Source: an uncultured Pseudokineococcus sp. (GTDB lineage Bacteria; Actinomycetota; Actinomycetes; Actinomycetales; Quadrisphaeraceae). Taken from it: a stretch of 64,000 nt of DNA. Every line of letters starts with the position of its first letter. Within the stretch, counting starts at the first letter, position 1. The stretch spans positions 62,001 through 126,000 of the forward strand of contig NZ_CANMAA010000005.1 of NCBI RefSeq assembly GCF_947495735.1. Direction: 5' to 3'. This document shows, in pieces, positions 1 through 64,000 of this stretch. Under the pieces are notes generated by a model. The model was not told the origin of the DNA and did no database searches. It saw nothing but the letters and a program-made list of their open reading frames with translations. Both the position numbers and the translations under genes were made by a program.

Positions 1-939
1 ACGGCGGCCCTCGAGGCGCTCACCGGGGCGCCGTGGACGACGCCGGCCCCCGTCTCCGCGCTGCTCACCGGCGACGTCGCCCGGGGCACCGCCGCCGCCC
101 TGCCCCCCGACGCCGACGGCGCCCCGCCGGCGCCCCTGGACGCCGACGTGCTCGCGGCGGCGGCCGACTCGGTGGACGTGGCCGACGGGCTGCGGGGGAC
201 GCTCACCGACGCCTCCCCGCTGGTGGCCGCGCGCCTGCGCGCCGTGGCGGCCGCGGCGCTCGCCCAGCGGTCCGTGGACGACTGGGCCGCGAGGGTCGAG
301 GCCGCGGTGGCCGACGTGACCGCGCTGGCCGGCGGGGTCCGGCTGCTGCAGGGCGGCACCGTGACCGTGGTCGGCGCGGAGACCTCCGTGCCGGTCACGG
401 TGGCCAACGGCCTCGAGCAGGCGGTCGAGGTCGTCGTCACCGCCCGGGCGCCGTCACCGCGCGTGCGCGTCCTGCGGGACGTCCCGGCGACCGTCGCCGC
501 CGGCTCCCGCAGCCAGGTGCTGGTCCCGGTCGAGGCCGTCGGCGGGGGGGACACCGAGCTCCGCATCCAGCTCCGGAGCCCCGACGGCGAGCAGCTCGGC
601 CAGCAGGTCGTCGTGCCCGTCCAGGTCCGGCTGGAGTGGGCGGAGTGGGGCACCGCCGGCGTCGCGGCGCTCGGCGGCGTGGTGCTCGTCGCCGGCCTGG
701 TGCGCAGCGTCCGCCGGGTCCGCCACCGGCCGCCGGGCTCGGGGCCGCGCGTCCCCCCGGGCGCCGGCCCCCCGCCGGACCACGCGGCGCGGGGCGGCTC
801 ACCGCCCGGTGAGCCCGGCGACGACCCCCGCCGGCCGCCGCCGGGCGACCGGCGGACCGCGCGCACCAGCCTCCCGACCTCCCCCCAGCCCCAGGACGGG
901 GGCGCCCGCCCGGGCGCGCCCGCCGAGGAGACCCGATGA
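1..939 (+). CDS. DUF6049 family protein, C-terminal part (5' end outside window)
   Basis: The reading frame is open from the first base, so the gene begins upstream of the window. The visible part is about 312 residues. It holds an extracellular beta-rich region rich in Val/Thr/Ala, one membrane segment near residues 217-235, and a basic, Pro/Gly-rich tail that would be cytoplasmic. In actinomycetes a large secreted or anchored DUF6049 protein with this C-terminal architecture sits directly upstream of murJ, and here the stop overlaps the murJ ATG by four bases (ATGA). The family has no established function; position suggests a role in the cell envelope. Family assignment rests on context plus architecture, not on a signature residue. 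Confidence 0.7.
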   Translation, partial: TAALEALTGAPWTTPAPVSALLTGDVARGTAAALPPDADGAPPAPLDADVLAAAADSVDVADGLRGTLTDASPLVAARLRAVAAAALAQRSVDDWAARVEAAVADVTALAGGVRLLQGGTVTVVGAETSVPVTVANGLEQAVEVVVTARAPSPRVRVLRDVPATVAAGSRSQVLVPVEAVGGGDTELRIQLRSPDGEQLGQQVVVPVQVRLEWAEWGTAGVAALGGVVLVAGLVRSVRRVRHRPPGSGPRVPPGAGPPPDHAARGGSPPGEPGDDPRRPPPGDRRTARTSLPTSPQPQDGGARPGAPAEETR

Positions 940-2645
940 GCACCCCGAGCACGAGCCCCGCCGGCGGAGCCGCCCCGCCGCCCGACGCCGGACCCGACGC
1001 CGCCGTCGCGCCCGCAGCGGGCGGCCTGCGCTCGCTCGTGCGCTCCAGCAGCGTGATGGCCGCCGGCACGGCCGTCAGCCGCGTCCTCGGGCTGGTGCGC
1101 TCGATCGTCCTGGTCACGGCGATCGGCGCGGTCGGCACCGGCGCCGACGCCTTCGACGTCGCCAACCGCATCCCGAACATCGTCTACCTGCTCATCGCCG
1201 GGGGCGTGCTCAACGCGGTCCTCGTGCCCCAGATCGTCCGGGCCTCGCGCGACGCGGACGGCGGGAAGGTGTTCGTCGACCGCCTCGTCACCCTGGTCGT
1301 GGCCGGGCTCGCCGCCGTCACGGGCGTCTGCCTGCTGGCGGCGCCGCTGCTCGTCTGGGCCTACGCGTCCAGCTGGGGCGGGGACGAGCTGCGCCTCGCG
1401 ACGGCGATCGCCCTGTGGGTGCTGCCCCAGGTCTTCTTCTACGGGCTCTACACGGTGCTGGGCCAGGTGCTCAACGCCCGCGGGAGCTTCGGCCCCTACA
1501 TGTGGGCCCCGGTCGTCAACAACGTCGTCGCCATCTCGGGCCTGCTCGTCTTCCTCGCGCTGTTCGGCCGCGCCGAGGAGGGGGTGGGGCTCGAGACCCT
1601 CTCCTCCGGCATGGTCGCGCTCCTCGCGGGCACCGCGACGCTCGGCGTCGTCGCCCAGGCCCTCGTGCTGCTGGTGCCCCTGCGCCGCCTCGGTTTCACG
1701 TGGACCCCTCGGTTCGGCGTCCGCGGCGTGGGCCTGCGCAGCGCCGGGACGGTCGCCCTGTGGACCTTCGGCGGGATCCTCGTCTCCCAGGCCGCCTTCC
1801 TCGTCACGACGCAGGTCGCGGTCTACGCCACCGAGGGGGCCGGGGAGCCGCTCCCGGAGGACGTCGTCGTGCCCGGCCCGGCCGTCCTGGGCCTGGCGTA
1901 CCTCCTCTACGTGCTCCCGCACTCGCTCGTCGCCGTCTCCGTCGTCACGGCCCTGTTCACGCGCCTCGCCGGCCGCATCAGCGACGGCGACGAGACCGGG
2001 GCCCGCGCGGACATGTCCCTGGGGCTCCGGCTGCTCGGCGTCGTGTCGGTCTTGTCGGCCACGGGCCTGGTCGTCCTCGGCCCGCCCGTCGGCGTGCTCC
2101 TCTTCGGCGCCGGGAGCGGTGGCGTCATCGGCGCGACCGCCGCGGCCATGGCGCTCGGCCTGCCCTTCTACAGCGCCCTCTACCTCGTGCAGCGCGGCTT
2201 CTACGCCCGCGAGGACGGCCGTCGCCCCTTCGTCGGCGTGGCCGTGGCGGCCGCGACGTCGACGCTGCTCAACGTCGTCGTGGCCCTGACGGTGCCGGCG
2301 GAGCGGGTCGTCGTGGGCCTGGGGGTCTCCCAGGCCCTGGGCAACGTCGCCGGGCTCGTCACGGCCCTGGTGCTGCTGCACCGGACCGCCGGCTCCTTCG
2401 ACGGGTCCCGCGTCCTGCGCCTGCACGTGCGGGTGCTGCTGGCCGCCGTCGTCGCCGGCCTCGCCGGCTGGGGCGCGAGCAGCGGGGTGCAGGCGCTCCT
2501 GAGCGGCATCACCAGCAGGCCCACCGCCCTGGCGGTCGTGCTGGTCGCGGGAGCGGTCGTCGTCGTCGTCTACGTGCTGATGCTCCGGGTGACGCGCGTG
2601 CGCGAGCTCGACGACGTCGTCGCGCAGGTCCGCCGCGGCCGCTGA
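936..2645 (+). CDS. murJ: MurJ/MviN lipid II flippase
   Basis: A 569-residue polytopic membrane protein of the MOP exporter fold, predicted to flip lipid II across the membrane for peptidoglycan synthesis. After a 30-residue Ala/Pro-rich cytoplasmic leader comes the family start region (SVMAAGTAVSRVLGLVRSI), then about 14 hydrophobic segments. The motif DAFDVANRIPN in the first loop is characteristic of MurJ. The ATG overlaps the upstream stop, so translation is probably coupled. In mycobacteria MurJ carries a C-terminal pseudokinase; here the protein ends after the transmembrane bundle and the pseudokinase is a separate gene immediately downstream. Confidence 0.95.
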   Translation: MSTPSTSPAGGAAPPPDAGPDAAVAPAAGGLRSLVRSSSVMAAGTAVSRVLGLVRSIVLVTAIGAVGTGADAFDVANRIPNIVYLLIAGGVLNAVLVPQIVRASRDADGGKVFVDRLVTLVVAGLAAVTGVCLLAAPLLVWAYASSWGGDELRLATAIALWVLPQVFFYGLYTVLGQVLNARGSFGPYMWAPVVNNVVAISGLLVFLALFGRAEEGVGLETLSSGMVALLAGTATLGVVAQALVLLVPLRRLGFTWTPRFGVRGVGLRSAGTVALWTFGGILVSQAAFLVTTQVAVYATEGAGEPLPEDVVVPGPAVLGLAYLLYVLPHSLVAVSVVTALFTRLAGRISDGDETGARADMSLGLRLLGVVSVLSATGLVVLGPPVGVLLFGAGSGGVIGATAAAMALGLPFYSALYLVQRGFYAREDGRRPFVGVAVAAATSTLLNVVVALTVPAERVVVGLGVSQALGNVAGLVTALVLLHRTAGSFDGSRVLRLHVRVLLAAVVAGLAGWGASSGVQALLSGITSRPTALAVVLVAGAVVVVVYVLMLRVTRVRELDDVVAQVRRGR

Positions 2646-2768
2646 CCTCCCGGCCGCGGAGCAGGACGGCGCCTAGCCTGGCGAGGGCCGCCGGCGGGTC
2701 CGGGCGGCACGGGTCCCCGACGCACGCGGGGGGGCGCGCAGGGCGCCGGACGACGGAGGTGGCAGCAG

Positions 2769-4841
2769 GTGGAGGCAGCAGTCGCGCTGGCGGAGGGCGG
2801 CGCCCTCGCGGGGCGGTACCGGCTGGACCGGCGCACCGGGGGCACCGCGCCCGCGGGCGCCGGCGCTCCTGCCGGCAGCACGCAGACGTGGCGCGGGCAC
2901 GACCTCGTGCTGGACCGCCCGGTGGAGCTGCTGGCCGTGGCCGGCGGCGCCGAGGACGTCGTGGACGCCGCCCGCCGCGCCGCCCTGGTCGACGACGTCC
3001 GCGTCCTGCGCGTGCTCGACGTCGGGGACGACGCCGGCTGGGCCTTCGTCGTCACCGCCTCGGTGCCCGGGGAGAGCCTCGCCGCGCTCGTCGAGCGCTG
3101 CGGGCCGCTGCCCGCCCCGCTCGTGCGCACGCTGGTCGGGGAGGCGGCCCAGGCGCTGGAGCGCGCCCGCGCGCTCGGGCTGCACCACCGCCGCCTCAGC
3201 CCCTCCTGCCTCCACCGCGCCGCCGACGGCGGGGTCGTGGTGACGGGCGTGGAGGTCCGCGCCGCCGTCGACGAAGGCGGGCCGGCGGGGGCGCCCGCGG
3301 GCGACGTCGACCCCGGGGTCGCCGCGCGCGCCGACGCCGTGGCCCTCGTCGCGCTCGTCTACGCCGGCCTCACCGGGCGCTGGCCCGGTCCGCTGGGCGG
3401 CGAGGAGGCGGTCGACCCCGCCGGCACGGACGACGCCGACGGCCGCGCCCTGCCACTGGCCCCGCGCGTCGACGACGGACCCGTCCCGCCCGGCGACCTC
3501 GTCGACGGCGTCCCCGCGGACCTCGACGTGCTGTGCGCCGTGACGCTCGGCCCCCACGAGGACGGGCCCCGCACCCCCGGGGAGCTCGCCGAGCAGCTGG
3601 CCCCGTGGGGCTCGCCCTACGGCGACGGCCGCCCCGGCGGCGGAGGCCGGCGGGAGCTCGCCGAGCTCCTCGGGGCCGGGGTGCCCGCGGCGCGGCGCCA
3701 CGGCGGTACGGGCAGCAGCCCGGCCCCCCGGGCGGCGGGCGGCCCCGGGGAGGGGTCCGGGGACGGGCGTCCCGAGGACCGGTCCGCCGCGGACGACGTG
3801 GCTGAAGGCGAGCGCGTCCAGGGCGAGCGCGTGGGCCGGGACGGCGCCGCGGTGCCCGTGGGAGCCGTGGCCGCCCCCGCGGGGGCGGGCGTCGTCGCCG
3901 CGGGGGCTGGCGCCGTCGCCGCGGCCGCGGTGCCCGGCGCGGTGCCCGGCGCGGTGCCCGGCGGCGTCGGACGACCGCGCGCGGTGCGCCGACCGCCGCA
4001 GCCCACGGGCGGGGGCGCCGTCCCGGGCGGGCGGTCCGCGCCGGGCGAGTCCGGGGCGGGCCCGGGCGCAGGAGCCGGCGGCGGGCCGGGAGCCGGCGGC
4101 GGGCACGGCGGCGCCGGTGCCGGCGACCCCGGCGCCGCGGACGACCGCGGGGGGCCGCGCGCCGGCTCGACGGCGGCCGCCGCACCGGCCGAGCGGCCGG
4201 CGCGCGTCCAGACGGCGGTGGTGCTCGTCCTCGTGCTGGCCGCCGTCGCCGCCGCGCTGCTGCTCGCCGTCGGCGTCCTCACCGACCTCTGGGGCGGGGA
4301 CGACGGGGCGGCACCGCCGCCGGTCGCCACCGCCACGGCGACGGCGACGCCGGAGGAGGAGGTCGCCGAGGAGGCGGGAGAGCCCGAGCCCGAGCCCGGC
4401 CCCGAGCCGTCGTCCGCCCCTGCAGTCGCGTCCGCGCAGTCGCTGGACCCCCTGGGCGACGGCGAGGAGGGGGACGCCTCGGTCGACGACGCGCTCGACG
4501 GGGACCCCGGCACCGCCTGGACGTCCTCGACCTACGCGACGGCGGCCCTCGGCAACCTCAAGGAGGGCTTCGGGTACGCCCTCGACCTCGGCCGGGCGTC
4601 GACCGTCTCGGCCGTCACGCTCACCACCGCCGGCACCGGGGGGACGGTCGAGGTCCGCACGGCGCCGGGGGCCGAGCTCGACGGCTCCGAGGTCGTGGCC
4701 ACGGCCGAGCTGACGGGCGACGCGACGGAGGTCGTGCTCCCCGAGCCCACCTCGACCCGGCACCTGGTCCTGTGGTTCACGAGCCTGCCCGACGTCGGGG
4801 ACGGCTACCGCGTGGAGATGTCCTCGGTCCAGGTGCGGTGA
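2769..4841 (+). CDS. Membrane-anchored pseudokinase with extracellular discoidin-like domain
   Basis: This 690-residue protein has a protein-kinase fold at residues 15-280 that has lost catalysis: the HRD loop reads HHRRLSP, no DFG motif is present, and the beta-3 lysine is missing. A long disordered Gly/Ala/Pro linker follows (about 290-475), then one membrane helix (about 478-502), an acidic Thr/Glu/Pro stretch, and a C-terminal beta-sandwich that looks like an F5/8-type C (discoidin) sugar-binding domain (about 550-690). GTG was chosen as start because GGAGGT ends eight bases upstream. In mycobacteria the equivalent domain is fused to MurJ, is phosphorylated by PknB and recruits FhaA; the same role is inferred here because pknB and fhaA are also in the window. 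Confidence 0.8.
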   Translation: MEAAVALAEGGALAGRYRLDRRTGGTAPAGAGAPAGSTQTWRGHDLVLDRPVELLAVAGGAEDVVDAARRAALVDDVRVLRVLDVGDDAGWAFVVTASVPGESLAALVERCGPLPAPLVRTLVGEAAQALERARALGLHHRRLSPSCLHRAADGGVVVTGVEVRAAVDEGGPAGAPAGDVDPGVAARADAVALVALVYAGLTGRWPGPLGGEEAVDPAGTDDADGRALPLAPRVDDGPVPPGDLVDGVPADLDVLCAVTLGPHEDGPRTPGELAEQLAPWGSPYGDGRPGGGGRRELAELLGAGVPAARRHGGTGSSPAPRAAGGPGEGSGDGRPEDRSAADDVAEGERVQGERVGRDGAAVPVGAVAAPAGAGVVAAGAGAVAAAAVPGAVPGAVPGGVGRPRAVRRPPQPTGGGAVPGGRSAPGESGAGPGAGAGGGPGAGGGHGGAGAGDPGAADDRGGPRAGSTAAAAPAERPARVQTAVVLVLVLAAVAAALLLAVGVLTDLWGGDDGAAPPPVATATATATPEEEVAEEAGEPEPEPGPEPSSAPAVASAQSLDPLGDGEEGDASVDDALDGDPGTAWTSSTYATAALGNLKEGFGYALDLGRASTVSAVTLTTAGTGGTVEVRTAPGAELDGSEVVATAELTGDATEVVLPEPTSTRHLVLWFTSLPDVGDGYRVEMSSVQVR

Positions 4842-4868
4842 GCCCCGTGGGCGGGGGGTGACCCGGTC

Positions 4869-5648
4869 GTGAGCGCGGAGCCGCGGAGCCCCGGGCCCCG
4901 GGAGGACCCCCGCGACGACGCCGAGCTCCTGCGGGCCCACCTCGCCGGGGACGGCGACGCCTTCGGCGAGGTGGTGCGCCGTCACGCGCCGCGGCTGTGG
5001 GCCGTGGCCCTCGGCGTGCTCGGGGACCGCGAGGAGGCCGCGGACGCCGTGCAGGACGCCCTCGTGTCCGCGCTGCGGGCGGCGGGCTCGTTCCGCGGCG
5101 ACGCGGCGGTCACGACCTGGCTGCACCGCATCGTCGTCAACGCCAGCCTCGACCGCCTGCGGCGCGCGCGGGTGCGGCGCACGGTCCCCCTGGACGCCGA
5201 GGGGCCGGGGAGCGGGGCCGCCGGCCCGGCGGTGGAGCGCCTCGCCGCCCGGGGCGACGCGCACGCCGCGGTCGACCTGGAGGTCGACGTCGGGGCGGCG
5301 CTGGCCGAGCTGCCCGAGCACCAGCGCGCCGCCCTGGTGCTCGTCGACCTGCAGGACCTCCCCGTCGCGGAGGCGGCGGCCGTGCTCGGCGTGGCCGTCG
5401 GCACGGTGAAGTCCCGCTGCGCGCGCGGCCGCGCGGCCCTGGCGGTGCTGCTGCGCGCCCGGGGGCTGGACCCCCGCCGCGGCAGCGGGCCCTCGCCCGC
5501 CCCCGCGGCCCCGGACCTCGCGGGGAACCGCACCGGCGCCCGCGACGTCCGAGAGGTCGGGACGGCGACCGGAGCTCCGCACCGCCGTCCCCCCGCCGCG
5601 CCGCACGTCGACCCCGCCGCCCGCGCCCACCCCGAGGAGGTGCCGTGA
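4869..5648 (+). CDS. sigM: ECF RNA polymerase sigma factor, SigM type
   Basis: A 259-residue extracytoplasmic-function sigma factor. Region 2 lies at about residues 25-100 ([18 protein letters not shown] for region 2.2 and the following [16 protein letters not shown]). Region 4, with its helix-turn-helix, is at about 145-195 ([14 protein letters not shown] followed by [17 protein letters not shown]). The C-terminal 55 residues are a disordered Pro/Arg extension. The gene overlaps the downstream anti-sigma gene by four bases, as expected for a co-regulated pair. Its place between the MurJ pseudokinase and trxBA is that of sigM in Streptomyces and Mycobacterium, where it responds to oxidative or envelope stress. 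Confidence 0.9.
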
Positions 5649-6754
5649 CCCGCCCCCGCCCCCCGCGCGACGAGGACCCCGACGAGGGCGGGCACGACCC
5701 CCGCGGAGGTCGGGGCTCCGAGGACGGGAGGGGCGGCGACGCCGGGACGAGCGGCGGCGGAGCCGGGCGCGGACGACCCGCCGGGGACGCGCCGGGGGAG
5801 GACGCACCGGGGCGCGGGGACCACCCGAGCGAGGAGGCGGTGGACGCGCTGCTGGACGTCGACCTCCACGAGGTGCGCGACCGCGGCGGACGGGGTGGCG
5901 ACGGGCCGCCCCCCGAGGCGCTGACGGCGGCGCACGTCCTCGCGTGCGAGCGCTGCCAGGCCGTCCTCGCCGACATGCGCGGGGTGCGCGGCCTGCTGCG
6001 GCGCCAGGGCTCCGGCACCCCGCCGCCCCCGGACGACCTGGCTGCGCGCATCACCGCCGCGGTGGCCTCCGACGCCGCCCGCGAGCGCCGCGCGGTCCGG
6101 GCCCGGCGCCGTCGCAGCGCGCTGGCCCTCGCGGCGTCCGTCGCGCTGGTGGGCGGGCTGGGCACCGCGCTGGCGCTGGAGGTCCGCGAGGCGCAGACGG
6201 GCGGCGCGGACATCGCCTCCGGCGGTGGGGCCGCAGGTGGTGGGGCCGGTCGCGGGGCCGGCGCAGCGGCCGGCGACCCCCTGGTGGTCGCCTCGGGCAC
6301 CGACTACGCGCTCGGCTCCCTGGGCGACCAGCTCCGCGCCGTCCTCGACGACCCCGCGAGCGCCGGCGCGAGCAGCGGCGCCGGCGTCGGGCCCGGAGGG
6401 CCCTCGGACGGGCCGGACCGCTCGGCCGGCGCGGAGCCCGACGCGGCTCCGGCGGAGCCGCGCGACGGCGGGACGCCCGCCGCGGCCGAGGCGGCCGGTG
6501 CCGCTCCGACGGCGCCCAGCGGCCTCGCCCTGCCCGCGGACCTCGACCCGTGCCTCACGGCGCTCGGGCGCCCGGACGCCGAGGTCGTGGCGGTCGACAC
6601 CGCGCGGTGGGAGGGCCGTCCGGCCGACGTCCTGGTGCTGCACGAGAGCGCCCCCGACCCCGGCTCGGCGTCGGGGCTGGCCGTGTGGGTGGTGCGCCTC
6701 GGCTGCCGCGGCGGCCAGGACGCCCTCCTGCACTACGAGGTCGTCGAGCGCTGA
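5645..6754 (+). CDS. rsmA: Zinc-associated anti-sigma factor of SigM
   Basis: This 369-residue membrane protein is predicted to hold SigM inactive. The start GTG shares GTGA with the sigM stop. Residues 1-60 are disordered and acidic. A ZAS-type motif H-x3-C-x2-C (HVLACERC, about residues 98-105) suggests zinc or iron-sulfur binding. One membrane helix follows at about 160-180 ([20 protein letters not shown]), then a roughly 180-residue extracytoplasmic region of low complexity ending in a compact domain with two Cys residues (DPCLTALG and RLGCRGG). The Streptomyces counterpart RsmA was reported to bind an iron-sulfur cluster; whether this one does cannot be seen from sequence. Confidence 0.85.
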
Positions 6755-6762
6755 CGGGGTCG

Positions 6763-6789
6763 GGAACAGCCGCGTCGGCACGTGGCGTT
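6763..6789 (+). promoter_or_regulatory. Candidate SigR/SigH-type promoter of trxBA
   Basis: GGAAC at 6763-6767 is followed after 19 bases by GTT at 6787-6789. This fits the known SigR/SigH family consensus (GGAAT or GGAAC, 18-19 bases, GTT) that drives trxBA in Streptomyces. It lies about 145 bases upstream of trxB and just after the anti-sigma gene. Recognised by eye only; in a GC-rich genome such a short match can occur by chance. Confidence 0.4.
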
Positions 6790-6933
6790 GAGCCGGTCGA
6801 CCGACGCACCACCCGGCAGGGGCCGTGCGGCGGCGGTGCCTGGGAGGATCCGGGACCGCAGCCCGGCGCGGCGGGCCCGGGGATCGTCCCGGCCGGCCCG
6901 ACCCGCCACCGACCAGCGAGGAGCGCAGACAGC

Positions 6934-7947
6934 GTGAGCGACGACGTCCGCAACGTGATCATCGTGGGCAGCGGCCCGGCCGGCTACACCGCGGCCATCT
7001 ACGCCGCCCGAGCCAACCTCGCACCGCTGGTGGTGGCCGGCTCGGTCACGGCCGGCGGCGCGCTCATGAACACCACGGAGATCGAGAACTTCCCGGGCTT
7101 CCCCGACGGGCTCATGGGGCCGGACCTCATGGACAAGATGCAGGCCCAGGCCGAGCGCTTCGGCTCCGAGGTCGTCTTCGACGACGCCGCCGAGATGCAC
7201 CTCGAGGGCGACGTCAAGACGGTCGTCCTGGGCAGCGGGGAGGTGCACCGCGCCCGCACGGTGATCCTGGCGCTCGGCTCGGCCTACCGCGAGATCGGCC
7301 TGGAGAACGAGAAGCGCCTGTCCGGCCGCGGCGTCAGCTGGTGCGCCACGTGCGACGGGTTCTTCTTCAAGGACCAGGACATCGCCGTCGTCGGCGGCGG
7401 CGACTCCGCGGTGGAGGAGGCCACCTTCCTCACCCGCTTCGCGCGCTCGGTCACCCTCGTGCACCGCCGCGAGGAGCTGCGCGCCTCGAAGGTCATGCAG
7501 GACAGGGTCTTCGGCAACGACAAGATGCGTTTCGCGTGGAACACCGAGGTCGTGGACGTCCTCGGCCAGGACAAGGTCTCCGGGCTGCGCGTGCGCAGCA
7601 CCGAGGACGGCACCGAGCGCGACCTCGACGTCACCGGCCTGTTCGTCGCCATCGGCCACGACCCCCGCGTCGACCTGGTCAAGGACCAGGTGACGATCAA
7701 CGACCACGGGTTCATCGACGTCCAGGGCCGGTCCTCGCGGACCAACCTCCCGGGCGTGTTCGCGTGCGGCGACGTCGTCGACCACGAGTACATGCAGGCC
7801 ATCACCGCGGCCGGCAGCGGCTGCACGGCCGCGCTGGACGCCGAGCGCTACCTCGCCGAGCTGGGTGACGCCGGGGGCCCGAGCCCGGACGCCAGCCTCA
7901 TCGAGGCCAAGCCGGAGATGGCCGGCACCGCGGGCAACCGCCCCTGA
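6934..7947 (+). CDS. trxB: Thioredoxin-disulfide reductase
   Basis: A 337-residue FAD/NADPH enzyme that reduces thioredoxin. Visible motifs are GSGPAG for FAD near residue 12, the redox-active CATC pair near 138, GGGDSAVEE for NADPH near 156, and the second FAD motif GVFACGDV near 278. Length matches bacterial low-molecular-weight TrxB, plus a short variable C-terminal tail. The start is the GTG after a GAGGAG ribosome site; the frame is open far upstream but not coding-like there. trxA follows after 88 bases, so the two form the usual trxBA unit downstream of the sigM operon. Confidence 0.97.
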
Positions 7948-8035
7948 GCGCCCGGACCTCGACAGCCACCCCCAGCAGCGCCCCGGCGCCCCCGGGGTCA
8001 CCGCTCCCCCAACCCCGCACCCCCGAGGAGACACC

Positions 8036-8359
8036 GTGAGCACCAAGCCGGTCACCGACGACACGTTCGACGCCGAGGTCCTGAAGGCCGACAAGCCCGT
8101 CCTCGTCGACTTCTGGGCCCCCTGGTGCGGCCCCTGCCGCCAGGTCTCCCCGATCCTCGAGGAGCTGTCGACGGAGTACGCCGACAAGATCGAGGTCGTC
8201 AAGGTCAACACCGACGAGAACCCCCGCATCGCGGCGAGCTACGGGATCACCTCGATCCCCACGCTGAACGTCTACTCCGGCGGCGAGCTCGTGAAGTCGC
8301 TCGTCGGCGCCAAGCCCAAGCCCGCGCTCGTCCGCGAGCTGTCCGACTTCCTGTCCTGA
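8036..8359 (+). CDS. trxA: Thioredoxin
   Basis: A 107-residue classical thioredoxin with the active site WCGPC at residues 31-35, the conserved DFWAPWC context and the cis-proline loop SIPTL. It reduces disulfides in cytosolic proteins using electrons from TrxB. GAGGAG lies just upstream of the GTG start. The gene is followed 54 bases later by a strong intrinsic-terminator-like hairpin, which marks the end of the trxBA transcript. Confidence 0.97.
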   Translation: MSTKPVTDDTFDAEVLKADKPVLVDFWAPWCGPCRQVSPILEELSTEYADKIEVVKVNTDENPRIAASYGITSIPTLNVYSGGELVKSLVGAKPKPALVRELSDFLS

Positions 8360-8413
8360 CGACGGCGCCCCCACGGGCGCCGCAGCGCACCCCGTCCGCT
8401 CCACCGGGCGCGG

Positions 8414-8453
8414 GACGACGGCTCTCGGCCCTACTGGGCCGGGAGCCGTCGTC
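8414..8453 (+). terminator. Long hairpin after trxA
   Basis: An 18-bp inverted repeat (8414-8431 with 8436-8453) has one G-T wobble and a TACT loop. There is no T-run after it, which is normal for high-GC actinomycete terminators. It separates trxA from cwlM. Confidence 0.7.
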
Positions 8454-8565
8454 GTCCCCGGGGGCCTCCGGCCCCACCGGCGTGGTACCAACTCCCTCCG
8501 GCCCGCAACACGCGCGACCCGCCGGCGGCCCGCCGCCCGCGACCCGACCGCCCCAGGAGGCTCTC

Positions 8566-9729
8566 GTGACCGGTCCCCAGCACCTCCTGCGCCGCGGCGA
8601 CGCCGGCCCGCGCGTCGCGGCCCTGCGCGAGCTGCTGGACCGCGCGGGCGCCGGCGGCGCCGCCGCCCGCCAGGGCGAGGAGGAGCTCTTCGACGGCGCG
8701 CTCGAGCAGGTCGTGCGCGCCTTCCAGCAGGACCGGGGACTGCGGGCCGACGGCGTCGTCGGGCCCCAGACCTCCCGGGCCGTCGACGGCGCCCGGTGGC
8801 GCCTCGGGGACCGCGTGCTGCGCTTCGTGCCCGGCCACCTGATCCACGGGGACGACGTCAGCGCCCTCCAGGACAGGCTCCTGGCGCTCGGGCTCCTGGA
8901 CGACCGGCGCGACGGGCGCTACGGGCCGCGCACGGAGGCCGGCGTCCGAGAGCTCCAGCGCAGCACCGGGACCGCTGTCGACGGCGTCCTCGGCCCCGAG
9001 ACGCTCGAGGCCCTCCGGCGCCTGGACCGCTCCGTCGGCGGTGGGGACGCCAGCGCCCTGCGCGACGCCGAGCGCACCGCTCAGGCCCGGCGCCGCCCCT
9101 CCGGGCGGGTGGTCCTCGTCGACCCCGCCCACGGCGGCGCGGACCTCGGGTCGGTCGGCCACGGGCTGGACGAGGCCGCCGTCGTCCTCGACCTCGCCCA
9201 GCGGCTGGAGGGCAGGCTGGCGGCTGCCGGGACGACCGCGGTGCTCTCCCGCGGGGCCGAGCAGCGCCCGGCCCCCGAAGAGCGCGCGGAGCTGGCCGAG
9301 TCCGTCGGCGCCGACGTGGTGGTCTCGCTCCACTGCGACGCGCTGGTGCGCCCGGGCGCCGACGGCGCCGTCCCCGGCTCTCCGGCCGCCGGGCTGGCCA
9401 CGTTCTCGTGGGGGTCGGGCCCTTCCCGCTCTGCGGAAGGCGCGCGCCTGGCCGGCCTCGTCCACCGCGAGCTCCTGGCGAGGACGGACCTGGCGGACTG
9501 CCGCACGCACACGTGGAACACCGACGTGCTGCGGATGACCCGGATGCCGGCCGTGCGCGTCGAGCTCGGCTACCTCACGTCCCCGGACGACGCCGCGCGC
9601 CTGGCCGACCCGGCCTTCCGGGACCGCTGCGCCCAGGCCCTGGCCGCCGCCGTGCACCGCTTCTTCCTCCCCGACGACGAGGACGTGCCGACCGGCGTCC
9701 TGCCGGTCGTCGCCGCGCCGGGCGGCTGA
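8566..9729 (+). CDS. cwlM: CwlM-type N-acetylmuramoyl-L-alanine amidase family protein
   Basis: This 387-residue protein has two N-terminal peptidoglycan-binding (PG_binding_1) repeats at about residues 5-75 and 88-155 and a C-terminal Amidase_3 domain at about 180-375. Amidase zinc ligands appear present: His in DPAHGG (usually DPGHGG), the following Glu, and His in SLHCDA. The catalytic Glu is in VELGYLTS. No signal peptide is visible. That fits mycobacterial CwlM, which stays in the cytoplasm and, when phosphorylated by PknB, activates MurA rather than cutting peptidoglycan. The start GTG follows AGGAGG by five bases. Whether this protein hydrolyses wall or regulates is open. Confidence 0.88.
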   Translation: MTGPQHLLRRGDAGPRVAALRELLDRAGAGGAAARQGEEELFDGALEQVVRAFQQDRGLRADGVVGPQTSRAVDGARWRLGDRVLRFVPGHLIHGDDVSALQDRLLALGLLDDRRDGRYGPRTEAGVRELQRSTGTAVDGVLGPETLEALRRLDRSVGGGDASALRDAERTAQARRRPSGRVVLVDPAHGGADLGSVGHGLDEAAVVLDLAQRLEGRLAAAGTTAVLSRGAEQRPAPEERAELAESVGADVVVSLHCDALVRPGADGAVPGSPAAGLATFSWGSGPSRSAEGARLAGLVHRELLARTDLADCRTHTWNTDVLRMTRMPAVRVELGYLTSPDDAARLADPAFRDRCAQALAAAVHRFFLPDDEDVPTGVLPVVAAPGG

Positions 9730-9771
9730 GGGAGCGACCGCCTCGGGGGCGCCGCGCCGGCTCGCCGCTCG

Positions 9772-10464
9772 CTACCCCAGTGCGGGGACGCGCAGCTCCG
9801 CCAGGATGCGGTCCAGGGCGCGCTCGACGTCCTCGCGCCAGGCGAGGGCCGTCCGCAGCTCGAGGCGGAGGCGGGGCCACCGCGGGTGGTCGCGGACGAC
9901 CTCGAAGCCGACCTCGAGGAGGAAGGCCGCAGGGACGTGGCAGCCCCCGCCCAGGTGGGCCGGTGGGAGGGACTCGCCGCCCCGGCCGGCGGCGTCCCAC
10001 GCGATCCCGGCGCCCTGGCTGCCTCCTGACGCGTCGTCCTCGCCCGCGTCGGCGAAGGCCTCGACCGCTCGGACACCACGACGCGTCAGGTCCTTCGCCG
10101 CCCCCTGCACCAGCATCCGGCCGAGCCCTCCGCCGCGGTGGTGCGGCAGGACACCGGCAGTCATGAGCAGCACGGCGTCGGCGCTGACCGGTGAGGTCGG
10201 GTACCCCAGCGAGCGGGGCACGAGATGCGGCGGCGCGTAGGTCACGAAGGCCGCCAGCTCCGTCCCGACGTGCGCGACGCGGCCGCACGACCCCCACTCC
10301 AGGAGCGTCCGGGAGAGCCACGCCTCCTTCTCGAGGGCCGGGTCACCGTTGCGTCGGGCCGCTGCCGCGGCGGCCTCGTCGAGCTCCCAGCGGACGCACG
10401 ACCGGCACGGGTCGGGCAGCGCGGCGACGTGCTCGAGCGCCAACGGGCTGATCGACCTGCTCAC
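9772..10464 (-). CDS. GNAT family N-acetyltransferase
   Basis: A 230-residue acetyltransferase-like protein. The acetyl-CoA site is seen as VLPHHRGGGLGRMLVQGAAKDL (the Q/RxxGxG/A pattern, around residues 127-148). The C-terminal part contains a GESLPPAHLGGG insertion typical of the GNAT protein found between cwlM and parB in many actinomycetes. Substrate unknown. Two in-frame GTG codons, at 10470 and 10464, share one upstream GGGAG; the second gives a more natural N-terminus. It converges on cwlM with a 42-base gap. Confidence 0.8.
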   Translation of the reverse strand: MSRSISPLALEHVAALPDPCRSCVRWELDEAAAAAARRNGDPALEKEAWLSRTLLEWGSCGRVAHVGTELAAFVTYAPPHLVPRSLGYPTSPVSADAVLLMTAGVLPHHRGGGLGRMLVQGAAKDLTRRGVRAVEAFADAGEDDASGGSQGAGIAWDAAGRGGESLPPAHLGGGCHVPAAFLLEVGFEVVRDHPRWPRLRLELRTALAWREDVERALDRILAELRVPALG

Positions 10465-10522
10465 GCCCACCTGCTCCCTCTCGGCTCCGCGCCCGCCGTT
10501 CGCAGCCGACTCCGGCCGCCAT

Positions 10523-10536
10523 GTTCCACGTGGAAC
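10523..10536. promoter_or_regulatory. parS centromere site 1
   Basis: GTTCCACGTGGAAC is a perfect 14-bp palindrome between the GNAT gene and the small gene after parB. It matches the parS pattern (canonical GTTTCACGTGAAAC) with symmetric T-to-C and A-to-G changes. Two identical copies lie inside parB and parA. Confidence 0.9.
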
Positions 10537-10585
10537 GCACCTCCCGCGCGGCGTCGGGACCTCAGGTCCGCCGACCCCGGACGCG

Positions 10586-10780
10586 TCAGCGGGGACGCCG
10601 AGGGTCGTACACGGCCTCACGGCGGCGGGGCTGCAGCAGCGCACCGACGAACGCCGCCGCTGCGCCGAGGGAGAGACCCAGGCCCACGACGGCCACCGTG
10701 TGACGGCGGCGCGCCCGCTCGAGGTCCAGCGGTGCCGGCGCGGCCAGCGGGCGCGGGCGCGGGCGCGGGCGGGACCTCAC
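10586..10780 (-). CDS. Small single-span membrane protein downstream of parB
   Basis: A 64-residue protein whose GTG start overlaps the parB stop by four bases (GTGA), which argues for a real, translationally coupled gene. It has a basic N-terminus ([10 protein letters not shown]), one membrane helix (about [20 protein letters not shown]) and a basic C-terminus. I recognise no family. It could be an origin- or ParB-associated anchor, but that is speculation from position. Confidence 0.55.
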
Positions 10781-11895
10781 GCCGCGTCGCCCTCGTCCGC
10801 GCCCGAGACCCCCTCCACGGCGAGCACGCCGAGGATGCGCTCGAGGTCCTCGCGCCCGGCGAACTCCACCGTCATCCGCCCCTTGCGGCGACCGACGCTG
10901 ATGGTGACCCGGGTCTCCAGGCGCTCGGACAGCGCCGACGCCACCGCCTCGGCGCGCTCGTCCCGCGGCGCGGCGCTGAGGCGACGACGGGGCTTGGCGA
11001 CGCCCTCGCCCGTCGCCACCGCCTCCTCGGTGGACCGGACGGACAGGCCCTCCGCGACGACGCGCTGCGCGAGCCTCTCCATCGCGGCGGCGTCGGGCAG
11101 ACCGAGCAGGGCACGCGCGTGGCCCGCTGACAGCACGCCCGCAGCCAGGCGGCGCTGCACCAGCGGCGGCAGCTTCAGGAGCCTCAGCGTGTTGGAGATC
11201 TGCGGCCGTGACCGGCCGATCCGCCGTGCGAGCTCGTCGTGGGTGCACCCGAAGTCCTCGAGCAGCTGACCGTAGGCCGCCGCCTCCTCCAGGGGGTTGA
11301 GCTGGCTCCGGTGCAGGTTCTCCAGCAGCGCGTCGCGCAGGAGGACGTCGTCGTCCGTGCCGCGGATGATCGCCGGCACGACCGCCAGGCCGGCGCGCTG
11401 ACTGGCCCGCCACCGCCGCTCGCCCATGACGAGCTCGTAGCGGGGCCCGCTCCCGTCCTCGCTCGGCACGGGACGCACGACCACCGGCTGGAGCACCCCG
11501 ACCTCGCGGATGGAGTGCTCCAGCTCGGCGAGCTCGTCCTCGTCGAAGACCTGGCGGGGCTGCCGGGGGTTCGCCCGGACGGCGTCCACGGGGATCTCCG
11601 CGAGCCGGACGCCCGGGACCTCGACCAGGTCGTCCCCCTCGGCCCGACGGGGCGACCGGTCCTGGGCCCCCACGCCGCCGGACGCCGCACCGTCCTCGGC
11701 CGCCGGGACGGCCGCTCGGTCCGCGGCGTCGCTGTCAGGCTCGGCCGCCGAGCCGTTCCACGTGGAACCGGCGTCCTCGACGGGGGTCGCCGGTCGCGCC
11801 ACCGGGAAGAAGACGTCGTGCGGGCGCTCACCCTCGGGTGCCGTGGGGATGAGAGCTCCCAGGCCGCGCCCGAGGCCCCGTCGTCGTTCCGTCAT
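10777..11895 (-). CDS. parB: Chromosome partitioning protein ParB
   Basis: A 372-residue CTPase/DNA-binding protein that loads at parS and spreads. It starts with the typical [17 protein letters not shown]. An acidic linker follows, then the ParB/Srx domain: [12 protein letters not shown] is the CTP/arginine-rich motif near residue 165, and [17 protein letters not shown] follows. The HTH that reads parS is at about 225-250 ([19 protein letters not shown]), and the C-terminal dimerisation domain ends the protein. A parS site lies inside its own N-terminal coding region. parA lies 35 bases upstream on the same strand. Confidence 0.97.
11755..11768. promoter_or_regulatory. parS centromere site 2 (inside parB)
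   Basis: The perfect palindrome GTTCCACGTGGAAC lies within the 5' part of parB, where it is translated as part of GSTWNGS in the disordered linker. Confidence 0.9.
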
Positions 11896-11930
11896 GCTGC
11901 TCAGACCGTCCTGCTCGTCGGGTGTCGACC

Positions 11931-13880
11931 TCAGCGCGCGCTAGGGGCCGGGGCGAACCGCTCGGCCAGCTCCTGCGCCGCGGCGAGGTACGACAGGGCC
12001 CCACTGGACCCAGGGTCGTAGGTCATCACGGTCTGCCCGTAGGAGGGAGCCTCCGACACGCGGACAGATCGGGGCACCGTCGTGGAGAGCACCGAGGAGG
12101 GGAAGTGCTCCCGCACCTCGTCAGCGACCTGCGCGGCCAGACGCGTCCTCGCGTCGTACATGGTGAGCAAGATGCTCGAGACGTGGAGCGCCGGGTTGAG
12201 GTGGCGGGTGATCATGTCGATGTTCTTGAGGAGCTGGCTCAGCCCCTCCAACGCGTAGTACTCGCACTGGATGGGGATGAGGACCTCCTCGGCGCACACG
12301 AACGCGTTGAGCGTCAGCAGGCCGAGGCTCGGGGGGCAGTCGACGAAGACGTAGTCGGGGACCGGCGAGCCGGTCGCCGCGCACCGCTCCAGGTACCCCC
12401 GCACGGCGCCGCGCAGCCGCGTCTCGCGGGCGACCATCGACACCAGCTCGATCTCCGCGCCGGCGAGGTCGATCGTGGCGGGAGCGCACAGCAGCCCGGG
12501 CACGTCCGGGCACCGCTGCAGGACGTCCTCGAGCGGCACCTCGTCGACGAGGACGTCGTACAGGCCGGGCACCTCGGCGTGGTGGTCCACGCCCAGGGCC
12601 GTGGACGCGTTGCCCTGGGGGTCGCTGTCCAGGACGACGACGCGCAGCCCCGCCTGGGCGAGCGCCGCCGCGATGTTCACCGTGGTCGTCGTCTTGCCGA
12701 CGCCGCCCTTCTGGTTGGCGACCGTCAGCACGCGCGTGCGCTCGGGCGGTGCCAGGGGCCGGCCGCTCAGGGCGATCCGACGACGGGCGTCCTCCGCGAC
12801 CGCACGCGCCAGCGGGGTCGAGTCGTCGACCTCGGGCAGCGAGCCCGCCACCTCCGCCCGCTGCGCGTCGTCTCCACCGGCGTGGACCGGGAGGCCTCCG
12901 CGGACGGGCGGGTCGGCGTCCACCGCCGCCACCGGCAGGTCGTCGTCGACCGAGGGCGCACCGGGGTTGAGCGAGGCGTCAGCGTCCACCGGTGCGGTGG
13001 GGAGGTCTTCGTCGGTCGGGTCGGCGTCCACCCGCGCGGCCGGGGCGTCCTCGTCGGTCGAGGCAGCCGCTACCGCCACGGCGGGGAGGTCTTCGTCGGT
13101 CGGGTCCGCGTCCGCCCGCGCGGCCGGGCCGTCTTCATCGGTCGGGTGGCCGCTGCTCCCACGGGCACCGCTGAGCTGGGCCTGGCCAGCGTCCTCGACC
13201 GACGCGGTGTCTCGGACGTGCGCAGCGAGGGACGTCCCCTCCGTGAGCTCGGTGGTGCCCGGGAGGTCGGCAGCGTCGTCGCGGACCTCTGGCTCCGGCT
13301 CGGCCTCCCGCTGCGGGACCCTCGCGTCCTCAGTGACCAGGTGCTCGAGGGCCGAGGGCGAGCCCGTCGAGGACTGCTCGCCGACTGAGCGGTCCTCGAG
13401 CGGGGCGACCACCGTGACCTGGTCCACGGGAGCCCGCTCCTCGAGAGCGCTCTCCTCGGGAACCCGGTCCTCGGGAAGCCCGCCCTCGACAGCCCGGCCC
13501 TCGGCCGCCTCATCCTCAGGAGCCTGGTCCTCGGCGGGGCTGTCCCCTGTGGTCAGGTCCACCAGAGCGGTGTCCTCAGGAGCGAGGTCTCCGCGCGAGT
13601 CGACCTCGGTGACCTGACCCCCGGCACCAGGACCCCCGCCCGGGAGCGGAGAGGCCGTCATGTCGCCGCGGACGTCCGCCGAGGGCTTCTCGCCGTCGGG
13701 CTCCGCTGAGCGGGGAGCCCCGTCCGCCGCTGGCACAGCGACCACGGGAACCATCCGCCGCTGAGGCGCGGCCGGCACCGTCTCGACGTCTGTTCCACGT
13801 GGAACCGCGGGCCACCCGAGCAGGCTGTCGAGCCGTCCGCTCTCGGAGCCGGGCCACCCCGGTGCCGTCGTCGTGCGCAC
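11931..13880 (-). CDS. parA: Chromosome partitioning ATPase ParA with very long acidic N-terminal extension
   Basis: The C-terminal ~266 residues are a complete ParA/Soj ATPase: deviant Walker [12 protein letters not shown], switch [11 protein letters not shown], Walker [11 protein letters not shown], and the DNA-binding C-terminal half. The family is usually 250-330 residues, occasionally longer in actinomycetes. Here about 380 residues precede the core, acidic and disordered, with repeats of the type [13 protein letters not shown] (28-residue period). The peptide AVPRGTD near the start is the translation of a parS site, a known arrangement in actinomycete parA genes, which supports a start upstream of it. 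GTG at 13880 is preferred because GGGAGG lies about ten bases upstream; GTG at 13919 has no ribosome site. Confidence 0.93.
13001..13148 (-). repeat. 84-bp imperfect tandem repeat inside parA
   Basis: A block starting with GGAGGT at 13001 recurs at 13085, giving an 84-base (28-codon) period; the second copy is partial. It encodes the TDED(L/A)P...VDAD repeats of the acidic extension, and further degenerate copies flank it. The in-frame period means the repeat could expand or contract without breaking ParA. Confidence 0.7.
13792..13805. promoter_or_regulatory. parS centromere site 3 (inside parA)
   Basis: A third perfect GTTCCACGTGGAAC palindrome, in the 5' end of parA, translated as VPRGT. 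It lies about 2.0 kb from site 2 and 3.3 kb from site 1. Confidence 0.9.
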
Positions 13881-13944
13881 CAGCGCCCCGCCTCCCTCTC
13901 GTCGCCGCTCGTCCTGCACGCCACGCGCCGGCGAGAGGGGCGGA

Positions 13945-14616
13945 TCAGCCGCGTCGCCGCGCCTGCGCGCTGCGGTGCCCGACCCTAGCCCGCACCACGG
14001 TGGTGGCCTCGTCGAGCATCCCCACCCCGCAAGACAGCACCTCGGGCTCGAGGAGGCCGACGCGGCGCAGCGCCTCGGCGTGCTCCTCCACCTCAGCCGC
14101 CGCCGATCCCCCCTTGATGGCCAGCAGCTGTCCCCCGGGGCTGACGAGGGGAGCGCACCAGCGCGCGAGGCGGTCCAGCGGCGCCACCGCTCGTGACGTC
14201 ACGACGTCCGCCGTCTCGTGACCGGCCAGCTCCTCGGCGCGCGCCCGGACGACTCGCACGCGCAGGGGAGGACCGACCGAGGCCTCGTCCACCGCGGCCA
14301 CGGCGTGCTCTAGCCACCGCACCCGGCGCAGGGCCGAGTCGACGAGGACCAGCTCGAGGTCGGGCCGCGCCATCGCCAGCACCAGGCCGGGCAGTCCGGC
14401 GCCGCTGCCCACGTCGAGGACCACGGCCCCCTCGGGCACCAGCTCGGCGACCACGGCGCAGTTGAGCACGTGCCGGGTCCACAGGCGAGGCACCTCGCGC
14501 GGGCCGATGACCCCGCGCACGACTCCCTCACCGGCGAGCTCCCGCACGAGCAGGCGCGCCTGCGCGAGCCCCGGGCCCAGGACGCGCTCGGTGACGTCCG
14601 GCTCGGGCGGCAGCAC
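13945..14616 (-). CDS. rsmG: 16S rRNA (guanine-N7)-methyltransferase RsmG
   Basis: A 223-residue SAM-dependent methyltransferase (GidB) predicted to methylate G527 of 16S rRNA. Visible features are the RHVLNCAVVAEL motif near residue 48, the SAM-binding loop VLDVGSGAGLPGLVLA near 68-83, the acidic VLVDSALRRVRWL and the TSRAVAPLDRL motif. Length is normal. The C-terminal tail is short and basic. It sits between jag and parA as in other actinomycetes. Loss of this gene gives low-level streptomycin resistance in other bacteria; the gene looks intact here. Confidence 0.95.
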   Translation of the reverse strand: MLPPEPDVTERVLGPGLAQARLLVRELAGEGVVRGVIGPREVPRLWTRHVLNCAVVAELVPEGAVVLDVGSGAGLPGLVLAMARPDLELVLVDSALRRVRWLEHAVAAVDEASVGPPLRVRVVRARAEELAGHETADVVTSRAVAPLDRLARWCAPLVSPGGQLLAIKGGSAAAEVEEHAEALRRVGLLEPEVLSCGVGMLDEATTVVRARVGHRSAQARRRG

Positions 14617-14729
14617 GAGCTGATCGCCCTCCTGCCCGACCGGCGCCCCCGCTCGACCAGCGCCGATGGAGCTCGGGGCGTCGTGCCCGACGGGTCCCTC
14701 CGCCGCCGCCGCGCCCTCCGTCGGCGCGG

Positions 14730-15338
14730 TCAGGACGCGGCCGTGACGACGACGTGGCGGTCGGCCGACGTGCCCTCGGACTCCGACCGGAGCCCGGCCT
14801 CGGCGATGACGTCGTGGACGATCTTCCGCTCGTAGGGGTTCATCGGCGCCAGGTGGACCGCCTCGGCCCCGGCGCGGACCTGCTCCACGGCCTCGCTCGC
14901 CATCGCCGAGAGCACCGTGCGCCGCTGGGCCCGGTACCCCGCGACGTCCAGCACGAGACGGCTCCGCTCGCCGGTCCGCGCCTGCACCGCCAGCCGGGTC
15001 AGCTCCTGGAGCGCGTCGAGGACCTGTCCGTCCGGACCGACCAGCTGCCGCAGCGACCCTGGCGCCGACTCGTCCTCGAGGACGGAGACCGACGCGCGCC
15101 CGTCCTCGACGTCGATGTCCAGGTCGCCGTCCAGGTCGGCGATGTCGAGGAGCTCCTCGAGGTAGTCGGCGGCGACGTCGCCGTCCTCCTCCAGGCGAGA
15201 CCGGCCGGAGGTCGCCTGCTCCCCGCCCTCGCCGACGACACCGGCGTCGCCCTCCGCCCCAGCCGCGACGGAGTCCGCCCCAGCCGCGGGCGCCTGCGCG
15301 GGGACCGCCTCGTCCTGCTCGTTCTCGCTCGTCGTCAT
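14730..15338 (-). CDS. jag: Jag/KhpB RNA-binding protein (KH and R3H domains)
   Basis: A 202-residue cytosolic RNA-binding protein. The first 65 residues are acidic and disordered. A KH domain spans about 70-140 (DYLEELLDIADLDGDLDIDV at its start), and an R3H domain about 145-200 (MNPYERKIVHDVIAE, with the conserved R-x3-H form). ATG was chosen because GGAGG lies six bases upstream. It follows yidC at a 148-base distance; in other bacteria the KhpB protein affects envelope growth and cell division. Confidence 0.93.
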   Translation of the reverse strand: MTTSENEQDEAVPAQAPAAGADSVAAGAEGDAGVVGEGGEQATSGRSRLEEDGDVAADYLEELLDIADLDGDLDIDVEDGRASVSVLEDESAPGSLRQLVGPDGQVLDALQELTRLAVQARTGERSRLVLDVAGYRAQRRTVLSAMASEAVEQVRAGAEAVHLAPMNPYERKIVHDVIAEAGLRSESEGTSADRHVVVTAAS

Positions 15339-15486
15339 GCTGCCTCCTGTGCTGCGCGGCTCGTCGCCGCTGGTCCTCCGGTGCGGACCCGCGCGACCCT
15401 GCCGCCCGGGCCGGTCCGCACCGGCTCGTCGTGCGCTGCCGGTACCGGGGCGGCGCGACCCGCAGGCCGCGCCGCCCGCGCCGTCG

Positions 15487-16719
15487 TCAGCTGTCGCGTG
15501 AGGGGCGCGCGGCGGGGCGCGAGCCCTGTCGGCCGCGCTTGCCCCCCCGCGCACCGCCCGACGGCCGGCGGTTGCCCGGGGAGCGAGCGGGACCCCCGCT
15601 GGAGCCCTTCACCGCGTCGGTTCCCGCCCCAGCCGGACCGCCCGCCGGGGGCGCCGCCGGCTCGTCACCAGCGTGACCCCCGCCCGGCGTCTGGCCCTGG
15701 GCGCCGCCAGCGGCGGGCGTGCTCCCGCTCGGCGGCTGGACCGGTGACGTCGACGGCTGCGCCCCGGCCGCTCCCGGACGCCGGTTCTTGTCCTTGCGGC
15801 GCGGCTGCACCCGCTGGCCGCGAGGCGCCTCCGCCGCGGCGGCGGGGCCGGTCGGCGCCGTCCCGGTCAGCTCGGCGACGGTGATGCCCTGCTTGCGCGC
15901 CTTGCGCTCGAGCTGCTTGGTCTCCGCCGCCGAGCCGGGCGCCGGCATGTTCCGGATGACGTAGAACTGCTGGGCCATCGACCACACGTTCGTCGTGAGC
16001 CAGTAGACGAGGACGCCGATGGGGAAGTTGACGCCGGTCACGGCGAAGACGAGCGGCAGGATGTACATGATCATCTTCTGCTGCTGCGCCATGGGGTTGT
16101 CGGCCATCGAGGCCGGCATGTTCTTGGTCATCAGCTGGCGCTGCGTGGTGAACGTCGTCACCGACATCAGCACGATGAGCAGGACGGTGACCAGCTTGGT
16201 CACGCCGTCGTCGCTGCCCAGGAAGGTGGCCGACAGCGGCGCCCCGAGCAGCGTCGAGGCCTCCGCCTGCGCCGCGACCTCCTGGGTCATGCGACCGATG
16301 GGCTCGCGGGCGCCCGACGCGATGGCGCTCAGGCCGTTGAGCACCTGGAACAGCGCGAAGAAGATCGGCATCTGCAGCAGGATCGGCAGGCAGGAGGCGA
16401 AGGGGTTGGTGCCGGCCTTCTTGTAGGCCGCCATCGTCTCCTCGGTCATCTTCTGCCGGGAGGCGGGGTCGGTCTTCCCCTTGTACTTCTGCTGGATCTT
16501 GCGCACCTCGGGCGCGACCAGCTGCATGCCCCGCGACGCCTTGATCTGCTTGACGAACAGCGGGATCAAGACGACGCGGATGACGACGACGAGGGCCACG
16601 ATCGACAGCGCCCACGTCCAGCCGGACGTGGCGTCCATGCCGGCCGAGGTGAGCAGGTCGTGCGCCGTCACCATGATCCAGGCGACGACGTACTCGATGG
16701 GGCGGAGGAAGTCGAGCAT
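15487..16719 (-). CDS. yidC: Membrane protein insertase YidC
   Basis: A 410-residue YidC/Oxa1/Alb3 insertase of the Gram-positive type with no large outside domain. Five membrane segments fall between residues 1 and 275, including WALSIVALVVVIRVVLIPLF, which carries the hydrophilic-groove Arg. A charged cytoplasmic hairpin (KIQQKYKGKTDPASRQKM) follows. The C-terminal 130 residues are a basic, Pro/Gly-rich tail (RRKDKNRR and later RGGKRGRQG) that probably contacts ribosomes. It inserts membrane proteins alone or with SecYEG. Confidence 0.96.
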   Translation of the reverse strand: MLDFLRPIEYVVAWIMVTAHDLLTSAGMDATSGWTWALSIVALVVVIRVVLIPLFVKQIKASRGMQLVAPEVRKIQQKYKGKTDPASRQKMTEETMAAYKKAGTNPFASCLPILLQMPIFFALFQVLNGLSAIASGAREPIGRMTQEVAAQAEASTLLGAPLSATFLGSDDGVTKLVTVLLIVLMSVTTFTTQRQLMTKNMPASMADNPMAQQQKMIMYILPLVFAVTGVNFPIGVLVYWLTTNVWSMAQQFYVIRNMPAPGSAAETKQLERKARKQGITVAELTGTAPTGPAAAAEAPRGQRVQPRRKDKNRRPGAAGAQPSTSPVQPPSGSTPAAGGAQGQTPGGGHAGDEPAAPPAGGPAGAGTDAVKGSSGGPARSPGNRRPSGGARGGKRGRQGSRPAARPSRDS

Positions 16720-16839
16720 GGGCTCCTGCCGTGTGGGCGTGGGGCCGGGCCGGCCCGGTGCGGGGCGGTCTGCCGGGTCTGTCGTCGTGCGGGTCGGGCC
16801 GTGCGAGGCGCCTCACGGGTGAGGCGACACCTACTCCTC

Positions 16840-17199
16840 TCAGGGAGGAGGACTGGTGGTGCCGGTCCGGGAGAGCCGTGACGGCTCGCCGAGCGGCTCC
16901 TCGGGGGCTGGCTCGCCCCGCTCCCTCCGAGGGACGTGGTCGACGCCGCCCGGGTTCCACGGGTGGCACCGCAGCAGGCGCCGGGTGGTGAGCCAGCTCC
17001 CGCGGAGAGCTCCGTGCTCGCCGAGCGCCTGGACGGCGTAGGCGGAGCACGAGGGGTAGAAGCGGCAGACGGGCGGGTACCAGGGGGAGACCACCAGCTG
17101 CCACGCCCGCACCAGGAGCACCAGCGCGAGACGGGGCCACTCGCGGGGGCTCCTCGCCGTCCGCGGCGCGGGCGCTCCCGGGGCGCGGGTCGCGCTCAC
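16840..17199 (-). CDS. yidD: Membrane protein insertion efficiency factor YidD
   Basis: A 119-residue small protein with the family signature VVSPWYPPVCRFYPSCSAYA at about residues 36-55 and the downstream RRLLRCHPWNPGGVDHVP. An amphipathic N-terminal helix would bind the membrane. Its GTG start overlaps the rnpA stop by four bases. The C-terminal 25 residues are a variable tail. Confidence 0.94.
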   Translation of the reverse strand: MSATRAPGAPAPRTARSPREWPRLALVLLVRAWQLVVSPWYPPVCRFYPSCSAYAVQALGEHGALRGSWLTTRRLLRCHPWNPGGVDHVPRRERGEPAPEEPLGEPSRLSRTGTTSPPP

Positions 17200-17582
17200 C
17201 GCGCGCCCCCCGCCCGCCGACGGCGCTGCGCCGTGCGCAGACCCCCGTCGAGGTCCGCTGCGAGCTCGTCGGTGGTCGCGCGCGCGGACGGCGGCAGGGC
17301 GCGCACCACGAGCTCGCTGCCGTCGGGGAGGACGTCGAGCCGGTCCGCCACGAGGTGCCGGAGCCGCCGGCGGACGCGGTTGCGGACGACCGCGCCGCCC
17401 ACGGCCCTCGACACGACGAACCCCGCCGCCGCGGGCTGCGGTGGCGGGGTCGGGCCGTCCTCCTGGACGCCGGTCGGCGTCACGAGGTGGACGACCAGGG
17501 TCGTGCGGCCCGCCCGGGCGCCGCCGCGCACCGCGCGCCCGAAGGCGTCCGCGGTGCGCACACGACGTCCGGGCGGGAGCAC
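17196..17582 (-). CDS. rnpA: Ribonuclease P protein component
   Basis: A 128-residue basic protein that assists RNase P RNA in tRNA 5' maturation. The family signature is clear at RNRVRRRLRHLV (about residues 68-79). It starts at the GTG of VLPPGRRVRTADAFGRAVR, the usual N-terminal pattern. A short Pro/Gln-rich insertion (DGPTPPPQPAAAG) lies before the signature. It overlaps yidD and lies seven bases after rpmH. Confidence 0.95.
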   Translation of the reverse strand: MLPPGRRVRTADAFGRAVRGGARAGRTTLVVHLVTPTGVQEDGPTPPPQPAAAGFVVSRAVGGAVVRNRVRRRLRHLVADRLDVLPDGSELVVRALPPSARATTDELAADLDGGLRTAQRRRRAGGAR

Positions 17583-17589
17583 GGCCCGC

Positions 17590-17727
17590 TCAGGCGGACA
17601 GCTCGCCGCGGCCCTTGCGGCGCCGGGCGGCGAGGATGGCGCGGCCGGCGCGGGTGCGCATGCGCAGGCGGAACCCGTGCGTCTTCGCGCGTCGGCGGTT
17701 GTTCGGCTGGAAGGTGCGCTTGCTCAC
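17590..17727 (-). CDS. rpmH: 50S ribosomal protein L34
   Basis: A 45-residue, very basic ribosomal protein with the invariant start [20 protein letters not shown] and the end [18 protein letters not shown]. It uses a GTG start. First gene of the rpmH-rnpA-yidD-yidC-jag-rsmG-parA-parB series on the minus strand. Confidence 0.98.
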
Positions 17728-17858
17728 GTCTGCTCCACGGTGTCTGGCGCGCTGCCGGCCAGCGCACGGAGGTCTCTGGTCAGCGCGCCGACCCCTCCGC
17801 AGGAGGCTCCCTCTCACGAGGGGCTCGGGCGGTGCGGAGGTCGGGCCCAGACCGCATC

Positions 17859-17888
17859 ACGGTAGGTGGACGCTGCTGCTCCGGTCAA
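17859..17888 (-). promoter_or_regulatory. Candidate housekeeping promoter of rpmH
   Basis: On the minus strand TTGACC (17888-17883) is followed after 18 bases by TACCGT (17864-17859). This gives near-consensus -35/-10 spacing about 130 bases upstream of rpmH. Confidence 0.6.
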
Positions 17889-18134
17889 ACGGCAGCGGCG
17901 GGCAGCGGCGCGGCGCCGGGCGGCCAGCGGCGCTGCGGGAGAGCCCCCGGACCGGTCGCAGGAGCAACGCACGATCATGCGGTCCCGGGGGGTAGTGTCC
18001 GCGCACCGACACGCCGGTGGTCCGTGCCCAGGTGCGCCAGACGCCCCCGAGCCGCCACCCGGGCGGGTCGGCGGACGTGGCCGGGACGGCGCGGGGGCCG
18101 CAGGTCGACCGCGCCCCGGTGTGCTACCCACAGG

Positions 18135-18143
18135 TGTGGACAA
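18135..18143 (-). promoter_or_regulatory. Perfect DnaA box upstream of dnaA
   Basis: TGTGGACAA, the complement of the consensus TTGTCCACA. It lies 140 bases before the dnaA start, with a half-match (CTGTGGAC) just after. Likely used for autoregulation of dnaA rather than as the main origin, whose denser cluster lies downstream of dnaA. Confidence 0.75.
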
Positions 18144-18283
18144 GTCTGTGGACCGTCCTCGCGGCGCCGGTCGTCGCACTGCAGGATCACCTGGTCGCCA
18201 CCCCTGAGCGGGGCTGCGTCAGCACCCGCCCCGTCCGGGGCGGGCCGCACGAGCACCGCGGTCGTCGCACGAGGAGGAGGCGC

Positions 18284-19741
18284 GTGAGCACGGACAGCAC
18301 CGGCCAGCCCGACCTCCCGCTCGCCTGGGCCAGGGCCATGGGCCGCTTCCGGGAGGACGAGCGCATCACCGCGTCCAACCTGGGGTTCCTGCGCCACACG
18401 AGGCCGCTCGGGCTGCTCGACGGCACGCTGCTCCTCGCCGTCCGCGACGAGCTCACCAAGAACGTGCTCGAGCAGCGCGTCCGGGACGTCGTCGTCGGCG
18501 TGCTCGGGGACGAGCTCGGCCGGCCGGTGCGCCTGGCGATCACGGTGGACTCCTCCCTCGACGTCGACGCCCTGGACGTGGACGCGTCCGACGACGCGCC
18601 CGACGGCGACGACGACGAGCCCGGGGCCGCGACGGTCGGGGGACCGGTGGAGGAGGCGCCGTCACCGGTGGCCGTCCGCCCCCGCGACCCCAGCCGCCCG
18701 AGCGAGCCCACGCGCCTGAACCCGAAGTACACCTTCGACACCTTCGTCATCGGCGCCTCCAACCGCTTCGCGCACGCCGCCGCGGTCGCCGTGGCCGAGG
18801 CGCCCGCGAAGGCGTACAACCCGCTGTTCGTCTACGGCCAGTCCGGGCTGGGCAAGACGCACCTGCTGCACGCCATCGGCGACTACGCCGCGAAGCTCTA
18901 CCAGGGCGTGCGCGTGCGGTACGTGAACTCGGAGGAGTTCACCAACGACTTCATCAACTCCATCCGCGACGACAAGGCGTCGGCGTTCCAGCGCCGCTAC
19001 CGCGACGTCGACGTGCTGCTCATCGACGACATCCAGTTCCTGTCGAACAAGGTGCAGACGCAGGAGGAGTTCTTCCACACCTTCAACACGCTGCACAACG
19101 CCGACAAGCAGGTCGTGGTCACCAGCGACCTGCCGCCGAAGCAGCTGTCCGGCTTCGAGGAGCGCATGCGCTCCCGCTTCGAGTGGGGGCTGATCACCGA
19201 CGTCCAGCCCCCCGACCTCGAGACCCGCATCGCCATCCTGCGCAAGAAGGCCGCCGGCGACGACCTCTCGGCGCCGGACGACGTCCTCGAGTTCATCGCG
19301 AGCAAGATCTCCACGAACATCCGCGAGCTCGAGGGCGCCCTGATCCGGGTGACGGCGTTCGCCAACCTCAACCGCCAGGGCGTGGACCTGCCGCTGGCCG
19401 AGGTGGTGCTCAAGGACCTGCTCACCGACACCGGCACGGGCGTCATCACCGTGGCCACGATCATGGCCCAGGCGTCGGACTACTTCGGCGTGACGATGGA
19501 GGACCTCGGCGGCGCCTCGCGCTCCCGGACGCTGGTCACCGCCCGCCAGACGGCCATGTACCTGTGCCGCGAGCTCACCGACCTGTCCCTGCCCAAGATC
19601 GGGCAGGCCTTCGGCGGCCGCGACCACACCACGGTCATGCACGCCAACCGCAAGATCCGCGAGCAGATGGCCGAGCGCCGCTCGACCTTCAACCAGGTCA
19701 CCGAGCTGACCAACCGGATCAAGCAGCAGCACCGCGCCTGA
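18284..19741 (+). CDS. dnaA: Chromosomal replication initiator protein DnaA
   Basis: A 485-residue AAA+ initiator. Domain I is at residues 1-90, a short acidic linker (SDDAPDGDDDEPGAATVGG) forms domain II, domain III has Walker A GQSGLGKTHLLHAIGDYA and Walker B LLIDDIQFLSNK, and domain IV carries the DnaA-box helix GGRDHTTVMHANRKIREQ. The start GTG is placed by the strong GAGGAGGAGG ribosome site. The linker is short compared with Streptomyces DnaA, which is over 600 residues. It opens oriC, which follows directly. Confidence 0.98.
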   Translation: MSTDSTGQPDLPLAWARAMGRFREDERITASNLGFLRHTRPLGLLDGTLLLAVRDELTKNVLEQRVRDVVVGVLGDELGRPVRLAITVDSSLDVDALDVDASDDAPDGDDDEPGAATVGGPVEEAPSPVAVRPRDPSRPSEPTRLNPKYTFDTFVIGASNRFAHAAAVAVAEAPAKAYNPLFVYGQSGLGKTHLLHAIGDYAAKLYQGVRVRYVNSEEFTNDFINSIRDDKASAFQRRYRDVDVLLIDDIQFLSNKVQTQEEFFHTFNTLHNADKQVVVTSDLPPKQLSGFEERMRSRFEWGLITDVQPPDLETRIAILRKKAAGDDLSAPDDVLEFIASKISTNIRELEGALIRVTAFANLNRQGVDLPLAEVVLKDLLTDTGTGVITVATIMAQASDYFGVTMEDLGGASRSRTLVTARQTAMYLCRELTDLSLPKIGQAFGGRDHTTVMHANRKIREQMAERRSTFNQVTELTNRIKQQHRA

Positions 19742-19923
19742 TCGCCCGGCGCCCACCAGCCCGTCGCAGACGGCGATCCTCCCCGGGGCACCCCGAGGGC
19801 AGACGCACGACGACCCACCCCCACGACGCCCGCCTGCAGGGCGAGCAGGCGACGCCCCGTCCCCCGGCCGACGACCCCAGCCGAGGTCGCAGCTCGGCCC
19901 GAGCGCGGAGGCGACATCCCCAC

Positions 19924-20034
19924 GAGCGCGCGGGCGGGTGGCCTCCGGGGCACGTGAGGCGAGCGTCTCGAGCGGGGCGCAGCGCCCGCACGAGCGCGTA
20001 GCCAGTGCCCCGGAGGGCGCCCGCCCGCGCGCGC
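19924..20034 (+). repeat. Hairpin repeat family, copy A
   Basis: A 30-base left arm (19924-19953) pairs with 20005-20034, with two mismatches and one G-T wobble. The 51-base core (19954-20004) begins GTGAGGCGAGC and ends GCGTAGCCA, both shared with the two copies between gyrB and gyrA. The inner stem differs in sequence from theirs but folds alike. Function unknown. Confidence 0.75.
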
Positions 20035-20274
20035 CCAGCCACACCGGTCGCACGGCCAGGCCGCCGCACCCGTCGCACGGCCACGCAGCCACACCCGTCG
20101 CACGGCAGCAACCACGCCACCCGCGCGGAGCACGAGGTCCTCCGCGCCCGCGCGCCCACCCGGCGACGGCACCCGACCCCGCCGCGGACCCCTCGAGCGG
20201 CCCTCGAGGACTCCTTCGGGACCCCCCAGGACGGGCCCCCAGGACGGGCCCCCAGGGGCCCCGCACCCAGTTCT

Positions 20275-20470
20275 CACAGGTGTGCACAACCCTGTGGACA
20301 TCTGTGGAGATCCCCCCGTGCGCGTCCACACCCCCGTGGACGGAGCAGACGCGCCGCTGCGGCGTGCACAGCCGCGCGGGTCGGGCTCGGGCCGCCGCCC
20401 CCACGCCGTCCCCCGGGCGCCACGCGGCGCGACCTGGGAGTTCGCCTCGTCCTCCACAGCGTCCACAGCG
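20275..20470. other. oriC: Replication origin oriC (DnaA-box cluster)
   Basis: At least six DnaA-box-like nonamers occur in 190 bases: TGTGCACAA 20281-20289, TGTGGACAT 20293-20301, TGTGGAGAT 20303-20311, GCGTCCACA 20322-20330, TCCTCCACA 20450-20458 and GCGTCCACA 20459-20467. Boxes occur in both orientations. Position between dnaA and dnaN is the standard actinomycete oriC location. The boxes are mostly one or two bases off the consensus TTGTCCACA. Confidence 0.85.
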
Positions 20471-20738
20471 CCTATGACGAGGACGAGCCTCCCCGGATGA
20501 GACTGGTCCGCGCACAGCTGGTGGGGGGCCGATCTGGGGACAGCGCCTCGCGGACCCGGTCGGACCGCGAGGCCGAGAGCCCGGGACGGATGCCCGGCTT
20601 GGGACGCCCCAGAGGACTCGCGGGCCGCGGGAGGCCCGTCTGCCGTAGGGTCGGCGACCGCGCCCAGCGTCCGCCGGGCAGCACCAGCGGACGCACGCCC
20701 GCCGCACCAGCGGGGGCGCCGAGGAGAGGGCGGTCGAC

Positions 20739-21881
20739 GTGAGGTTCAGGGTCGAGCGGGACGTGCTCGCCGAGGCGGTCACCTGGACCGCCCGCTCCCT
20801 CCCCACCCGTCCGCCGGTGCCGGTCCTCGCCGGACTGGTGCTCGACGCGGACGCCGGCGGGACGCTCGCCCTGGCGGGCTTCGACTACGAGGTGTCCGGC
20901 CGGGTCGAGGTCGCCGCCGACGTCGAGGAGGCGGGCCGCGTGCTCGTCTCGGGCCGCCTGCTGGCCGACATCGCGCGGAGCCTGCCCAGCCGGCCCGTCG
21001 AGGTGGTCAGCGAGGGGTCGAAGGTCACGCTGACGTGCGGGGCGAGCCGCTTCCAGCTGCTGACCATGCCCGTCGAGGAGTACCCCGCGCTGCCCGTGAT
21101 GCCCGACTCCAGCGGGGTCGTGGCCGGTGACGTGCTCACCCAGGCGGTCGGCCAGGTCGTCGTCGCCGCCAGCCGCGACGAGACCCTGCCGATCCTCACG
21201 GGCGTCCGGATGGAGATCGAGGGGGACCGGCTGACCCTGCTGGCCACCGACCGCTACCGCCTGGCGATGCGCGAGCTGCCGTGGACCCCGGCCTCCCCGG
21301 GCGCCTCCACGACCGCGCTCGTCCGGGCTCGCACGCTCTCGGAGGTCGCGCGCTCGCTGGGATCGGGCGGCGGCGAGGTCGTCGTGGCGCTGTCGGACGG
21401 CTCCGGCAGCTCGGGCACGGCGATGATCGGCTTCGAGGCCGGGGGCCGGCGCACCACGTCGCTGCTCGTGGACGGCGAGTACCCCAAGGTCCGGTCCCTG
21501 TTCCCCGCCGAGTCGGCCGTCCGCGCGGTCGTCTCCCGCGAGGAGCTCGTCGACGCCGTGCGCCGCGTCTCGCTCGTGGCCGAGCGCAACACCCCGGTGC
21601 GCCTGTCGTTCAGCGAGGGCCAGGTCGTGCTCGAGGCCGGCGCCGGTGACGACGCGCAGGCCAGCGAGGCCCTGCCGGCGACCCTGGACGGGGAGCCGCT
21701 GGAGATCGCCTTCAACCCGGCGTTCCTGCTCGACGGGCTGGGCGCCCTGCCGACGCCGCACGTGCGGCTGTCCTTCACCCAGCCCACCAAGCCGGCCGTC
21801 CTGACGGGCCAGCCCGAGGCGGAGGGCGACGACGACCCCGGGTACCGCTACCTCCTGATGCCGGTCCGGATGGCCGGCTGA
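20739..21881 (+). CDS. dnaN: DNA polymerase III beta sliding clamp
   Basis: A 380-residue beta clamp with three tandem clamp domains of about 125 residues each. Recognisable segments are MRFRVERDVLAEAVTWTARSLP at the start, LPILTGVRMEIEGDRLTLLATDRYRLA in domain 2 and the conserved C-terminal YLLMPVRM that lines the client-binding cleft. GTG start after GAGGAGAGGG. It tethers polymerase to DNA. Confidence 0.97.
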   Translation: MRFRVERDVLAEAVTWTARSLPTRPPVPVLAGLVLDADAGGTLALAGFDYEVSGRVEVAADVEEAGRVLVSGRLLADIARSLPSRPVEVVSEGSKVTLTCGASRFQLLTMPVEEYPALPVMPDSSGVVAGDVLTQAVGQVVVAASRDETLPILTGVRMEIEGDRLTLLATDRYRLAMRELPWTPASPGASTTALVRARTLSEVARSLGSGGGEVVVALSDGSGSSGTAMIGFEAGGRRTTSLLVDGEYPKVRSLFPAESAVRAVVSREELVDAVRRVSLVAERNTPVRLSFSEGQVVLEAGAGDDAQASEALPATLDGEPLEIAFNPAFLLDGLGALPTPHVRLSFTQPTKPAVLTGQPEAEGDDDPGYRYLLMPVRMAG

Positions 21882-22071
21882 CCCCGTCCCCGAGCGGCGG
21901 CTCGCACGCGGGCGCGCCAGGGTGGGTGTCGTGCGCGAGGCGCCCCCGGACCAGACGTCCGAGCGCCGCCCCCCGGGGCAGCCCGCGGGCGCGCACCGAG
22001 CAGACGGCACGCCAGGCAGCCCCGGCAGCACCGAGGGGCTCGAGCACCGCGGCAGCGGTGGGAGGAGCGGC

Positions 22072-23115
<1,044 letters not shown>

Positions 23116-23123
23116 GGCAGGTC

Positions 23124-23156
23124 GGGACCTCGCGGGCCGTGCGCCCGCGAGGTCCC
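23124..23156 (+). terminator. Hairpin between gnd and recF
   Basis: A perfect 13-bp stem (23124-23136 with 23144-23156) with a 7-base loop starts eight bases after the gnd stop. It could end or attenuate the gnd transcript before recF. Confidence 0.6.
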
Positions 23157-23196
23157 GGGGAGCGGGGCAGCAGGAGCGGAGCGGGAGGTCGGCGCG

Positions 23197-24580
23197 GTGC
23201 ACGTGGCGCACCTGTCGCTCGCCGACTTCCGCAACTACGAGCGCGCTGAGCTGCCGCTCGAGCCGGGGGTGACGGCGCTCGTCGGCCCCAACGGGCAGGG
23301 CAAGACCAACCTCGTCGAGGCCCTGGGGTACGTGGCGTCCCTGTCCAGCCACCGGGTGTCCCACGACGCCCCCCTGGTGCGCGCCGGCGCGGAGCGGGCC
23401 GTGGTGCGCGCGAGCGTGGTCCGCGACGGCAGGTCCCTGCTGGCGGAGGTGGAGATCAACCCCGGGCGGGCCAACCGGGCCCGTCTCGGCCGTGCGGCCC
23501 TCCCCCGCGCGCGCGAGCTCGTGGGGACGCTGCGCACGGTGCTGTTCGCGCCCGAGGACCTCGCGCTGGTCAAGGGCGACCCGGAGGGTCGGCGGCGCTT
23601 CGCCGACGACCTCCTCGTCCTGCTGGCGCCGCGGCTCGCGGGGGTGCGCGCGGAGTACGAGCGGGCGCTCAAGCAGCGCAACGCCCTGCTGCGCTCGGCC
23701 GGGTCGACGAGCGCCGCCCGTCGCGGCGCCGGCCCGCTCCCGGGGATCGAGGTCTGGGACGCCCAGGTCGCGACCCTCGGCGCCGACCTGCTGTCGGCCC
23801 GCCGCTACCTGCTGGCCCGGCTCGCGCCGTACGTCGCGCGCGCCTACGACGCCGTCGCCGAGACGGCCCCCGGCGGCACGGGTGCGGGAGCGGCCGCGGC
23901 CGGCGCGCCGGCCGACGTCGTCCGCCTGGCCTACCGCAGCTCGCTGGCCGAGCACCGCGGGGAGGGCGAGGAGGACCTGTCGGCCGAGGCGGCGCGCGAG
24001 GGCGGCGCCCCGCCGCGCGACGTGCTCGCGGCCCAGCTCGTCGAGGCGATGGAGCAGCTGCGCCGGCGGGAGGTCGAGCGCGGGCTGACGCTCGTCGGCC
24101 CCCACCGCGACGACGTCCTGCTCTCCCTGCGCGGGCTCCCGGCCCGCGGCTACGCGAGCCACGGCGAGTCGTGGTCCTACGCGCTGGCCCTGCGGCTCGG
24201 CGCCTACGAGCTGCTGCGCAGCGAGGGGCCGGGCACGCCCTCGGAGCGCGAGCCCGTGCTCGTCCTGGACGACGTCTTCGCCGAGCTCGACGCCCGGCGG
24301 CGGGCGCGCCTGGCCGAGCTCGTGGCCGATGCCGAGCAGGTGCTGCTGACGGCGGCCGTGCCCGAGGACGTGCCCCCCCAGCTGACCGGGCGGCGCGTCG
24401 CCGTGCGCGCGGGGTCGCTGGGCCTGCCCGTGGCGGACGCCGAGCGGGAGGCCGCCGGCGCGGGGACGGACGGCCCCGACGGCCCTGATGGCTCCGACGG
24501 CCCTGATGGCTCCGACAGCCCGACGGCGGACGAGGGCGCAGGCGCGGACGGCGCGGACCGTGCGGACGAGGAGACCGGTC

Positions 24581-24588
<8 letters not shown>
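23197..24588 (+). CDS. recF: DNA replication/repair protein RecF
   Basis: A 463-residue SMC-like ATPase for RecA loading at gaps. Walker A is GPNGQGKTN near residue 30, the signature region [20 protein letters not shown] near 315, and Walker [12 protein letters not shown] near 360. It is longer than the usual 360-400 residues because of an Ala/Glu-rich insertion around 220-275 and a low-complexity C-terminal tail of about 45 residues. Part of that tail is coded by a perfect 18-bp direct repeat (24481-24498 and 24499-24516, encoding DGPDGS units). Overlaps the next gene by eight bases. Confidence 0.96.
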
Positions 24589-27705
<3,117 letters not shown>

Positions 27706-27718
27706 TCGTGGCGTCGGT

Positions 27719-27732
27719 GATCCACGTGGAAC
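27719..27732. promoter_or_regulatory. Imperfect parS-like site after gyrB
   Basis: GATCCACGTGGAAC differs from the three perfect sites (GTTCCACGTGGAAC) at one base only. It lies 14 bases after the gyrB stop, about 14 kb from the parA site. Confidence 0.6.
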
Positions 27733-27766
27733 GTCGCGTCGTGGTCGGGTGCGCCGTGGCTGGGGG

Positions 27767-27873
27767 CGCTGGGGGTCGGGCACGTCGGGGGCACTGGCTA
27801 CGCACCCGCGCTGGGCTCACGCCCAGCACGGATGCTCGCCTCACGTGCCCCCCGACGGGCCCGACCCCCAGCG
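27767..27873 (-). repeat. Hairpin repeat family, copy B
   Basis: Arms 27767-27794 and 27845-27873 pair with one mismatch and one bulge. The 50-base core, read on the minus strand, equals copy C except for the tip of the loop (GTG instead of GGT), although the arms of B and C are unrelated in sequence. Confidence 0.8.
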
Positions 27874-28054
27874 TTCGAGCACGTCACCCACCCGCACGCG
27901 ACCTTCCCCGTGGCTCCTTCGCCCCGGTCAGGCGCCCGGGGGCGGACGTCCTCGGCGGGCGGGGGCCGGAGCGGCCGGCTCGCCGAGGTGGGTCTCGACG
28001 CGACCACGCGGATGGTGACGCCCACGAGCGCGAGGCGGGTGGTGACGCCCACGA

Positions 28055-28162
28055 GCGCGGGGTGGGCGGCCAGGGGGCGGCACGTGAGGCGAGCATCCGT
28101 GCTGGGCGGTAGCCCAGCGCGGGTGCGTAGCCAGTGCCGCCCCCTGGGTGCCCGCCCCGCGC
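28055..28162 (+). repeat. Hairpin repeat family, copy C
   Basis: Arms 28055-28083 and 28134-28162 pair over 29 bases with two mismatches and one wobble. The core 28084-28133 starts GTGAGGCGAGC and ends GGGTGCGTAGCCA. The internal stem GTGCTGGGC/GCCCAGCGC closes a 3-base loop. Confidence 0.8.
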
Positions 28163-28167
28163 ACCCG

Positions 28168-28258
28168 ACCACGACGACGGCGACCACGACGACGACGACG
28201 ACGGCGACCACCACGCACCCGAGCACGGCGGCGCCCACGACGACGGCGCCCACGACGA
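28168..28258 (+). repeat. GAC-rich simple sequence repeat before gyrA
   Basis: Runs of CGACGA and GACCAC triplet-like repeats (for example CGACGACGACGACGACGG) fill the space just upstream of gyrA. In the plus frames it would read Thr/Asp/Pro low complexity; no start or ribosome site makes it a gene. Confidence 0.6.
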
Positions 28259-28285
28259 GCGCCTCCCCCCTGACGAAGGACTGAC

Positions 28286-31053
<2,768 letters not shown>

Positions 31054-31057
<4 letters not shown>

Positions 31058-31608
31058 GCGCGAGCGAGGCGCGGACGCAGCAGTCCACCGCCGGCGGGAC
31101 CAGGTCGGCCTCGGAGCGCGCTCCGAGGGCGGGGCAGCAGCCCCGCGACGGCCAGGACCCGCAGCAGCGGACCTCGTCGTCGGCCGCCGGCCAGCGCGAC
31201 GGGCAGGGCCCGGTCGGTGCCGCCGGCCGGGCGGCGCCCGCCGGGAGCACGCAGCGCCGGGTGCGCCTCAGCGTCTCCCGGGTCGACCCGTGGTCGGCGC
31301 TGAAGCTGTCGTTCCTGCTCTCCGTCGTCGTGGGCATCGCCCTGGTGGTGGCCGCCGGTGCGCTCTGGACCGTCCTCGACGCCGTCGGCGTCTACGACAG
31401 CGTCAACCAGCTGATCGCGGACTTCGGCGGCCCGGACACGGCGGACGTCACGGACTTCGTCGCGTTCTCGCAGGTGGTCTCGGCCGCCACGGTGCTGGCC
31501 GTCGTCGACGTCGTGCTGCTGACGGCGCTGGCCACGCTCGGGGCCATCGTCTACAACGTCGCCGCGGCGCTCGTGGGCGGCCTGCGGGTCACCCTCACCG
31601 ACGACTGA
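31054..31608 (+). CDS. DUF3566 membrane protein
   Basis: A 184-residue protein with a disordered Gln/Ser/Gly-rich N-terminus (about 75 residues), then [20 protein letters not shown], the DUF3566 hallmark, and two membrane helices (about 88-112 and 145-172). The gene following gyrA in actinomycetes encodes this family; the mycobacterial member (CwsA-region neighbour) is linked to envelope growth, but the function is not firmly known. GTGA overlap with gyrA indicates one transcript. Confidence 0.88.
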
Positions 31609-31653
31609 CAGCCGCTCCCCCGGCTCACCCCGCCCCGGCTCCGGCGGCGCGGT

Positions 31654-31683
31654 TTGGGCCGTCCAGGGCCGCTGGGGTAGCCT
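31654..31683 (+). promoter_or_regulatory. Candidate promoter of the tRNA pair
   Basis: TTGGGC at 31654-31659 and TAGCCT at 31678-31683 are 18 bases apart and lie about 55 bases upstream of tRNA-Ile. Confidence 0.5.
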
Positions 31684-31736
31684 CTGCGCTGCAGCACGGC
31701 GCGGTCGTCCTCCGGGGAGGCCGCGTCGAGCGTCCC

Positions 31737-31810
31737 GGGCCTATAGCTCAGTCGGTTAGAGCGCTTCCCTGATAAGGAAGAGGCCAGAGGTTCAAGTCCT
31801 CTTAGGCCCA
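31737..31810 (+). tRNA. tRNA-Ile (anticodon GAT)
   Basis: A 74-base cloverleaf: acceptor stem GGGCCTA/TAGGCCC, D-arm with AGCTCAG...GGTTAGAGC, anticodon arm CTTCC-CTGATAA-GGAAG giving GAT, T-arm AGAGGTTCAAGTCCTCT, and discriminator A. CCA is not encoded in full. tRNA-Ile and tRNA-Ala after gyrA is the common actinomycete arrangement. Confidence 0.97.
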
Positions 31811-31838
31811 CCGCTGGCGCCCTGCGCCGGTCGCCCCC

Positions 31839-31911
31839 GGGGGCGTGGCGCAACTGGTAGCGCACCTGCTTTGCAAGCAGGGGGTTAGGGGTTCGAGTCC
31901 CCTCGCCTCCA
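31839..31911 (+). tRNA. tRNA-Ala (anticodon TGC)
   Basis: 73 bases. Acceptor stem GGGGGCG pairs with CGCCTCC (one G-T). The anticodon loop TTTGCAA between CCTGC/GCAGG gives TGC. The T-arm is GGGGTTCGAGTCCCC. It lies 28 bases after tRNA-Ile, probably co-transcribed. Confidence 0.97.
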
Positions 31912-31920
31912 CCCGGTGCC

Positions 31921-31964
31921 ACGACGAGGCCCCCGGACCGACCGCGGTCCGGGGGCCTCGTCGT
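31921..31964 (+). terminator. Strong terminator after tRNA pair
   Basis: A perfect 19-bp stem (31921-31939 with 31946-31964) with a 6-base loop, nine bases after tRNA-Ala. It probably also ends the convergent aldo/keto reductase transcript, whose stop is 30 bases away. Confidence 0.85.
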
Positions 31965-31993
31965 GCCAGGGTCGCTGCTCCCCGGGCTCGCGG

Positions 31994-32875
31994 TCAGGCG
32001 GCCCCGGTGAGCGAGCTCATGTCCTGCTCGGAGAGCTCGAGGCCCGCGGCGCCGAGGTTGTCCTCGAGGTGGCCCACCGAGCCGGTGCCGGGGATGGGCA
32101 GGATGACCGGCGAGAGCCGCAGCAGCCACGCCAGCGCCACCTGCGAGGCGCTCGCGCCGGTGCGCTGCGCCACCTCGTCGACTGGCCCGCCCGGTCGGGC
32201 CAGCTCCCCGGCGGAGACCGGCGCCCACGGGATGAAGCCGATGCCCTCCTCGGCGCAGTGCTCGAGGACGTCGGCGTCGGTGCGGTCGGTGAGGTTGAAG
32301 CGGTTCTGGACCGTCGCCACGTCGACGATCGAGGAGGCCGCCCGGATGTCCTCCACCGAGACCTGCGAGAGGCCCACGGCGCGCACCTTGCCCTCGTCCA
32401 GCAGGTCGCGCAGCAGGCCGAGCTGGTCGTCGCGGTCGACCTGCGGGTCGATGCGGTGCAGCTGGAACAGGTCGATCGCCTCCACGCCGAGCCGGCGCAG
32501 GCTCAGCTCGCACTGCTGGCGCAGGTACTCGGGACGGCCGACGGGGTGCCACTGGTCCGGCCCGGTCCGCGTCAGACCGGCCTTCGTGGCGATGACGAGG
32601 CCCTCGGGGTAGGGGTGCAGCGCCTCGCGGAGGATCTGCTCGCTGACCTCGGGCCCGTAGGAGTCGGCGGTGTCGATGAAGTCCACCCCGAGCTCCACGG
32701 CGCGCCGGACGACGTCGCGGGCCGTCCCGCGGTCGGCGGGCTCGCCCCAGATGCCGGGGCCGGTGATGCGCATGGCGCCGTAGCCGAGGCGGTGGACGGG
32801 GCCGACGCCCGGGATCTCGAAGACCCCGCTGCGGCGCGCGTCGGGGGTCTGGGTGCTGGGGGTGCTGTCAGTCAC
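31994..32875 (-). CDS. Aldo/keto reductase
   Basis: A 293-residue NADPH-dependent reductase with the (beta/alpha)8 fold. Catalytic residues appear as Asp and Tyr in DTADSYG, Lys in ATKAGL and His in QLHRID. The C-terminal cofactor site [19 protein letters not shown] (about 252-270) is typical of the family. The start is the GTG of [10 protein letters not shown], preceded by GGAGAG. Substrate cannot be inferred; it is of the YdbC-like oxidoreductase type. Confidence 0.9.
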
Positions 32876-33049
32876 GGTGCTCTCCTGGGCTGGTCCTGCG
32901 CGGTCGGGCCCGCGGTCGTGCGGCCGCCGAGGCGGCCGGCGCGGGCACGGGGCCCACACCACTCCTGCCGCGCCCTGCCCGCCACCCGGGAGGGCCGCTC
33001 GGCGGACGGGCGGGTGGACGGGGGGCGCCCCGGGCGCGGCCGGGACGCA

Positions 33050-33082
33050 CGACGGCCCGCCCCCAGCGGGGACGGGCCGTCG
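33050..33082 (-). terminator. Terminator of the DUF5324-like gene
   Basis: A 15-bp stem (33050-33064 with 33068-33082, one wobble) with a 3-base loop, about 20 bases after the stop of the minus-strand gene ending at 33104. Confidence 0.7.
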
Positions 33083-33103
33083 GTGGTGCGGTGCTGCGGG
33101 GGA

Positions 33104-33967
33104 TCAGGCGGTGTGCTTGCCCTGCTCGCCCTCGCCGGAGGGCTTGTCGGCGTCCGCGGCGGACGACGGGGTCGTGTCGCCGATGCCCGTGGCCGAGACG
33201 CCCGTGGAGGAGTCGGTGCCGCTCGGCGACGTGGTGGCGGTCCCGGAGGGGCCTGCGGCGCCGGTCGCGAACTCGGTGCCGATCGTGGTGCCGTCGTCGA
33301 CCTCGGTGGTCTCGCCGGCGGCCGCGGGGGCGCCGGAGTACGCGGAGGTGCCCGTGCTGGCCGCCCACGGGTCCTGCGAGGGCTGCGAGGACTTCCACGC
33401 CGCGAACGCGGCGCCCCCCGCCGCGCCCAGGACGCCGAGGACGAGCAGGACCTTGCCCGCACCGCCCTTGTTCCGGCTCGACTGGCGCTTCTCGACCGTC
33501 TTGCCGGCCTTGTCGGCCTTCTTGCCAGCCTTCTTGCCGGCCTTCGTCAGCGACTTCTGCGACGCCTTCAGGGACCCCGACAGGGGCTTGTAGGCGTCGT
33601 CCACCTTCTCGGACGCCGCGCCCGCGGCCGCGTTGAGCGACTCCACGAGACGGGGAAGGAGGTCGTCGACGAGCTTGTCGTGCGCGGCGTCGACGGCGGG
33701 CGCGAGGGTGCCGGCCGCGGCGGCGACGCGGGGCGCCGTCACCTCGAGGCTGCGGTCGCGAGCGCGCTCGTAGCGCGGGGTGGCCCAGTCGCGGGCGGCA
33801 CCGGCGTACTGGGTGGCGCTCGTCTTCGCCGTGCCCGCGTACTGGGTGGCGCCGTCGCGCGCGGACACGGCGGCGGGGCCGAGGCGGCCCGCGAGCGCGG
33901 CCGTCTGGTCGCGCAGCTGCTTCGCCGTCTTCTCGCTGCGGGTCAACTTCTTCTTCCCGAAGTGCAC
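33104..33967 (-). CDS. Membrane-associated protein, DUF5324-like
   Basis: A 287-residue protein. The first 165 residues are Ala/Lys-rich helices with recurring YAGTAK/YAGAAR-type segments, suggesting an extended helical or coiled structure. A Lys-rich stretch (KAGKKAGKKADKAGKTVEK) is followed by one membrane helix (KVLLVLGVLGAAGGAAFAAW, about 185-204) and a disordered Ser/Thr/Gly tail. In Streptomyces a DUF5324 protein of similar layout sits next to the cyclophilin gene, as here. The GTG start follows AAGGAGG. Function unknown. Confidence 0.65.
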   Translation of the reverse strand: MHFGKKKLTRSEKTAKQLRDQTAALAGRLGPAAVSARDGATQYAGTAKTSATQYAGAARDWATPRYERARDRSLEVTAPRVAAAAGTLAPAVDAAHDKLVDDLLPRLVESLNAAAGAASEKVDDAYKPLSGSLKASQKSLTKAGKKAGKKADKAGKTVEKRQSSRNKGGAGKVLLVLGVLGAAGGAAFAAWKSSQPSQDPWAASTGTSAYSGAPAAAGETTEVDDGTTIGTEFATGAAGPSGTATTSPSGTDSSTGVSATGIGDTTPSSAADADKPSGEGEQGKHTA

Positions 33968-34199
33968 GCGGTCCTCCTTGCGGATCGGAGCCGCACCGGG
34001 TGTGCCGGCCGCGGCGTGTGGCTGGGACTGGGTCTGTGCTCTCGGTCCGCCCTCCGCACGGGGCGAGGGCGAGTCAGTGGAGCATCCTGCCCTCCGCGGG
34101 CCCCTCGCGCCGCTCGGGGCCACGACTGGTGGAACGGGAGCGCTCCTCCGGGTGCCCGTCCGGGCGGCGTCGGCTCGCGGGCACCCCGGGGGTGCGTGG

Positions 34200-34205
34200 G
34201 AGGAT
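34200..34205 (+). promoter_or_regulatory. Candidate -10 for leaderless ppiA mRNA
   Basis: GAGGAT lies exactly six bases before the ppiA ATG. No ribosome site precedes the ATG. This spacing is that of leaderless transcripts starting at the A of ATG. Confidence 0.4.
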
Positions 34206-34211
34206 CGGGCC

Positions 34212-34739
34212 ATGTTCGCGACTCTGCACACGTCCGCCGGTGACATCCGCGTCGAGCTCTACGAGAACCAGGCGCCCAAGACCGTCAAGAACTTCGTGGG
34301 CCTGGCCACGGGCGAGCAGGAGTGGACCGACCCCCGCACGGGGCAGGCCTCCTCCGAGCCGCTCTACTCCGACATCCTCTTCCACCGGATCATCAGCGGC
34401 TTCATGATCCAGGGCGGTGACCCGCTGGGCACCGGCACGGGCGGCCCCGGCTACACGTTCGACGACGAGATCCACCCGGGCCTGGACTTCACCCAGCCCT
34501 ACGTCCTCGCCATGGCGAACGCCGGCTCCCGCGGCGGCAAGGGCACCAACGGCTCGCAGTTCTTCATCACCCTCGCGCCCACCACCTGGCTGCAGGGCAA
34601 GCACACGATCTTCGGCGTCGTCGCCGACGACGAGAGCCGTGCGGTCGTCGACGCCCTCGGCGCCGTCGCCACGGGCTCCGGCGACAAGCCGCGCGAGGAC
34701 GTCGTCCTGCGCAGCGTCGAGGTCGAGCGCTCGGCGTGA
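34212..34739 (+). CDS. ppiA: Peptidyl-prolyl cis-trans isomerase (cyclophilin)
   Basis: A 175-residue cytosolic cyclophilin without signal peptide. Family motifs are FHRIISGFMIQGGDP (catalytic Arg and Gln), GYTFDDEIHP, and MANAGSRGGKGTNGSQFFIT. It catalyses proline isomerisation during folding. ATG start; its stop overlaps the rhomboid start by four bases. Conserved actinomycete neighbour of rhomboid and crgA. Confidence 0.96.
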   Translation: MFATLHTSAGDIRVELYENQAPKTVKNFVGLATGEQEWTDPRTGQASSEPLYSDILFHRIISGFMIQGGDPLGTGTGGPGYTFDDEIHPGLDFTQPYVLAMANAGSRGGKGTNGSQFFITLAPTTWLQGKHTIFGVVADDESRAVVDALGAVATGSGDKPREDVVLRSVEVERSA

Positions 34740-35608
34740 CCACCGGCGGTCCGGGCTCGCCGGGCCTGCCCGGCGAGCCCGGAGCCGCGGTGCCGGTGTG
34801 CCCGCGCCACCCCGACCGCGAGTCCTACGTGCGGTGCCAGCGGTGCGGGCGCCCCACCTGCCCCGAGTGCCAGCGGGAGGCCCCGGTCGGCGTCCAGTGC
34901 GTCGACTGCGTGGCGCAGGCGCGTCGTGAGGCGCCCGCCGTGCGGACGGCCCTCGGCGGTCGCGCGCGCGGCGGGCGGCCCGTGGTCACGCTGACCCTCA
35001 TCGGGGCCTGCGTGGTGATGTACGTGCTGCAGGTCGTCAGCCAGGACGCGGTGACCAACCTGCTCGCCTTCTACCCGCCGGTCGCCGAGTCCCAGCCGTG
35101 GCGCTACCTGACGTCGGCGTTCCTCCACAGCCCGGGCGGCGTCCTCCCCCTGCACCTGCTCTTCAACATGTACGTGCTCTACCTCACCGGACCGGCCCTC
35201 GAGCAGCTGCTCGGCCGGGGGCGCTTCCTCGCGCTCTACCTGGTGAGCGCGTTCGGGGGGTCCGTGGCGTTCCAGCTCGTGTGGGCGCTGACCGGTGGCC
35301 CCGCGAGCCTCGCCGTCGGCGCCTCCGGAGCCGTCTTCGGCAGCTTCGGGGCCCTGCTCGTCGTCCAGCGCCGGATGCAGGTCCCCGTGGGCCAGATCGG
35401 CGTGGTCCTCGCGATCAACCTGGTGCTGTCGTTCGTCCTCCCCGGCATCGCCTGGGAGGCGCACCTCGGCGGCCTCGCCACGGGCGCGGCCGTGGCGGCG
35501 CTGCTGGTGCGGGCGCCGCGCCGGCCCGCGCTGCAGGTCGTCGGCGTCGCCGCCGTGGCCGCGGTGTGGCTCGTGCTGGCGGTCGTGGCCTCGCTCGCGG
35601 GCCCCTGA
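34736..35608 (+). CDS. Rhomboid family intramembrane serine protease with N-terminal zinc finger
   Basis: A 290-residue protein. Residues 20-62 form a B-box-like zinc finger with CPRH, CQRCGRPTCPEC and CVDC ligands. Six membrane segments follow. The active-site Ser is in GASGAVFG and the His in WEAHLGGLATG; HLLFNMYVLYLTG is the typical helix 2. Such proteases cut membrane substrates in the plane of the bilayer. Translationally coupled to ppiA. Confidence 0.93.
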   Translation: MTTGGPGSPGLPGEPGAAVPVCPRHPDRESYVRCQRCGRPTCPECQREAPVGVQCVDCVAQARREAPAVRTALGGRARGGRPVVTLTLIGACVVMYVLQVVSQDAVTNLLAFYPPVAESQPWRYLTSAFLHSPGGVLPLHLLFNMYVLYLTGPALEQLLGRGRFLALYLVSAFGGSVAFQLVWALTGGPASLAVGASGAVFGSFGALLVVQRRMQVPVGQIGVVLAINLVLSFVLPGIAWEAHLGGLATGAAVAALLVRAPRRPALQVVGVAAVAAVWLVLAVVASLAGP

Positions 35609-35629
35609 GCCCACCACCGCTCGTCCACA

Positions 35630-35658
35630 GGCCCCGTCCCCACCCTGGGGACGGGGCC
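35630..35658 (+). terminator. Terminator after rhomboid gene
   Basis: A perfect 13-bp stem (35630-35642 with 35646-35658), a 3-base loop, then TT. It is 21 bases after the rhomboid stop. Confidence 0.75.
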
Positions 35659-35699
35659 TTCGCCGTCCTCGGGGACGGGGCCCGCCTGTGGACGACGAC

Positions 35700-35726
35700 G
35701 GAGTTCTCCACACTGTGGAGAACTCC
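35700..35726. repeat. Perfect palindrome 1 between rhomboid and crgA
   Basis: 13-base arms around a single central C; the left arm is GGAGTTCTCCACA. All 13 pairs match. It lies 40 bases after the rhomboid terminator and 117 bases from the crgA stop on the opposite strand. It could be a protein-binding site or a terminator for convergent transcription. Confidence 0.7.
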
Positions 35727-35733
35727 TGGGGAT

Positions 35734-35753
35734 GAACGACACGCGTGTCGTTC
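35734..35753. repeat. Perfect palindrome 2 between rhomboid and crgA
   Basis: GAACGACACGCGTGTCGTTC, a perfect 20-bp palindrome without a loop, seven bases after palindrome 1. A symmetric operator for a dimeric regulator would look like this; no partner is identified. Confidence 0.7.
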
Positions 35754-35842
35754 CCCTGGTCAGCGGCCCCGCTCGACGGGCGTCGCGGTCGTCCGAGCCG
35801 GTCGGCGGCGTCCGTCGTCCACCGACCGCGCGGGGACGGGGC

Positions 35843-36139
35843 TCAGCGCCAGCGGGTGGTCATGAGGAAGCCGACGAGCACGATCGCGAAGCCGACGACC
35901 AGGTTCCAGCTGCCGATGCCGGGCACCGGGTACTGGTTCTGCGAGACGTACCAGACGACGATCCACGCCAGGCCGAGGAGCATCAGGCCGAGCATGACCG
36001 GGACGTACCACCGCGGGTTCGGCGCCGCCGGCCTCGCGGTGCGAGACGTGGTGGGAGGGCCGTCGGGCGTGCGCGCCGCCGCGTCCTCGGGCGTGCGAGG
36101 GGTGGTCTTGCCGCGGCGTCGGCCTCGGGACTCCGGCAT
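35843..36139 (-). CDS. crgA: Cell division protein CrgA
   Basis: A 98-residue protein with a basic, disordered N-terminus (about 40 residues), the CrgA hallmark NPRWYVPVMLGLMLLGLAWI, two membrane helices and the ending GFLMTTRWR. It helps assemble the divisome and, in Streptomyces, controls septation. ATG start after GAGGAG. Convergent with the rhomboid gene. Confidence 0.95.
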   Translation of the reverse strand: MPESRGRRRGKTTPRTPEDAAARTPDGPPTTSRTARPAAPNPRWYVPVMLGLMLLGLAWIVVWYVSQNQYPVPGIGSWNLVVGFAIVLVGFLMTTRWR

Positions 36140-36303
36140 CGGGTGCTCCTCGGGGTGCGTCGGGTGCGGTGGTCGAGCGCCCCGCCCCGCTGCCCGTCCC
36201 GGTGCGCGGCCGGCCGGCAGCGCCCGGGCCGGCGGCGGTCTGCGGCGGGCGGCCCTCCCGCGGTCCGCGACGGACGGACGGGAGCGCGCGCAGGGGCTGT
36301 GCG

Positions 36304-36309
36304 TAGCCT
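36304..36309 (+). promoter_or_regulatory. Candidate -10 for leaderless DUF881 mRNA
   Basis: TAGCCT, then six bases, then the GTG start at 36316. No ribosome site is present. Confidence 0.5.
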
Positions 36310-36315
36310 AGTCGC

Positions 36316-37056
36316 GTGCCCAGCCGACGACCGAGAGCGCGGACGCAGCTCTCCCGCGGGGGGTCGGCCGCGGTCGCGGGGGTGCTCTGCCTCGCGGGCC
36401 TGCTCTTCGCCACGAGCGCCGACACCTCCGACGGCTCGGACCTGCGGCAGGAGGACGAGGACCTGCGGGCCCTCGTGCTGGACGAGGGCCGGCAGGTCGA
36501 GCGGCTCGAGGCCCGCGTCTCGGACCTGCGGTCCGGCATCGCCGAGCTGAGGGGGGGCGGTCTCCCGGACGCCGCCGGGTCCGCGTCCGCCGTCGACCTC
36601 GCCGAGGCCAGCCACACGGCCGCCGCCGAGGGCGAGGGGGTCGTCGTCGTGCTCGCCGACGCACCTCGGGAGACCGCCCTGGCCGGCGGCTACTCGCTGC
36701 AGGACACCGTCGTGCACTCCCAGGACGTCCAGGCCGTCGTCAACGCCCTGTGGGAGGGCGGTGCGGAGGCCATGGGCGTCATGGACCAGCGCGTCATCGC
36801 GACCACCGCCGTGCGCTGCGTCGGCAGCACGCTCCGGGTCCACGACCGCTACTACCCGCCGCCGTACCGCATCGAGGCGGTCGGGGATCCCGAGGCGCTG
36901 CGGGCGGCGCTGGACGCCTCGGCCGAGGTGGCCCTCTACCGCTCCGCGGCCGTCGACCTCGGCCTCGTCTACGAGGTGAGCGAGGACGACCTCGAGCTCC
37001 CGGCCTACGGCGGCGCGCTGACCATGTCCTACGCCAGCGTGGCCCCGGCGGCCTGA
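36316..37056 (+). CDS. DUF881 family protein
   Basis: A 246-residue protein with an N-terminal membrane anchor (about residues 17-33, VAGVLCLAGLLFATSA), a coiled-coil (QEDEDLRALVLDEGRQVERL and on, about 45-80), and the DUF881 domain (VHSQDVQAVVNALWEGGAEA, about 135-154, then YYPPPYRIEAVGD). The family is extracytoplasmic and found near sortase, crgA and pknB in actinomycetes; its biochemical function is not established. Confidence 0.9.
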   Translation: MPSRRPRARTQLSRGGSAAVAGVLCLAGLLFATSADTSDGSDLRQEDEDLRALVLDEGRQVERLEARVSDLRSGIAELRGGGLPDAAGSASAVDLAEASHTAAAEGEGVVVVLADAPRETALAGGYSLQDTVVHSQDVQAVVNALWEGGAEAMGVMDQRVIATTAVRCVGSTLRVHDRYYPPPYRIEAVGDPEALRAALDASAEVALYRSAAVDLGLVYEVSEDDLELPAYGGALTMSYASVAPAA

Positions 37057-37149
37057 CCACCGCGCGGCCCCGCGCGAGCCGTCGGTCCAGCCGCGACCTC
37101 GGCGTGCCGATGACCCCCTCGAGGGCGTCGTCGGGCGGGGGGAGCGGCA

Positions 37150-37965
37150 GTGCGGGGATCGGGTGCGGCCGTCGGGTCGCCGCGGGCACCTGGCGCGCGC
37201 ACCGCTGCCCCGCCCCCCGCGGCCCCGGCTCGGCCCGCCCCCGCGGCGGCGGTCGCGGCGTCCCTGCTGGGCGAGCTGCTCGTCACCGCCGGTGCGGTGC
37301 TGCTGCTCTTCACGGCCTGGCAGCTGTGGTGGACCGACGTCGTGGCCGAGCGGGCGCAGGCCGCCACGACGGCGGAGCTCGCCGAGGACTGGCTGAGCGC
37401 CGGGTCCGCGGCCGTGCTCGCGTCCGCGGAGCCGCCCGCCCTGGAGGAGCCGGCGCCCGGCGCCGCCTTCGCGGTCGTCCACGTGCCCCGGTTCGGCCAG
37501 GACTGGCAGCCGCGGCCCGTGGTCGAGGGCGTCGGCGCGAGCGACCTCGAGGCGGGCGTCGGGCACTACCCGGGCACGGCGCTGCCGGGCGAGGTCGGCA
37601 ACGTCGCCCTCGCGGGGCACCGCAACACCTACGGGCGCCCCTTCCACCAGGTCGCCGAGCTGCGCCCCGGTGACCCCGTCGTCCTCGAGACGGCGGAGGG
37701 CTGGTTCGTGTACCGCGCGACGACGTCCGAGGTCGTGCGCCCGGAGCAGGTCGAGGTGGTGGCCCCGGTGCCGGGACGCCCGGGCGCCGTCCCCGTGGAG
37801 AGGGTGCTGACCCTGACCGCCTGCCACCCGATCGCGTCCGCGCGGGAGCGCTACGTCGCCCACGCCTCCTTCGACCGCTTCGTGCCGCGCGAGCGCGGGG
37901 CGCCCGCCGAGCTGGCGGCCACCGCCACCGCCGCCACGGGGCCGTCCGCCGGGACGCCCGCGTGA
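37150..37965 (+). CDS. Class E sortase
   Basis: A 271-residue transpeptidase that attaches surface proteins to the wall. One membrane helix sits near residues 36-60. The catalytic His is in AGHRNTYG, Cys in TLTACHP (class E members usually have TLT-C), and Arg in ARERYV. The C-terminal tail is disordered. GTG start after GGGGGGAG. No LAXTG-bearing substrate was noticed in the window. It overlaps the next small gene by four bases. Confidence 0.92.
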   Translation: MRGSGAAVGSPRAPGARTAAPPPAAPARPAPAAAVAASLLGELLVTAGAVLLLFTAWQLWWTDVVAERAQAATTAELAEDWLSAGSAAVLASAEPPALEEPAPGAAFAVVHVPRFGQDWQPRPVVEGVGASDLEAGVGHYPGTALPGEVGNVALAGHRNTYGRPFHQVAELRPGDPVVLETAEGWFVYRATTSEVVRPEQVEVVAPVPGRPGAVPVERVLTLTACHPIASARERYVAHASFDRFVPRERGAPAELAATATAATGPSAGTPA

Positions 37966-38174
37966 GCGCGTACGGCGCCCTGTGGCGCCGGCTGCCCGGC
38001 CCTCTGCCCGTGCGGGTGCTGCTCGCGCTGCTGCTCGCGCTCGCGGTGGTGGCCGTGCTGTTCCGGTGGGTCTTCCCCGCGGCCGCGCCCTCCGTACCCT
38101 GGAACAACGGCACGGTCGACGCTGCTGCCCCTCACGCCGCCGCACCAGCACCAGCACCCGCACCCCCGTCCTGA
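37962..38174 (+). CDS. Small membrane protein coupled to sortase
   Basis: A 70-residue protein whose GTG overlaps the sortase stop (GTGA). It has a short N-terminus, one helix (LPVRVLLALLLALAVVAVLF), an aromatic/Pro segment (RWVFPAAAPSVPWNNGTV) and a His/Ala/Pro tail. A protein of this size and pattern often follows sortase E in actinomycetes, but I know no function. Confidence 0.7.
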   Translation: MSAYGALWRRLPGPLPVRVLLALLLALAVVAVLFRWVFPAAAPSVPWNNGTVDAAAPHAAAPAPAPAPPS

Positions 38175-38242
38175 CGGGCCGGGCCCCCGCTCCGCGAGAG
38201 CGCCGGGCCCCGCCGGGGCGGGCACGAGCCCCGGAGAGCCGC

Positions 38243-38875
38243 ATGAGCCCGTCCCCCCGCATCCTCGTCGTCGACAACTACGACAGCTTCGTGTGGACGA
38301 TCGTCGGCTACCTCCAGCAGCTGGGCGCCGCGTGCGAGGTCGTGCGCAACGACGAGGTGGACGGGTCCGCGGCGCGCGACGTCGACGGCGTCCTGATCTC
38401 CCCCGGGCCGGGCGCCCCCGCCGACGCCGGCTCGAGCCCCGCCCTGGTGCGCGCCTGCGCCGACGTCGGCACGCCCATGCTCGGCGTCTGCCTCGGCCAC
38501 CAGGTGCTCGCCGAGGTCCACGGAGCCGTGGTGACCCACGCCGAGGAGCTGATGCACGGGCGCACCAGCGAGGTGCACCACGCCGGCCGCGGCGTCCTGG
38601 ACGGCCTGCCGGCCCCCTTCACGGCCACGCGCTACCACTCGCTGGCCGTCGTCGACCAGACGGTGCCCGAGGAGCTGGTCGTCACGGCCCGCACGCCCGG
38701 TGGCGTCGTCATGGCCCTGGAGCACCGCGACGCACCGCTGTACGGCGTGCAGTTCCACCCCGAGTCGGTCCTGACGCAGGGCGGCCACCGGCTGCTGGCC
38801 AACTGGCTCGCCGTCTGCGGCGACGACGGCGCCCCCGCGCGCTCGGAGGGCATGGCGCCCCTCGTCGCCCGCTGA
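38243..38875 (+). CDS. trpG: Glutamine amidotransferase, TrpG/PabA type
   Basis: A 210-residue class I glutamine amidotransferase: ISPGPGAP oxyanion loop, nucleophile Cys in GVCLGHQ, and the His-Glu pair in FHPES. It supplies ammonia to anthranilate or 4-amino-4-deoxychorismate synthase. No trpE or pabB partner is adjacent, so TrpG and PabA cannot be separated. M. tuberculosis has the same gene (annotated trpG) next to pknB, as here. ATG start. Confidence 0.9.
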   Translation: MSPSPRILVVDNYDSFVWTIVGYLQQLGAACEVVRNDEVDGSAARDVDGVLISPGPGAPADAGSSPALVRACADVGTPMLGVCLGHQVLAEVHGAVVTHAEELMHGRTSEVHHAGRGVLDGLPAPFTATRYHSLAVVDQTVPEELVVTARTPGGVVMALEHRDAPLYGVQFHPESVLTQGGHRLLANWLAVCGDDGAPARSEGMAPLVAR

Positions 38876-38914
38876 GCTCGTGGCCCGCTGAGCTCGTGGC
38901 CCGCTGAGCTCGTC
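38867..38914 (+). repeat. Three 16-bp tandem repeats over the trpG stop codon
   Basis: GCCCGCTGAGCTCGTG occurs at 38867-38882 and 38883-38898, and with one change at 38899-38914. The first copy contains the real stop codon TGA. Confidence 0.85.
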
Positions 38915-38958
38915 GTCCGCCGAGGCCCTCGCGCCGTGGTCCCGGTCGCGGCGCTCGG

Positions 38959-41070
38959 TCAGCCGGTCGTGGTCGGCGCGGCCGTCGGCGTCTCGGTGGC
39001 CGTGGGCCCGGGGGTGGTCGGCGCCGTCGTGGGAGTCGGCTGCGGGGTGCTCGTGGGCTCGGTCGGCGGCGAGGTCGGGGTGGTCGTGGGCTCCGGCGTC
39101 GCCGTGGGGGTCGGCGGCGGCGGGGGCGGGGGCGGGGGCGGGGTGGCCACGACGAGCACCACGGTCGAGCCCTGCGGCACGGCGCCCTCACCGGGGCGCT
39201 GGTCGACGACGGTGTTCTCCTCCTCCTCGCTCTCGGAGAACTCCAGGCGCGACTGCAGCCCCAGTGCGGCGAGCGCCTCCCGCGCCGCCAGCTGCGGCAG
39301 CCCCGTGTAGTCGTCGATCTCCACCGTCCCGTCGGAGAGGACGAGGTCCACGGCGCTGCCCGGCTCCGCGGTGGATCCCTCCGAGGGGTCGGTGCGGACG
39401 ACCGACCCCTCGGGGACGCGCTCGTCGGAGACGCGCTCGACCTCCCCGAGCTGCAGGTCCGCGGACTGCAGCGCCCGCAGCGCCTGCGCCTCGGTCAGCC
39501 CGGCCAGGTCCGGCACCGCCACGAGGCCGGGGCCCGTGGAGACCACGACGGCGACCGTGCTGCCCTCCGGCGCGCTGGTCGACCCCTCGGGGTCCTGCTC
39601 GGCCACGCGGCCCTCGGCCACGTCGTCCGAGGGCGCGCTCGTCTGGGCGTAGACGAGGCCCTGCTGCTCGACGGCCGCCCGCGCGGCCTCGCGCGTCGAG
39701 CCGACGACGTCGGGGACGGTCCGCAGCGCCGCGTCCCCGTCGTCGGAGCCGACGAGCTGGGGCACGAGCACGGCGGCCAGGGCGACGAGGGCCAGCGCGA
39801 CGAGCGCGGTCAGGACGACGACGGCGCGTCGCCCGCGCTGGCCCGTGACCGGCTCGTCGTCGTCCCCGTCCTCCGCGAGCGGCACGGGGGCGAGGGGTGC
39901 GGTCGGCATGGCCGTCGTGCTCGCCGCCGCCACGGCGGCCGGCGGGGCCGCGTCCAGCCCGCGGGCGGCGTCCTCCAGGTCGCGCCGGAAGGCGTCGGCG
40001 TCCGGGTACCGGTCCTCGGGCTCCTTGGCCATCGCGCGCAGCACGACGCGGTCCATCCCGAGGGGGAGGCCGGGGTGGTGGGTCGAGGGCGGGTCGGGCG
40101 TCTCGCTGACGTGCTGGTAGGCCAGGGAGACCGCCGACTCGCCGAGGAAGGGAGGGCGGCCGGTCAGCAGCTCGTAGAGGAGGCAGCCGGTCGAGTACAG
40201 GTCCGCGCGGGCGTCCACCGGGCGCCCCCGGGCCTGCTCGGGCGAGAGGTACTGGGCGGTGCCGAGGACCGCCGACGTGTGCGTGGCCGTCGCGGAGGCG
40301 TCGGCCAGGGCCCGGGCGATGCCGAAGTCCATGACCTTGACCCGGCCGTCCGGCGTGAGCATCACGTTCGCCGGCTTGATGTCGCGGTGGACGATGCCGG
40401 CGCGGTGGCTGTAGGCGAGGGCGGTGAGCACCCCCGTCGTGATCGTCACGGCCATCTCCACGCCGACGCCGGGCTGCTCCCGGGGGTCGAGGGCCCGCGT
40501 CGCCTCGTCCGCCTCCCCGGCGACCCGGGAGCCCTCGGCGGGGGCGGGCTCCCGGTCCGCCGCGACGGTCGGCTCGTCGTCGGCGGGCCGGTGCCGGGCG
40601 AGCCCGTGCTCTGCGGACCGGTCCTCTGCCGGCTCGTGCTGGGCCGGGCGGTGCTGGGCCAGCAGGTCGCGGACGGTGGCGCCCCGGACGAGCTCCATCA
40701 CGAGGAAGGGCACGGGCGGGTCGTGCGGGCCCAGCGCGTCCTCGCCGACGTCGTGGACGCCGACGACGGAGGGGTGGTTCAGCGCCGCCACGGCGCGGGC
40801 CTCGCGCCGGAACCGGGAGAGCACCTCCGGGTCGTGGGCGAGGTCGGGCCGCAGCAGCTTGATCGCCACCTGGCGCCCGAGGACGCGGTCGTGCGCGACG
40901 CGGACGGAGGCCATGCCGCCCCGGCCGAGGACCTCCCCCAGCTCGTAGCGCCCGGCGAGCACCTGCGCGCCCTGGTCGCTCCGGCCGTCCCTCGCCCAGG
41001 GCTCTCCGGGGCCCGCGACCGGGCTCTCGTCCCGGCCGGGCGGACGACCGCGCGGGTCGTCCGGCGTCAC
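38959..41070 (-). CDS. pknB: Serine/threonine protein kinase with PASTA domains (PknB type)
   Basis: A 703-residue transmembrane kinase. It has the glycine loop [15 protein letters not shown], Lys in [27 protein letters not shown], and the APE-equivalent SPEQARG. An unusual ~70-residue acidic/His-rich insertion lies between helices D and E (about 130-205). One membrane helix ([20 protein letters not shown]) is at about 430, followed by three PASTA repeats outside the cell, then a run of ten prolines and a Pro/Thr tail. PASTA domains sense muropeptides or lipid II. Overlaps pknA by four bases. Confidence 0.93.
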
Positions 41071-43004
41071 GGGCGCCCGCTGTCGTCCACCGCGGCGGAC
41101 GCGCGGGCGCGACCTCCCTCGACGTCGCCGCGCGACCGCGCGACGGGGGCTGCCGCCCCGGGAGCCGCGTCCGAGGCCCCGTCCCCGGCGCGGTCCTGCG
41201 AGCTGCCGTCGCCGGAGCCGTTCCCCGCGCCGCCGTTCCCGCCGCCGCTGCTCCCCGAGCCGCCGTTCCCGCCGCCGCTGCTCCCCGAGCCGCCGTTCCC
41301 GCCGCCGCCGTTCCCGCCGCCGCTGCTCCCCGAGCCGCCGTTCCCGCCGCCGCGGTTCTCGGAGCCGTTCCCGGCGCCGTCGCCCGCGGGGGCCGCGCCG
41401 GCGCCCCCGGGCGCGGTGACGCCGCCGCGCGCCGCGCCGGCGTCGGTGGACGTGCCGTCGTCGGGCGGTGTCGTCGGCTCCGGCTCCTCGGGCTCCTGGG
41501 TGGGCTCGGGCTCCTCCTGCGTCGGCTCGGGCTCCTCGGGCTCCTGGGTCGGCTCGGGCTCCTGGGTCGGCAGGGGCTCCTGGGTGGGCTCGGGCTCCTG
41601 CGGCTGCGGCTCGCGCGTGGGCTCGCTCGGCGCGGGCGCCTGCGCGTAGGTCACGAGGAGCGCCTGCGTCAGGGGCAGCTCGCCGTCGGGGCTGACGCCG
41701 AGGACGTCGCCCGGGTCCTCGTCGTCGGAGACCCGCCCCTCGGTGTCGACGTCCGTGAACCCGAGCGCGGCGAGGTCGCGCAGCACGGCGTCGAGGGGCT
41801 CGCCGACGTAGTCGTCCTCGTCGACGTCCACCGTCTCGACCTCGGTCGGCGTCGACGAGGGCGTCGACGTGGTGGCGGTGGCGCTCGGCACCGGGGTGGC
41901 GCCCGGGTCGTCGTCGCCCGTGAGGAGGGAGTACCCCAGCGCCGCCAGCGCCGCGAGCAGCAGCAGCGCGAGGACGACGACGACGGGCGTCCGCGAGCGG
42001 CCGCTGCCGGGGCTGGGCTCCTGCTGGCCGGGCCGCGGCCCCGGCACGGGGGAGGAGGGCACGGGAGGCGTCACGGGGCCCTGCACGCGCGTGACGGCGG
42101 TGGGCGGGGCGGCCATCGCCGCGGTGGCAGCCGCTGCCGCGCCGCCGACCAGGCCGGCGGCGACCAGGGCGCGGTGGGCCCCCGCCTCGTCCCCGCGGCC
42201 GAGGGCCGCAGCGACGGCGGCCAGCTGGCTGCCGTCCGCGGGCCGGCGGGCCGCGTCCTTGCGCAGGCAGACCTCCACGAGCTCGCGCACGCCGGCGGGC
42301 ACGTGGTCGGGCAGGGGCGGCGGCTCGTCGTTGACCTGCGCCATGGCCACGGCGACCTGCGAGTCGCCCGTGAACGGGCGCTCGCCGGTGAGCATCTCGT
42401 GCGCGACGACGCCGAGGGCGTAGACGTCGCTCGCGGGGAGGGCGGGACGGCCCATGGCCTGCTCGGGCGCGAGGTACTGGGCGGTCCCCATGACCTGGCC
42501 GGTGCGGGTCAGCGGCGCCTGGTCCCCGGCGCGGGCGATGCCGAAGTCGGTGACCTTGACGCCGCCGTCGGGCGTGATGAGCAGGTTGCCGGGCTTGACG
42601 TCGCGGTGGACGACGCCGGCGGCGTGGGCGGCGCCGAGCCCGGAGGCGGCCTGCGCCACCACGCGGACGGCGCGCAGCGGGTCCATCGGGCCCTCGTGGG
42701 CGATGAGGTCGGACAGCGGCGCCCCGGGCACGAGCTCCATGACCAGGTAGGCCGACCCCTCGACCTCGCCGTAGTCGAAGATGCCCGCGATGTTCGGGTG
42801 GCTCAGCGCGGCCGAGTGGCGGGCCTCGGCGCGGAAGCGCTCGAGGAAGCCCGGGTCGCCGGTGAACTCCTCCTTGAGGATCTTCACCGCCACCTCACGG
42901 CCGAGGACCTCGTCGCGGGCGACCCACACCTCGCCCATGCCCCCGACGGCGATCCTGCTCGTCAGCTCGTAGCGCCCGAGCACGTCGCCCGCGGAGGGCC
43001 TCAT
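41067..43004 (-). CDS. pknA: Serine/threonine protein kinase PknA type with long repetitive exterior tail
   Basis: A 645-residue kinase: [47 protein letters not shown], then one membrane helix near 345-365 ([20 protein letters not shown]). Outside there is one PASTA-like module (about 395-460), a Glu/Pro/Thr/Gln repeat region (EPEPTQEPE units), and a Gly/Asn/Ser region coded by 30-bp repeats. PknA normally lacks such a long exterior. The ATG overlaps the pbpA stop. It regulates growth and division with PknB. Confidence 0.92.
41231..41350 (-). repeat. 30-bp tandem repeats in pknA 3' region
   Basis: Two perfect 30-base copies (41231-41260, 41261-41290) and an interrupted third encode ten-residue Gly/Asn/Ser units ([10 protein letters not shown]). 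The period keeps the reading frame, so copy number can vary without frameshift. Confidence 0.8.
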
Positions 43005-44476
43005 CGGTCGATCACCGCTTCCATCACCTGGCGCGCGATCGGCGCCGCCGTCCTGCCGCCGGAGGCCTCGCTCCCGGCGTCACCGCCGTTCTCGACCACG
43101 ACCGCGACGGCCACCTGGGGGTCGTCCGCCGGCGCGAACGCCGTGAACCACGCGTGGGGGTCCTCGGCCTCGCCGTCGCCGTCGGTGTCGCCGACCTCGG
43201 CGGTGCCCGACTTGCCGGCGACGTCGACGCCGCTGATCTGCGCGGCCGTGCCCGTGCCGTCCTCCACGACGAGCTCCATCATCTCCGTCAGCGCCGCCGC
43301 GGTCTCCTCCGACACGGCGCGGCCGAGCTCGCGCGTCCCGGGGGCCTCGACGACGGACAGGTCCTCGGCGTTCACCGAGGCCACCATCTGCGGCTGGACG
43401 AGCACGCCGCCGTTGGCGATGGCCGCGCTCACCACGGCCACCTGCAGCGGCGTCACGCGGACGCTCTCCTGCCCGATCGCGGCGAGCGCCCGCCGCGGCT
43501 CGTCGAGGTCCTCGGGGTAGCGGCTCGGCGTGACGTCCAGCGGGATCTCGAGGCTGCGGCCGAAGCCGAAGCCGGCCGCCGTCTCGGCCATCGCGTCGTC
43601 GGGCAGCGTCAGGCCGAGCGAGCCGAAGGCGGTGTTGCAGGAGATGCGCAGCGCGTCGGCGAGGGAGACCTCGTCCCCCGCCCCGCAGGCCTCCCCGCTG
43701 ACGTTCGGCAGCGAGATGCTCGTCAGGGGCAGGGGCAGCTCGGCCGGCCCCGGCAGCACCGACTGCGGCGTGTAGTCGCCCGTCTCGAGCGCGGCCGCGG
43801 CCGTGACCAGCTTGAAGACCGACCCGGGCGGGTAGGTGTCGCCGCCGATGGCGCGGTTGACGAGCGGGTCGCCCGGCTCCTCGAGGAGCCGGGCGTAGGC
43901 CTCGCGGACGGCCTCGGTGTCCAGCGAGCTCAGCTCCGCGGGGTCGTAGGTCGGCGAGGAGACCATCGCGAGCACGCGGCCGGTGCTCGGCTCCAGCGCC
44001 ACGACCGCTCCCCGCTGGCCGCCGAGGGCGTCCAGCGCGGCCTCCTGCACCTCGGGCTGCAGCGTCAGCTCCACCGAGGCCCCCGAGGGCTGGCGCCCGG
44101 TGACGAGGTCGGTGAGCCGGCGGTAGAAGAGCTGGTCGGCCGTCCCGGCGAGCAGGGACCCGAGGGCGTCCTCGACGCCGGTGGCGCCGAAGACGACGGA
44201 GTAGAAGCCGGTGACGTGCGCCCAGTCCTCGCCCTCGGGGTAGGTCCGCTGGTAGGCGATGGGTCCCTCGGCCTCGACCGACTCGGCGAGCAGCTCGCCG
44301 TCCGCCGCCGTGATGGGCCCGCGGTCGCGGCCCAGCTCGGCCAGCAGCGTCCGGGAGTTGCGGGGGTCGTCGCGCAGGGAGCCGGCGTCGACGAACTGGA
44401 CCCACGTGGCGCTGCCGAGCAGCAGCGCGAAGAGGAGGGCGACGACGACCGACAGGCGGCGCAGGGGCGTGTTCAC
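43001..44476 (-). CDS. pbpA: Penicillin-binding protein 2 (class B transpeptidase, PbpA)
   Basis: A 491-residue class B PBP that cross-links peptidoglycan. It has an N-terminal membrane anchor ([19 protein letters not shown]), a dimerisation region, and a transpeptidase domain with SVFK (in PPGSVFKL, catalytic Ser), SCN and KSGT. The start GTG overlaps the rodA/ftsW stop by four bases. It works with the SEDS protein encoded just upstream and is a likely target of the downstream kinases. Confidence 0.95.
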
Positions 44477-45858
44477 ACCGTCCCCACGATCTGGGTCTCG
44501 CTCGTCGCGGGCCCGACCGGGGCGGGCTGCGCCGTCGGCGCGGGGCGGCGGGCGGCGTCGGAGATGCGCAGCAGGAGGCCGATGATGATCCAGTTCGTGA
44601 GCAGCGAGGAGCCGCCGGCCGCCAGGAACGGCATGGTCAGGCCGGTGAGGGGGATGACGCGCAGCACGCCGCCGGCGACGACGAAGCACTGCAGGGCGAC
44701 GGTGAAGGCGAGCCCGCCGGCGAGGAGCTTGCCGAAGCCGTCGCGCACGCCGATGGCGGTGCGCAGGCCGCGCTCGACGACGACGAGGTAGAGCGCCAGG
44801 AGCGCGAAGAGGCCGGCGAGGCCGAGCTCCTCGCCCATGCTCGCGAGGATGAAGTCGCTGTTGGCGAAGGGCACGATGTCGGGCCGCCCGCGGCCCAGGC
44901 CGGTGCCGGTGAGCCCGCCGGCGGCGAAGCCGAAGAGGCCCTGCACCAGCTGGTAGCTGCCGCCGGCCGCGCGGTCGTAGACCTCGGGGTCGAAGGGGTC
45001 CAGCCACCCGGAGACGCGCTGCTGGACGTGGCCGAACAGGTGGTGGGCCAGGTAGGCGCCGCCGGCGAACAGCGCGAGGCCGATGGCGATCCAGCTGACG
45101 CGCTCCGTGGCCAGGTAGAGCACCGCGACGAAGAGGCCGAAGAAGAGCAGCGACGTGCCGAGGTCGCGCTGCAGCACCAGGACGCCGACGCTGCCCGCCC
45201 AGGCGACGAGGATCGGGCCGAGGTCCCGCCCGCGCGGCAGCTGGAGGCCGAGGAGGCGCCGGCCGGCGAGGGAGAGCGTGTCGCGCGCCGTGACGAGGTA
45301 GCCGGCGAAGAAGACCGCCAGCGTGATCTTGGCGATCTCCCCGGGCTGGAAGGAGAGCGGGCCGATCCCGATCCAGATCCGGGCGCCGTTGATGGTCCGC
45401 CCGAGGAACGGCAGCAGCGGCAGGAGCAGCAGGACGAGGCTGGCCGCCATGGCGACGAAGGTGTACCGCCGCAGCACCCTGTGGTCCCGCAGCGCGATGA
45501 CGACCGCCGTCGCCGCGACCACGCCGATGGCGGACCACAGCAGCTGGCGGGAGCCCTGCGCGGTGCCCTCGGCGAGGTCCAGGCGGTGGATCATCGCGAG
45601 GCCGAGGCCGTTGAGCGCCACGGCCACCGGCAGCAGGACGGGGTCGGCGTAGGGCGCGCGCCAGCGCAGGACCCCGTGGACCACGCCGGCCAGGACGGCG
45701 AGGCCCCCGCCGTACCAGAGCACCCCCGGGCTCCAGGTCCCGTCGACGCCCAGGCCCACGAGCCCGTAGCTCAGCGCGGCGACGCCGACGGACAGCAGCA
45801 GCAGGAGCAGCTCGGTGCCGCGGCGGCTGCGGGCGACGTGCTCGGTGACGACGGCCAC
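44473..45858 (-). CDS. rodA: SEDS family peptidoglycan glycosyltransferase (RodA/FtsW)
   Basis: A 461-residue protein with 10 or more membrane helices that polymerises lipid II. Conserved segments are RTINGARIWIGIGPLSFQPGEIAK, the catalytic-region VLQRDLGTSLLFF, GRGRPDIVPFANSDFI and the C-terminal GLTMPFLAAGGSSLLTNW. Named RodA because of its place in the pstP-rodA-pbpA-pknA-pknB operon; FtsW proper is usually in the dcw cluster. GTG start four bases after pstP. Confidence 0.94.
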   Translation of the reverse strand: MAVVTEHVARSRRGTELLLLLLSVGVAALSYGLVGLGVDGTWSPGVLWYGGGLAVLAGVVHGVLRWRAPYADPVLLPVAVALNGLGLAMIHRLDLAEGTAQGSRQLLWSAIGVVAATAVVIALRDHRVLRRYTFVAMAASLVLLLLPLLPFLGRTINGARIWIGIGPLSFQPGEIAKITLAVFFAGYLVTARDTLSLAGRRLLGLQLPRGRDLGPILVAWAGSVGVLVLQRDLGTSLLFFGLFVAVLYLATERVSWIAIGLALFAGGAYLAHHLFGHVQQRVSGWLDPFDPEVYDRAAGGSYQLVQGLFGFAAGGLTGTGLGRGRPDIVPFANSDFILASMGEELGLAGLFALLALYLVVVERGLRTAIGVRDGFGKLLAGGLAFTVALQCFVVAGGVLRVIPLTGLTMPFLAAGGSSLLTNWIIIGLLLRISDAARRPAPTAQPAPVGPATSETQIVGTV

Positions 45859-45861
45859 GGG

Positions 45862-47250
45862 TCAGCTCCCCCCGGTCAGCGCGGCGCAGCCCGCGGGCGC
45901 GGGCGCGGGCGAGGGGGCCGGGGTCGGCTCCGCCGTCGCGACGGGGGCCGGGGCGGTGGGAGCCGCGGGCGCCGGGGCGCCGGCGGTGGGGGCCGCCGTG
46001 GCGGGGGCCGTGGGCGCCGGGGTCGCCGGTGCGGGCGCCGGGGCGGGCTCCGGCGGCGCGGGGCAGGCCTGGCCGAGCAGCGTCGTGACGACGCGGCGGG
46101 CCGCGGGCAGGTCGTCGACCGTGATGCCCTCGCTGACGGCGTTGCGGGAGACGGGGCGCAGGTCGGTGAGCTCGAGCCCGGCGTCCTCGACCACCGAGGA
46201 CAGGCGCAGCGGCCCGACGTCCTGCGGCAGCCCGCGGAAGACGGCCACCTGCCCCGCCTGGTCGGCCCCGACGTAGTACTGGTCCTGGCTCCAGCGCCAG
46301 GCGGCGGCGACGCCGGCGAGCAGCACCAGCAGGATGACGGCGCCGGACAGCAGCCGCGGCCACGCGCTGCGGCGCGGCTCGTCGGCCAGGTCGTCGTCGT
46401 CCTGCTCGGGCTCGGTGCGCCCGAGGGCCGCGCCGCGCGCCGCCGGCGAGGTGGCGTCGCCCGTGCGCCGGGGGCGCTGGGCCGCCGCGGCGCCCACGAC
46501 CTCGGTGTGGTCGGGGGGCGAGGTGGCGACGTCCACGACGTCGGCCACGACGACGGTCACGTTGTCGGAGCCGCCGCCCCGCAGGGCCAGCTGGACGAGC
46601 AGGTCGGCGCACTCCCCGACGTCGGCGACGCCGGACAGGGCCTCGGAGATGGTGCGGGCGCCGACCATGCCGGAGAGGCCGTCGGAGCACAGCAGCCAGC
46701 GGTCCCCGGCGCGGGCCTCGCGCACGGAGGTGTCGAGCTCCTGGCTGGAGTCGATGTCGCCGAGGACGCGCAGCAGCACCGAGCGCTGCGGGTGGTGCTC
46801 GGCCTCCTCGGCGGTGATGCGGCCCTCGTCGACCAGGTGCTGGACGAACGTGTGGTCGTGGGTCACCTGCGTGAGCTCGCCGTCGCGCAGCAGGTAGGCC
46901 CGGCTGTCGCCGATGTGGGCGAGGGCCAGCCGGTCGCCGGTGCGCAGGATCGCCGTGACGGTGGTGCCCATGCCCGCGAGCGCGGGCTCCTCGCGGACGC
47001 GCTCGGACAGGCGCCCGGACGCCCGGCGCACGGCCTCGGCGAGGTGGCGGGGCGCGTCGGCGCCGTGCGACTCGCCCTCGAGGCGGCTCAGCTCGCCGAC
47101 CGCGATGGAGGAGGCGACGTCACCGCCCGCGTGCCCGCCCATGCCGTCGGCGACGACGAGCAGGTGGGGGCCGGCGTAGGCGGAGTCCTGGTTGGAGGAG
47201 CGGACCAGGCCGATGTCCGAGCGCGCCGCGTAGCGCAGGGCGGTGGGCAC
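45862..47250 (-). CDS. pstP: PP2C-type serine/threonine phosphatase PstP
   Basis: A 462-residue membrane phosphatase that reverses PknA/PknB phosphorylation. The metal-binding Asp residues appear in SNQDSAYAG, VVADGMGGHAGGD, CSDGLSGMV and GGSDNVTVVV. The catalytic domain ends near 240. An acidic/basic linker, one membrane helix (about 302-322), a small exterior domain (YYVGADQAGQVAVFRGLPQ) and a long Pro/Ala/Thr tail follow. The start is the GTG of VPTALRYAARSDIG; the frame is open further upstream but overlaps fhaB there. Confidence 0.95.
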   Translation of the reverse strand: MPTALRYAARSDIGLVRSSNQDSAYAGPHLLVVADGMGGHAGGDVASSIAVGELSRLEGESHGADAPRHLAEAVRRASGRLSERVREEPALAGMGTTVTAILRTGDRLALAHIGDSRAYLLRDGELTQVTHDHTFVQHLVDEGRITAEEAEHHPQRSVLLRVLGDIDSSQELDTSVREARAGDRWLLCSDGLSGMVGARTISEALSGVADVGECADLLVQLALRGGGSDNVTVVVADVVDVATSPPDHTEVVGAAAAQRPRRTGDATSPAARGAALGRTEPEQDDDDLADEPRRSAWPRLLSGAVILLVLLAGVAAAWRWSQDQYYVGADQAGQVAVFRGLPQDVGPLRLSSVVEDAGLELTDLRPVSRNAVSEGITVDDLPAARRVVTTLLGQACPAPPEPAPAPAPATPAPTAPATAAPTAGAPAPAAPTAPAPVATAEPTPAPSPAPAPAGCAALTGGS

Positions 47251-47255
47251 GGCGC

Positions 47256-47765
47256 CTACCGCCGCAGCTCGAGGACGGTGCGGCCGATGCGCAGCTGGGA
47301 CCCGGCCGGCAGCGGCGCGGGGGCGCCGAGCGGGTCGCGGCCCAGCAGCGTGCCGTTGGTGGAGCCCAGGTCCTCGACCCACCAGCGCCCGTCGCGCGGG
47401 AAGAGACGGGCGTGCCGGCCCGAGGCGTAGTCGTCGTCGAGCACGAGGGCGCACTCGGGCGAGCGGCCCACGAGGACGGGTCCGCCGCCGAGCGCCAGGC
47501 TGGTGCCGCGCAGGGGCCCCTCCACGACGACGACCTGGCGGGGCACCGTGCGGTCCTCCGGGGGCGGCGGCGGGGGCGGCGGCGACGCGCGGCGGTCGCT
47601 CCCGGGCCTCCTGCGCTCCTGGCCCTGCGCCCGGTCGCCGGAGGGGCGGGAGACGACGCGCGTGCCGAACACGTCGCGGCGCAGGACGCCGACGACGCTG
47701 AGCACCAGCACCCACAGGAGCACCAGCAGGCCCAGGCGCAGGACGGTGTACGTCAGCTCGCTCAC
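47256..47765 (-). CDS. fhaB: FHA domain protein FhaB (FipA-type)
   Basis: A 169-residue protein with an N-terminal membrane helix (TVLRLGLLVLLWVLVLSVVG) and a poly-Pro linker. The C-terminal phosphothreonine-binding FHA domain has VGRSPECALVLDD, SGRHARL and DLGSTNGT. It overlaps the fhaA stop by four bases and lies five bases from pstP. In mycobacteria it links the kinases to FtsZ/FtsQ and to RodA-PbpA. Confidence 0.93.
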   Translation of the reverse strand: MSELTYTVLRLGLLVLLWVLVLSVVGVLRRDVFGTRVVSRPSGDRAQGQERRRPGSDRRASPPPPPPPPEDRTVPRQVVVVEGPLRGTSLALGGGPVLVGRSPECALVLDDDYASGRHARLFPRDGRWWVEDLGSTNGTLLGRDPLGAPAPLPAGSQLRIGRTVLELRR

Positions 47766-48508
47766 CGGGCGGCTCCGCCGAGCTCGTCGAGGTGGCCCGT
47801 GTCGGGGCGGCCGCGGCGGTCGTGGTCCCGGCTCGAGAAGGTGATGCGGGTGCGCCCGATGCTGACGACGGCGCCGTCGACGAGCGGCCCGCCGTCGGTG
47901 CGCCGTCCGTCCACGTACGTGCCGTTCGTCGAGCCGAGGTCGCGGACGCTGGCGCGCCCCCCCTCGACGCGGATCTCGACGTGCCGGCGCGAGACGCCCG
48001 GGTCGTCGACGACGACGTCGGACTCGCTGCCGCGCCCGATGACCGTGGTGCGCCCGGTGAGCTGGTAGCGGGTGCCGTCGACGTCGACGACGGGGTGCGC
48101 GGGCGTGGCCGCCGCCGCCGTGGCCGGGGCGATCGACCCCTTCACGCGGGCGCTGCGGACCCGGAAGACGCCCGTGTCCAGCTCCTCGTCGCGCTCGAAG
48201 GCCACCGAGACGGGCCCGAGGAAGGAGTAGTGCTGGGTGCGCGCGTGCTCGGTGACGGCGTCGGAGAGCTCCTCGCCGAGGGCGTCGTCCCACGTGGCGA
48301 TGCGCTCGTGGTCGCCGGGCCCGAGCGCGATGGTGAAGGCGTTGGGCACGAGGGTGCGCTCGCGGCTGAGCACCTGGGCGGAGGTGTCGGTCTCGCGGCG
48401 CAGGGCGCTGGCGAGCTCGACGGGCTGCACCTCGCTCTTGAAGGCCCGGGCGAAGACGCCGCTGACGGCGCGCTCGATGCGCTTCTCGAAGCGGTCGAGG
48501 ACTCCCAC
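47762..48508 (-). CDS. fhaA: FhaA: DUF3662 and FHA domain protein
   Basis: A 248-residue protein. An N-terminal DUF3662 domain (about 1-125; GVLDRFEKRIERAVSGVFARAF at its start) is followed by a short linker and a C-terminal FHA domain (about 150-235: IGRGSESDVVVDD, SRRHVEI, DLGSTNGTYVDG). Mycobacterial FhaA is over 500 residues because of a long Gln/Gly linker, so this is a compact form. It is the known binder of the phosphorylated MurJ pseudokinase. The GTG start follows GGGAGGGG. First gene of the operon. Confidence 0.94.
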   Translation of the reverse strand: MGVLDRFEKRIERAVSGVFARAFKSEVQPVELASALRRETDTSAQVLSRERTLVPNAFTIALGPGDHERIATWDDALGEELSDAVTEHARTQHYSFLGPVSVAFERDEELDTGVFRVRSARVKGSIAPATAAAATPAHPVVDVDGTRYQLTGRTTVIGRGSESDVVVDDPGVSRRHVEIRVEGGRASVRDLGSTNGTYVDGRRTDGGPLVDGAVVSIGRTRITFSSRDHDRRGRPDTGHLDELGGAAR

Positions 48509-48640
48509 GGCGCCCCTCCCTCCACGGCTCCCGGACGACCCGGCGGCCCGGGACGGTCGTCGCCACCCTAGCGACGGCGCCCGGCGCGACCGTCCGACGA
48601 CGCGGCGCGGGCACCCGTCCGCCGCGGGCGGTGCGACCCC

Positions 48641-48780
48641 GTGACCGACGCCGCTCCGCACCCGCTCGGGACCGCCCGCCTGCGCCTGGTCCCGCCGGAG
48701 CGCTCCTGCGCGGCGGCGCTCACCGCCCTGCACGTCGGCCCCGAGGTGGCCCAGCGCCTCGACGGCGAGCCGCACGTGGT
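48641..48780 (+). pseudogene. 5' fragment of a GNAT-like acetyltransferase gene
   Basis: The first ~46 codons from GTG (MTDAAPHPLGTARLRLVPPE and on) look like the start of a GNAT acetyltransferase (the GT-x-RL-x-L pattern). From about 48780 the frame turns into Arg/Pro/Gly nonsense where the antisense methyltransferase remnant begins, so the gene looks truncated by a rearrangement. No intact remainder is seen nearby. Confidence 0.45.
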
Positions 48781-49083
48781 CAGAGGCCTCCAGCGGGGCG
48801 CAGGACCGCCGCCAGGGAGCCGAAGACGGCCGCGGGGTCGGGCAGCCGGTGCAGCGTCGCCACGGGGGAGACCGCGTCGACGGGCTCCGCGACCACCAGC
48901 GGCTCGCGCAGGTCCGCCGCCAGCACGGTCAGGCGCTCGCGGCCGACCCGTCCACGACGACCACGTGCCCGCGGGGCAGCCTGCCGAGCAGGGCCTCCGT
49001 GTCGCGCCCGGTGCCGGCTCCGACGTCGAGGACGCGCTCGTCCCCCCGCAGCGGCAGCGCCTCCAGCAGCCGGCGCCCCCACC
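48780..49083 (-). pseudogene. Remnant of a class I SAM-dependent methyltransferase
   Basis: Two frames together spell a methyltransferase. 49083-48929 reads RLLEALPLRGDERVLDVG, then AGTGRDTEALLGRLPRGH and VVVVDGS, then stops. A second frame continues with LTVLAADLREPLVVAEPVDA and on to AAVFGSLAAVLRP (stop at 48780). The SAM-binding DVGAGTG motif is intact, but the joining region (around 48930-48960) has lost bases and the N-terminus is missing. A frameshifted, deleted gene. Confidence 0.6.
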
Positions 49084-49197
49084 GCAGTCGTCGTCCCGGT
49101 CGTCGCCCGGCCGGCCGGCTGGGCGACGGGCACCGCGGGCGGGCCCTCCGAGGGCGGGAGGGGCGACCCCCGCCCCGTGCTAGCGTTCACACCGCTC

Positions 49198-49280
49198 GCG
49201 CGAGTGGCGGAATGGCAGACGCGCACGGTTCAGGTCCGTGTGCCCGAAAGGGCGTGGGGGTTCAAGTCCCCCCTCGCGCA
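49198..49280 (+). tRNA. tRNA-Leu (anticodon CAG)
   Basis: An 83-base class II tRNA. Acceptor GCGCGAG/CTCGCGC, anticodon arm CACGG-TTCAGGT-CCGTG giving CAG, variable arm TGCCCGAAAGGGCG, T-arm GGGGGTTCAAGTCCCCC, discriminator A. tRNA-Leu upstream of fhaA is conserved in mycobacteria as well. Confidence 0.96.
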
Positions 49281-49291
49281 CCGCGAGTCAG

Positions 49292-49320
49292 CAGCCCCGG
49301 ACCTCCCCGGTCCGGGGCTG
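49292..49320. terminator. Terminator after tRNA-Leu
   Basis: A perfect 12-bp stem (49292-49303 with 49309-49320), 5-base loop, then TCGTCGTC. It lies between the convergent tRNA-Leu and lsr2 and may serve both. Confidence 0.75.
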
Positions 49321-49373
49321 TCGTCGTCTCCGGGCCCGTCCGCGGGGCGCCGCCTGGCGCGCCCCGCGGGCGG

Positions 49374-49718
49374 TCAGCGCGCGGCGTCGTAGGCGTCGAG
49401 GACGGACTGCTTCACCCGGCCGCGGTCGGCGACGGGGTGCCCGTTCTCCCGCGCCCAGGCGCGGACGTCGTCGAGGTCGGTCCGCTTCGGCCCGGCGGCG
49501 GCCCGGCCGGTGCTCGAGCGGCCGGTGGAGCCGGTGGACCGGCCGCCGGACCTCCGCGCCGCGGCGATCCACTCGGCGAAGGACTCCTCGATCGCGGCGG
49601 CGTGCTCGTCGTTCAGGTCGATCTCGTAGCTGGCGCCCTCGAAGGCGAAGGTGACGGTCCGGGTCGCCTCCGAGCCGTCGAGGTCGTCGGTCAGCACGAT
49701 CTGCGTGGTCTGGGCCAT
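49374..49718 (-). CDS. lsr2: Lsr2 nucleoid-associated protein
   Basis: A 114-residue H-NS-like xenogeneic silencer. The N-terminal dimerisation domain is at 1-60 (MAQTTQIVLTDDLDGSEATR and VTFAFEGASYEIDLN), a Ser/Gly/Arg linker follows, and the C-terminal DNA-binding domain has DLDDVRAWARENGHPVADRG and the RGR minor-groove clamp (DRGRVKQSVLDAY). It prefers AT-rich DNA. ATG start; no strong ribosome site precedes it. Confidence 0.95.
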   Translation of the reverse strand: MAQTTQIVLTDDLDGSEATRTVTFAFEGASYEIDLNDEHAAAIEESFAEWIAAARRSGGRSTGSTGRSSTGRAAAGPKRTDLDDVRAWARENGHPVADRGRVKQSVLDAYDAAR

Positions 49719-49856
49719 GGCCCTGATGATGGCAGCGCACCCGGCCGCGGGCCCGGCGCCCCGGCCGACGTCGTCCTCTCGGGGTAGCGTCGTGCGCCCC
49801 GGCCGGTCGGGCGGGTGCGGTGGCGCCGTCGCCGCTCGACACCGGAGGTCAGCGCC

Positions 49857-51122
49857 GTGCCCCAGAGCTCCTCCGCCGGCGCCTCCTCGACGGCCGTCGT
49901 GGGCCCGCCCGGGGGGCAGGGGCTCCTCCTGGCCGCCCTCGAGGCGGTCGACCAGGCCGTGTGCGTCGCCGACGTCACCGAGCCGGACGAGCCGCTCGTC
50001 TACGTCAACCCCGCCTTCACGCGCACCACCGGCTACGCCGCGGCGGACGCGCTGGGTCGCAACTGCCGCTTCCTGCAGGACGGGCTCGACGTCGGTGACG
50101 CCCCGGCCCGCATCCGCGCACTCCTGTCCGACGGCGGGGCCGGTGTGGTCACGCTGCCGAACCGCCGCGCGGACGGGCGGGTCTTCTCCAACGAGCTGTC
50201 GCTGTCCCCGCTGCGCGACTCCGGCGGGCGCGTCACCCACTACGTGGCCGTCCAGCGCGACGTCACGGCGCGGGTCGAGGCGGAGCGCTCGCGCGACGTG
50301 CTGCGCGCCGAGCAGGAGGAGATCGCCGACCAGCTGCAGCGGACCCTCGTGCCCCGCTCCCTGCCGGCGCTCGAGGGGTACCGGACGGCGGTGCGGTACG
50401 CACCGGCCACCCGCCCCGACGGGTCCCGCGGGGAGGTCAGCGGCGACGTCTACGACGTCCTGCGGCGTCCCGGCGGCGGGTGGTACGCCTTCATCGGCGA
50501 CATCTCGGGCCGAGGACCCCGGGCCGCCGCCACGACCGGGGTGCTGCGCTGGACGCTGCGCGGGGCGGCGGCCGGGCAGGCCGACCCCGCCGCGCTGCTG
50601 CGCGAGGTGGGCGGCGTCGTCCACGACGCGATGGACGGCCGCTTCGCGACCCTCGCCCTGGTCGCGCTGCCGGCGCCCGAGGGCGGGACCGGGGGCGACG
50701 GCGCGGCGACGGACGGCTCGTGCGACGCGGCGGTCGTCGCGCTCGCCGGCCACCCCCGGCCCGTGCTGCTGCCCGCGGACGGGCCCCCGCGGCTCGTCGG
50801 GCGCCACGGCTCGCTGCTCGGCGTCCTGCCCGACGTCACCGTGCACGAGGAGCCCGTCACCCTGCGGCCCGGCGACCAGCTGGTGCTCTACACCGACGGC
50901 GTCACCGAGGCGATGGACCCCGGCCGCCGCATGCTCGGGGAGGACGGCCTGCTCGCCGCCCTGGCGGCCCTGCCCGCCGCCGACCGCAGGGGCGCCGAGG
51001 CGTCGGAGCGCACCGCCGACGCCGTCACCTCCGCGGTCGAGCGCCACACCGCCGGCCGCGGCTCGGACGACCTGACGCTCCTCGTCCTCGCCCGCAGGGA
51101 CGACGCCGGCCCGCCGTCCTGA
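49857..51122 (+). CDS. LOV blue-light sensor with SpoIIE/PP2C phosphatase output
   Basis: A 421-residue cytosolic protein. The LOV domain spans about 25-135 with the photoactive Cys in GRNCRFLQ, flavin-contact Asn residues in PNRRADGRVFSNELSLSP, and Gln in VAVQRDVT; all key LOV residues are present. A short helical linker (AERSRDVLRAEQEEIADQLQ) leads to a SpoIIE-type PP2C domain (about 165-410; GDVYDV, GDISGRGPRAA, SDDLTLLVLAR). The start GTG follows GGAGGT. It probably controls an anti-sigma/anti-anti-sigma switch in response to blue light; no STAS or HATPase partner lies in the window. Confidence 0.92.
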   Translation: MPQSSSAGASSTAVVGPPGGQGLLLAALEAVDQAVCVADVTEPDEPLVYVNPAFTRTTGYAAADALGRNCRFLQDGLDVGDAPARIRALLSDGGAGVVTLPNRRADGRVFSNELSLSPLRDSGGRVTHYVAVQRDVTARVEAERSRDVLRAEQEEIADQLQRTLVPRSLPALEGYRTAVRYAPATRPDGSRGEVSGDVYDVLRRPGGGWYAFIGDISGRGPRAAATTGVLRWTLRGAAAGQADPAALLREVGGVVHDAMDGRFATLALVALPAPEGGTGGDGAATDGSCDAAVVALAGHPRPVLLPADGPPRLVGRHGSLLGVLPDVTVHEEPVTLRPGDQLVLYTDGVTEAMDPGRRMLGEDGLLAALAALPAADRRGAEASERTADAVTSAVERHTAGRGSDDLTLLVLARRDDAGPPS

Positions 51123-51530
51123 GCCCGCGGGCCGGCGCTCGCGGGCCCGCGCCACCCGCCCGGGACCTCCTCGAGCGGTCTCCTCGAGTCGTCCCGACCT
51201 GTGCGGTAACGTCCCGGCGCGGATGGCCAGCCCTCTGCGAGAGCGGTGGTCACGGAGGGACCCGGTGAGGATCCGGTGGATCTCCCCCAGCGGCGAGCAG
51301 GAGCGAGAGCCGTCATGAGCACCGGGCCCGACACGTCAGCCGCGCGAGGGGCGGCGGGCACCTGCGCCGCGCCCACGAGCCCCGACACCCCACTGCGCCG
51401 GGCGACCTCCGCCCGGCGCCCGCCCCGGCGCCCCGGCGCGACCGACCTCCACGGCCGGCGGCCGTCGTGGTCGGCGCCGTCCGTCGCACCGCCGGCGCGT
51501 CCCGCACCGTCCACGAGGAGATGACCCGGC
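51123..51530 (+). promoter_or_regulatory. Structured leader region of the homocysteine methyltransferase gene
   Basis: 408 bases without a supported gene. TAACGT at 51207-51212 may be a -10. Just after it, 51225-51251 folds into a hairpin (GGCCAGCC-CTCT, loop GCG, AGAG-C-GGTGGTC), followed by CCGGTGAGGATCCGGTGG (51262-51279), which can form alternative pairs with flanking GGGA/TCTCCC. It matches no riboswitch class I can recognise with confidence (not SAM-I or SAH by eye). Position before a methionine-cycle gene makes ligand control plausible. A 69-codon frame (51315-51524) lacks coding character. Confidence 0.4.
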
Positions 51531-52604
51531 ATGGCCAGCAGCACCGACCGCACCCCGTCCACCGGGACCCTGACCGAGCGCCTCGACGCCGGGCCGCTGA
51601 TCTGCGCCGAGGGCTTCCTGTTCGAGCTCGAGCGCCGCGGCTACCTGACCGCGGGCGAGTTCGTGCCCGAGGTCGCCCTGGAGGACCCCGACGCGCTGAG
51701 GGCCCTGCACCGCGACTTCCAGCGGGCGGGCTCGGACGTCGTCGAGGCCTTCACCTACAACGGCCACCGCGAGAAGATGCGGGTCATCGGCAAGGAGGAG
51801 CTGCTCGAGCCGCTCAACCGCGCCGCCCTGCGCATCGCCCGCGAGGTCGCCGACGCACGGCCCGGTGACCTGGTGGCCGGCAACATCTCGAACACCAACA
51901 TGTGGGACCCCGCCGACGCCTCCACGCAGGCCGAGGTCCGCGGCATGTTCGAGGAGATGGTCGGCTGGGCGGTCGAGGAGGGCGCCGACATCATCGTCGG
52001 CGAGACCTTCTACTACGCCGGCGAGGCGCTGACCGCGCTGGAGGTCGCCCGGTCGAGCGGCCTCCCGGTCGTCCTCACCGTCGCGCCGATGGCCCAGAAC
52101 GCCATGATGGACGAGGTCGGCATCGTCGAGGTCTGCCAGCGCCTCGAGCAGGGCGGCGCCGACGTGGTCGGGATGAACTGCTTCCGCGGCCCGGAGACGA
52201 TGATGCCGTGGCTGCGGGAGATCCGTGCGGCGGTGAGCTGCCACGTCGCCGCGCTCCCCGTGCCGTACCGGACCACGGACGCGGAGCCGACGTTCTTCAA
52301 CCTCACCGACGACCGGGGCGTCACCGTCCCGTCCCCTCACGGCCGCACCTTCCCGACGGCGCTGGACCCGCTGTACACCAACCGGTACGAGATCGGGAAG
52401 TTCGCCGTGGACGCCCACGAGCTCGGGGTGAGCTACCTCGGGGTCTGCTGCGGCGCCTCGCCGATGCACATCCGGCAGGTGGCCGAGGCGGTCGGCCTCA
52501 CCACCGAGGCGAGCCGGTTCTCCGAGAACATGTCCAACCACTTCATGTACGGCGACAACGCGCGCCTGCCCGAGCACATCAAGGCGCTCGGCTCGGAGGC
52601 CTGA
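51531..52604 (+). CDS. Homocysteine S-methyltransferase family protein (betaine-homocysteine methyltransferase-like)
   Basis: A 357-residue zinc enzyme with the Pfam S-methyl_trans barrel. The zinc-binding Cys residues are in GMNC (about residue 221) and the paired GVCCG (about 307). The substrate region AEGFLFELERRGYL at the N-terminus and GSDVVEAFTYNGHREKM are family-typical. It transfers methyl to homocysteine to make methionine, with betaine or another small donor; it lacks the cobalamin domains of MetH. GAGGAG lies before the ATG. The C-terminal codons lie in a tandem repeat. Confidence 0.9.
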   Translation: MASSTDRTPSTGTLTERLDAGPLICAEGFLFELERRGYLTAGEFVPEVALEDPDALRALHRDFQRAGSDVVEAFTYNGHREKMRVIGKEELLEPLNRAALRIAREVADARPGDLVAGNISNTNMWDPADASTQAEVRGMFEEMVGWAVEEGADIIVGETFYYAGEALTALEVARSSGLPVVLTVAPMAQNAMMDEVGIVEVCQRLEQGGADVVGMNCFRGPETMMPWLREIRAAVSCHVAALPVPYRTTDAEPTFFNLTDDRGVTVPSPHGRTFPTALDPLYTNRYEIGKFAVDAHELGVSYLGVCCGASPMHIRQVAEAVGLTTEASRFSENMSNHFMYGDNARLPEHIKALGSEA

Positions 52605-52639
52605 GCCCTCGGAGGCCTGAGCCCTCGGAGGCCTGAGCC
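52592..52639 (+). repeat. Three 16-bp tandem repeats over the methyltransferase stop codon
   Basis: CTCGGAGGCCTGAGCC occurs three times without change at 52592-52607, 52608-52623 and 52624-52639. The real stop TGA is in the first copy. A fourth, diverging start (CTCGGAGGGCT) becomes the left arm of the following terminator hairpin. Confidence 0.9.
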
Positions 52640-52673
52640 CTCGGAGGGCTACCCCTCGGGGTAGCCCTCCGAG
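52640..52673. terminator. Bidirectional terminator
   Basis: A perfect 16-bp stem (52640-52655 with 52658-52673) and a 2-base loop. It overlaps the last codons of the convergent small gene ending at 52649 and can serve both directions. Confidence 0.8.
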
Positions 52674-52843
52674 CTCAGCTGGTGCTGCACCCGCTCCTCC
52701 TGGTCGCGCCAGCGCCGGCGCGCGTCGAGCGAGCCGTGCTGGACGGCCAGGCGCACCACCCAGTACGACACGAAGAGGCCGAGGGCGATCAGCGCGAGGT
52801 ACACGAGCGCGGCGACGATCAGCACGGGGACGTCGGGAACCAT
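52649..52843 (-). CDS. Small single-span membrane protein
   Basis: A 64-residue protein with one helix (VLIVAALVYLALIALGLFVSYW) followed by a charged amphipathic segment (DARRRWRDQEERVQHQL). It belongs to the type of short conserved actinomycete membrane proteins of unknown function. ATG start. Its final eight codons form part of a terminator hairpin. Confidence 0.75.
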   Translation of the reverse strand: MVPDVPVLIVAALVYLALIALGLFVSYWVVRLAVQHGSLDARRRWRDQEERVQHQLSSEGYPEG

Positions 52844-53156
52844 CGCCCGACCCTACGGGGACGGCTGCAGGGGTCGCGGCGGGCCGGTGGTGCTCGCGCG
52901 GCGTCCGGCACCCGTCTGCGGCGGACCGCGGGTGCGGACCCGGGCCGTGCGTCGGCCCACCGTGGTGATCTGCCCGGCCGGCACGTGCGCCGCGCCCACC
53001 CGCACCTCGGTCACCGGCTCGACGGTGCGCAGGCTCCAGCGCCGCGTCGCCGACCACGGCGGGGGCTCCTGCCCGTGAGGTGATGACGTGCCGACGGGGC
53101 CCGCCGCCCCCGGGTGGGGAGGGAGCGGGCCCCGCGGCGCCGGGAGGCGTCCCGGC
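52844..53156. other. Intergenic region
   Basis: 313 bases. It carries the -10-like hexamer of the small membrane gene and, near its right end, a 10-bp inverted repeat (53095-53104 with 53125-53134) that may terminate the carboxypeptidase transcript. A 63-codon plus-strand frame (52887-53078) with the Cys-containing piece VVICPAGTCAAPTRTS might be a small gene or a decayed ferredoxin-like one; evidence is insufficient. Confidence 0.5.
52850..52855 (-). promoter_or_regulatory. Candidate -10 for leaderless small-membrane-protein mRNA
   Basis: On the minus strand TAGGGT is followed by six bases and the ATG at 52843. No ribosome site intervenes. Confidence 0.45.
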
Positions 53157-54503
53157 TCAGTCCAGCGGCACGCCCGCCTGGCGCAGCACCCGGGCGTCCT
53201 CCTCCTCGCCGACCCCGACGTTCGGGCCGCGCGGGGGGATGCGGTCGTACTCGGCGGGGTCGATCTGCTCGACGGCGCCGCTGGCGACGGCGGTGAGCAT
53301 GCCGTCGAGGCCGATGAAGACCGAGCGGGTCAGCGCGGCGCGCTGCTGCTGCCCGAGCGTCTGGGTCTGCCCGCGGACCTCGAACAGGACCGTGCCGCTG
53401 CCGTTGAGCGCGAAGGACCCGAGCCCGGTGCCGGGCAGGTCGATCCCCTGCGGGTAGAGGGTGACGTTGCCGAACAGCGGCCGGCGCAGCGCCGCGGCCT
53501 GCAGGGCGCGGTCGACGGCCACGTTGAGCTGCTTGGAGTAGTCGAGGTCGTAGTCGTCGGCGTACTGCTCGTACCCGGGCTTGGTCGCCGGGTCGGCGAC
53601 GAACTGGCCGGAGATCGACAGGGTCACGAACTCGTCGGGGTCGTCGGGCATGACGTAGCAGGCGCCCTGGTGGTGGAGGTCGACGTAGGTGTCCACCTCG
53701 CCGAACTCCGCCTGCAGGCCGCGGTAGACGTCGCGGACCGTCGAGGCCTCCGGCGTCAGGTACCAGCCGGTGCCCGCCGAGCTGCCCGGGAGGTCCTCCG
53801 GCTGCGGCACGTAGGAGAGGTCGGGGTGGTAGTCGCGGTTGGTGTCGAAGCCGGGCCGCTGCGTGTAGTCGTCTCCCTGCAGCGAGCGCGCGTAGTAGTT
53901 CCAGGACGGCTCGCTGCCCCGCAGCTGGGGGTGGCGGGCGGTGACCTCGGCCCACGTCTGGTCGTTGCCGCGCCGGTCCAGCTCCGCGCCGTCCGGGTTC
54001 ATCTTGGGGATCGCGACGATCGTCAGCTCCTCGCGCCACTGGCGCGCCTTGCGCGAGCCGCTCGTGCCGACCCACTCCAGGAGGTCGACGAGCGCGTCGG
54101 TGCCCACCTTCTCGTTGCCGTGGATCTCCGAGGTCAGCAGGACGACGGTGTCGCCGGTGCCGACCCGGGCCGACCAGATCTCGCGGCCGCGGTTGCTGCG
54201 GCCGACCTGCTCGACGTCGACGGCGCCGTCGCTGACGCGCTCGATGCGGTCCAGCTCGACCCCGAGCTCGCGGTGGTCGGTGAACTCGTGGACGGGCAGC
54301 TCGCGCGGCGTCTCGGAGCACTGCGAGGTCGCGGCGACGAAGGCCTCGTCGCCCGCCTGGGCGCGGTCGAGAGCGGTGGACCAGGCCGGCGGCTGGTCGG
54401 CGGGGCCGCCGGGCGGGGCGGCGCTGCCGACCAGCGTCCCGGAGGCGAGCAGAGCGGTGGTGACCAGGCCGACGGCGACCGTGGATCGGGTGCGACAGCG
54501 CAC
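53157..54503 (-). CDS. Secreted M14 family zinc carboxypeptidase
   Basis: A 448-residue protein with a signal peptide (RCRTRSTVAVGLVTTALLAS then GTLVGSAAP, cleavage near residue 30). In the M14 domain the zinc ligands are His and Glu in SEIHGNEKVG and His in DLHHQGACY; the catalytic Glu is in TVLFEVRGQ. FDTNRDYHPD fits the substrate-binding Asn-Arg. The enzyme would trim C-terminal residues from peptides or peptidoglycan stems outside the cell. GTG start after GAGGAG. Confidence 0.93.
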   Translation of the reverse strand: MRCRTRSTVAVGLVTTALLASGTLVGSAAPPGGPADQPPAWSTALDRAQAGDEAFVAATSQCSETPRELPVHEFTDHRELGVELDRIERVSDGAVDVEQVGRSNRGREIWSARVGTGDTVVLLTSEIHGNEKVGTDALVDLLEWVGTSGSRKARQWREELTIVAIPKMNPDGAELDRRGNDQTWAEVTARHPQLRGSEPSWNYYARSLQGDDYTQRPGFDTNRDYHPDLSYVPQPEDLPGSSAGTGWYLTPEASTVRDVYRGLQAEFGEVDTYVDLHHQGACYVMPDDPDEFVTLSISGQFVADPATKPGYEQYADDYDLDYSKQLNVAVDRALQAAALRRPLFGNVTLYPQGIDLPGTGLGSFALNGSGTVLFEVRGQTQTLGQQQRAALTRSVFIGLDGMLTAVASGAVEQIDPAEYDRIPPRGPNVGVGEEEDARVLRQAGVPLD

Positions 54504-54785
54504 AGGGGCTCCTCGAGGGGGTGACGACGTCCGCCGGGACGGGCAGCGGGGTGCGCTGGTCCTACCGTCGGGTGAGGAAAGGTGTCAACGGGGTGAAGGG
54601 GATTCTGGTCGCATCTCGTCGCGGCGAGGAGCAGCGCGGTGCCGACCGCGGTCGCGCTCGGGGCCACCTCGGGCCCGGGGTGCGCGTCCTCTCGCGCCGG
54701 GTGGTGACGCGGCTAGACTTCGGCAACCGCTTTCCGGGTTCCGGGCGGACGGCGCGCAGCGACGACGACGACGCGGAGGCACGGC

Positions 54786-55991
54786 ATGGCAGCCAGCACG
54801 ACGGCGCAGGCGCACGGACGACCGGCGCCCCCCACCCGCGTGGCGGTGGTCGGCACCGGGGGCGTGTCCGCGCTCCACGCCGAGGCCGTCACCGAGCTCG
54901 ACGACCTCGAGCTCGTCGGCTGCGCCGACCCGGACCCGGGCCGCCGCGAGGCCTTCGCGGCGCGCTGGGGCGCTCCGGTGGCGGCGGCCTCGCTGGAGGA
55001 GCTGCTGGACCGCGGCGGCGTCGACGTCGTCGCCCTGTGCTCGCCGCCGTGGCTGCACGCCGAGCAGGCGATCGCCTGCCTGGAGCGCGACGTGCCGGTC
55101 GTCGTCGAGAAGCCCGTGGCGCTCTCCCTGGCCGAGCTCGACCGCGTCGTCGCCGCCGAGGCGAGCAGCGCCGGGACGTGCGGCACCGTCGCCCAGCACC
55201 GCTTCGGCGGCCGGGCCGTCGGCGTCCGCGAGCTGGTGCGCACCGGCAGCCTCGGCCGCGTGGACGTCGCCCTCTGCGAGACGCTCTGGTACCGCCCGGA
55301 CGCCTACTTCGACGTGCCGTGGCGCGGAAGCTGGGAGACCGAGGGCGGCGGCCCGACGATGGGCCACGGCATCCACCAGATCGACCTCCTGCTCTCCCTC
55401 GCGGGCCCGTGGCGCTCGGTGACCGCGCGGGCGGCGCGCCGCGCGCGGCCCACGGAGACCGAGGACGTCTCGACGGCCACCGTGGAGCTGGAGGACGGCG
55501 GCCTCGCCGTCGTCGTGAGCTCGGTGCTCTCCCCGCGGGAGACGAGCCGCATCCGCCTGGACTGCGAGCGCGCCACCGTCGAGCTCGAGCACCTCTACGG
55601 CTACGACGACGACAGCTGGGTGCTGACGCCCGCCCCGGGCTGCGCCGACGAGCTCGAGCCGCTGTGGGCGGGCACCGCCGGCGGCGGGCCCTCGGGCCAC
55701 GTCGCGCAGTACCGCGAGGTGCGCCGGGCGCTGCTCGAGGGCCGGCCCCTGCCCGTGCCCACCGCGGAGGCGCGCAGCACCCTCGAGCTGGTCGCGGCCC
55801 TGTACGCCTCGGCCGCGACGGGGCGCACCGTGGCGCGCGGCGAGGTGGACGCCGCGTCCCCCTTCGCCGCGAGCATGCGCGGCGCGGCCGAGCCGCCGTG
55901 GGCCACCGGCGGCACGACGACGTCCCCGGCCGACGACCCGGCGTCGTCCGCGTCCTCGGCGGCCGCGACGTCCCCCGCCGCCGCGCCGTGA
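54786..55991 (+). CDS. Gfo/Idh/MocA family oxidoreductase
   Basis: A 401-residue NAD(P)-dependent enzyme. The Rossmann start VAVVGTGGVSALHAEAV is at about 19-35, the conserved EKPVALSLAEL at about 109-119, and GGGPTMGHGIHQIDLLL (about 196-212) holds the catalytic His region. The C-terminal 40 residues are a Ser/Ala/Pro tail. Substrates of this family are sugars, inositols or related compounds; which one cannot be told. A TAGACT -10-like hexamer lies at 54713, about 70 bases upstream. Confidence 0.9.
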   Translation: MAASTTAQAHGRPAPPTRVAVVGTGGVSALHAEAVTELDDLELVGCADPDPGRREAFAARWGAPVAAASLEELLDRGGVDVVALCSPPWLHAEQAIACLERDVPVVVEKPVALSLAELDRVVAAEASSAGTCGTVAQHRFGGRAVGVRELVRTGSLGRVDVALCETLWYRPDAYFDVPWRGSWETEGGGPTMGHGIHQIDLLLSLAGPWRSVTARAARRARPTETEDVSTATVELEDGGLAVVVSSVLSPRETSRIRLDCERATVELEHLYGYDDDSWVLTPAPGCADELEPLWAGTAGGGPSGHVAQYREVRRALLEGRPLPVPTAEARSTLELVAALYASAATGRTVARGEVDAASPFAASMRGAAEPPWATGGTTTSPADDPASSASSAAATSPAAAP

Positions 55992-56076
55992 GCGAGGGCG
56001 GCACCCCCCGGTCGTGAGCCAGGGCGGCCACCGGGGCCCCGAGCCGGCCCCGAGCCCTCCGGCACGGGCAGCCGGC

Positions 56077-58470
56077 TCACGACGGGGACGTCGGGGGCTC
56101 CTCCGGCGTGAGCAGCGGCGTCGCCGGCGCAGGGGCGAGGGCGCGCGCGTCGCCCTCGCCACCGCGCTGGTCCACCCGTCGGGGGGCCGGGGCGGCGCTC
56201 GACCAGCGGTCGCCGCCGGCGCGCTTGGCCTCGTACATGGCGCTGTCGGCGCGCTCGAGCAGCGTCGTGGCGTCGTCGCCGTGCCCGGCCAGCGCGGCCC
56301 CGGCGCTGGCGGTGATCCGGTGGTGGCGCGCGGGCGGGTCGAAGGGCCGGCCGAGCGCGTCGACGACGCGCTGCGCCACGAGGCCCAGGTCGTGCTCGCC
56401 GGAGAGGTCGGGGCACACGACGACGAACTCGTCGCCGCCGAGGCGCGCGACGGTGTCGCCGGGCCGGACGGCGGCGCTCAGGCGGCGCGCCACCTCGCCC
56501 AGCACCGCGTCGCCGACGGCGTGCCCCTCGGCGTCGTTGACGTCCTTGAAGCCGTCCAGGTCCAGGTAGAGGACCCCGACGCGGGCTTCGGCGCGGACGC
56601 CGCCGCCCACCAGGGCCGAGAGCCGCTCGCCGAGCACGACCCGGTTGGGCAGGCCCGTGAGCGCGTCGTGCCGGGCCTGGTGGCTCAGCGCCCGCTCCGC
56701 CTCGTGGCGGGCGGTGACGTCCTCGACGAGGAGGACGGCCTCCCGCCGGCCGTCGCCCCGCTGCACCACCGACGCCGCGCAGGCGCAGCGCAGCCGCCGG
56801 CCGCCGGGGCCCAGCAGGCGCAGCTCCAGGCGGCTGACCTCCACGCCGTCGGCCATCGCGTCGAGGGCGGAGGCGAGCAGCGGGAGGTCCGTCGGGTCCG
56901 TCACGGCGGACACGTCCTCGCCCTCCAGGTCGGTGCGGGCCAGCAGGCGCACGAGGGCGGGGTTCGTCCGCAGCACGCGGCGCGGTCCCGGGTCCAGCGG
57001 CAGCACGAGCATCCCCAGCGGCGAGGAGTCGAGGACCTGGCGGAAGAGCCGCTCGCTCTCGGCGAGCGCGGTGACGGCGTAGCGCTCGCGGGTGACGTCG
57101 TGCAGCGTCGCGACGGCGCCGTGGCGGCCCGTCGTGCCGGGCAGCGGCCGGGCGCTCACGACGACCGTGCGCTCGGTCCCGTCGTGGCGGCGCACGACCA
57201 GGTGCTGCCCGGTCGTGGTCTTCCCCAGCAGCGCCCGCACCAGCGGCATGTGCGCCTCCTCGACGAGGGTGCCGTCGGCGTGCAGCAGGGTGAAGGAGCC
57301 GTCCTGGGCGCGGCGCGTGGCGTCGGGGTGCAGCCCGAGCAGCTCCCGCGCCGCGGCGTTGTCGAGCAGCACGCGGCCGGCGGGGTCCACGACGACGACC
57401 CCGTCGTGGGCGTTGACGAGGACCCCGGCCAGCAGGTCCGCCTGCTCCTGCGCGCGCTCGCGCGCCGCGCGCTCGCGGGCGGTCGCCTCGTCGACGGCGT
57501 CGCGGTGCAGGGCCACGACCATGACGACGACGCTGACGACCCCGACGAGGACCTGCGCCGCCGTCACGGCGACGCCGGGGGGCAGCGGCTGCGCCGGGCC
57601 GAGCCCGGCGTCGGTGAGCAGCACGACGGCGGTCGCGTTGGCCAGGACGAGGAGGGCGGTCCAGGTGGTCGGCAGCCGCAGGGCGGCCCACACCGCCAGG
57701 GGCAGCAGCATGAGGGCCAGCGGCGTGACGTCGTGGAGCCACGTGCCGGTGGCGTAGGCGCCCAGGAGCAGGACGACGACGGCCCCGGCCTCGAGCAGCT
57801 GCCCGGGCCTCGCGGGCCCCCCCGCGGACGGCACCCCGGCCGCGGGGCTGCTGCCCGCGCGGCGACCGGGCGCCGCGGCGTCCGCGCGGCGGCGGCGCAG
57901 GCCGCCCAGCGCCGCCTCCAGGCGCAGGCCGACGACCAGGACGACGAAGGTGCTCACAGCGGCGCGCAGCAGCCACCCCCACACCACGAGGGGGAGGTCC
58001 TCGCCGTCCGCGGCCTGCACCAGGCTCGGTCCGACGAGCGCCGGCACGAGCCCGCCGACGACGGCGGCCCCCAGCGCGGCCGCGAGGTCCGCCGGCCGGC
58101 GCAGGCGCGGCCGACCGCCGCTGAGGTGCTGCAGGACGACGACGGTCACGAGGGCGGCCATCAGCGCGCAGACCCCGACGGCCGCGCCGCGGGCCACCGA
58201 GGCGTCGACCGCGACGTAGGCCACCACGGTCACGGCGACGACGAGCGCGCCGTCGCGCAGGAGCCGGGCGGGCCGTCCCCAGGACGAGGCGAGCCACAGC
58301 GCCGCGACGCCGCCCGCGGGCCACGCGATCTCCAGCAGCGACGGGTGGGCCCGCAGCGCCGCGGCGAGGGCGCCGTAGAGCAGGGCGAGCAGCGCCGTGC
58401 GCACCGCGTCGTCGCGGCGGTCGACGTCGACGACCTCCGCCGGCCCGCTCGAGCCCGCCCGTCGACCCAT
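56077..58470 (-). CDS. Membrane-bound diguanylate cyclase (MASE1-like, PAS-PAS-GGDEF)
   Basis: A 797-residue protein. The N-terminal ~320 residues contain about eight membrane helices of MASE1-like type with a long cytoplasmic loop. A short coiled linker follows (ARERAARERAQEQADLLA), two PAS domains (about 360-480 and 495-615), then a GGDEF domain (about 620-770). The active site RLGGDEFVVV is intact, and the inhibitory site RPGD sits five residues before GGDEF. No EAL domain. It makes cyclic di-GMP in response to an unknown signal. ATG start; a weak GGAG lies upstream. Confidence 0.93.
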   Translation of the reverse strand: MGRRAGSSGPAEVVDVDRRDDAVRTALLALLYGALAAALRAHPSLLEIAWPAGGVAALWLASSWGRPARLLRDGALVVAVTVVAYVAVDASVARGAAVGVCALMAALVTVVVLQHLSGGRPRLRRPADLAAALGAAVVGGLVPALVGPSLVQAADGEDLPLVVWGWLLRAAVSTFVVLVVGLRLEAALGGLRRRRADAAAPGRRAGSSPAAGVPSAGGPARPGQLLEAGAVVVLLLGAYATGTWLHDVTPLALMLLPLAVWAALRLPTTWTALLVLANATAVVLLTDAGLGPAQPLPPGVAVTAAQVLVGVVSVVVMVVALHRDAVDEATARERAARERAQEQADLLAGVLVNAHDGVVVVDPAGRVLLDNAAARELLGLHPDATRRAQDGSFTLLHADGTLVEEAHMPLVRALLGKTTTGQHLVVRRHDGTERTVVVSARPLPGTTGRHGAVATLHDVTRERYAVTALAESERLFRQVLDSSPLGMLVLPLDPGPRRVLRTNPALVRLLARTDLEGEDVSAVTDPTDLPLLASALDAMADGVEVSRLELRLLGPGGRRLRCACAASVVQRGDGRREAVLLVEDVTARHEAERALSHQARHDALTGLPNRVVLGERLSALVGGGVRAEARVGVLYLDLDGFKDVNDAEGHAVGDAVLGEVARRLSAAVRPGDTVARLGGDEFVVVCPDLSGEHDLGLVAQRVVDALGRPFDPPARHHRITASAGAALAGHGDDATTLLERADSAMYEAKRAGGDRWSSAAPAPRRVDQRGGEGDARALAPAPATPLLTPEEPPTSPS

Positions 58471-58743
58471 CCGCGCACACTCCGCTCGACCACCAGGCGG
58501 GGCCCGTCCCCGCCGGGCGCCGGGGCGCCCCGCAGGAGCATCGGCAGGTCCCCACGGGCCCTTGAGCACGGGCTCCGACGCTCCTCCGGCCGCCCGGAGC
58601 CTTCCGCCCGCGCGGACCCGCCGTGCGGCGCGCCTGCCGTGACCTCCCCTTGACCCGTTCCGGAGGACCAGGGGGTTACGGTCAGCCCCGAAGCGGGCGG
58701 TCGCCCGGTCTGGCAGCGGGCGGGGCCCGCGAAGGGGAGTCCG

Positions 58744-59925
58744 ATGCGCATCCTGGTCCTGGGCGGAGACGGCTACCTGGGGTGGCCCACCGCCATGTAC
58801 CTGTCGGCCCGCGGTCACGACGTCGGCGTTCTCGACAACGGGCTGCGGCGCCAGTACGACCACGAGCTCGGGGCCGGCAGCCTCGTGCCGATCGAGTCGA
58901 TGGCCACGCGCGTGCGGGCCTGGCGCGAGGTGAGCGGGAAGAGCATCGCCTCCTACACCGCCGACCTCTGCGACGCCGACGCCCTCTACGCCGCCCTGCG
59001 CGAGTTCGCCCCCGACGCCGTCGTGCACTTCGCGGAGCAGCGCGCCGCGCCGTACTCGATGATCGACCGCAAGCACGCGGTCCACACGCAGGTCAACAAC
59101 GTCGTGGGCACGCTCAACCTCATGTACGCGATCGGCGAGCTGGACCGCGACGTCCACGTCGTCAAGCTCGGGACGATGGGGGAGTACGGCCAGCCCAACA
59201 TCGAGATCGAGGAGGGGTGGCTCGAGGTCACCCACAAGGGCCGCACCGACCGGATGATGTTCCCCAAGAAGCCGGGGAGCTTCTACCACCTGTCCAAGGT
59301 GCACGACTCGCACAACCTCGAGTTCGGCTGCCGCATCTGGGGCCTGCGCGTCACCGACCTCAACCAGGGCGTCGTGTACGGCCAGGAGACCGACGAGACG
59401 GCGCTCGACCCGCGCCTGGCGACGCGCCTGGACTACGACTCCGTCTTCGGCACCGTCATCAACCGCTTCGCCATCCAGGCGGTCCTCGGCCAGCCCCTGA
59501 CCGTCTACGGCGGCGGGTCGCAGACGCGCGCCACCATCGACATCCGCGACACGGTCGAGTGCATCCGCCTGGCGTGCGAGAACCCCGCCGACCGCGGCGA
59601 GTTCCGCGTCTTCAACCAGGCGACGGAGTCGTTCTCGCTGCAGGAGATGGCCGAGACCGTGCGCCAGGCCTACCCCGGCGTCGCCGAGGTCGTCCACGTC
59701 GACAACCCGCGCGTGGAGATCGAGGACCACTACTACGGCTTCGTCCACACGGCGCTGGAGTCGCTGGGCCTGGAGCCGCACCGCCTCTCCGACACCCTGC
59801 TCTCGTCGATGTTCAAGGTCATCGCGGAGCACCGCGACCGGGTCGACCTCGAGGCCATGAAGCCCGTCGTGGACTGGCGCCGCGCCGCGAACCAGGCACC
59901 GGCGCTGCGCCTGTCCGGCTCGTGA
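58744..59925 (+). CDS. UDP-sulfoquinovose synthase-like NAD-dependent epimerase/dehydratase
   Basis: A 393-residue SDR enzyme strongly resembling SQD1/SqdB: GGDGYLGWPTAMYLS at the N-terminus, VVHFAEQRAAPYSMIDR, KLGTMGEYGQPNIEIEEG, the Tyr-His-x-x-Lys catalytic motif FYHLSKVHDSHN, and TDLNQGVVYG. These cover the cofactor, UDP-glucose and sulfite-site regions of the plant/bacterial enzyme that makes UDP-sulfoquinovose. Non-photosynthetic actinomycetes may use it, or a relative, for glycolipid or wall glycan synthesis. GGGGAG precedes the ATG. Coupled by a GTGA overlap to the next epimerase. Confidence 0.87.
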   Translation: MRILVLGGDGYLGWPTAMYLSARGHDVGVLDNGLRRQYDHELGAGSLVPIESMATRVRAWREVSGKSIASYTADLCDADALYAALREFAPDAVVHFAEQRAAPYSMIDRKHAVHTQVNNVVGTLNLMYAIGELDRDVHVVKLGTMGEYGQPNIEIEEGWLEVTHKGRTDRMMFPKKPGSFYHLSKVHDSHNLEFGCRIWGLRVTDLNQGVVYGQETDETALDPRLATRLDYDSVFGTVINRFAIQAVLGQPLTVYGGGSQTRATIDIRDTVECIRLACENPADRGEFRVFNQATESFSLQEMAETVRQAYPGVAEVVHVDNPRVEIEDHYYGFVHTALESLGLEPHRLSDTLLSSMFKVIAEHRDRVDLEAMKPVVDWRRAANQAPALRLSGS

Positions 59926-60899
59926 GCGCGTCGTCCCCGACGCCGGTGACGGGGACGACGGGCGCGCGCGTCCTGGTCACCGGGGCGGCCGGCTTCGTCG
60001 GGCGCCACGTGGTGCGCGCCCTGCGGGAGGCCGGCGCCGAGGTCAGCGCCGTGGACCGGTCGCCGCACCCGGACGTGCCGACGGTCGTCGGGGACCTGCG
60101 CGACGCGAGCGTGCGCGAGCGCGCCGTGGTGCCCGGGCTCGACGCCGTGGTCCACCTCGCGGCGATCACCTCGGTGCTCGGCTCGGTCGAGCAGCCGGAG
60201 GAGACGACCGAGCTCAACGTCGTCGCCACCGCGGGGCTGCTCGAGCTGTGCCGCACCCGCGGCGTCGGGGCGCTCGCGCTGGCCTCGACGAACGCCGTCG
60301 TCGGCGACGTCGGCGCCGGGGTGATCACCGAGGACCTCGCCCTGCGCCCGCTCACGCCGTACGGGGCCACCAAGGCGGCCGGCGAGATGCTGCTGTCGGG
60401 GTACGCGGGCGCGTTCGGCCTGCGCGCGCCGGTCGTGCGGCTGACGAACGTCTACGGGCCCGGCATGCGCGCCAAGGACAGCTTCGTGCCGCGCCTCATG
60501 CGCGCGGCCGCGGAGGGCCGGGGCGTCGTCGTCTACGGCGACGGCGAGCAGCGCCGCGACCTCGTGCACGTGCACGACGCCGCGCGCGCGCTCGCGCAGG
60601 CGGCGCTGGGCTGGCCCTCCGGGCCCGTCATCATCGGCGGCGCCCGCTCCTGGACGGTGAACGAGATGGTCGCGGCGGCCCGGGAGGCCACCGGGGCGCC
60701 GATCCCGGTCGAGCACCAGCCCGCGCGTCCGGGCGAGATGCCTGCCGTCGTCGTCGACATCGCCCGGGCCCGGTCGCTGGGCTACGAGCCGACGACCGCG
60801 CTGGCCGACGGCATGGCCACGGTGTGGCCGGACTTCCGCCCCGACGGGAGCGGTGCGGTCGGTGGTGGCGCGGGGGTCTCCGGTGGCAGCTCCCGCTGA
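59922..60899 (+). CDS. NAD-dependent nucleotide-sugar epimerase/dehydratase
   Basis: A 325-residue extended SDR. VLVTGAAGFVGRHVVRAL is the NAD site (about 17-34), ALASTNAVVG holds the catalytic Ser/Thr, and YGATKAAGE is the Tyr-x3-Lys. RLTNVYGPGM and GDGEQRRDLVHVHDAARA are typical of UDP-glucose 4-epimerase-like enzymes. Exact sugar unknown. GTG overlaps the sulfoquinovose-synthase-like gene, so it belongs to one operon. Confidence 0.9.
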   Translation: MSASSPTPVTGTTGARVLVTGAAGFVGRHVVRALREAGAEVSAVDRSPHPDVPTVVGDLRDASVRERAVVPGLDAVVHLAAITSVLGSVEQPEETTELNVVATAGLLELCRTRGVGALALASTNAVVGDVGAGVITEDLALRPLTPYGATKAAGEMLLSGYAGAFGLRAPVVRLTNVYGPGMRAKDSFVPRLMRAAAEGRGVVVYGDGEQRRDLVHVHDAARALAQAALGWPSGPVIIGGARSWTVNEMVAAAREATGAPIPVEHQPARPGEMPAVVVDIARARSLGYEPTTALADGMATVWPDFRPDGSGAVGGGAGVSGGSSR

Positions 60900-62508
60900 G
60901 GCGCTGCCGCGGGCCGCGGGCACCGGGGGCGCCCCCGGTGCCCGTCGTCCCGGCCTGCTCGCGCAGGCGCCCCTGGCGCTCGTCCTCGCGGTCGGGGTCC
61001 TCGTGCGCGCCCTCGCCCCGGGCTCGAGCACCGGGAGCCAGCCGCTCGTGGCGCACGCCCTCGGGCTCCTCGCGGCGCTCCTCGTGGCGCTCGTCGTCCA
61101 GCGCTGGGGCGGGTGGCGGTGGCTGTCCGCCGTCGCCGCGCTGCCCGCGGCGCTGGGCCCCGCGCAGGTGGCCGCGGCCGGCCGCGGGGTGCTGGAGCCG
61201 GCGCTCGTGCTCGCCGTCGCCGTCGTCCTCGCCGCCCTGCTGTGGCGCGCTCGCGCCGGCGCGCTCGCCTCGGTCGTGGCGCTGGCCGGGGCGGTGGGCG
61301 CCTCGCTGGTCCTGCAGGCGCTGCCGGGCGGTGACGAGGAGAGCTCGCGCGGCGTGCTCGCGCCCCTCGCGGGCCCGGAGGTCGCCGACGTGCGCGGGCT
61401 CCTGCGCGGGCCCTGGGCGGGTGGCGCGCTCCCCGGCACGGGACCGCTCGTGACGGCGGAGACGGTGCTCGCCGCGTTCGGGCTGCTCCTGGCGCTCGCC
61501 GCGGTGCTCGGCCTCGGCCGGGCCCGGCCCTCGCGGCTGCGGTGGCCGGCCGTCGTCCTCGTCGTCTCCCCGCTGCTCCTGGCCGTCGGCCTCCTCGGCG
61601 TGACGCCGGCGGGCGCGCTGCCGGCCCTGGCGCTCCTGCCGGCCGCGGGCGCGGTGGGGCTGACGGCGCTGCTGCGCGGGCGTCGCGGCCGCCGCTCCGG
61701 CCCGGTGCCGCCCGACGACGTCGACCGCGCCGCCGTCGCGGACCTCCACGCCCGCGCGGGCGTCCCGCAGCTGCCGCCCGTGGCGATCGTCATCGCGGCC
61801 TACGACGAGGCGCCCGGCATCGGCGCGGTGCTGGAGAACCTGCCGACCGAGGTGTGCGGGCTGCGCACCGCGGTCGTCGTCGTCGACGACGGCAGCACCG
61901 ACGGCACGGCGGAGGCCGTCGCCGCCTCGGGGCGCGCGCTCGCCGTCGCGTGCCCGGCCAACCGCGGGCAGGGCGCGGCGCTGCGGCTCGGCTACCGCGT
62001 GGCCCGCGAGCACGGGGCGCAGTACGTCGTCACCACCGACGCCGACGGCCAGTACGACGTCGGGGACGTGCCCGCGGTGCTCGGACCCGTCGTCGCGGGG
62101 GAGGCCGACTTCGTGACCGGCTCGCGCCGGCTGGGCCGCCAGCACACCCGGGACCGGGTGCGTCGCACGGGCGTGCACGTCTTCGCCTGGGTCGTCAGCG
62201 CGGTGTCGGGCACCTGGGTGACCGACACGTCCTTCGGGCTGCGGGCCATGCGGGCCGACCTCACCGGCGTCGTCACGCTGCGCCAGCCGCAGTACCAGTC
62301 CTCCGAGCTGATGCTCGGCGTCCTCTCGCACGGCTACCGGGTGCGCGAGGTGCCGGGGACGATGCACGTGCGCACCGCGGGGGCCAGCAAGAAGGGCCGC
62401 AACCTCGTCTACGGCTCGCGCTACGCGCGCGTCGTGCTCGGCACGTGGTGGCGCGAGGGCCTGCTCCGGCCGGCCGACGAGGTCGCGCCGGCGCTGCGCC
62501 GGCGGTGA
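60853..62508 (+). CDS. Membrane protein with family 2 glycosyltransferase domain
   Basis: About 551 residues. The N-terminal half (about 30-270) has six or more hydrophobic helices. The C-terminal half is a GT-A family 2 transferase resembling dolichyl-/polyprenyl-phosphate sugar transferases: VAIVIAAYDEAPGIGAVLEN, VVVVDDGSTDGT, PANRGQGAALRLGYR, TTDADGQYD. It probably transfers the sugar made upstream to a lipid carrier. The start is unsure: GTG at 60853 has GGGAG four bases before it, while GTG at 60883 would give only a 17-base overlap with the epimerase. Confidence 0.85.
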   Translation: MRSVVARGSPVAAPAEALPRAAGTGGAPGARRPGLLAQAPLALVLAVGVLVRALAPGSSTGSQPLVAHALGLLAALLVALVVQRWGGWRWLSAVAALPAALGPAQVAAAGRGVLEPALVLAVAVVLAALLWRARAGALASVVALAGAVGASLVLQALPGGDEESSRGVLAPLAGPEVADVRGLLRGPWAGGALPGTGPLVTAETVLAAFGLLLALAAVLGLGRARPSRLRWPAVVLVVSPLLLAVGLLGVTPAGALPALALLPAAGAVGLTALLRGRRGRRSGPVPPDDVDRAAVADLHARAGVPQLPPVAIVIAAYDEAPGIGAVLENLPTEVCGLRTAVVVVDDGSTDGTAEAVAASGRALAVACPANRGQGAALRLGYRVAREHGAQYVVTTDADGQYDVGDVPAVLGPVVAGEADFVTGSRRLGRQHTRDRVRRTGVHVFAWVVSAVSGTWVTDTSFGLRAMRADLTGVVTLRQPQYQSSELMLGVLSHGYRVREVPGTMHVRTAGASKKGRNLVYGSRYARVVLGTWWREGLLRPADEVAPALRRR

Positions 62509-62600
62509 GCCGGCGTCGTGGGAGCGCTGCGCCGGCGCCCGGCCGTGACGTCGGGCACCCGACCCGGGCTCCGGAGGGCGGGGCGGGCCCGCCGATGCCG

Positions 62601-62606
62601 CACCCT
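62601..62606 (+). promoter_or_regulatory. Candidate -10 for leaderless mRNA of the last gene
   Basis: CACCCT (near TACCCT) is followed by six bases and the GTG at 62613. Confidence 0.3.
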
Positions 62607-62612
62607 GGTGCC

Positions 62613-64000
62613 GTGACGACGACCGCGGCGGCCAGGGGCGCCGTGCACCCCGTGCCGAGGCCCCCGGGCGCGGGGCGGTGGCGGGCCCGGCTCGTCGACC
62701 ACGCCCCGTTCCTCGTCGCCCTCGGGCTCGGCGCCCTCGTGCGGCTGGTGGTCACGGCCGCGTTCCCGCCGGCGATGATGGTCAGCGACGCCCCGTCCTA
62801 CCTGCGCTTCCTCGGCGACCTGCAGCCCAGCCTCGAGCGCCCCGACGGCTACGGGCTGCTGCTCCTGCTGCCGCTGTCCTGGGTCGCCGACGACGTGGCG
62901 CTGTTCGTCGGCGTCCAGCACGTGCTCGGGCTCGCCGCCGCCACCGGCCTCTACGCGCTGCTGCGGCGCTGGGACGTCGGGCGCTGGTGGGCGGCGGTCG
63001 CCGTCCTGCCGGTGCTGCTGGACGCGATGCTCCTCGTCCTCGAGCACGGGCCGCTGAGCGACGCCTTCTTCCTCGACCTGGTGGTCCTCGCCGTCGTCCT
63101 GCTGGGCTGGCGCGCCCGCCCGTCGCCGGGCCTGGCCCTCGCGGCCGGGCTCGTCATGGGCGCCTCGGTCACCGTGCGCCAGGTCGGCACCCCGCTCGTG
63201 CTCGCGGGGGCGCTGTTCTGCCTCCTGGCGGCCGCGGGTCGGTGGCGCCGGGTCCTCACCGCCGTCGCGCTCGTCGTCGGGTTCCTCGTGCCCGTCGGCG
63301 CCTACGCCACCTGGTTCTCCGGCACGCACGGCACCTACGGGCTCTCCGGCATCGGCGGGCTGTCGGCGTACATGCGCACGACGACGTTCGTCGAGTGCGA
63401 CCGCCTCGAGCTGGCGCCGTACGCGGAGGTGCTCTGCCCGCCCGAGCCCGTGGGCGAGCGGCGGGACCCGACCGACTACGGCTGGTACCAGATCGGCGTG
63501 GGCGCGCAGTCCCTCGTCGTGCCCGCCGGGGTGGACCGCGCGGACGTGCTGCGCGACGTCGCCCGGCAGGCGGTCCGCGAGCAGCCGCTCGACTACGCGC
63601 GCATCGTCCTGCGCGACGTCGCGCTCGGCTTCGACCCGGTGCGCGTGGACCGCTTCGAGTACAGCACCGCGTTCAAGTGGAAGTTCTCGACCTACGTCGA
63701 CCGCGAGCCGACGCCGTGGACGGAGCCGGGCTTCGCCGAGCACGGCGGCGTCCAGCAGCAGACGCACCAGCCGTGGGCGCGCGTCATGGTCGCCTACGAG
63801 GACGTCGTCTACACGTGGGGCCCGCTCGTGCTGCTGTGCCTGGTCGTGGGGGTCTTCGGTGCGGTGCACCCGCGCGCCGGCGCGGCGCGGCCGCTCGTGC
63901 TGCTGCTGGTCCTCTGCGGCTTCGGGCTCTCGGTCCTGCCGGACCTGACGACCCAGTTCGTGTGGCGCTACCAGCTGCCCGCCGTCGTCCTGCTGCCCGT
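62613..64000 (+). CDS. Polytopic membrane protein, glycosyltransferase-C/mannosyltransferase-like (3' end outside window)
   Basis: The frame is open from the GTG to the window end (462 codons visible). It has many hydrophobic helices and a first-loop Asp region MMVSDAPSYLRFLGD, as in GT-C enzymes that use lipid-linked sugars (GT39/GT87-like). A large extracytoplasmic loop with two Cys (VECDRLELAPYAEVLCPP) lies around residues 265-390. Context with GT2 and sugar-nucleotide genes supports transfer of a sugar to an envelope acceptor. Not assigned to a named family with certainty. Confidence 0.7.
   Translation, partial: MTTTAAARGAVHPVPRPPGAGRWRARLVDHAPFLVALGLGALVRLVVTAAFPPAMMVSDAPSYLRFLGDLQPSLERPDGYGLLLLLPLSWVADDVALFVGVQHVLGLAAATGLYALLRRWDVGRWWAAVAVLPVLLDAMLLVLEHGPLSDAFFLDLVVLAVVLLGWRARPSPGLALAAGLVMGASVTVRQVGTPLVLAGALFCLLAAAGRWRRVLTAVALVVGFLVPVGAYATWFSGTHGTYGLSGIGGLSAYMRTTTFVECDRLELAPYAEVLCPPEPVGERRDPTDYGWYQIGVGAQSLVVPAGVDRADVLRDVARQAVREQPLDYARIVLRDVALGFDPVRVDRFEYSTAFKWKFSTYVDREPTPWTEPGFAEHGGVQQQTHQPWARVMVAYEDVVYTWGPLVLLCLVVGVFGAVHPRAGAARPLVLLLVLCGFGLSVLPDLTTQFVWRYQLPAVVLLP

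Follow-up and report, generated by a model that had tools for sequence, protein, structure and literature searches.

The ParA protein encoded in the window (the whole stretch of 64,000 nucleotides analysed) carries at its extreme N terminus a peptide with two GWP motifs, and many families keep this peptide immediately before the ParA core, as part of ParA or in a small frame that overlaps its presumed start. Our preferred reading of the tail headed by this peptide is a docking module borne by a spacer, more than a disordered block; we see about an even chance that the tip acts as a bivalent docking module, tethered by an acidic disordered spacer, whose partner most likely belongs to the segregation machine. 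The window carries an rsmG-parA-parB segment, and the relatives found by sequence are actinobacteria. The features of the segment are located as follows.

13945..14616, minus strand: rsmG/gidB, directly upstream of parA (GidB, E 9.9e-43)
13891..13896, minus strand: Shine-Dalgarno-like GGGAGG, 10 nt 5' of the GTG start
11931..13880, minus strand: parA, 649 aa, GTG start (reading frame, Pfam match, AlphaFold, aligned starts)
13851..13862, minus strand: first motif, PGWP, degenerate, ParA residues 7-10 (the relatives' first GLGWP aligns with it)
13809..13823, minus strand: second motif, LLGWP, residues 20-24 (alignment with relatives)
13792..13805, no strand: perfect parS GTTCCACGTGGAAC, in-frame VPRGT, residues 26-30 of ParA (sequence match)
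12873..13790, minus strand: acidic disordered linker, residues 31-336 (AlphaFold, charge, pN/pS)
13417..13534, minus strand: second repeat array, 15/30/45 bp (lag analysis)
12978..13147, minus strand: tandem repeat of 42 bp (14 residues) with a higher-order period of 84 bp (lag identity)
12735..12872, minus strand: conserved helical collar, residues 337-382 (AlphaFold helices; pN/pS 0.00-0.31)
11931..12734, minus strand: ParA ATPase core (KGGVGKT), residues 383-649 plus stop (AAA_31, E 1.6e-50)
10777..11895, minus strand: parB (Pfam ParB_N, HTH_ParB, ParB_C)
11755..11768, no strand: perfect parS within parB (sequence match)
10523..10536, no strand: perfect parS 3' of parB (sequence match)

The frame is open without interruption over 11931-13919 of the minus strand (662 aa). 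The GTG at 13880, with GGGAGG upstream, is the best start and gives a protein of 649 aa, and the GTG at 13919 is without a Shine-Dalgarno-like site; in two genus mates the aligned GTG follows GGGAGG or AGGAGG, and the sequence 5' of it is unconserved. In Pfam, AAA_31 matches the 662-aa frame from residue 396, equivalent to residue 383 of the 649-aa protein. An AlphaFold model, built on a 28-sequence alignment, gives residues 1-330 a pLDDT of 30-48 (ten-residue means) and zero secondary structure, places helices at 337-346 and 356-371, and is confident from about residue 337 through the core. The protein is thus laid out as an N-terminal tip, a 306-residue acidic linker, the collar and the core, with some 330-336 disordered residues ahead of the collar. 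The earlier note had confined the core to the last ~266 residues; the folded part comes to about 313 residues, because the two helices precede the confident core. Its proposals of a long N-terminal extension and of a disordered block both held, the extension being backed by the open frame, by the start with its GGGAGG and by the four genus members that keep the frame. Three genus mates were found, with identical architecture and linkers of 186-226 residues, which excludes a single-genome assembly artefact as the source of the extension, one of the outcomes that the note had named as refuting it. N-terminal length is a variable feature and does not define the ParA family.

The conserved element of the tip consists of two G-[LVI]-G-W-P motifs that lie 12-29 residues apart in 83 cases. 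We defined the module as two G-[LVI]-G-W-P-like motifs at most 40 residues apart, upstream of the ParA core; the ParA of the window has the twin by the relaxed rule only (motif 1 PGWP, motif 2 LLGWP), directly before the translated parS. A strict twin lies in the ParA frame upstream of 52 of 223 distinct ParA cores and in none of 200 residue-shuffle replicates. Within the last 1500 nt, it occurs in the ParA frame at 49 of 221 loci, in frame +1 at 5 and in frame +2 at 0 (2 of the 223 loci were omitted from this count, having too little upstream sequence); codon shuffling of the loci of the 175 genomes counted below (20 replicates) yielded, per replicate, no strict twins, 0.05 fused-relaxed ones and 0.4 separate-relaxed ones. 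Across 130 motif copies, Leu is written with 6 codons, Gly with 4 and Pro with 4, and it is therefore the peptide that is kept; this synonymous variation rules out the GWP codons as a DNA motif. A start codon and a loosely defined ribosome site lie within 45 aa upstream in 72 of the 83 cases, with a median of 9 aa before the motif. The tail had been read as a disordered block, and it is indeed disordered; its conserved part is the tip, and on the twin GWP the earlier reading was silent.

A profile of the motif, run over 39 genomes, reached E <1e-5 at five parA loci only among the matches listed. Of the weaker matches, 12 were inspected and put down to chance or simple repeat; the strongest of the 12, L253 (G007, E 0.001), does contain two ALGWP, in a tandem repeat at the end of its frame. 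The profile also scores known twin loci poorly (G013 E 0.116, G034 E 0.038), and since it misses known copies, absence of the motif elsewhere in these genomes is not proven. A Pfam scan of three small proteins and the window tail returned nothing over cut-off (DUF5789, at E 0.072, fell below its own), and no description of the twin motif or the small frame was found in the titles and abstract openings of the open-licence literature. Three Actinomadura loci (L076, L078, L079) have GPELGRP or GPGLGRP at the ParA tip, which may be a GWP motif that has decayed, Arg having replaced Trp.

Of 175 genomes, 83 have the twin shortly before the ParA core, 61 fused and 22 separate; this fraction is no prevalence, since the genomes (one locus each) were hand-picked from 457 to spread families and lean to long frames. 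They divide into 44 fused-strict, 17 fused-relaxed, 18 separate-strict and 4 separate-relaxed genomes, 2 without a recognised frame and 90 with none, five of which are truncated at the upstream end and could be false negatives. The fused-relaxed class takes in all four genomes of the window's genus. The five frame +1 twins are each a small separate reading frame directly before parA. This separate form was found in one order, which was then searched further (11 of 12 genomes in family f44, 10 of 13 in f47, 1 of 5 in f48), and occurs at L072, L156, L214, L221, L239, L278, L280-L286, L292-L298, L301, L302 and L304. The separate frames are 28-87 aa long, taking the nearest start codon, and overlap the presumed parA start by ATGA (18 of 22) or GTGA (4 of 22), the overlapping start codon lying in the ParA frame in all 22. 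A metagenome assembly, L072, has the same separate overlapping frame, and its nearest ParA is in f44.

Twins were found in 20 of 45 sampled families. The window's own family has them in the four genomes of the genus, and they are absent from the 7 other loci of the family; the 90 genomes lacking a twin, these 7 among them, mean that ParA can work without the module. Other classes of the phylum gave 0 twins in 20 readable loci (91 genomes searched for ParA, 21 loci fetched). Family f34 likewise has the twin in 0 of 9 loci, its N-terminal frames resembling by eye those of named Streptomyces loci; the Streptomyces and f34 loci (L039-L049, L155-L163) have their own conserved N-terminal stretch (like EESESLRSDANIAGPMTDPVPGPRTE) instead of GWP. 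When presence and absence of the twin are mapped on a quick, unrooted tree of 173 ParA rows, 25 changes are required, at least 13 of them forced by well-supported branches, which means that the module was repeatedly lost or gained. The earlier note had ParA gaining its tail between an ancestral N terminus and the core. The position stands: the twin GWP and the translated parS make up an older N-terminal piece, and the block separates that piece from the core; but the module is unfused and free of a linker in one order, so growth of a tail on ParA is not the whole story.

Because the peptide, whether fused or in an overlapping frame, directly precedes the ParA core and was not clearly found elsewhere in a limited whole-genome search, it appears to be a working part of the segregation machine. 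Its separate frame is apparently translationally coupled to parA, and the partner is therefore most likely to be sought within that machine; the candidates are ParA, ParB or a polar scaffold. A separate peptide has no tether by which to recruit ParA, so contact with ParA or with ParA-ParB is the first choice, and two like motifs fit a bivalent contact. In such a mechanism, the two GWP motifs beside the in-frame parS at the extreme N terminus of ParA would form a docking module, each motif docking on a partner surface and the pair giving avidity; the partner would be ParA or the ParA-ParB interface. A split module would meet it in trans and a fused one in cis, and the spacer would mainly set the reach. 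Single-chain folding and column association are weak tests for docking on ParA: AlphaFold gave no docking of the tip on the core in the window ParA, nor in the short-linker ParA L091, where the motifs stayed at a pLDDT of ~40, and none of 17 ParA core column/residue candidates clearly tracked the motif over 10 independent pairs (5 rows with a cut upstream end dropped), the best, Val near residue 437, going in the same direction in 4.1 pairs and in the opposite direction in 0.5 (averages).

Recruitment of ParA by the N-terminal module to a DivIVA-type polar scaffold is our second choice after direct contact, and we consider it rather unlikely. The available text of PMC9298525 and PMC10714820 describes a T3A variant of Mycobacterium smegmatis ParA that loses DivIVA binding, and the genome of the window has a DivIVA family match, as do 17 of the 18 relatives that were searched with it. 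However, according to the same part of PMC9298525, residues 1-20 of M. smegmatis ParA grafted on Rhodobacter sphaeroides ParA are not sufficient, and two Mycolicibacterium loci (L080, L101) are without the GWP motif; a separate peptide, moreover, could not recruit ParA unless it also bound ParA. For Scy of Streptomyces, the accessible portion of PMC3718342 maps ParA binding to E250V, in the C-terminal domain. As regards the DivIVA gene itself, the match at G000:C6:168366-168542 and those of the genus mates (E 4.2e-9 to 2.4e-8) are weaker than those of the family's other genera (1.6e-13 to 3.8e-12); the genus mate G001 (580 contigs) gave no match.

Compared with the tip, the linker is the part that changes. 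The 306 residues that follow VPRGT bear a net charge of -0.17 per residue and contain 16.7% W/C/F/I/Y/V/L/M, in line with the acidic, hydrophobic-poor extension anticipated from the sequence. The 84-bp (28-residue) repeat proposed earlier is also there, resolved as 2 x 42 bp: self-identity within 12978-13147 reaches 83% at lag 84, against 73% at lag 42, and a 14-residue unit thus recurs within a 28-residue higher order. These repeats are a local, fast-changing feature. Six pairs among the four genomes of the genus gave pN/pS values of 0.69-1.12 for tip plus linker, 0.00-0.31 for the collar and 0.16-0.25 for the core, with poor alignments for the distant pairs; the closest pair, whose alignment is safest, gave 1.12, 0.00 and 0.25, respectively. 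Within this one genus the linker drifts almost neutrally and is not the conserved part. The spacer also expands by tandem duplication, and its length differs between strains and families, with 306 residues in the window, 186-226 in the genus mates and 23-589 in 59 of the 61 fused genomes (the other two, with linkers under 20 residues, were left out of the length and charge counts).

Linker sequence and length drift, and the charge is kept. Net-negative linkers occur in 57 of the 59 fused genomes (median -0.10 per residue); for the same DNA the value is +0.25 in frame +1, +0.17 in frame +2 and about +0.11 per residue after base shuffling, and 55 of the 59 real linkers lie more than 2 SD below their own shuffles, so that base composition does not explain the acidity. 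This constancy would favour the acidic extension as a functional part in itself, serving as a charged brush that would weaken binding to the nucleoid or shape the gradient of ParA. We regard that as improbable, because linkers shrink to 23 residues, their sequence evolves near neutrality and the separate forms have none. In addition, the ParB linker in the window, a single control, is as acidic (-0.11 per residue against the ParA-linker median of -0.10); charge may therefore be usual for disordered parts here and nothing special to ParA.

The peptide VPRGT that precedes the block is, as had been proposed, translated parS; the perfect sites of the window are all GTTCCACGTGGAAC, and a search of the genome for TGTTTCACGTGAAACA with as many as 2 mismatches gave no site. 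That the region is kept at the DNA level as a home for parS, its translation being incidental, would agree with two counts: 136 of 173 loci have a perfect parS in the 1500 nt that precede the P-loop, and 209 of 315 parS sites, read in the ParA frame, translate to V[SP]R[EG]T, up to six within one frame. It is nevertheless very improbable, since the GWP codons vary synonymously with the frame locked, and since the separate peptides of f47 and the tails seen in f35 keep GWP without a translated parS. Five loci (L177-L179, L190, L191) have 4-6 such in-frame parS copies ahead of the ParA core. Two loci from another class of the phylum (L321, L322; f61) have more than 500 open residues before the core, with translated parS and no GWP twin, perhaps another long ParA extension. 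That the extension is untranslated and ParA starts near the core can be practically dismissed: the pN/pS near 1 of tip and linker would allow it, but the conserved N-terminal peptide and its ribosome site lie in the core frame in many families, and the frame stays open in all four genus members.

The textbook view of ParABS has two proteins and one DNA site. That one peptide recurs just ahead of the ParA core, in either form, across 20 of the 45 families sampled in a single class points to a component or anchor not yet accounted for. With a probability we would put somewhat below one half, the small twin-GLGWP protein is an undescribed third protein of ParABS in a large part of the actinobacteria, which would bind ParA or the ParA-ParB complex bivalently and tune its cycle, separate in one order and fused through an acidic spacer of variable length in others. 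Its two tryptophans offer a concrete handle on how actinobacterial ParA finds its cellular place, and small unannotated frames ahead of parA become worth reading.

The window protein is a chromosomal ParA with a new N-terminal module and not a new kind of system. It has the Walker A motif (KGGVGKT) and a confident ParA/MinD ATPase core, an adjoining parB, parS sites and GidB, R3H and 60KD_IMP neighbours; a neighbourhood of rsmG, R3H and YidC is typical near oriC. It thus shares with chromosomal ParA/Soj of ParABS the Walker A core, neighbouring parB, parS and rsmG-parA-parB order, and differs by 382 pre-core residues, the twin GWP module and the acidic spacer. For actinobacterial ParA, the available text of PMC9298525 gives an extension of only 20-25 aa. 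M. smegmatis ParA is likewise actinobacterial, and its N-terminal region reportedly matters for its partner DivIVA (PMC9298525, as far as excerpted); the Mycolicibacterium loci L080 and L101 have an in-frame VSRET like the translated parS of the window but no GWP motif. Streptomyces ParA, with Scy and ParJ, likewise has partners beyond ParB (PMC3718342, accessible portion); its Scy site is C-terminal, at E250V, whereas the module of the window ParA lies at the N terminus.
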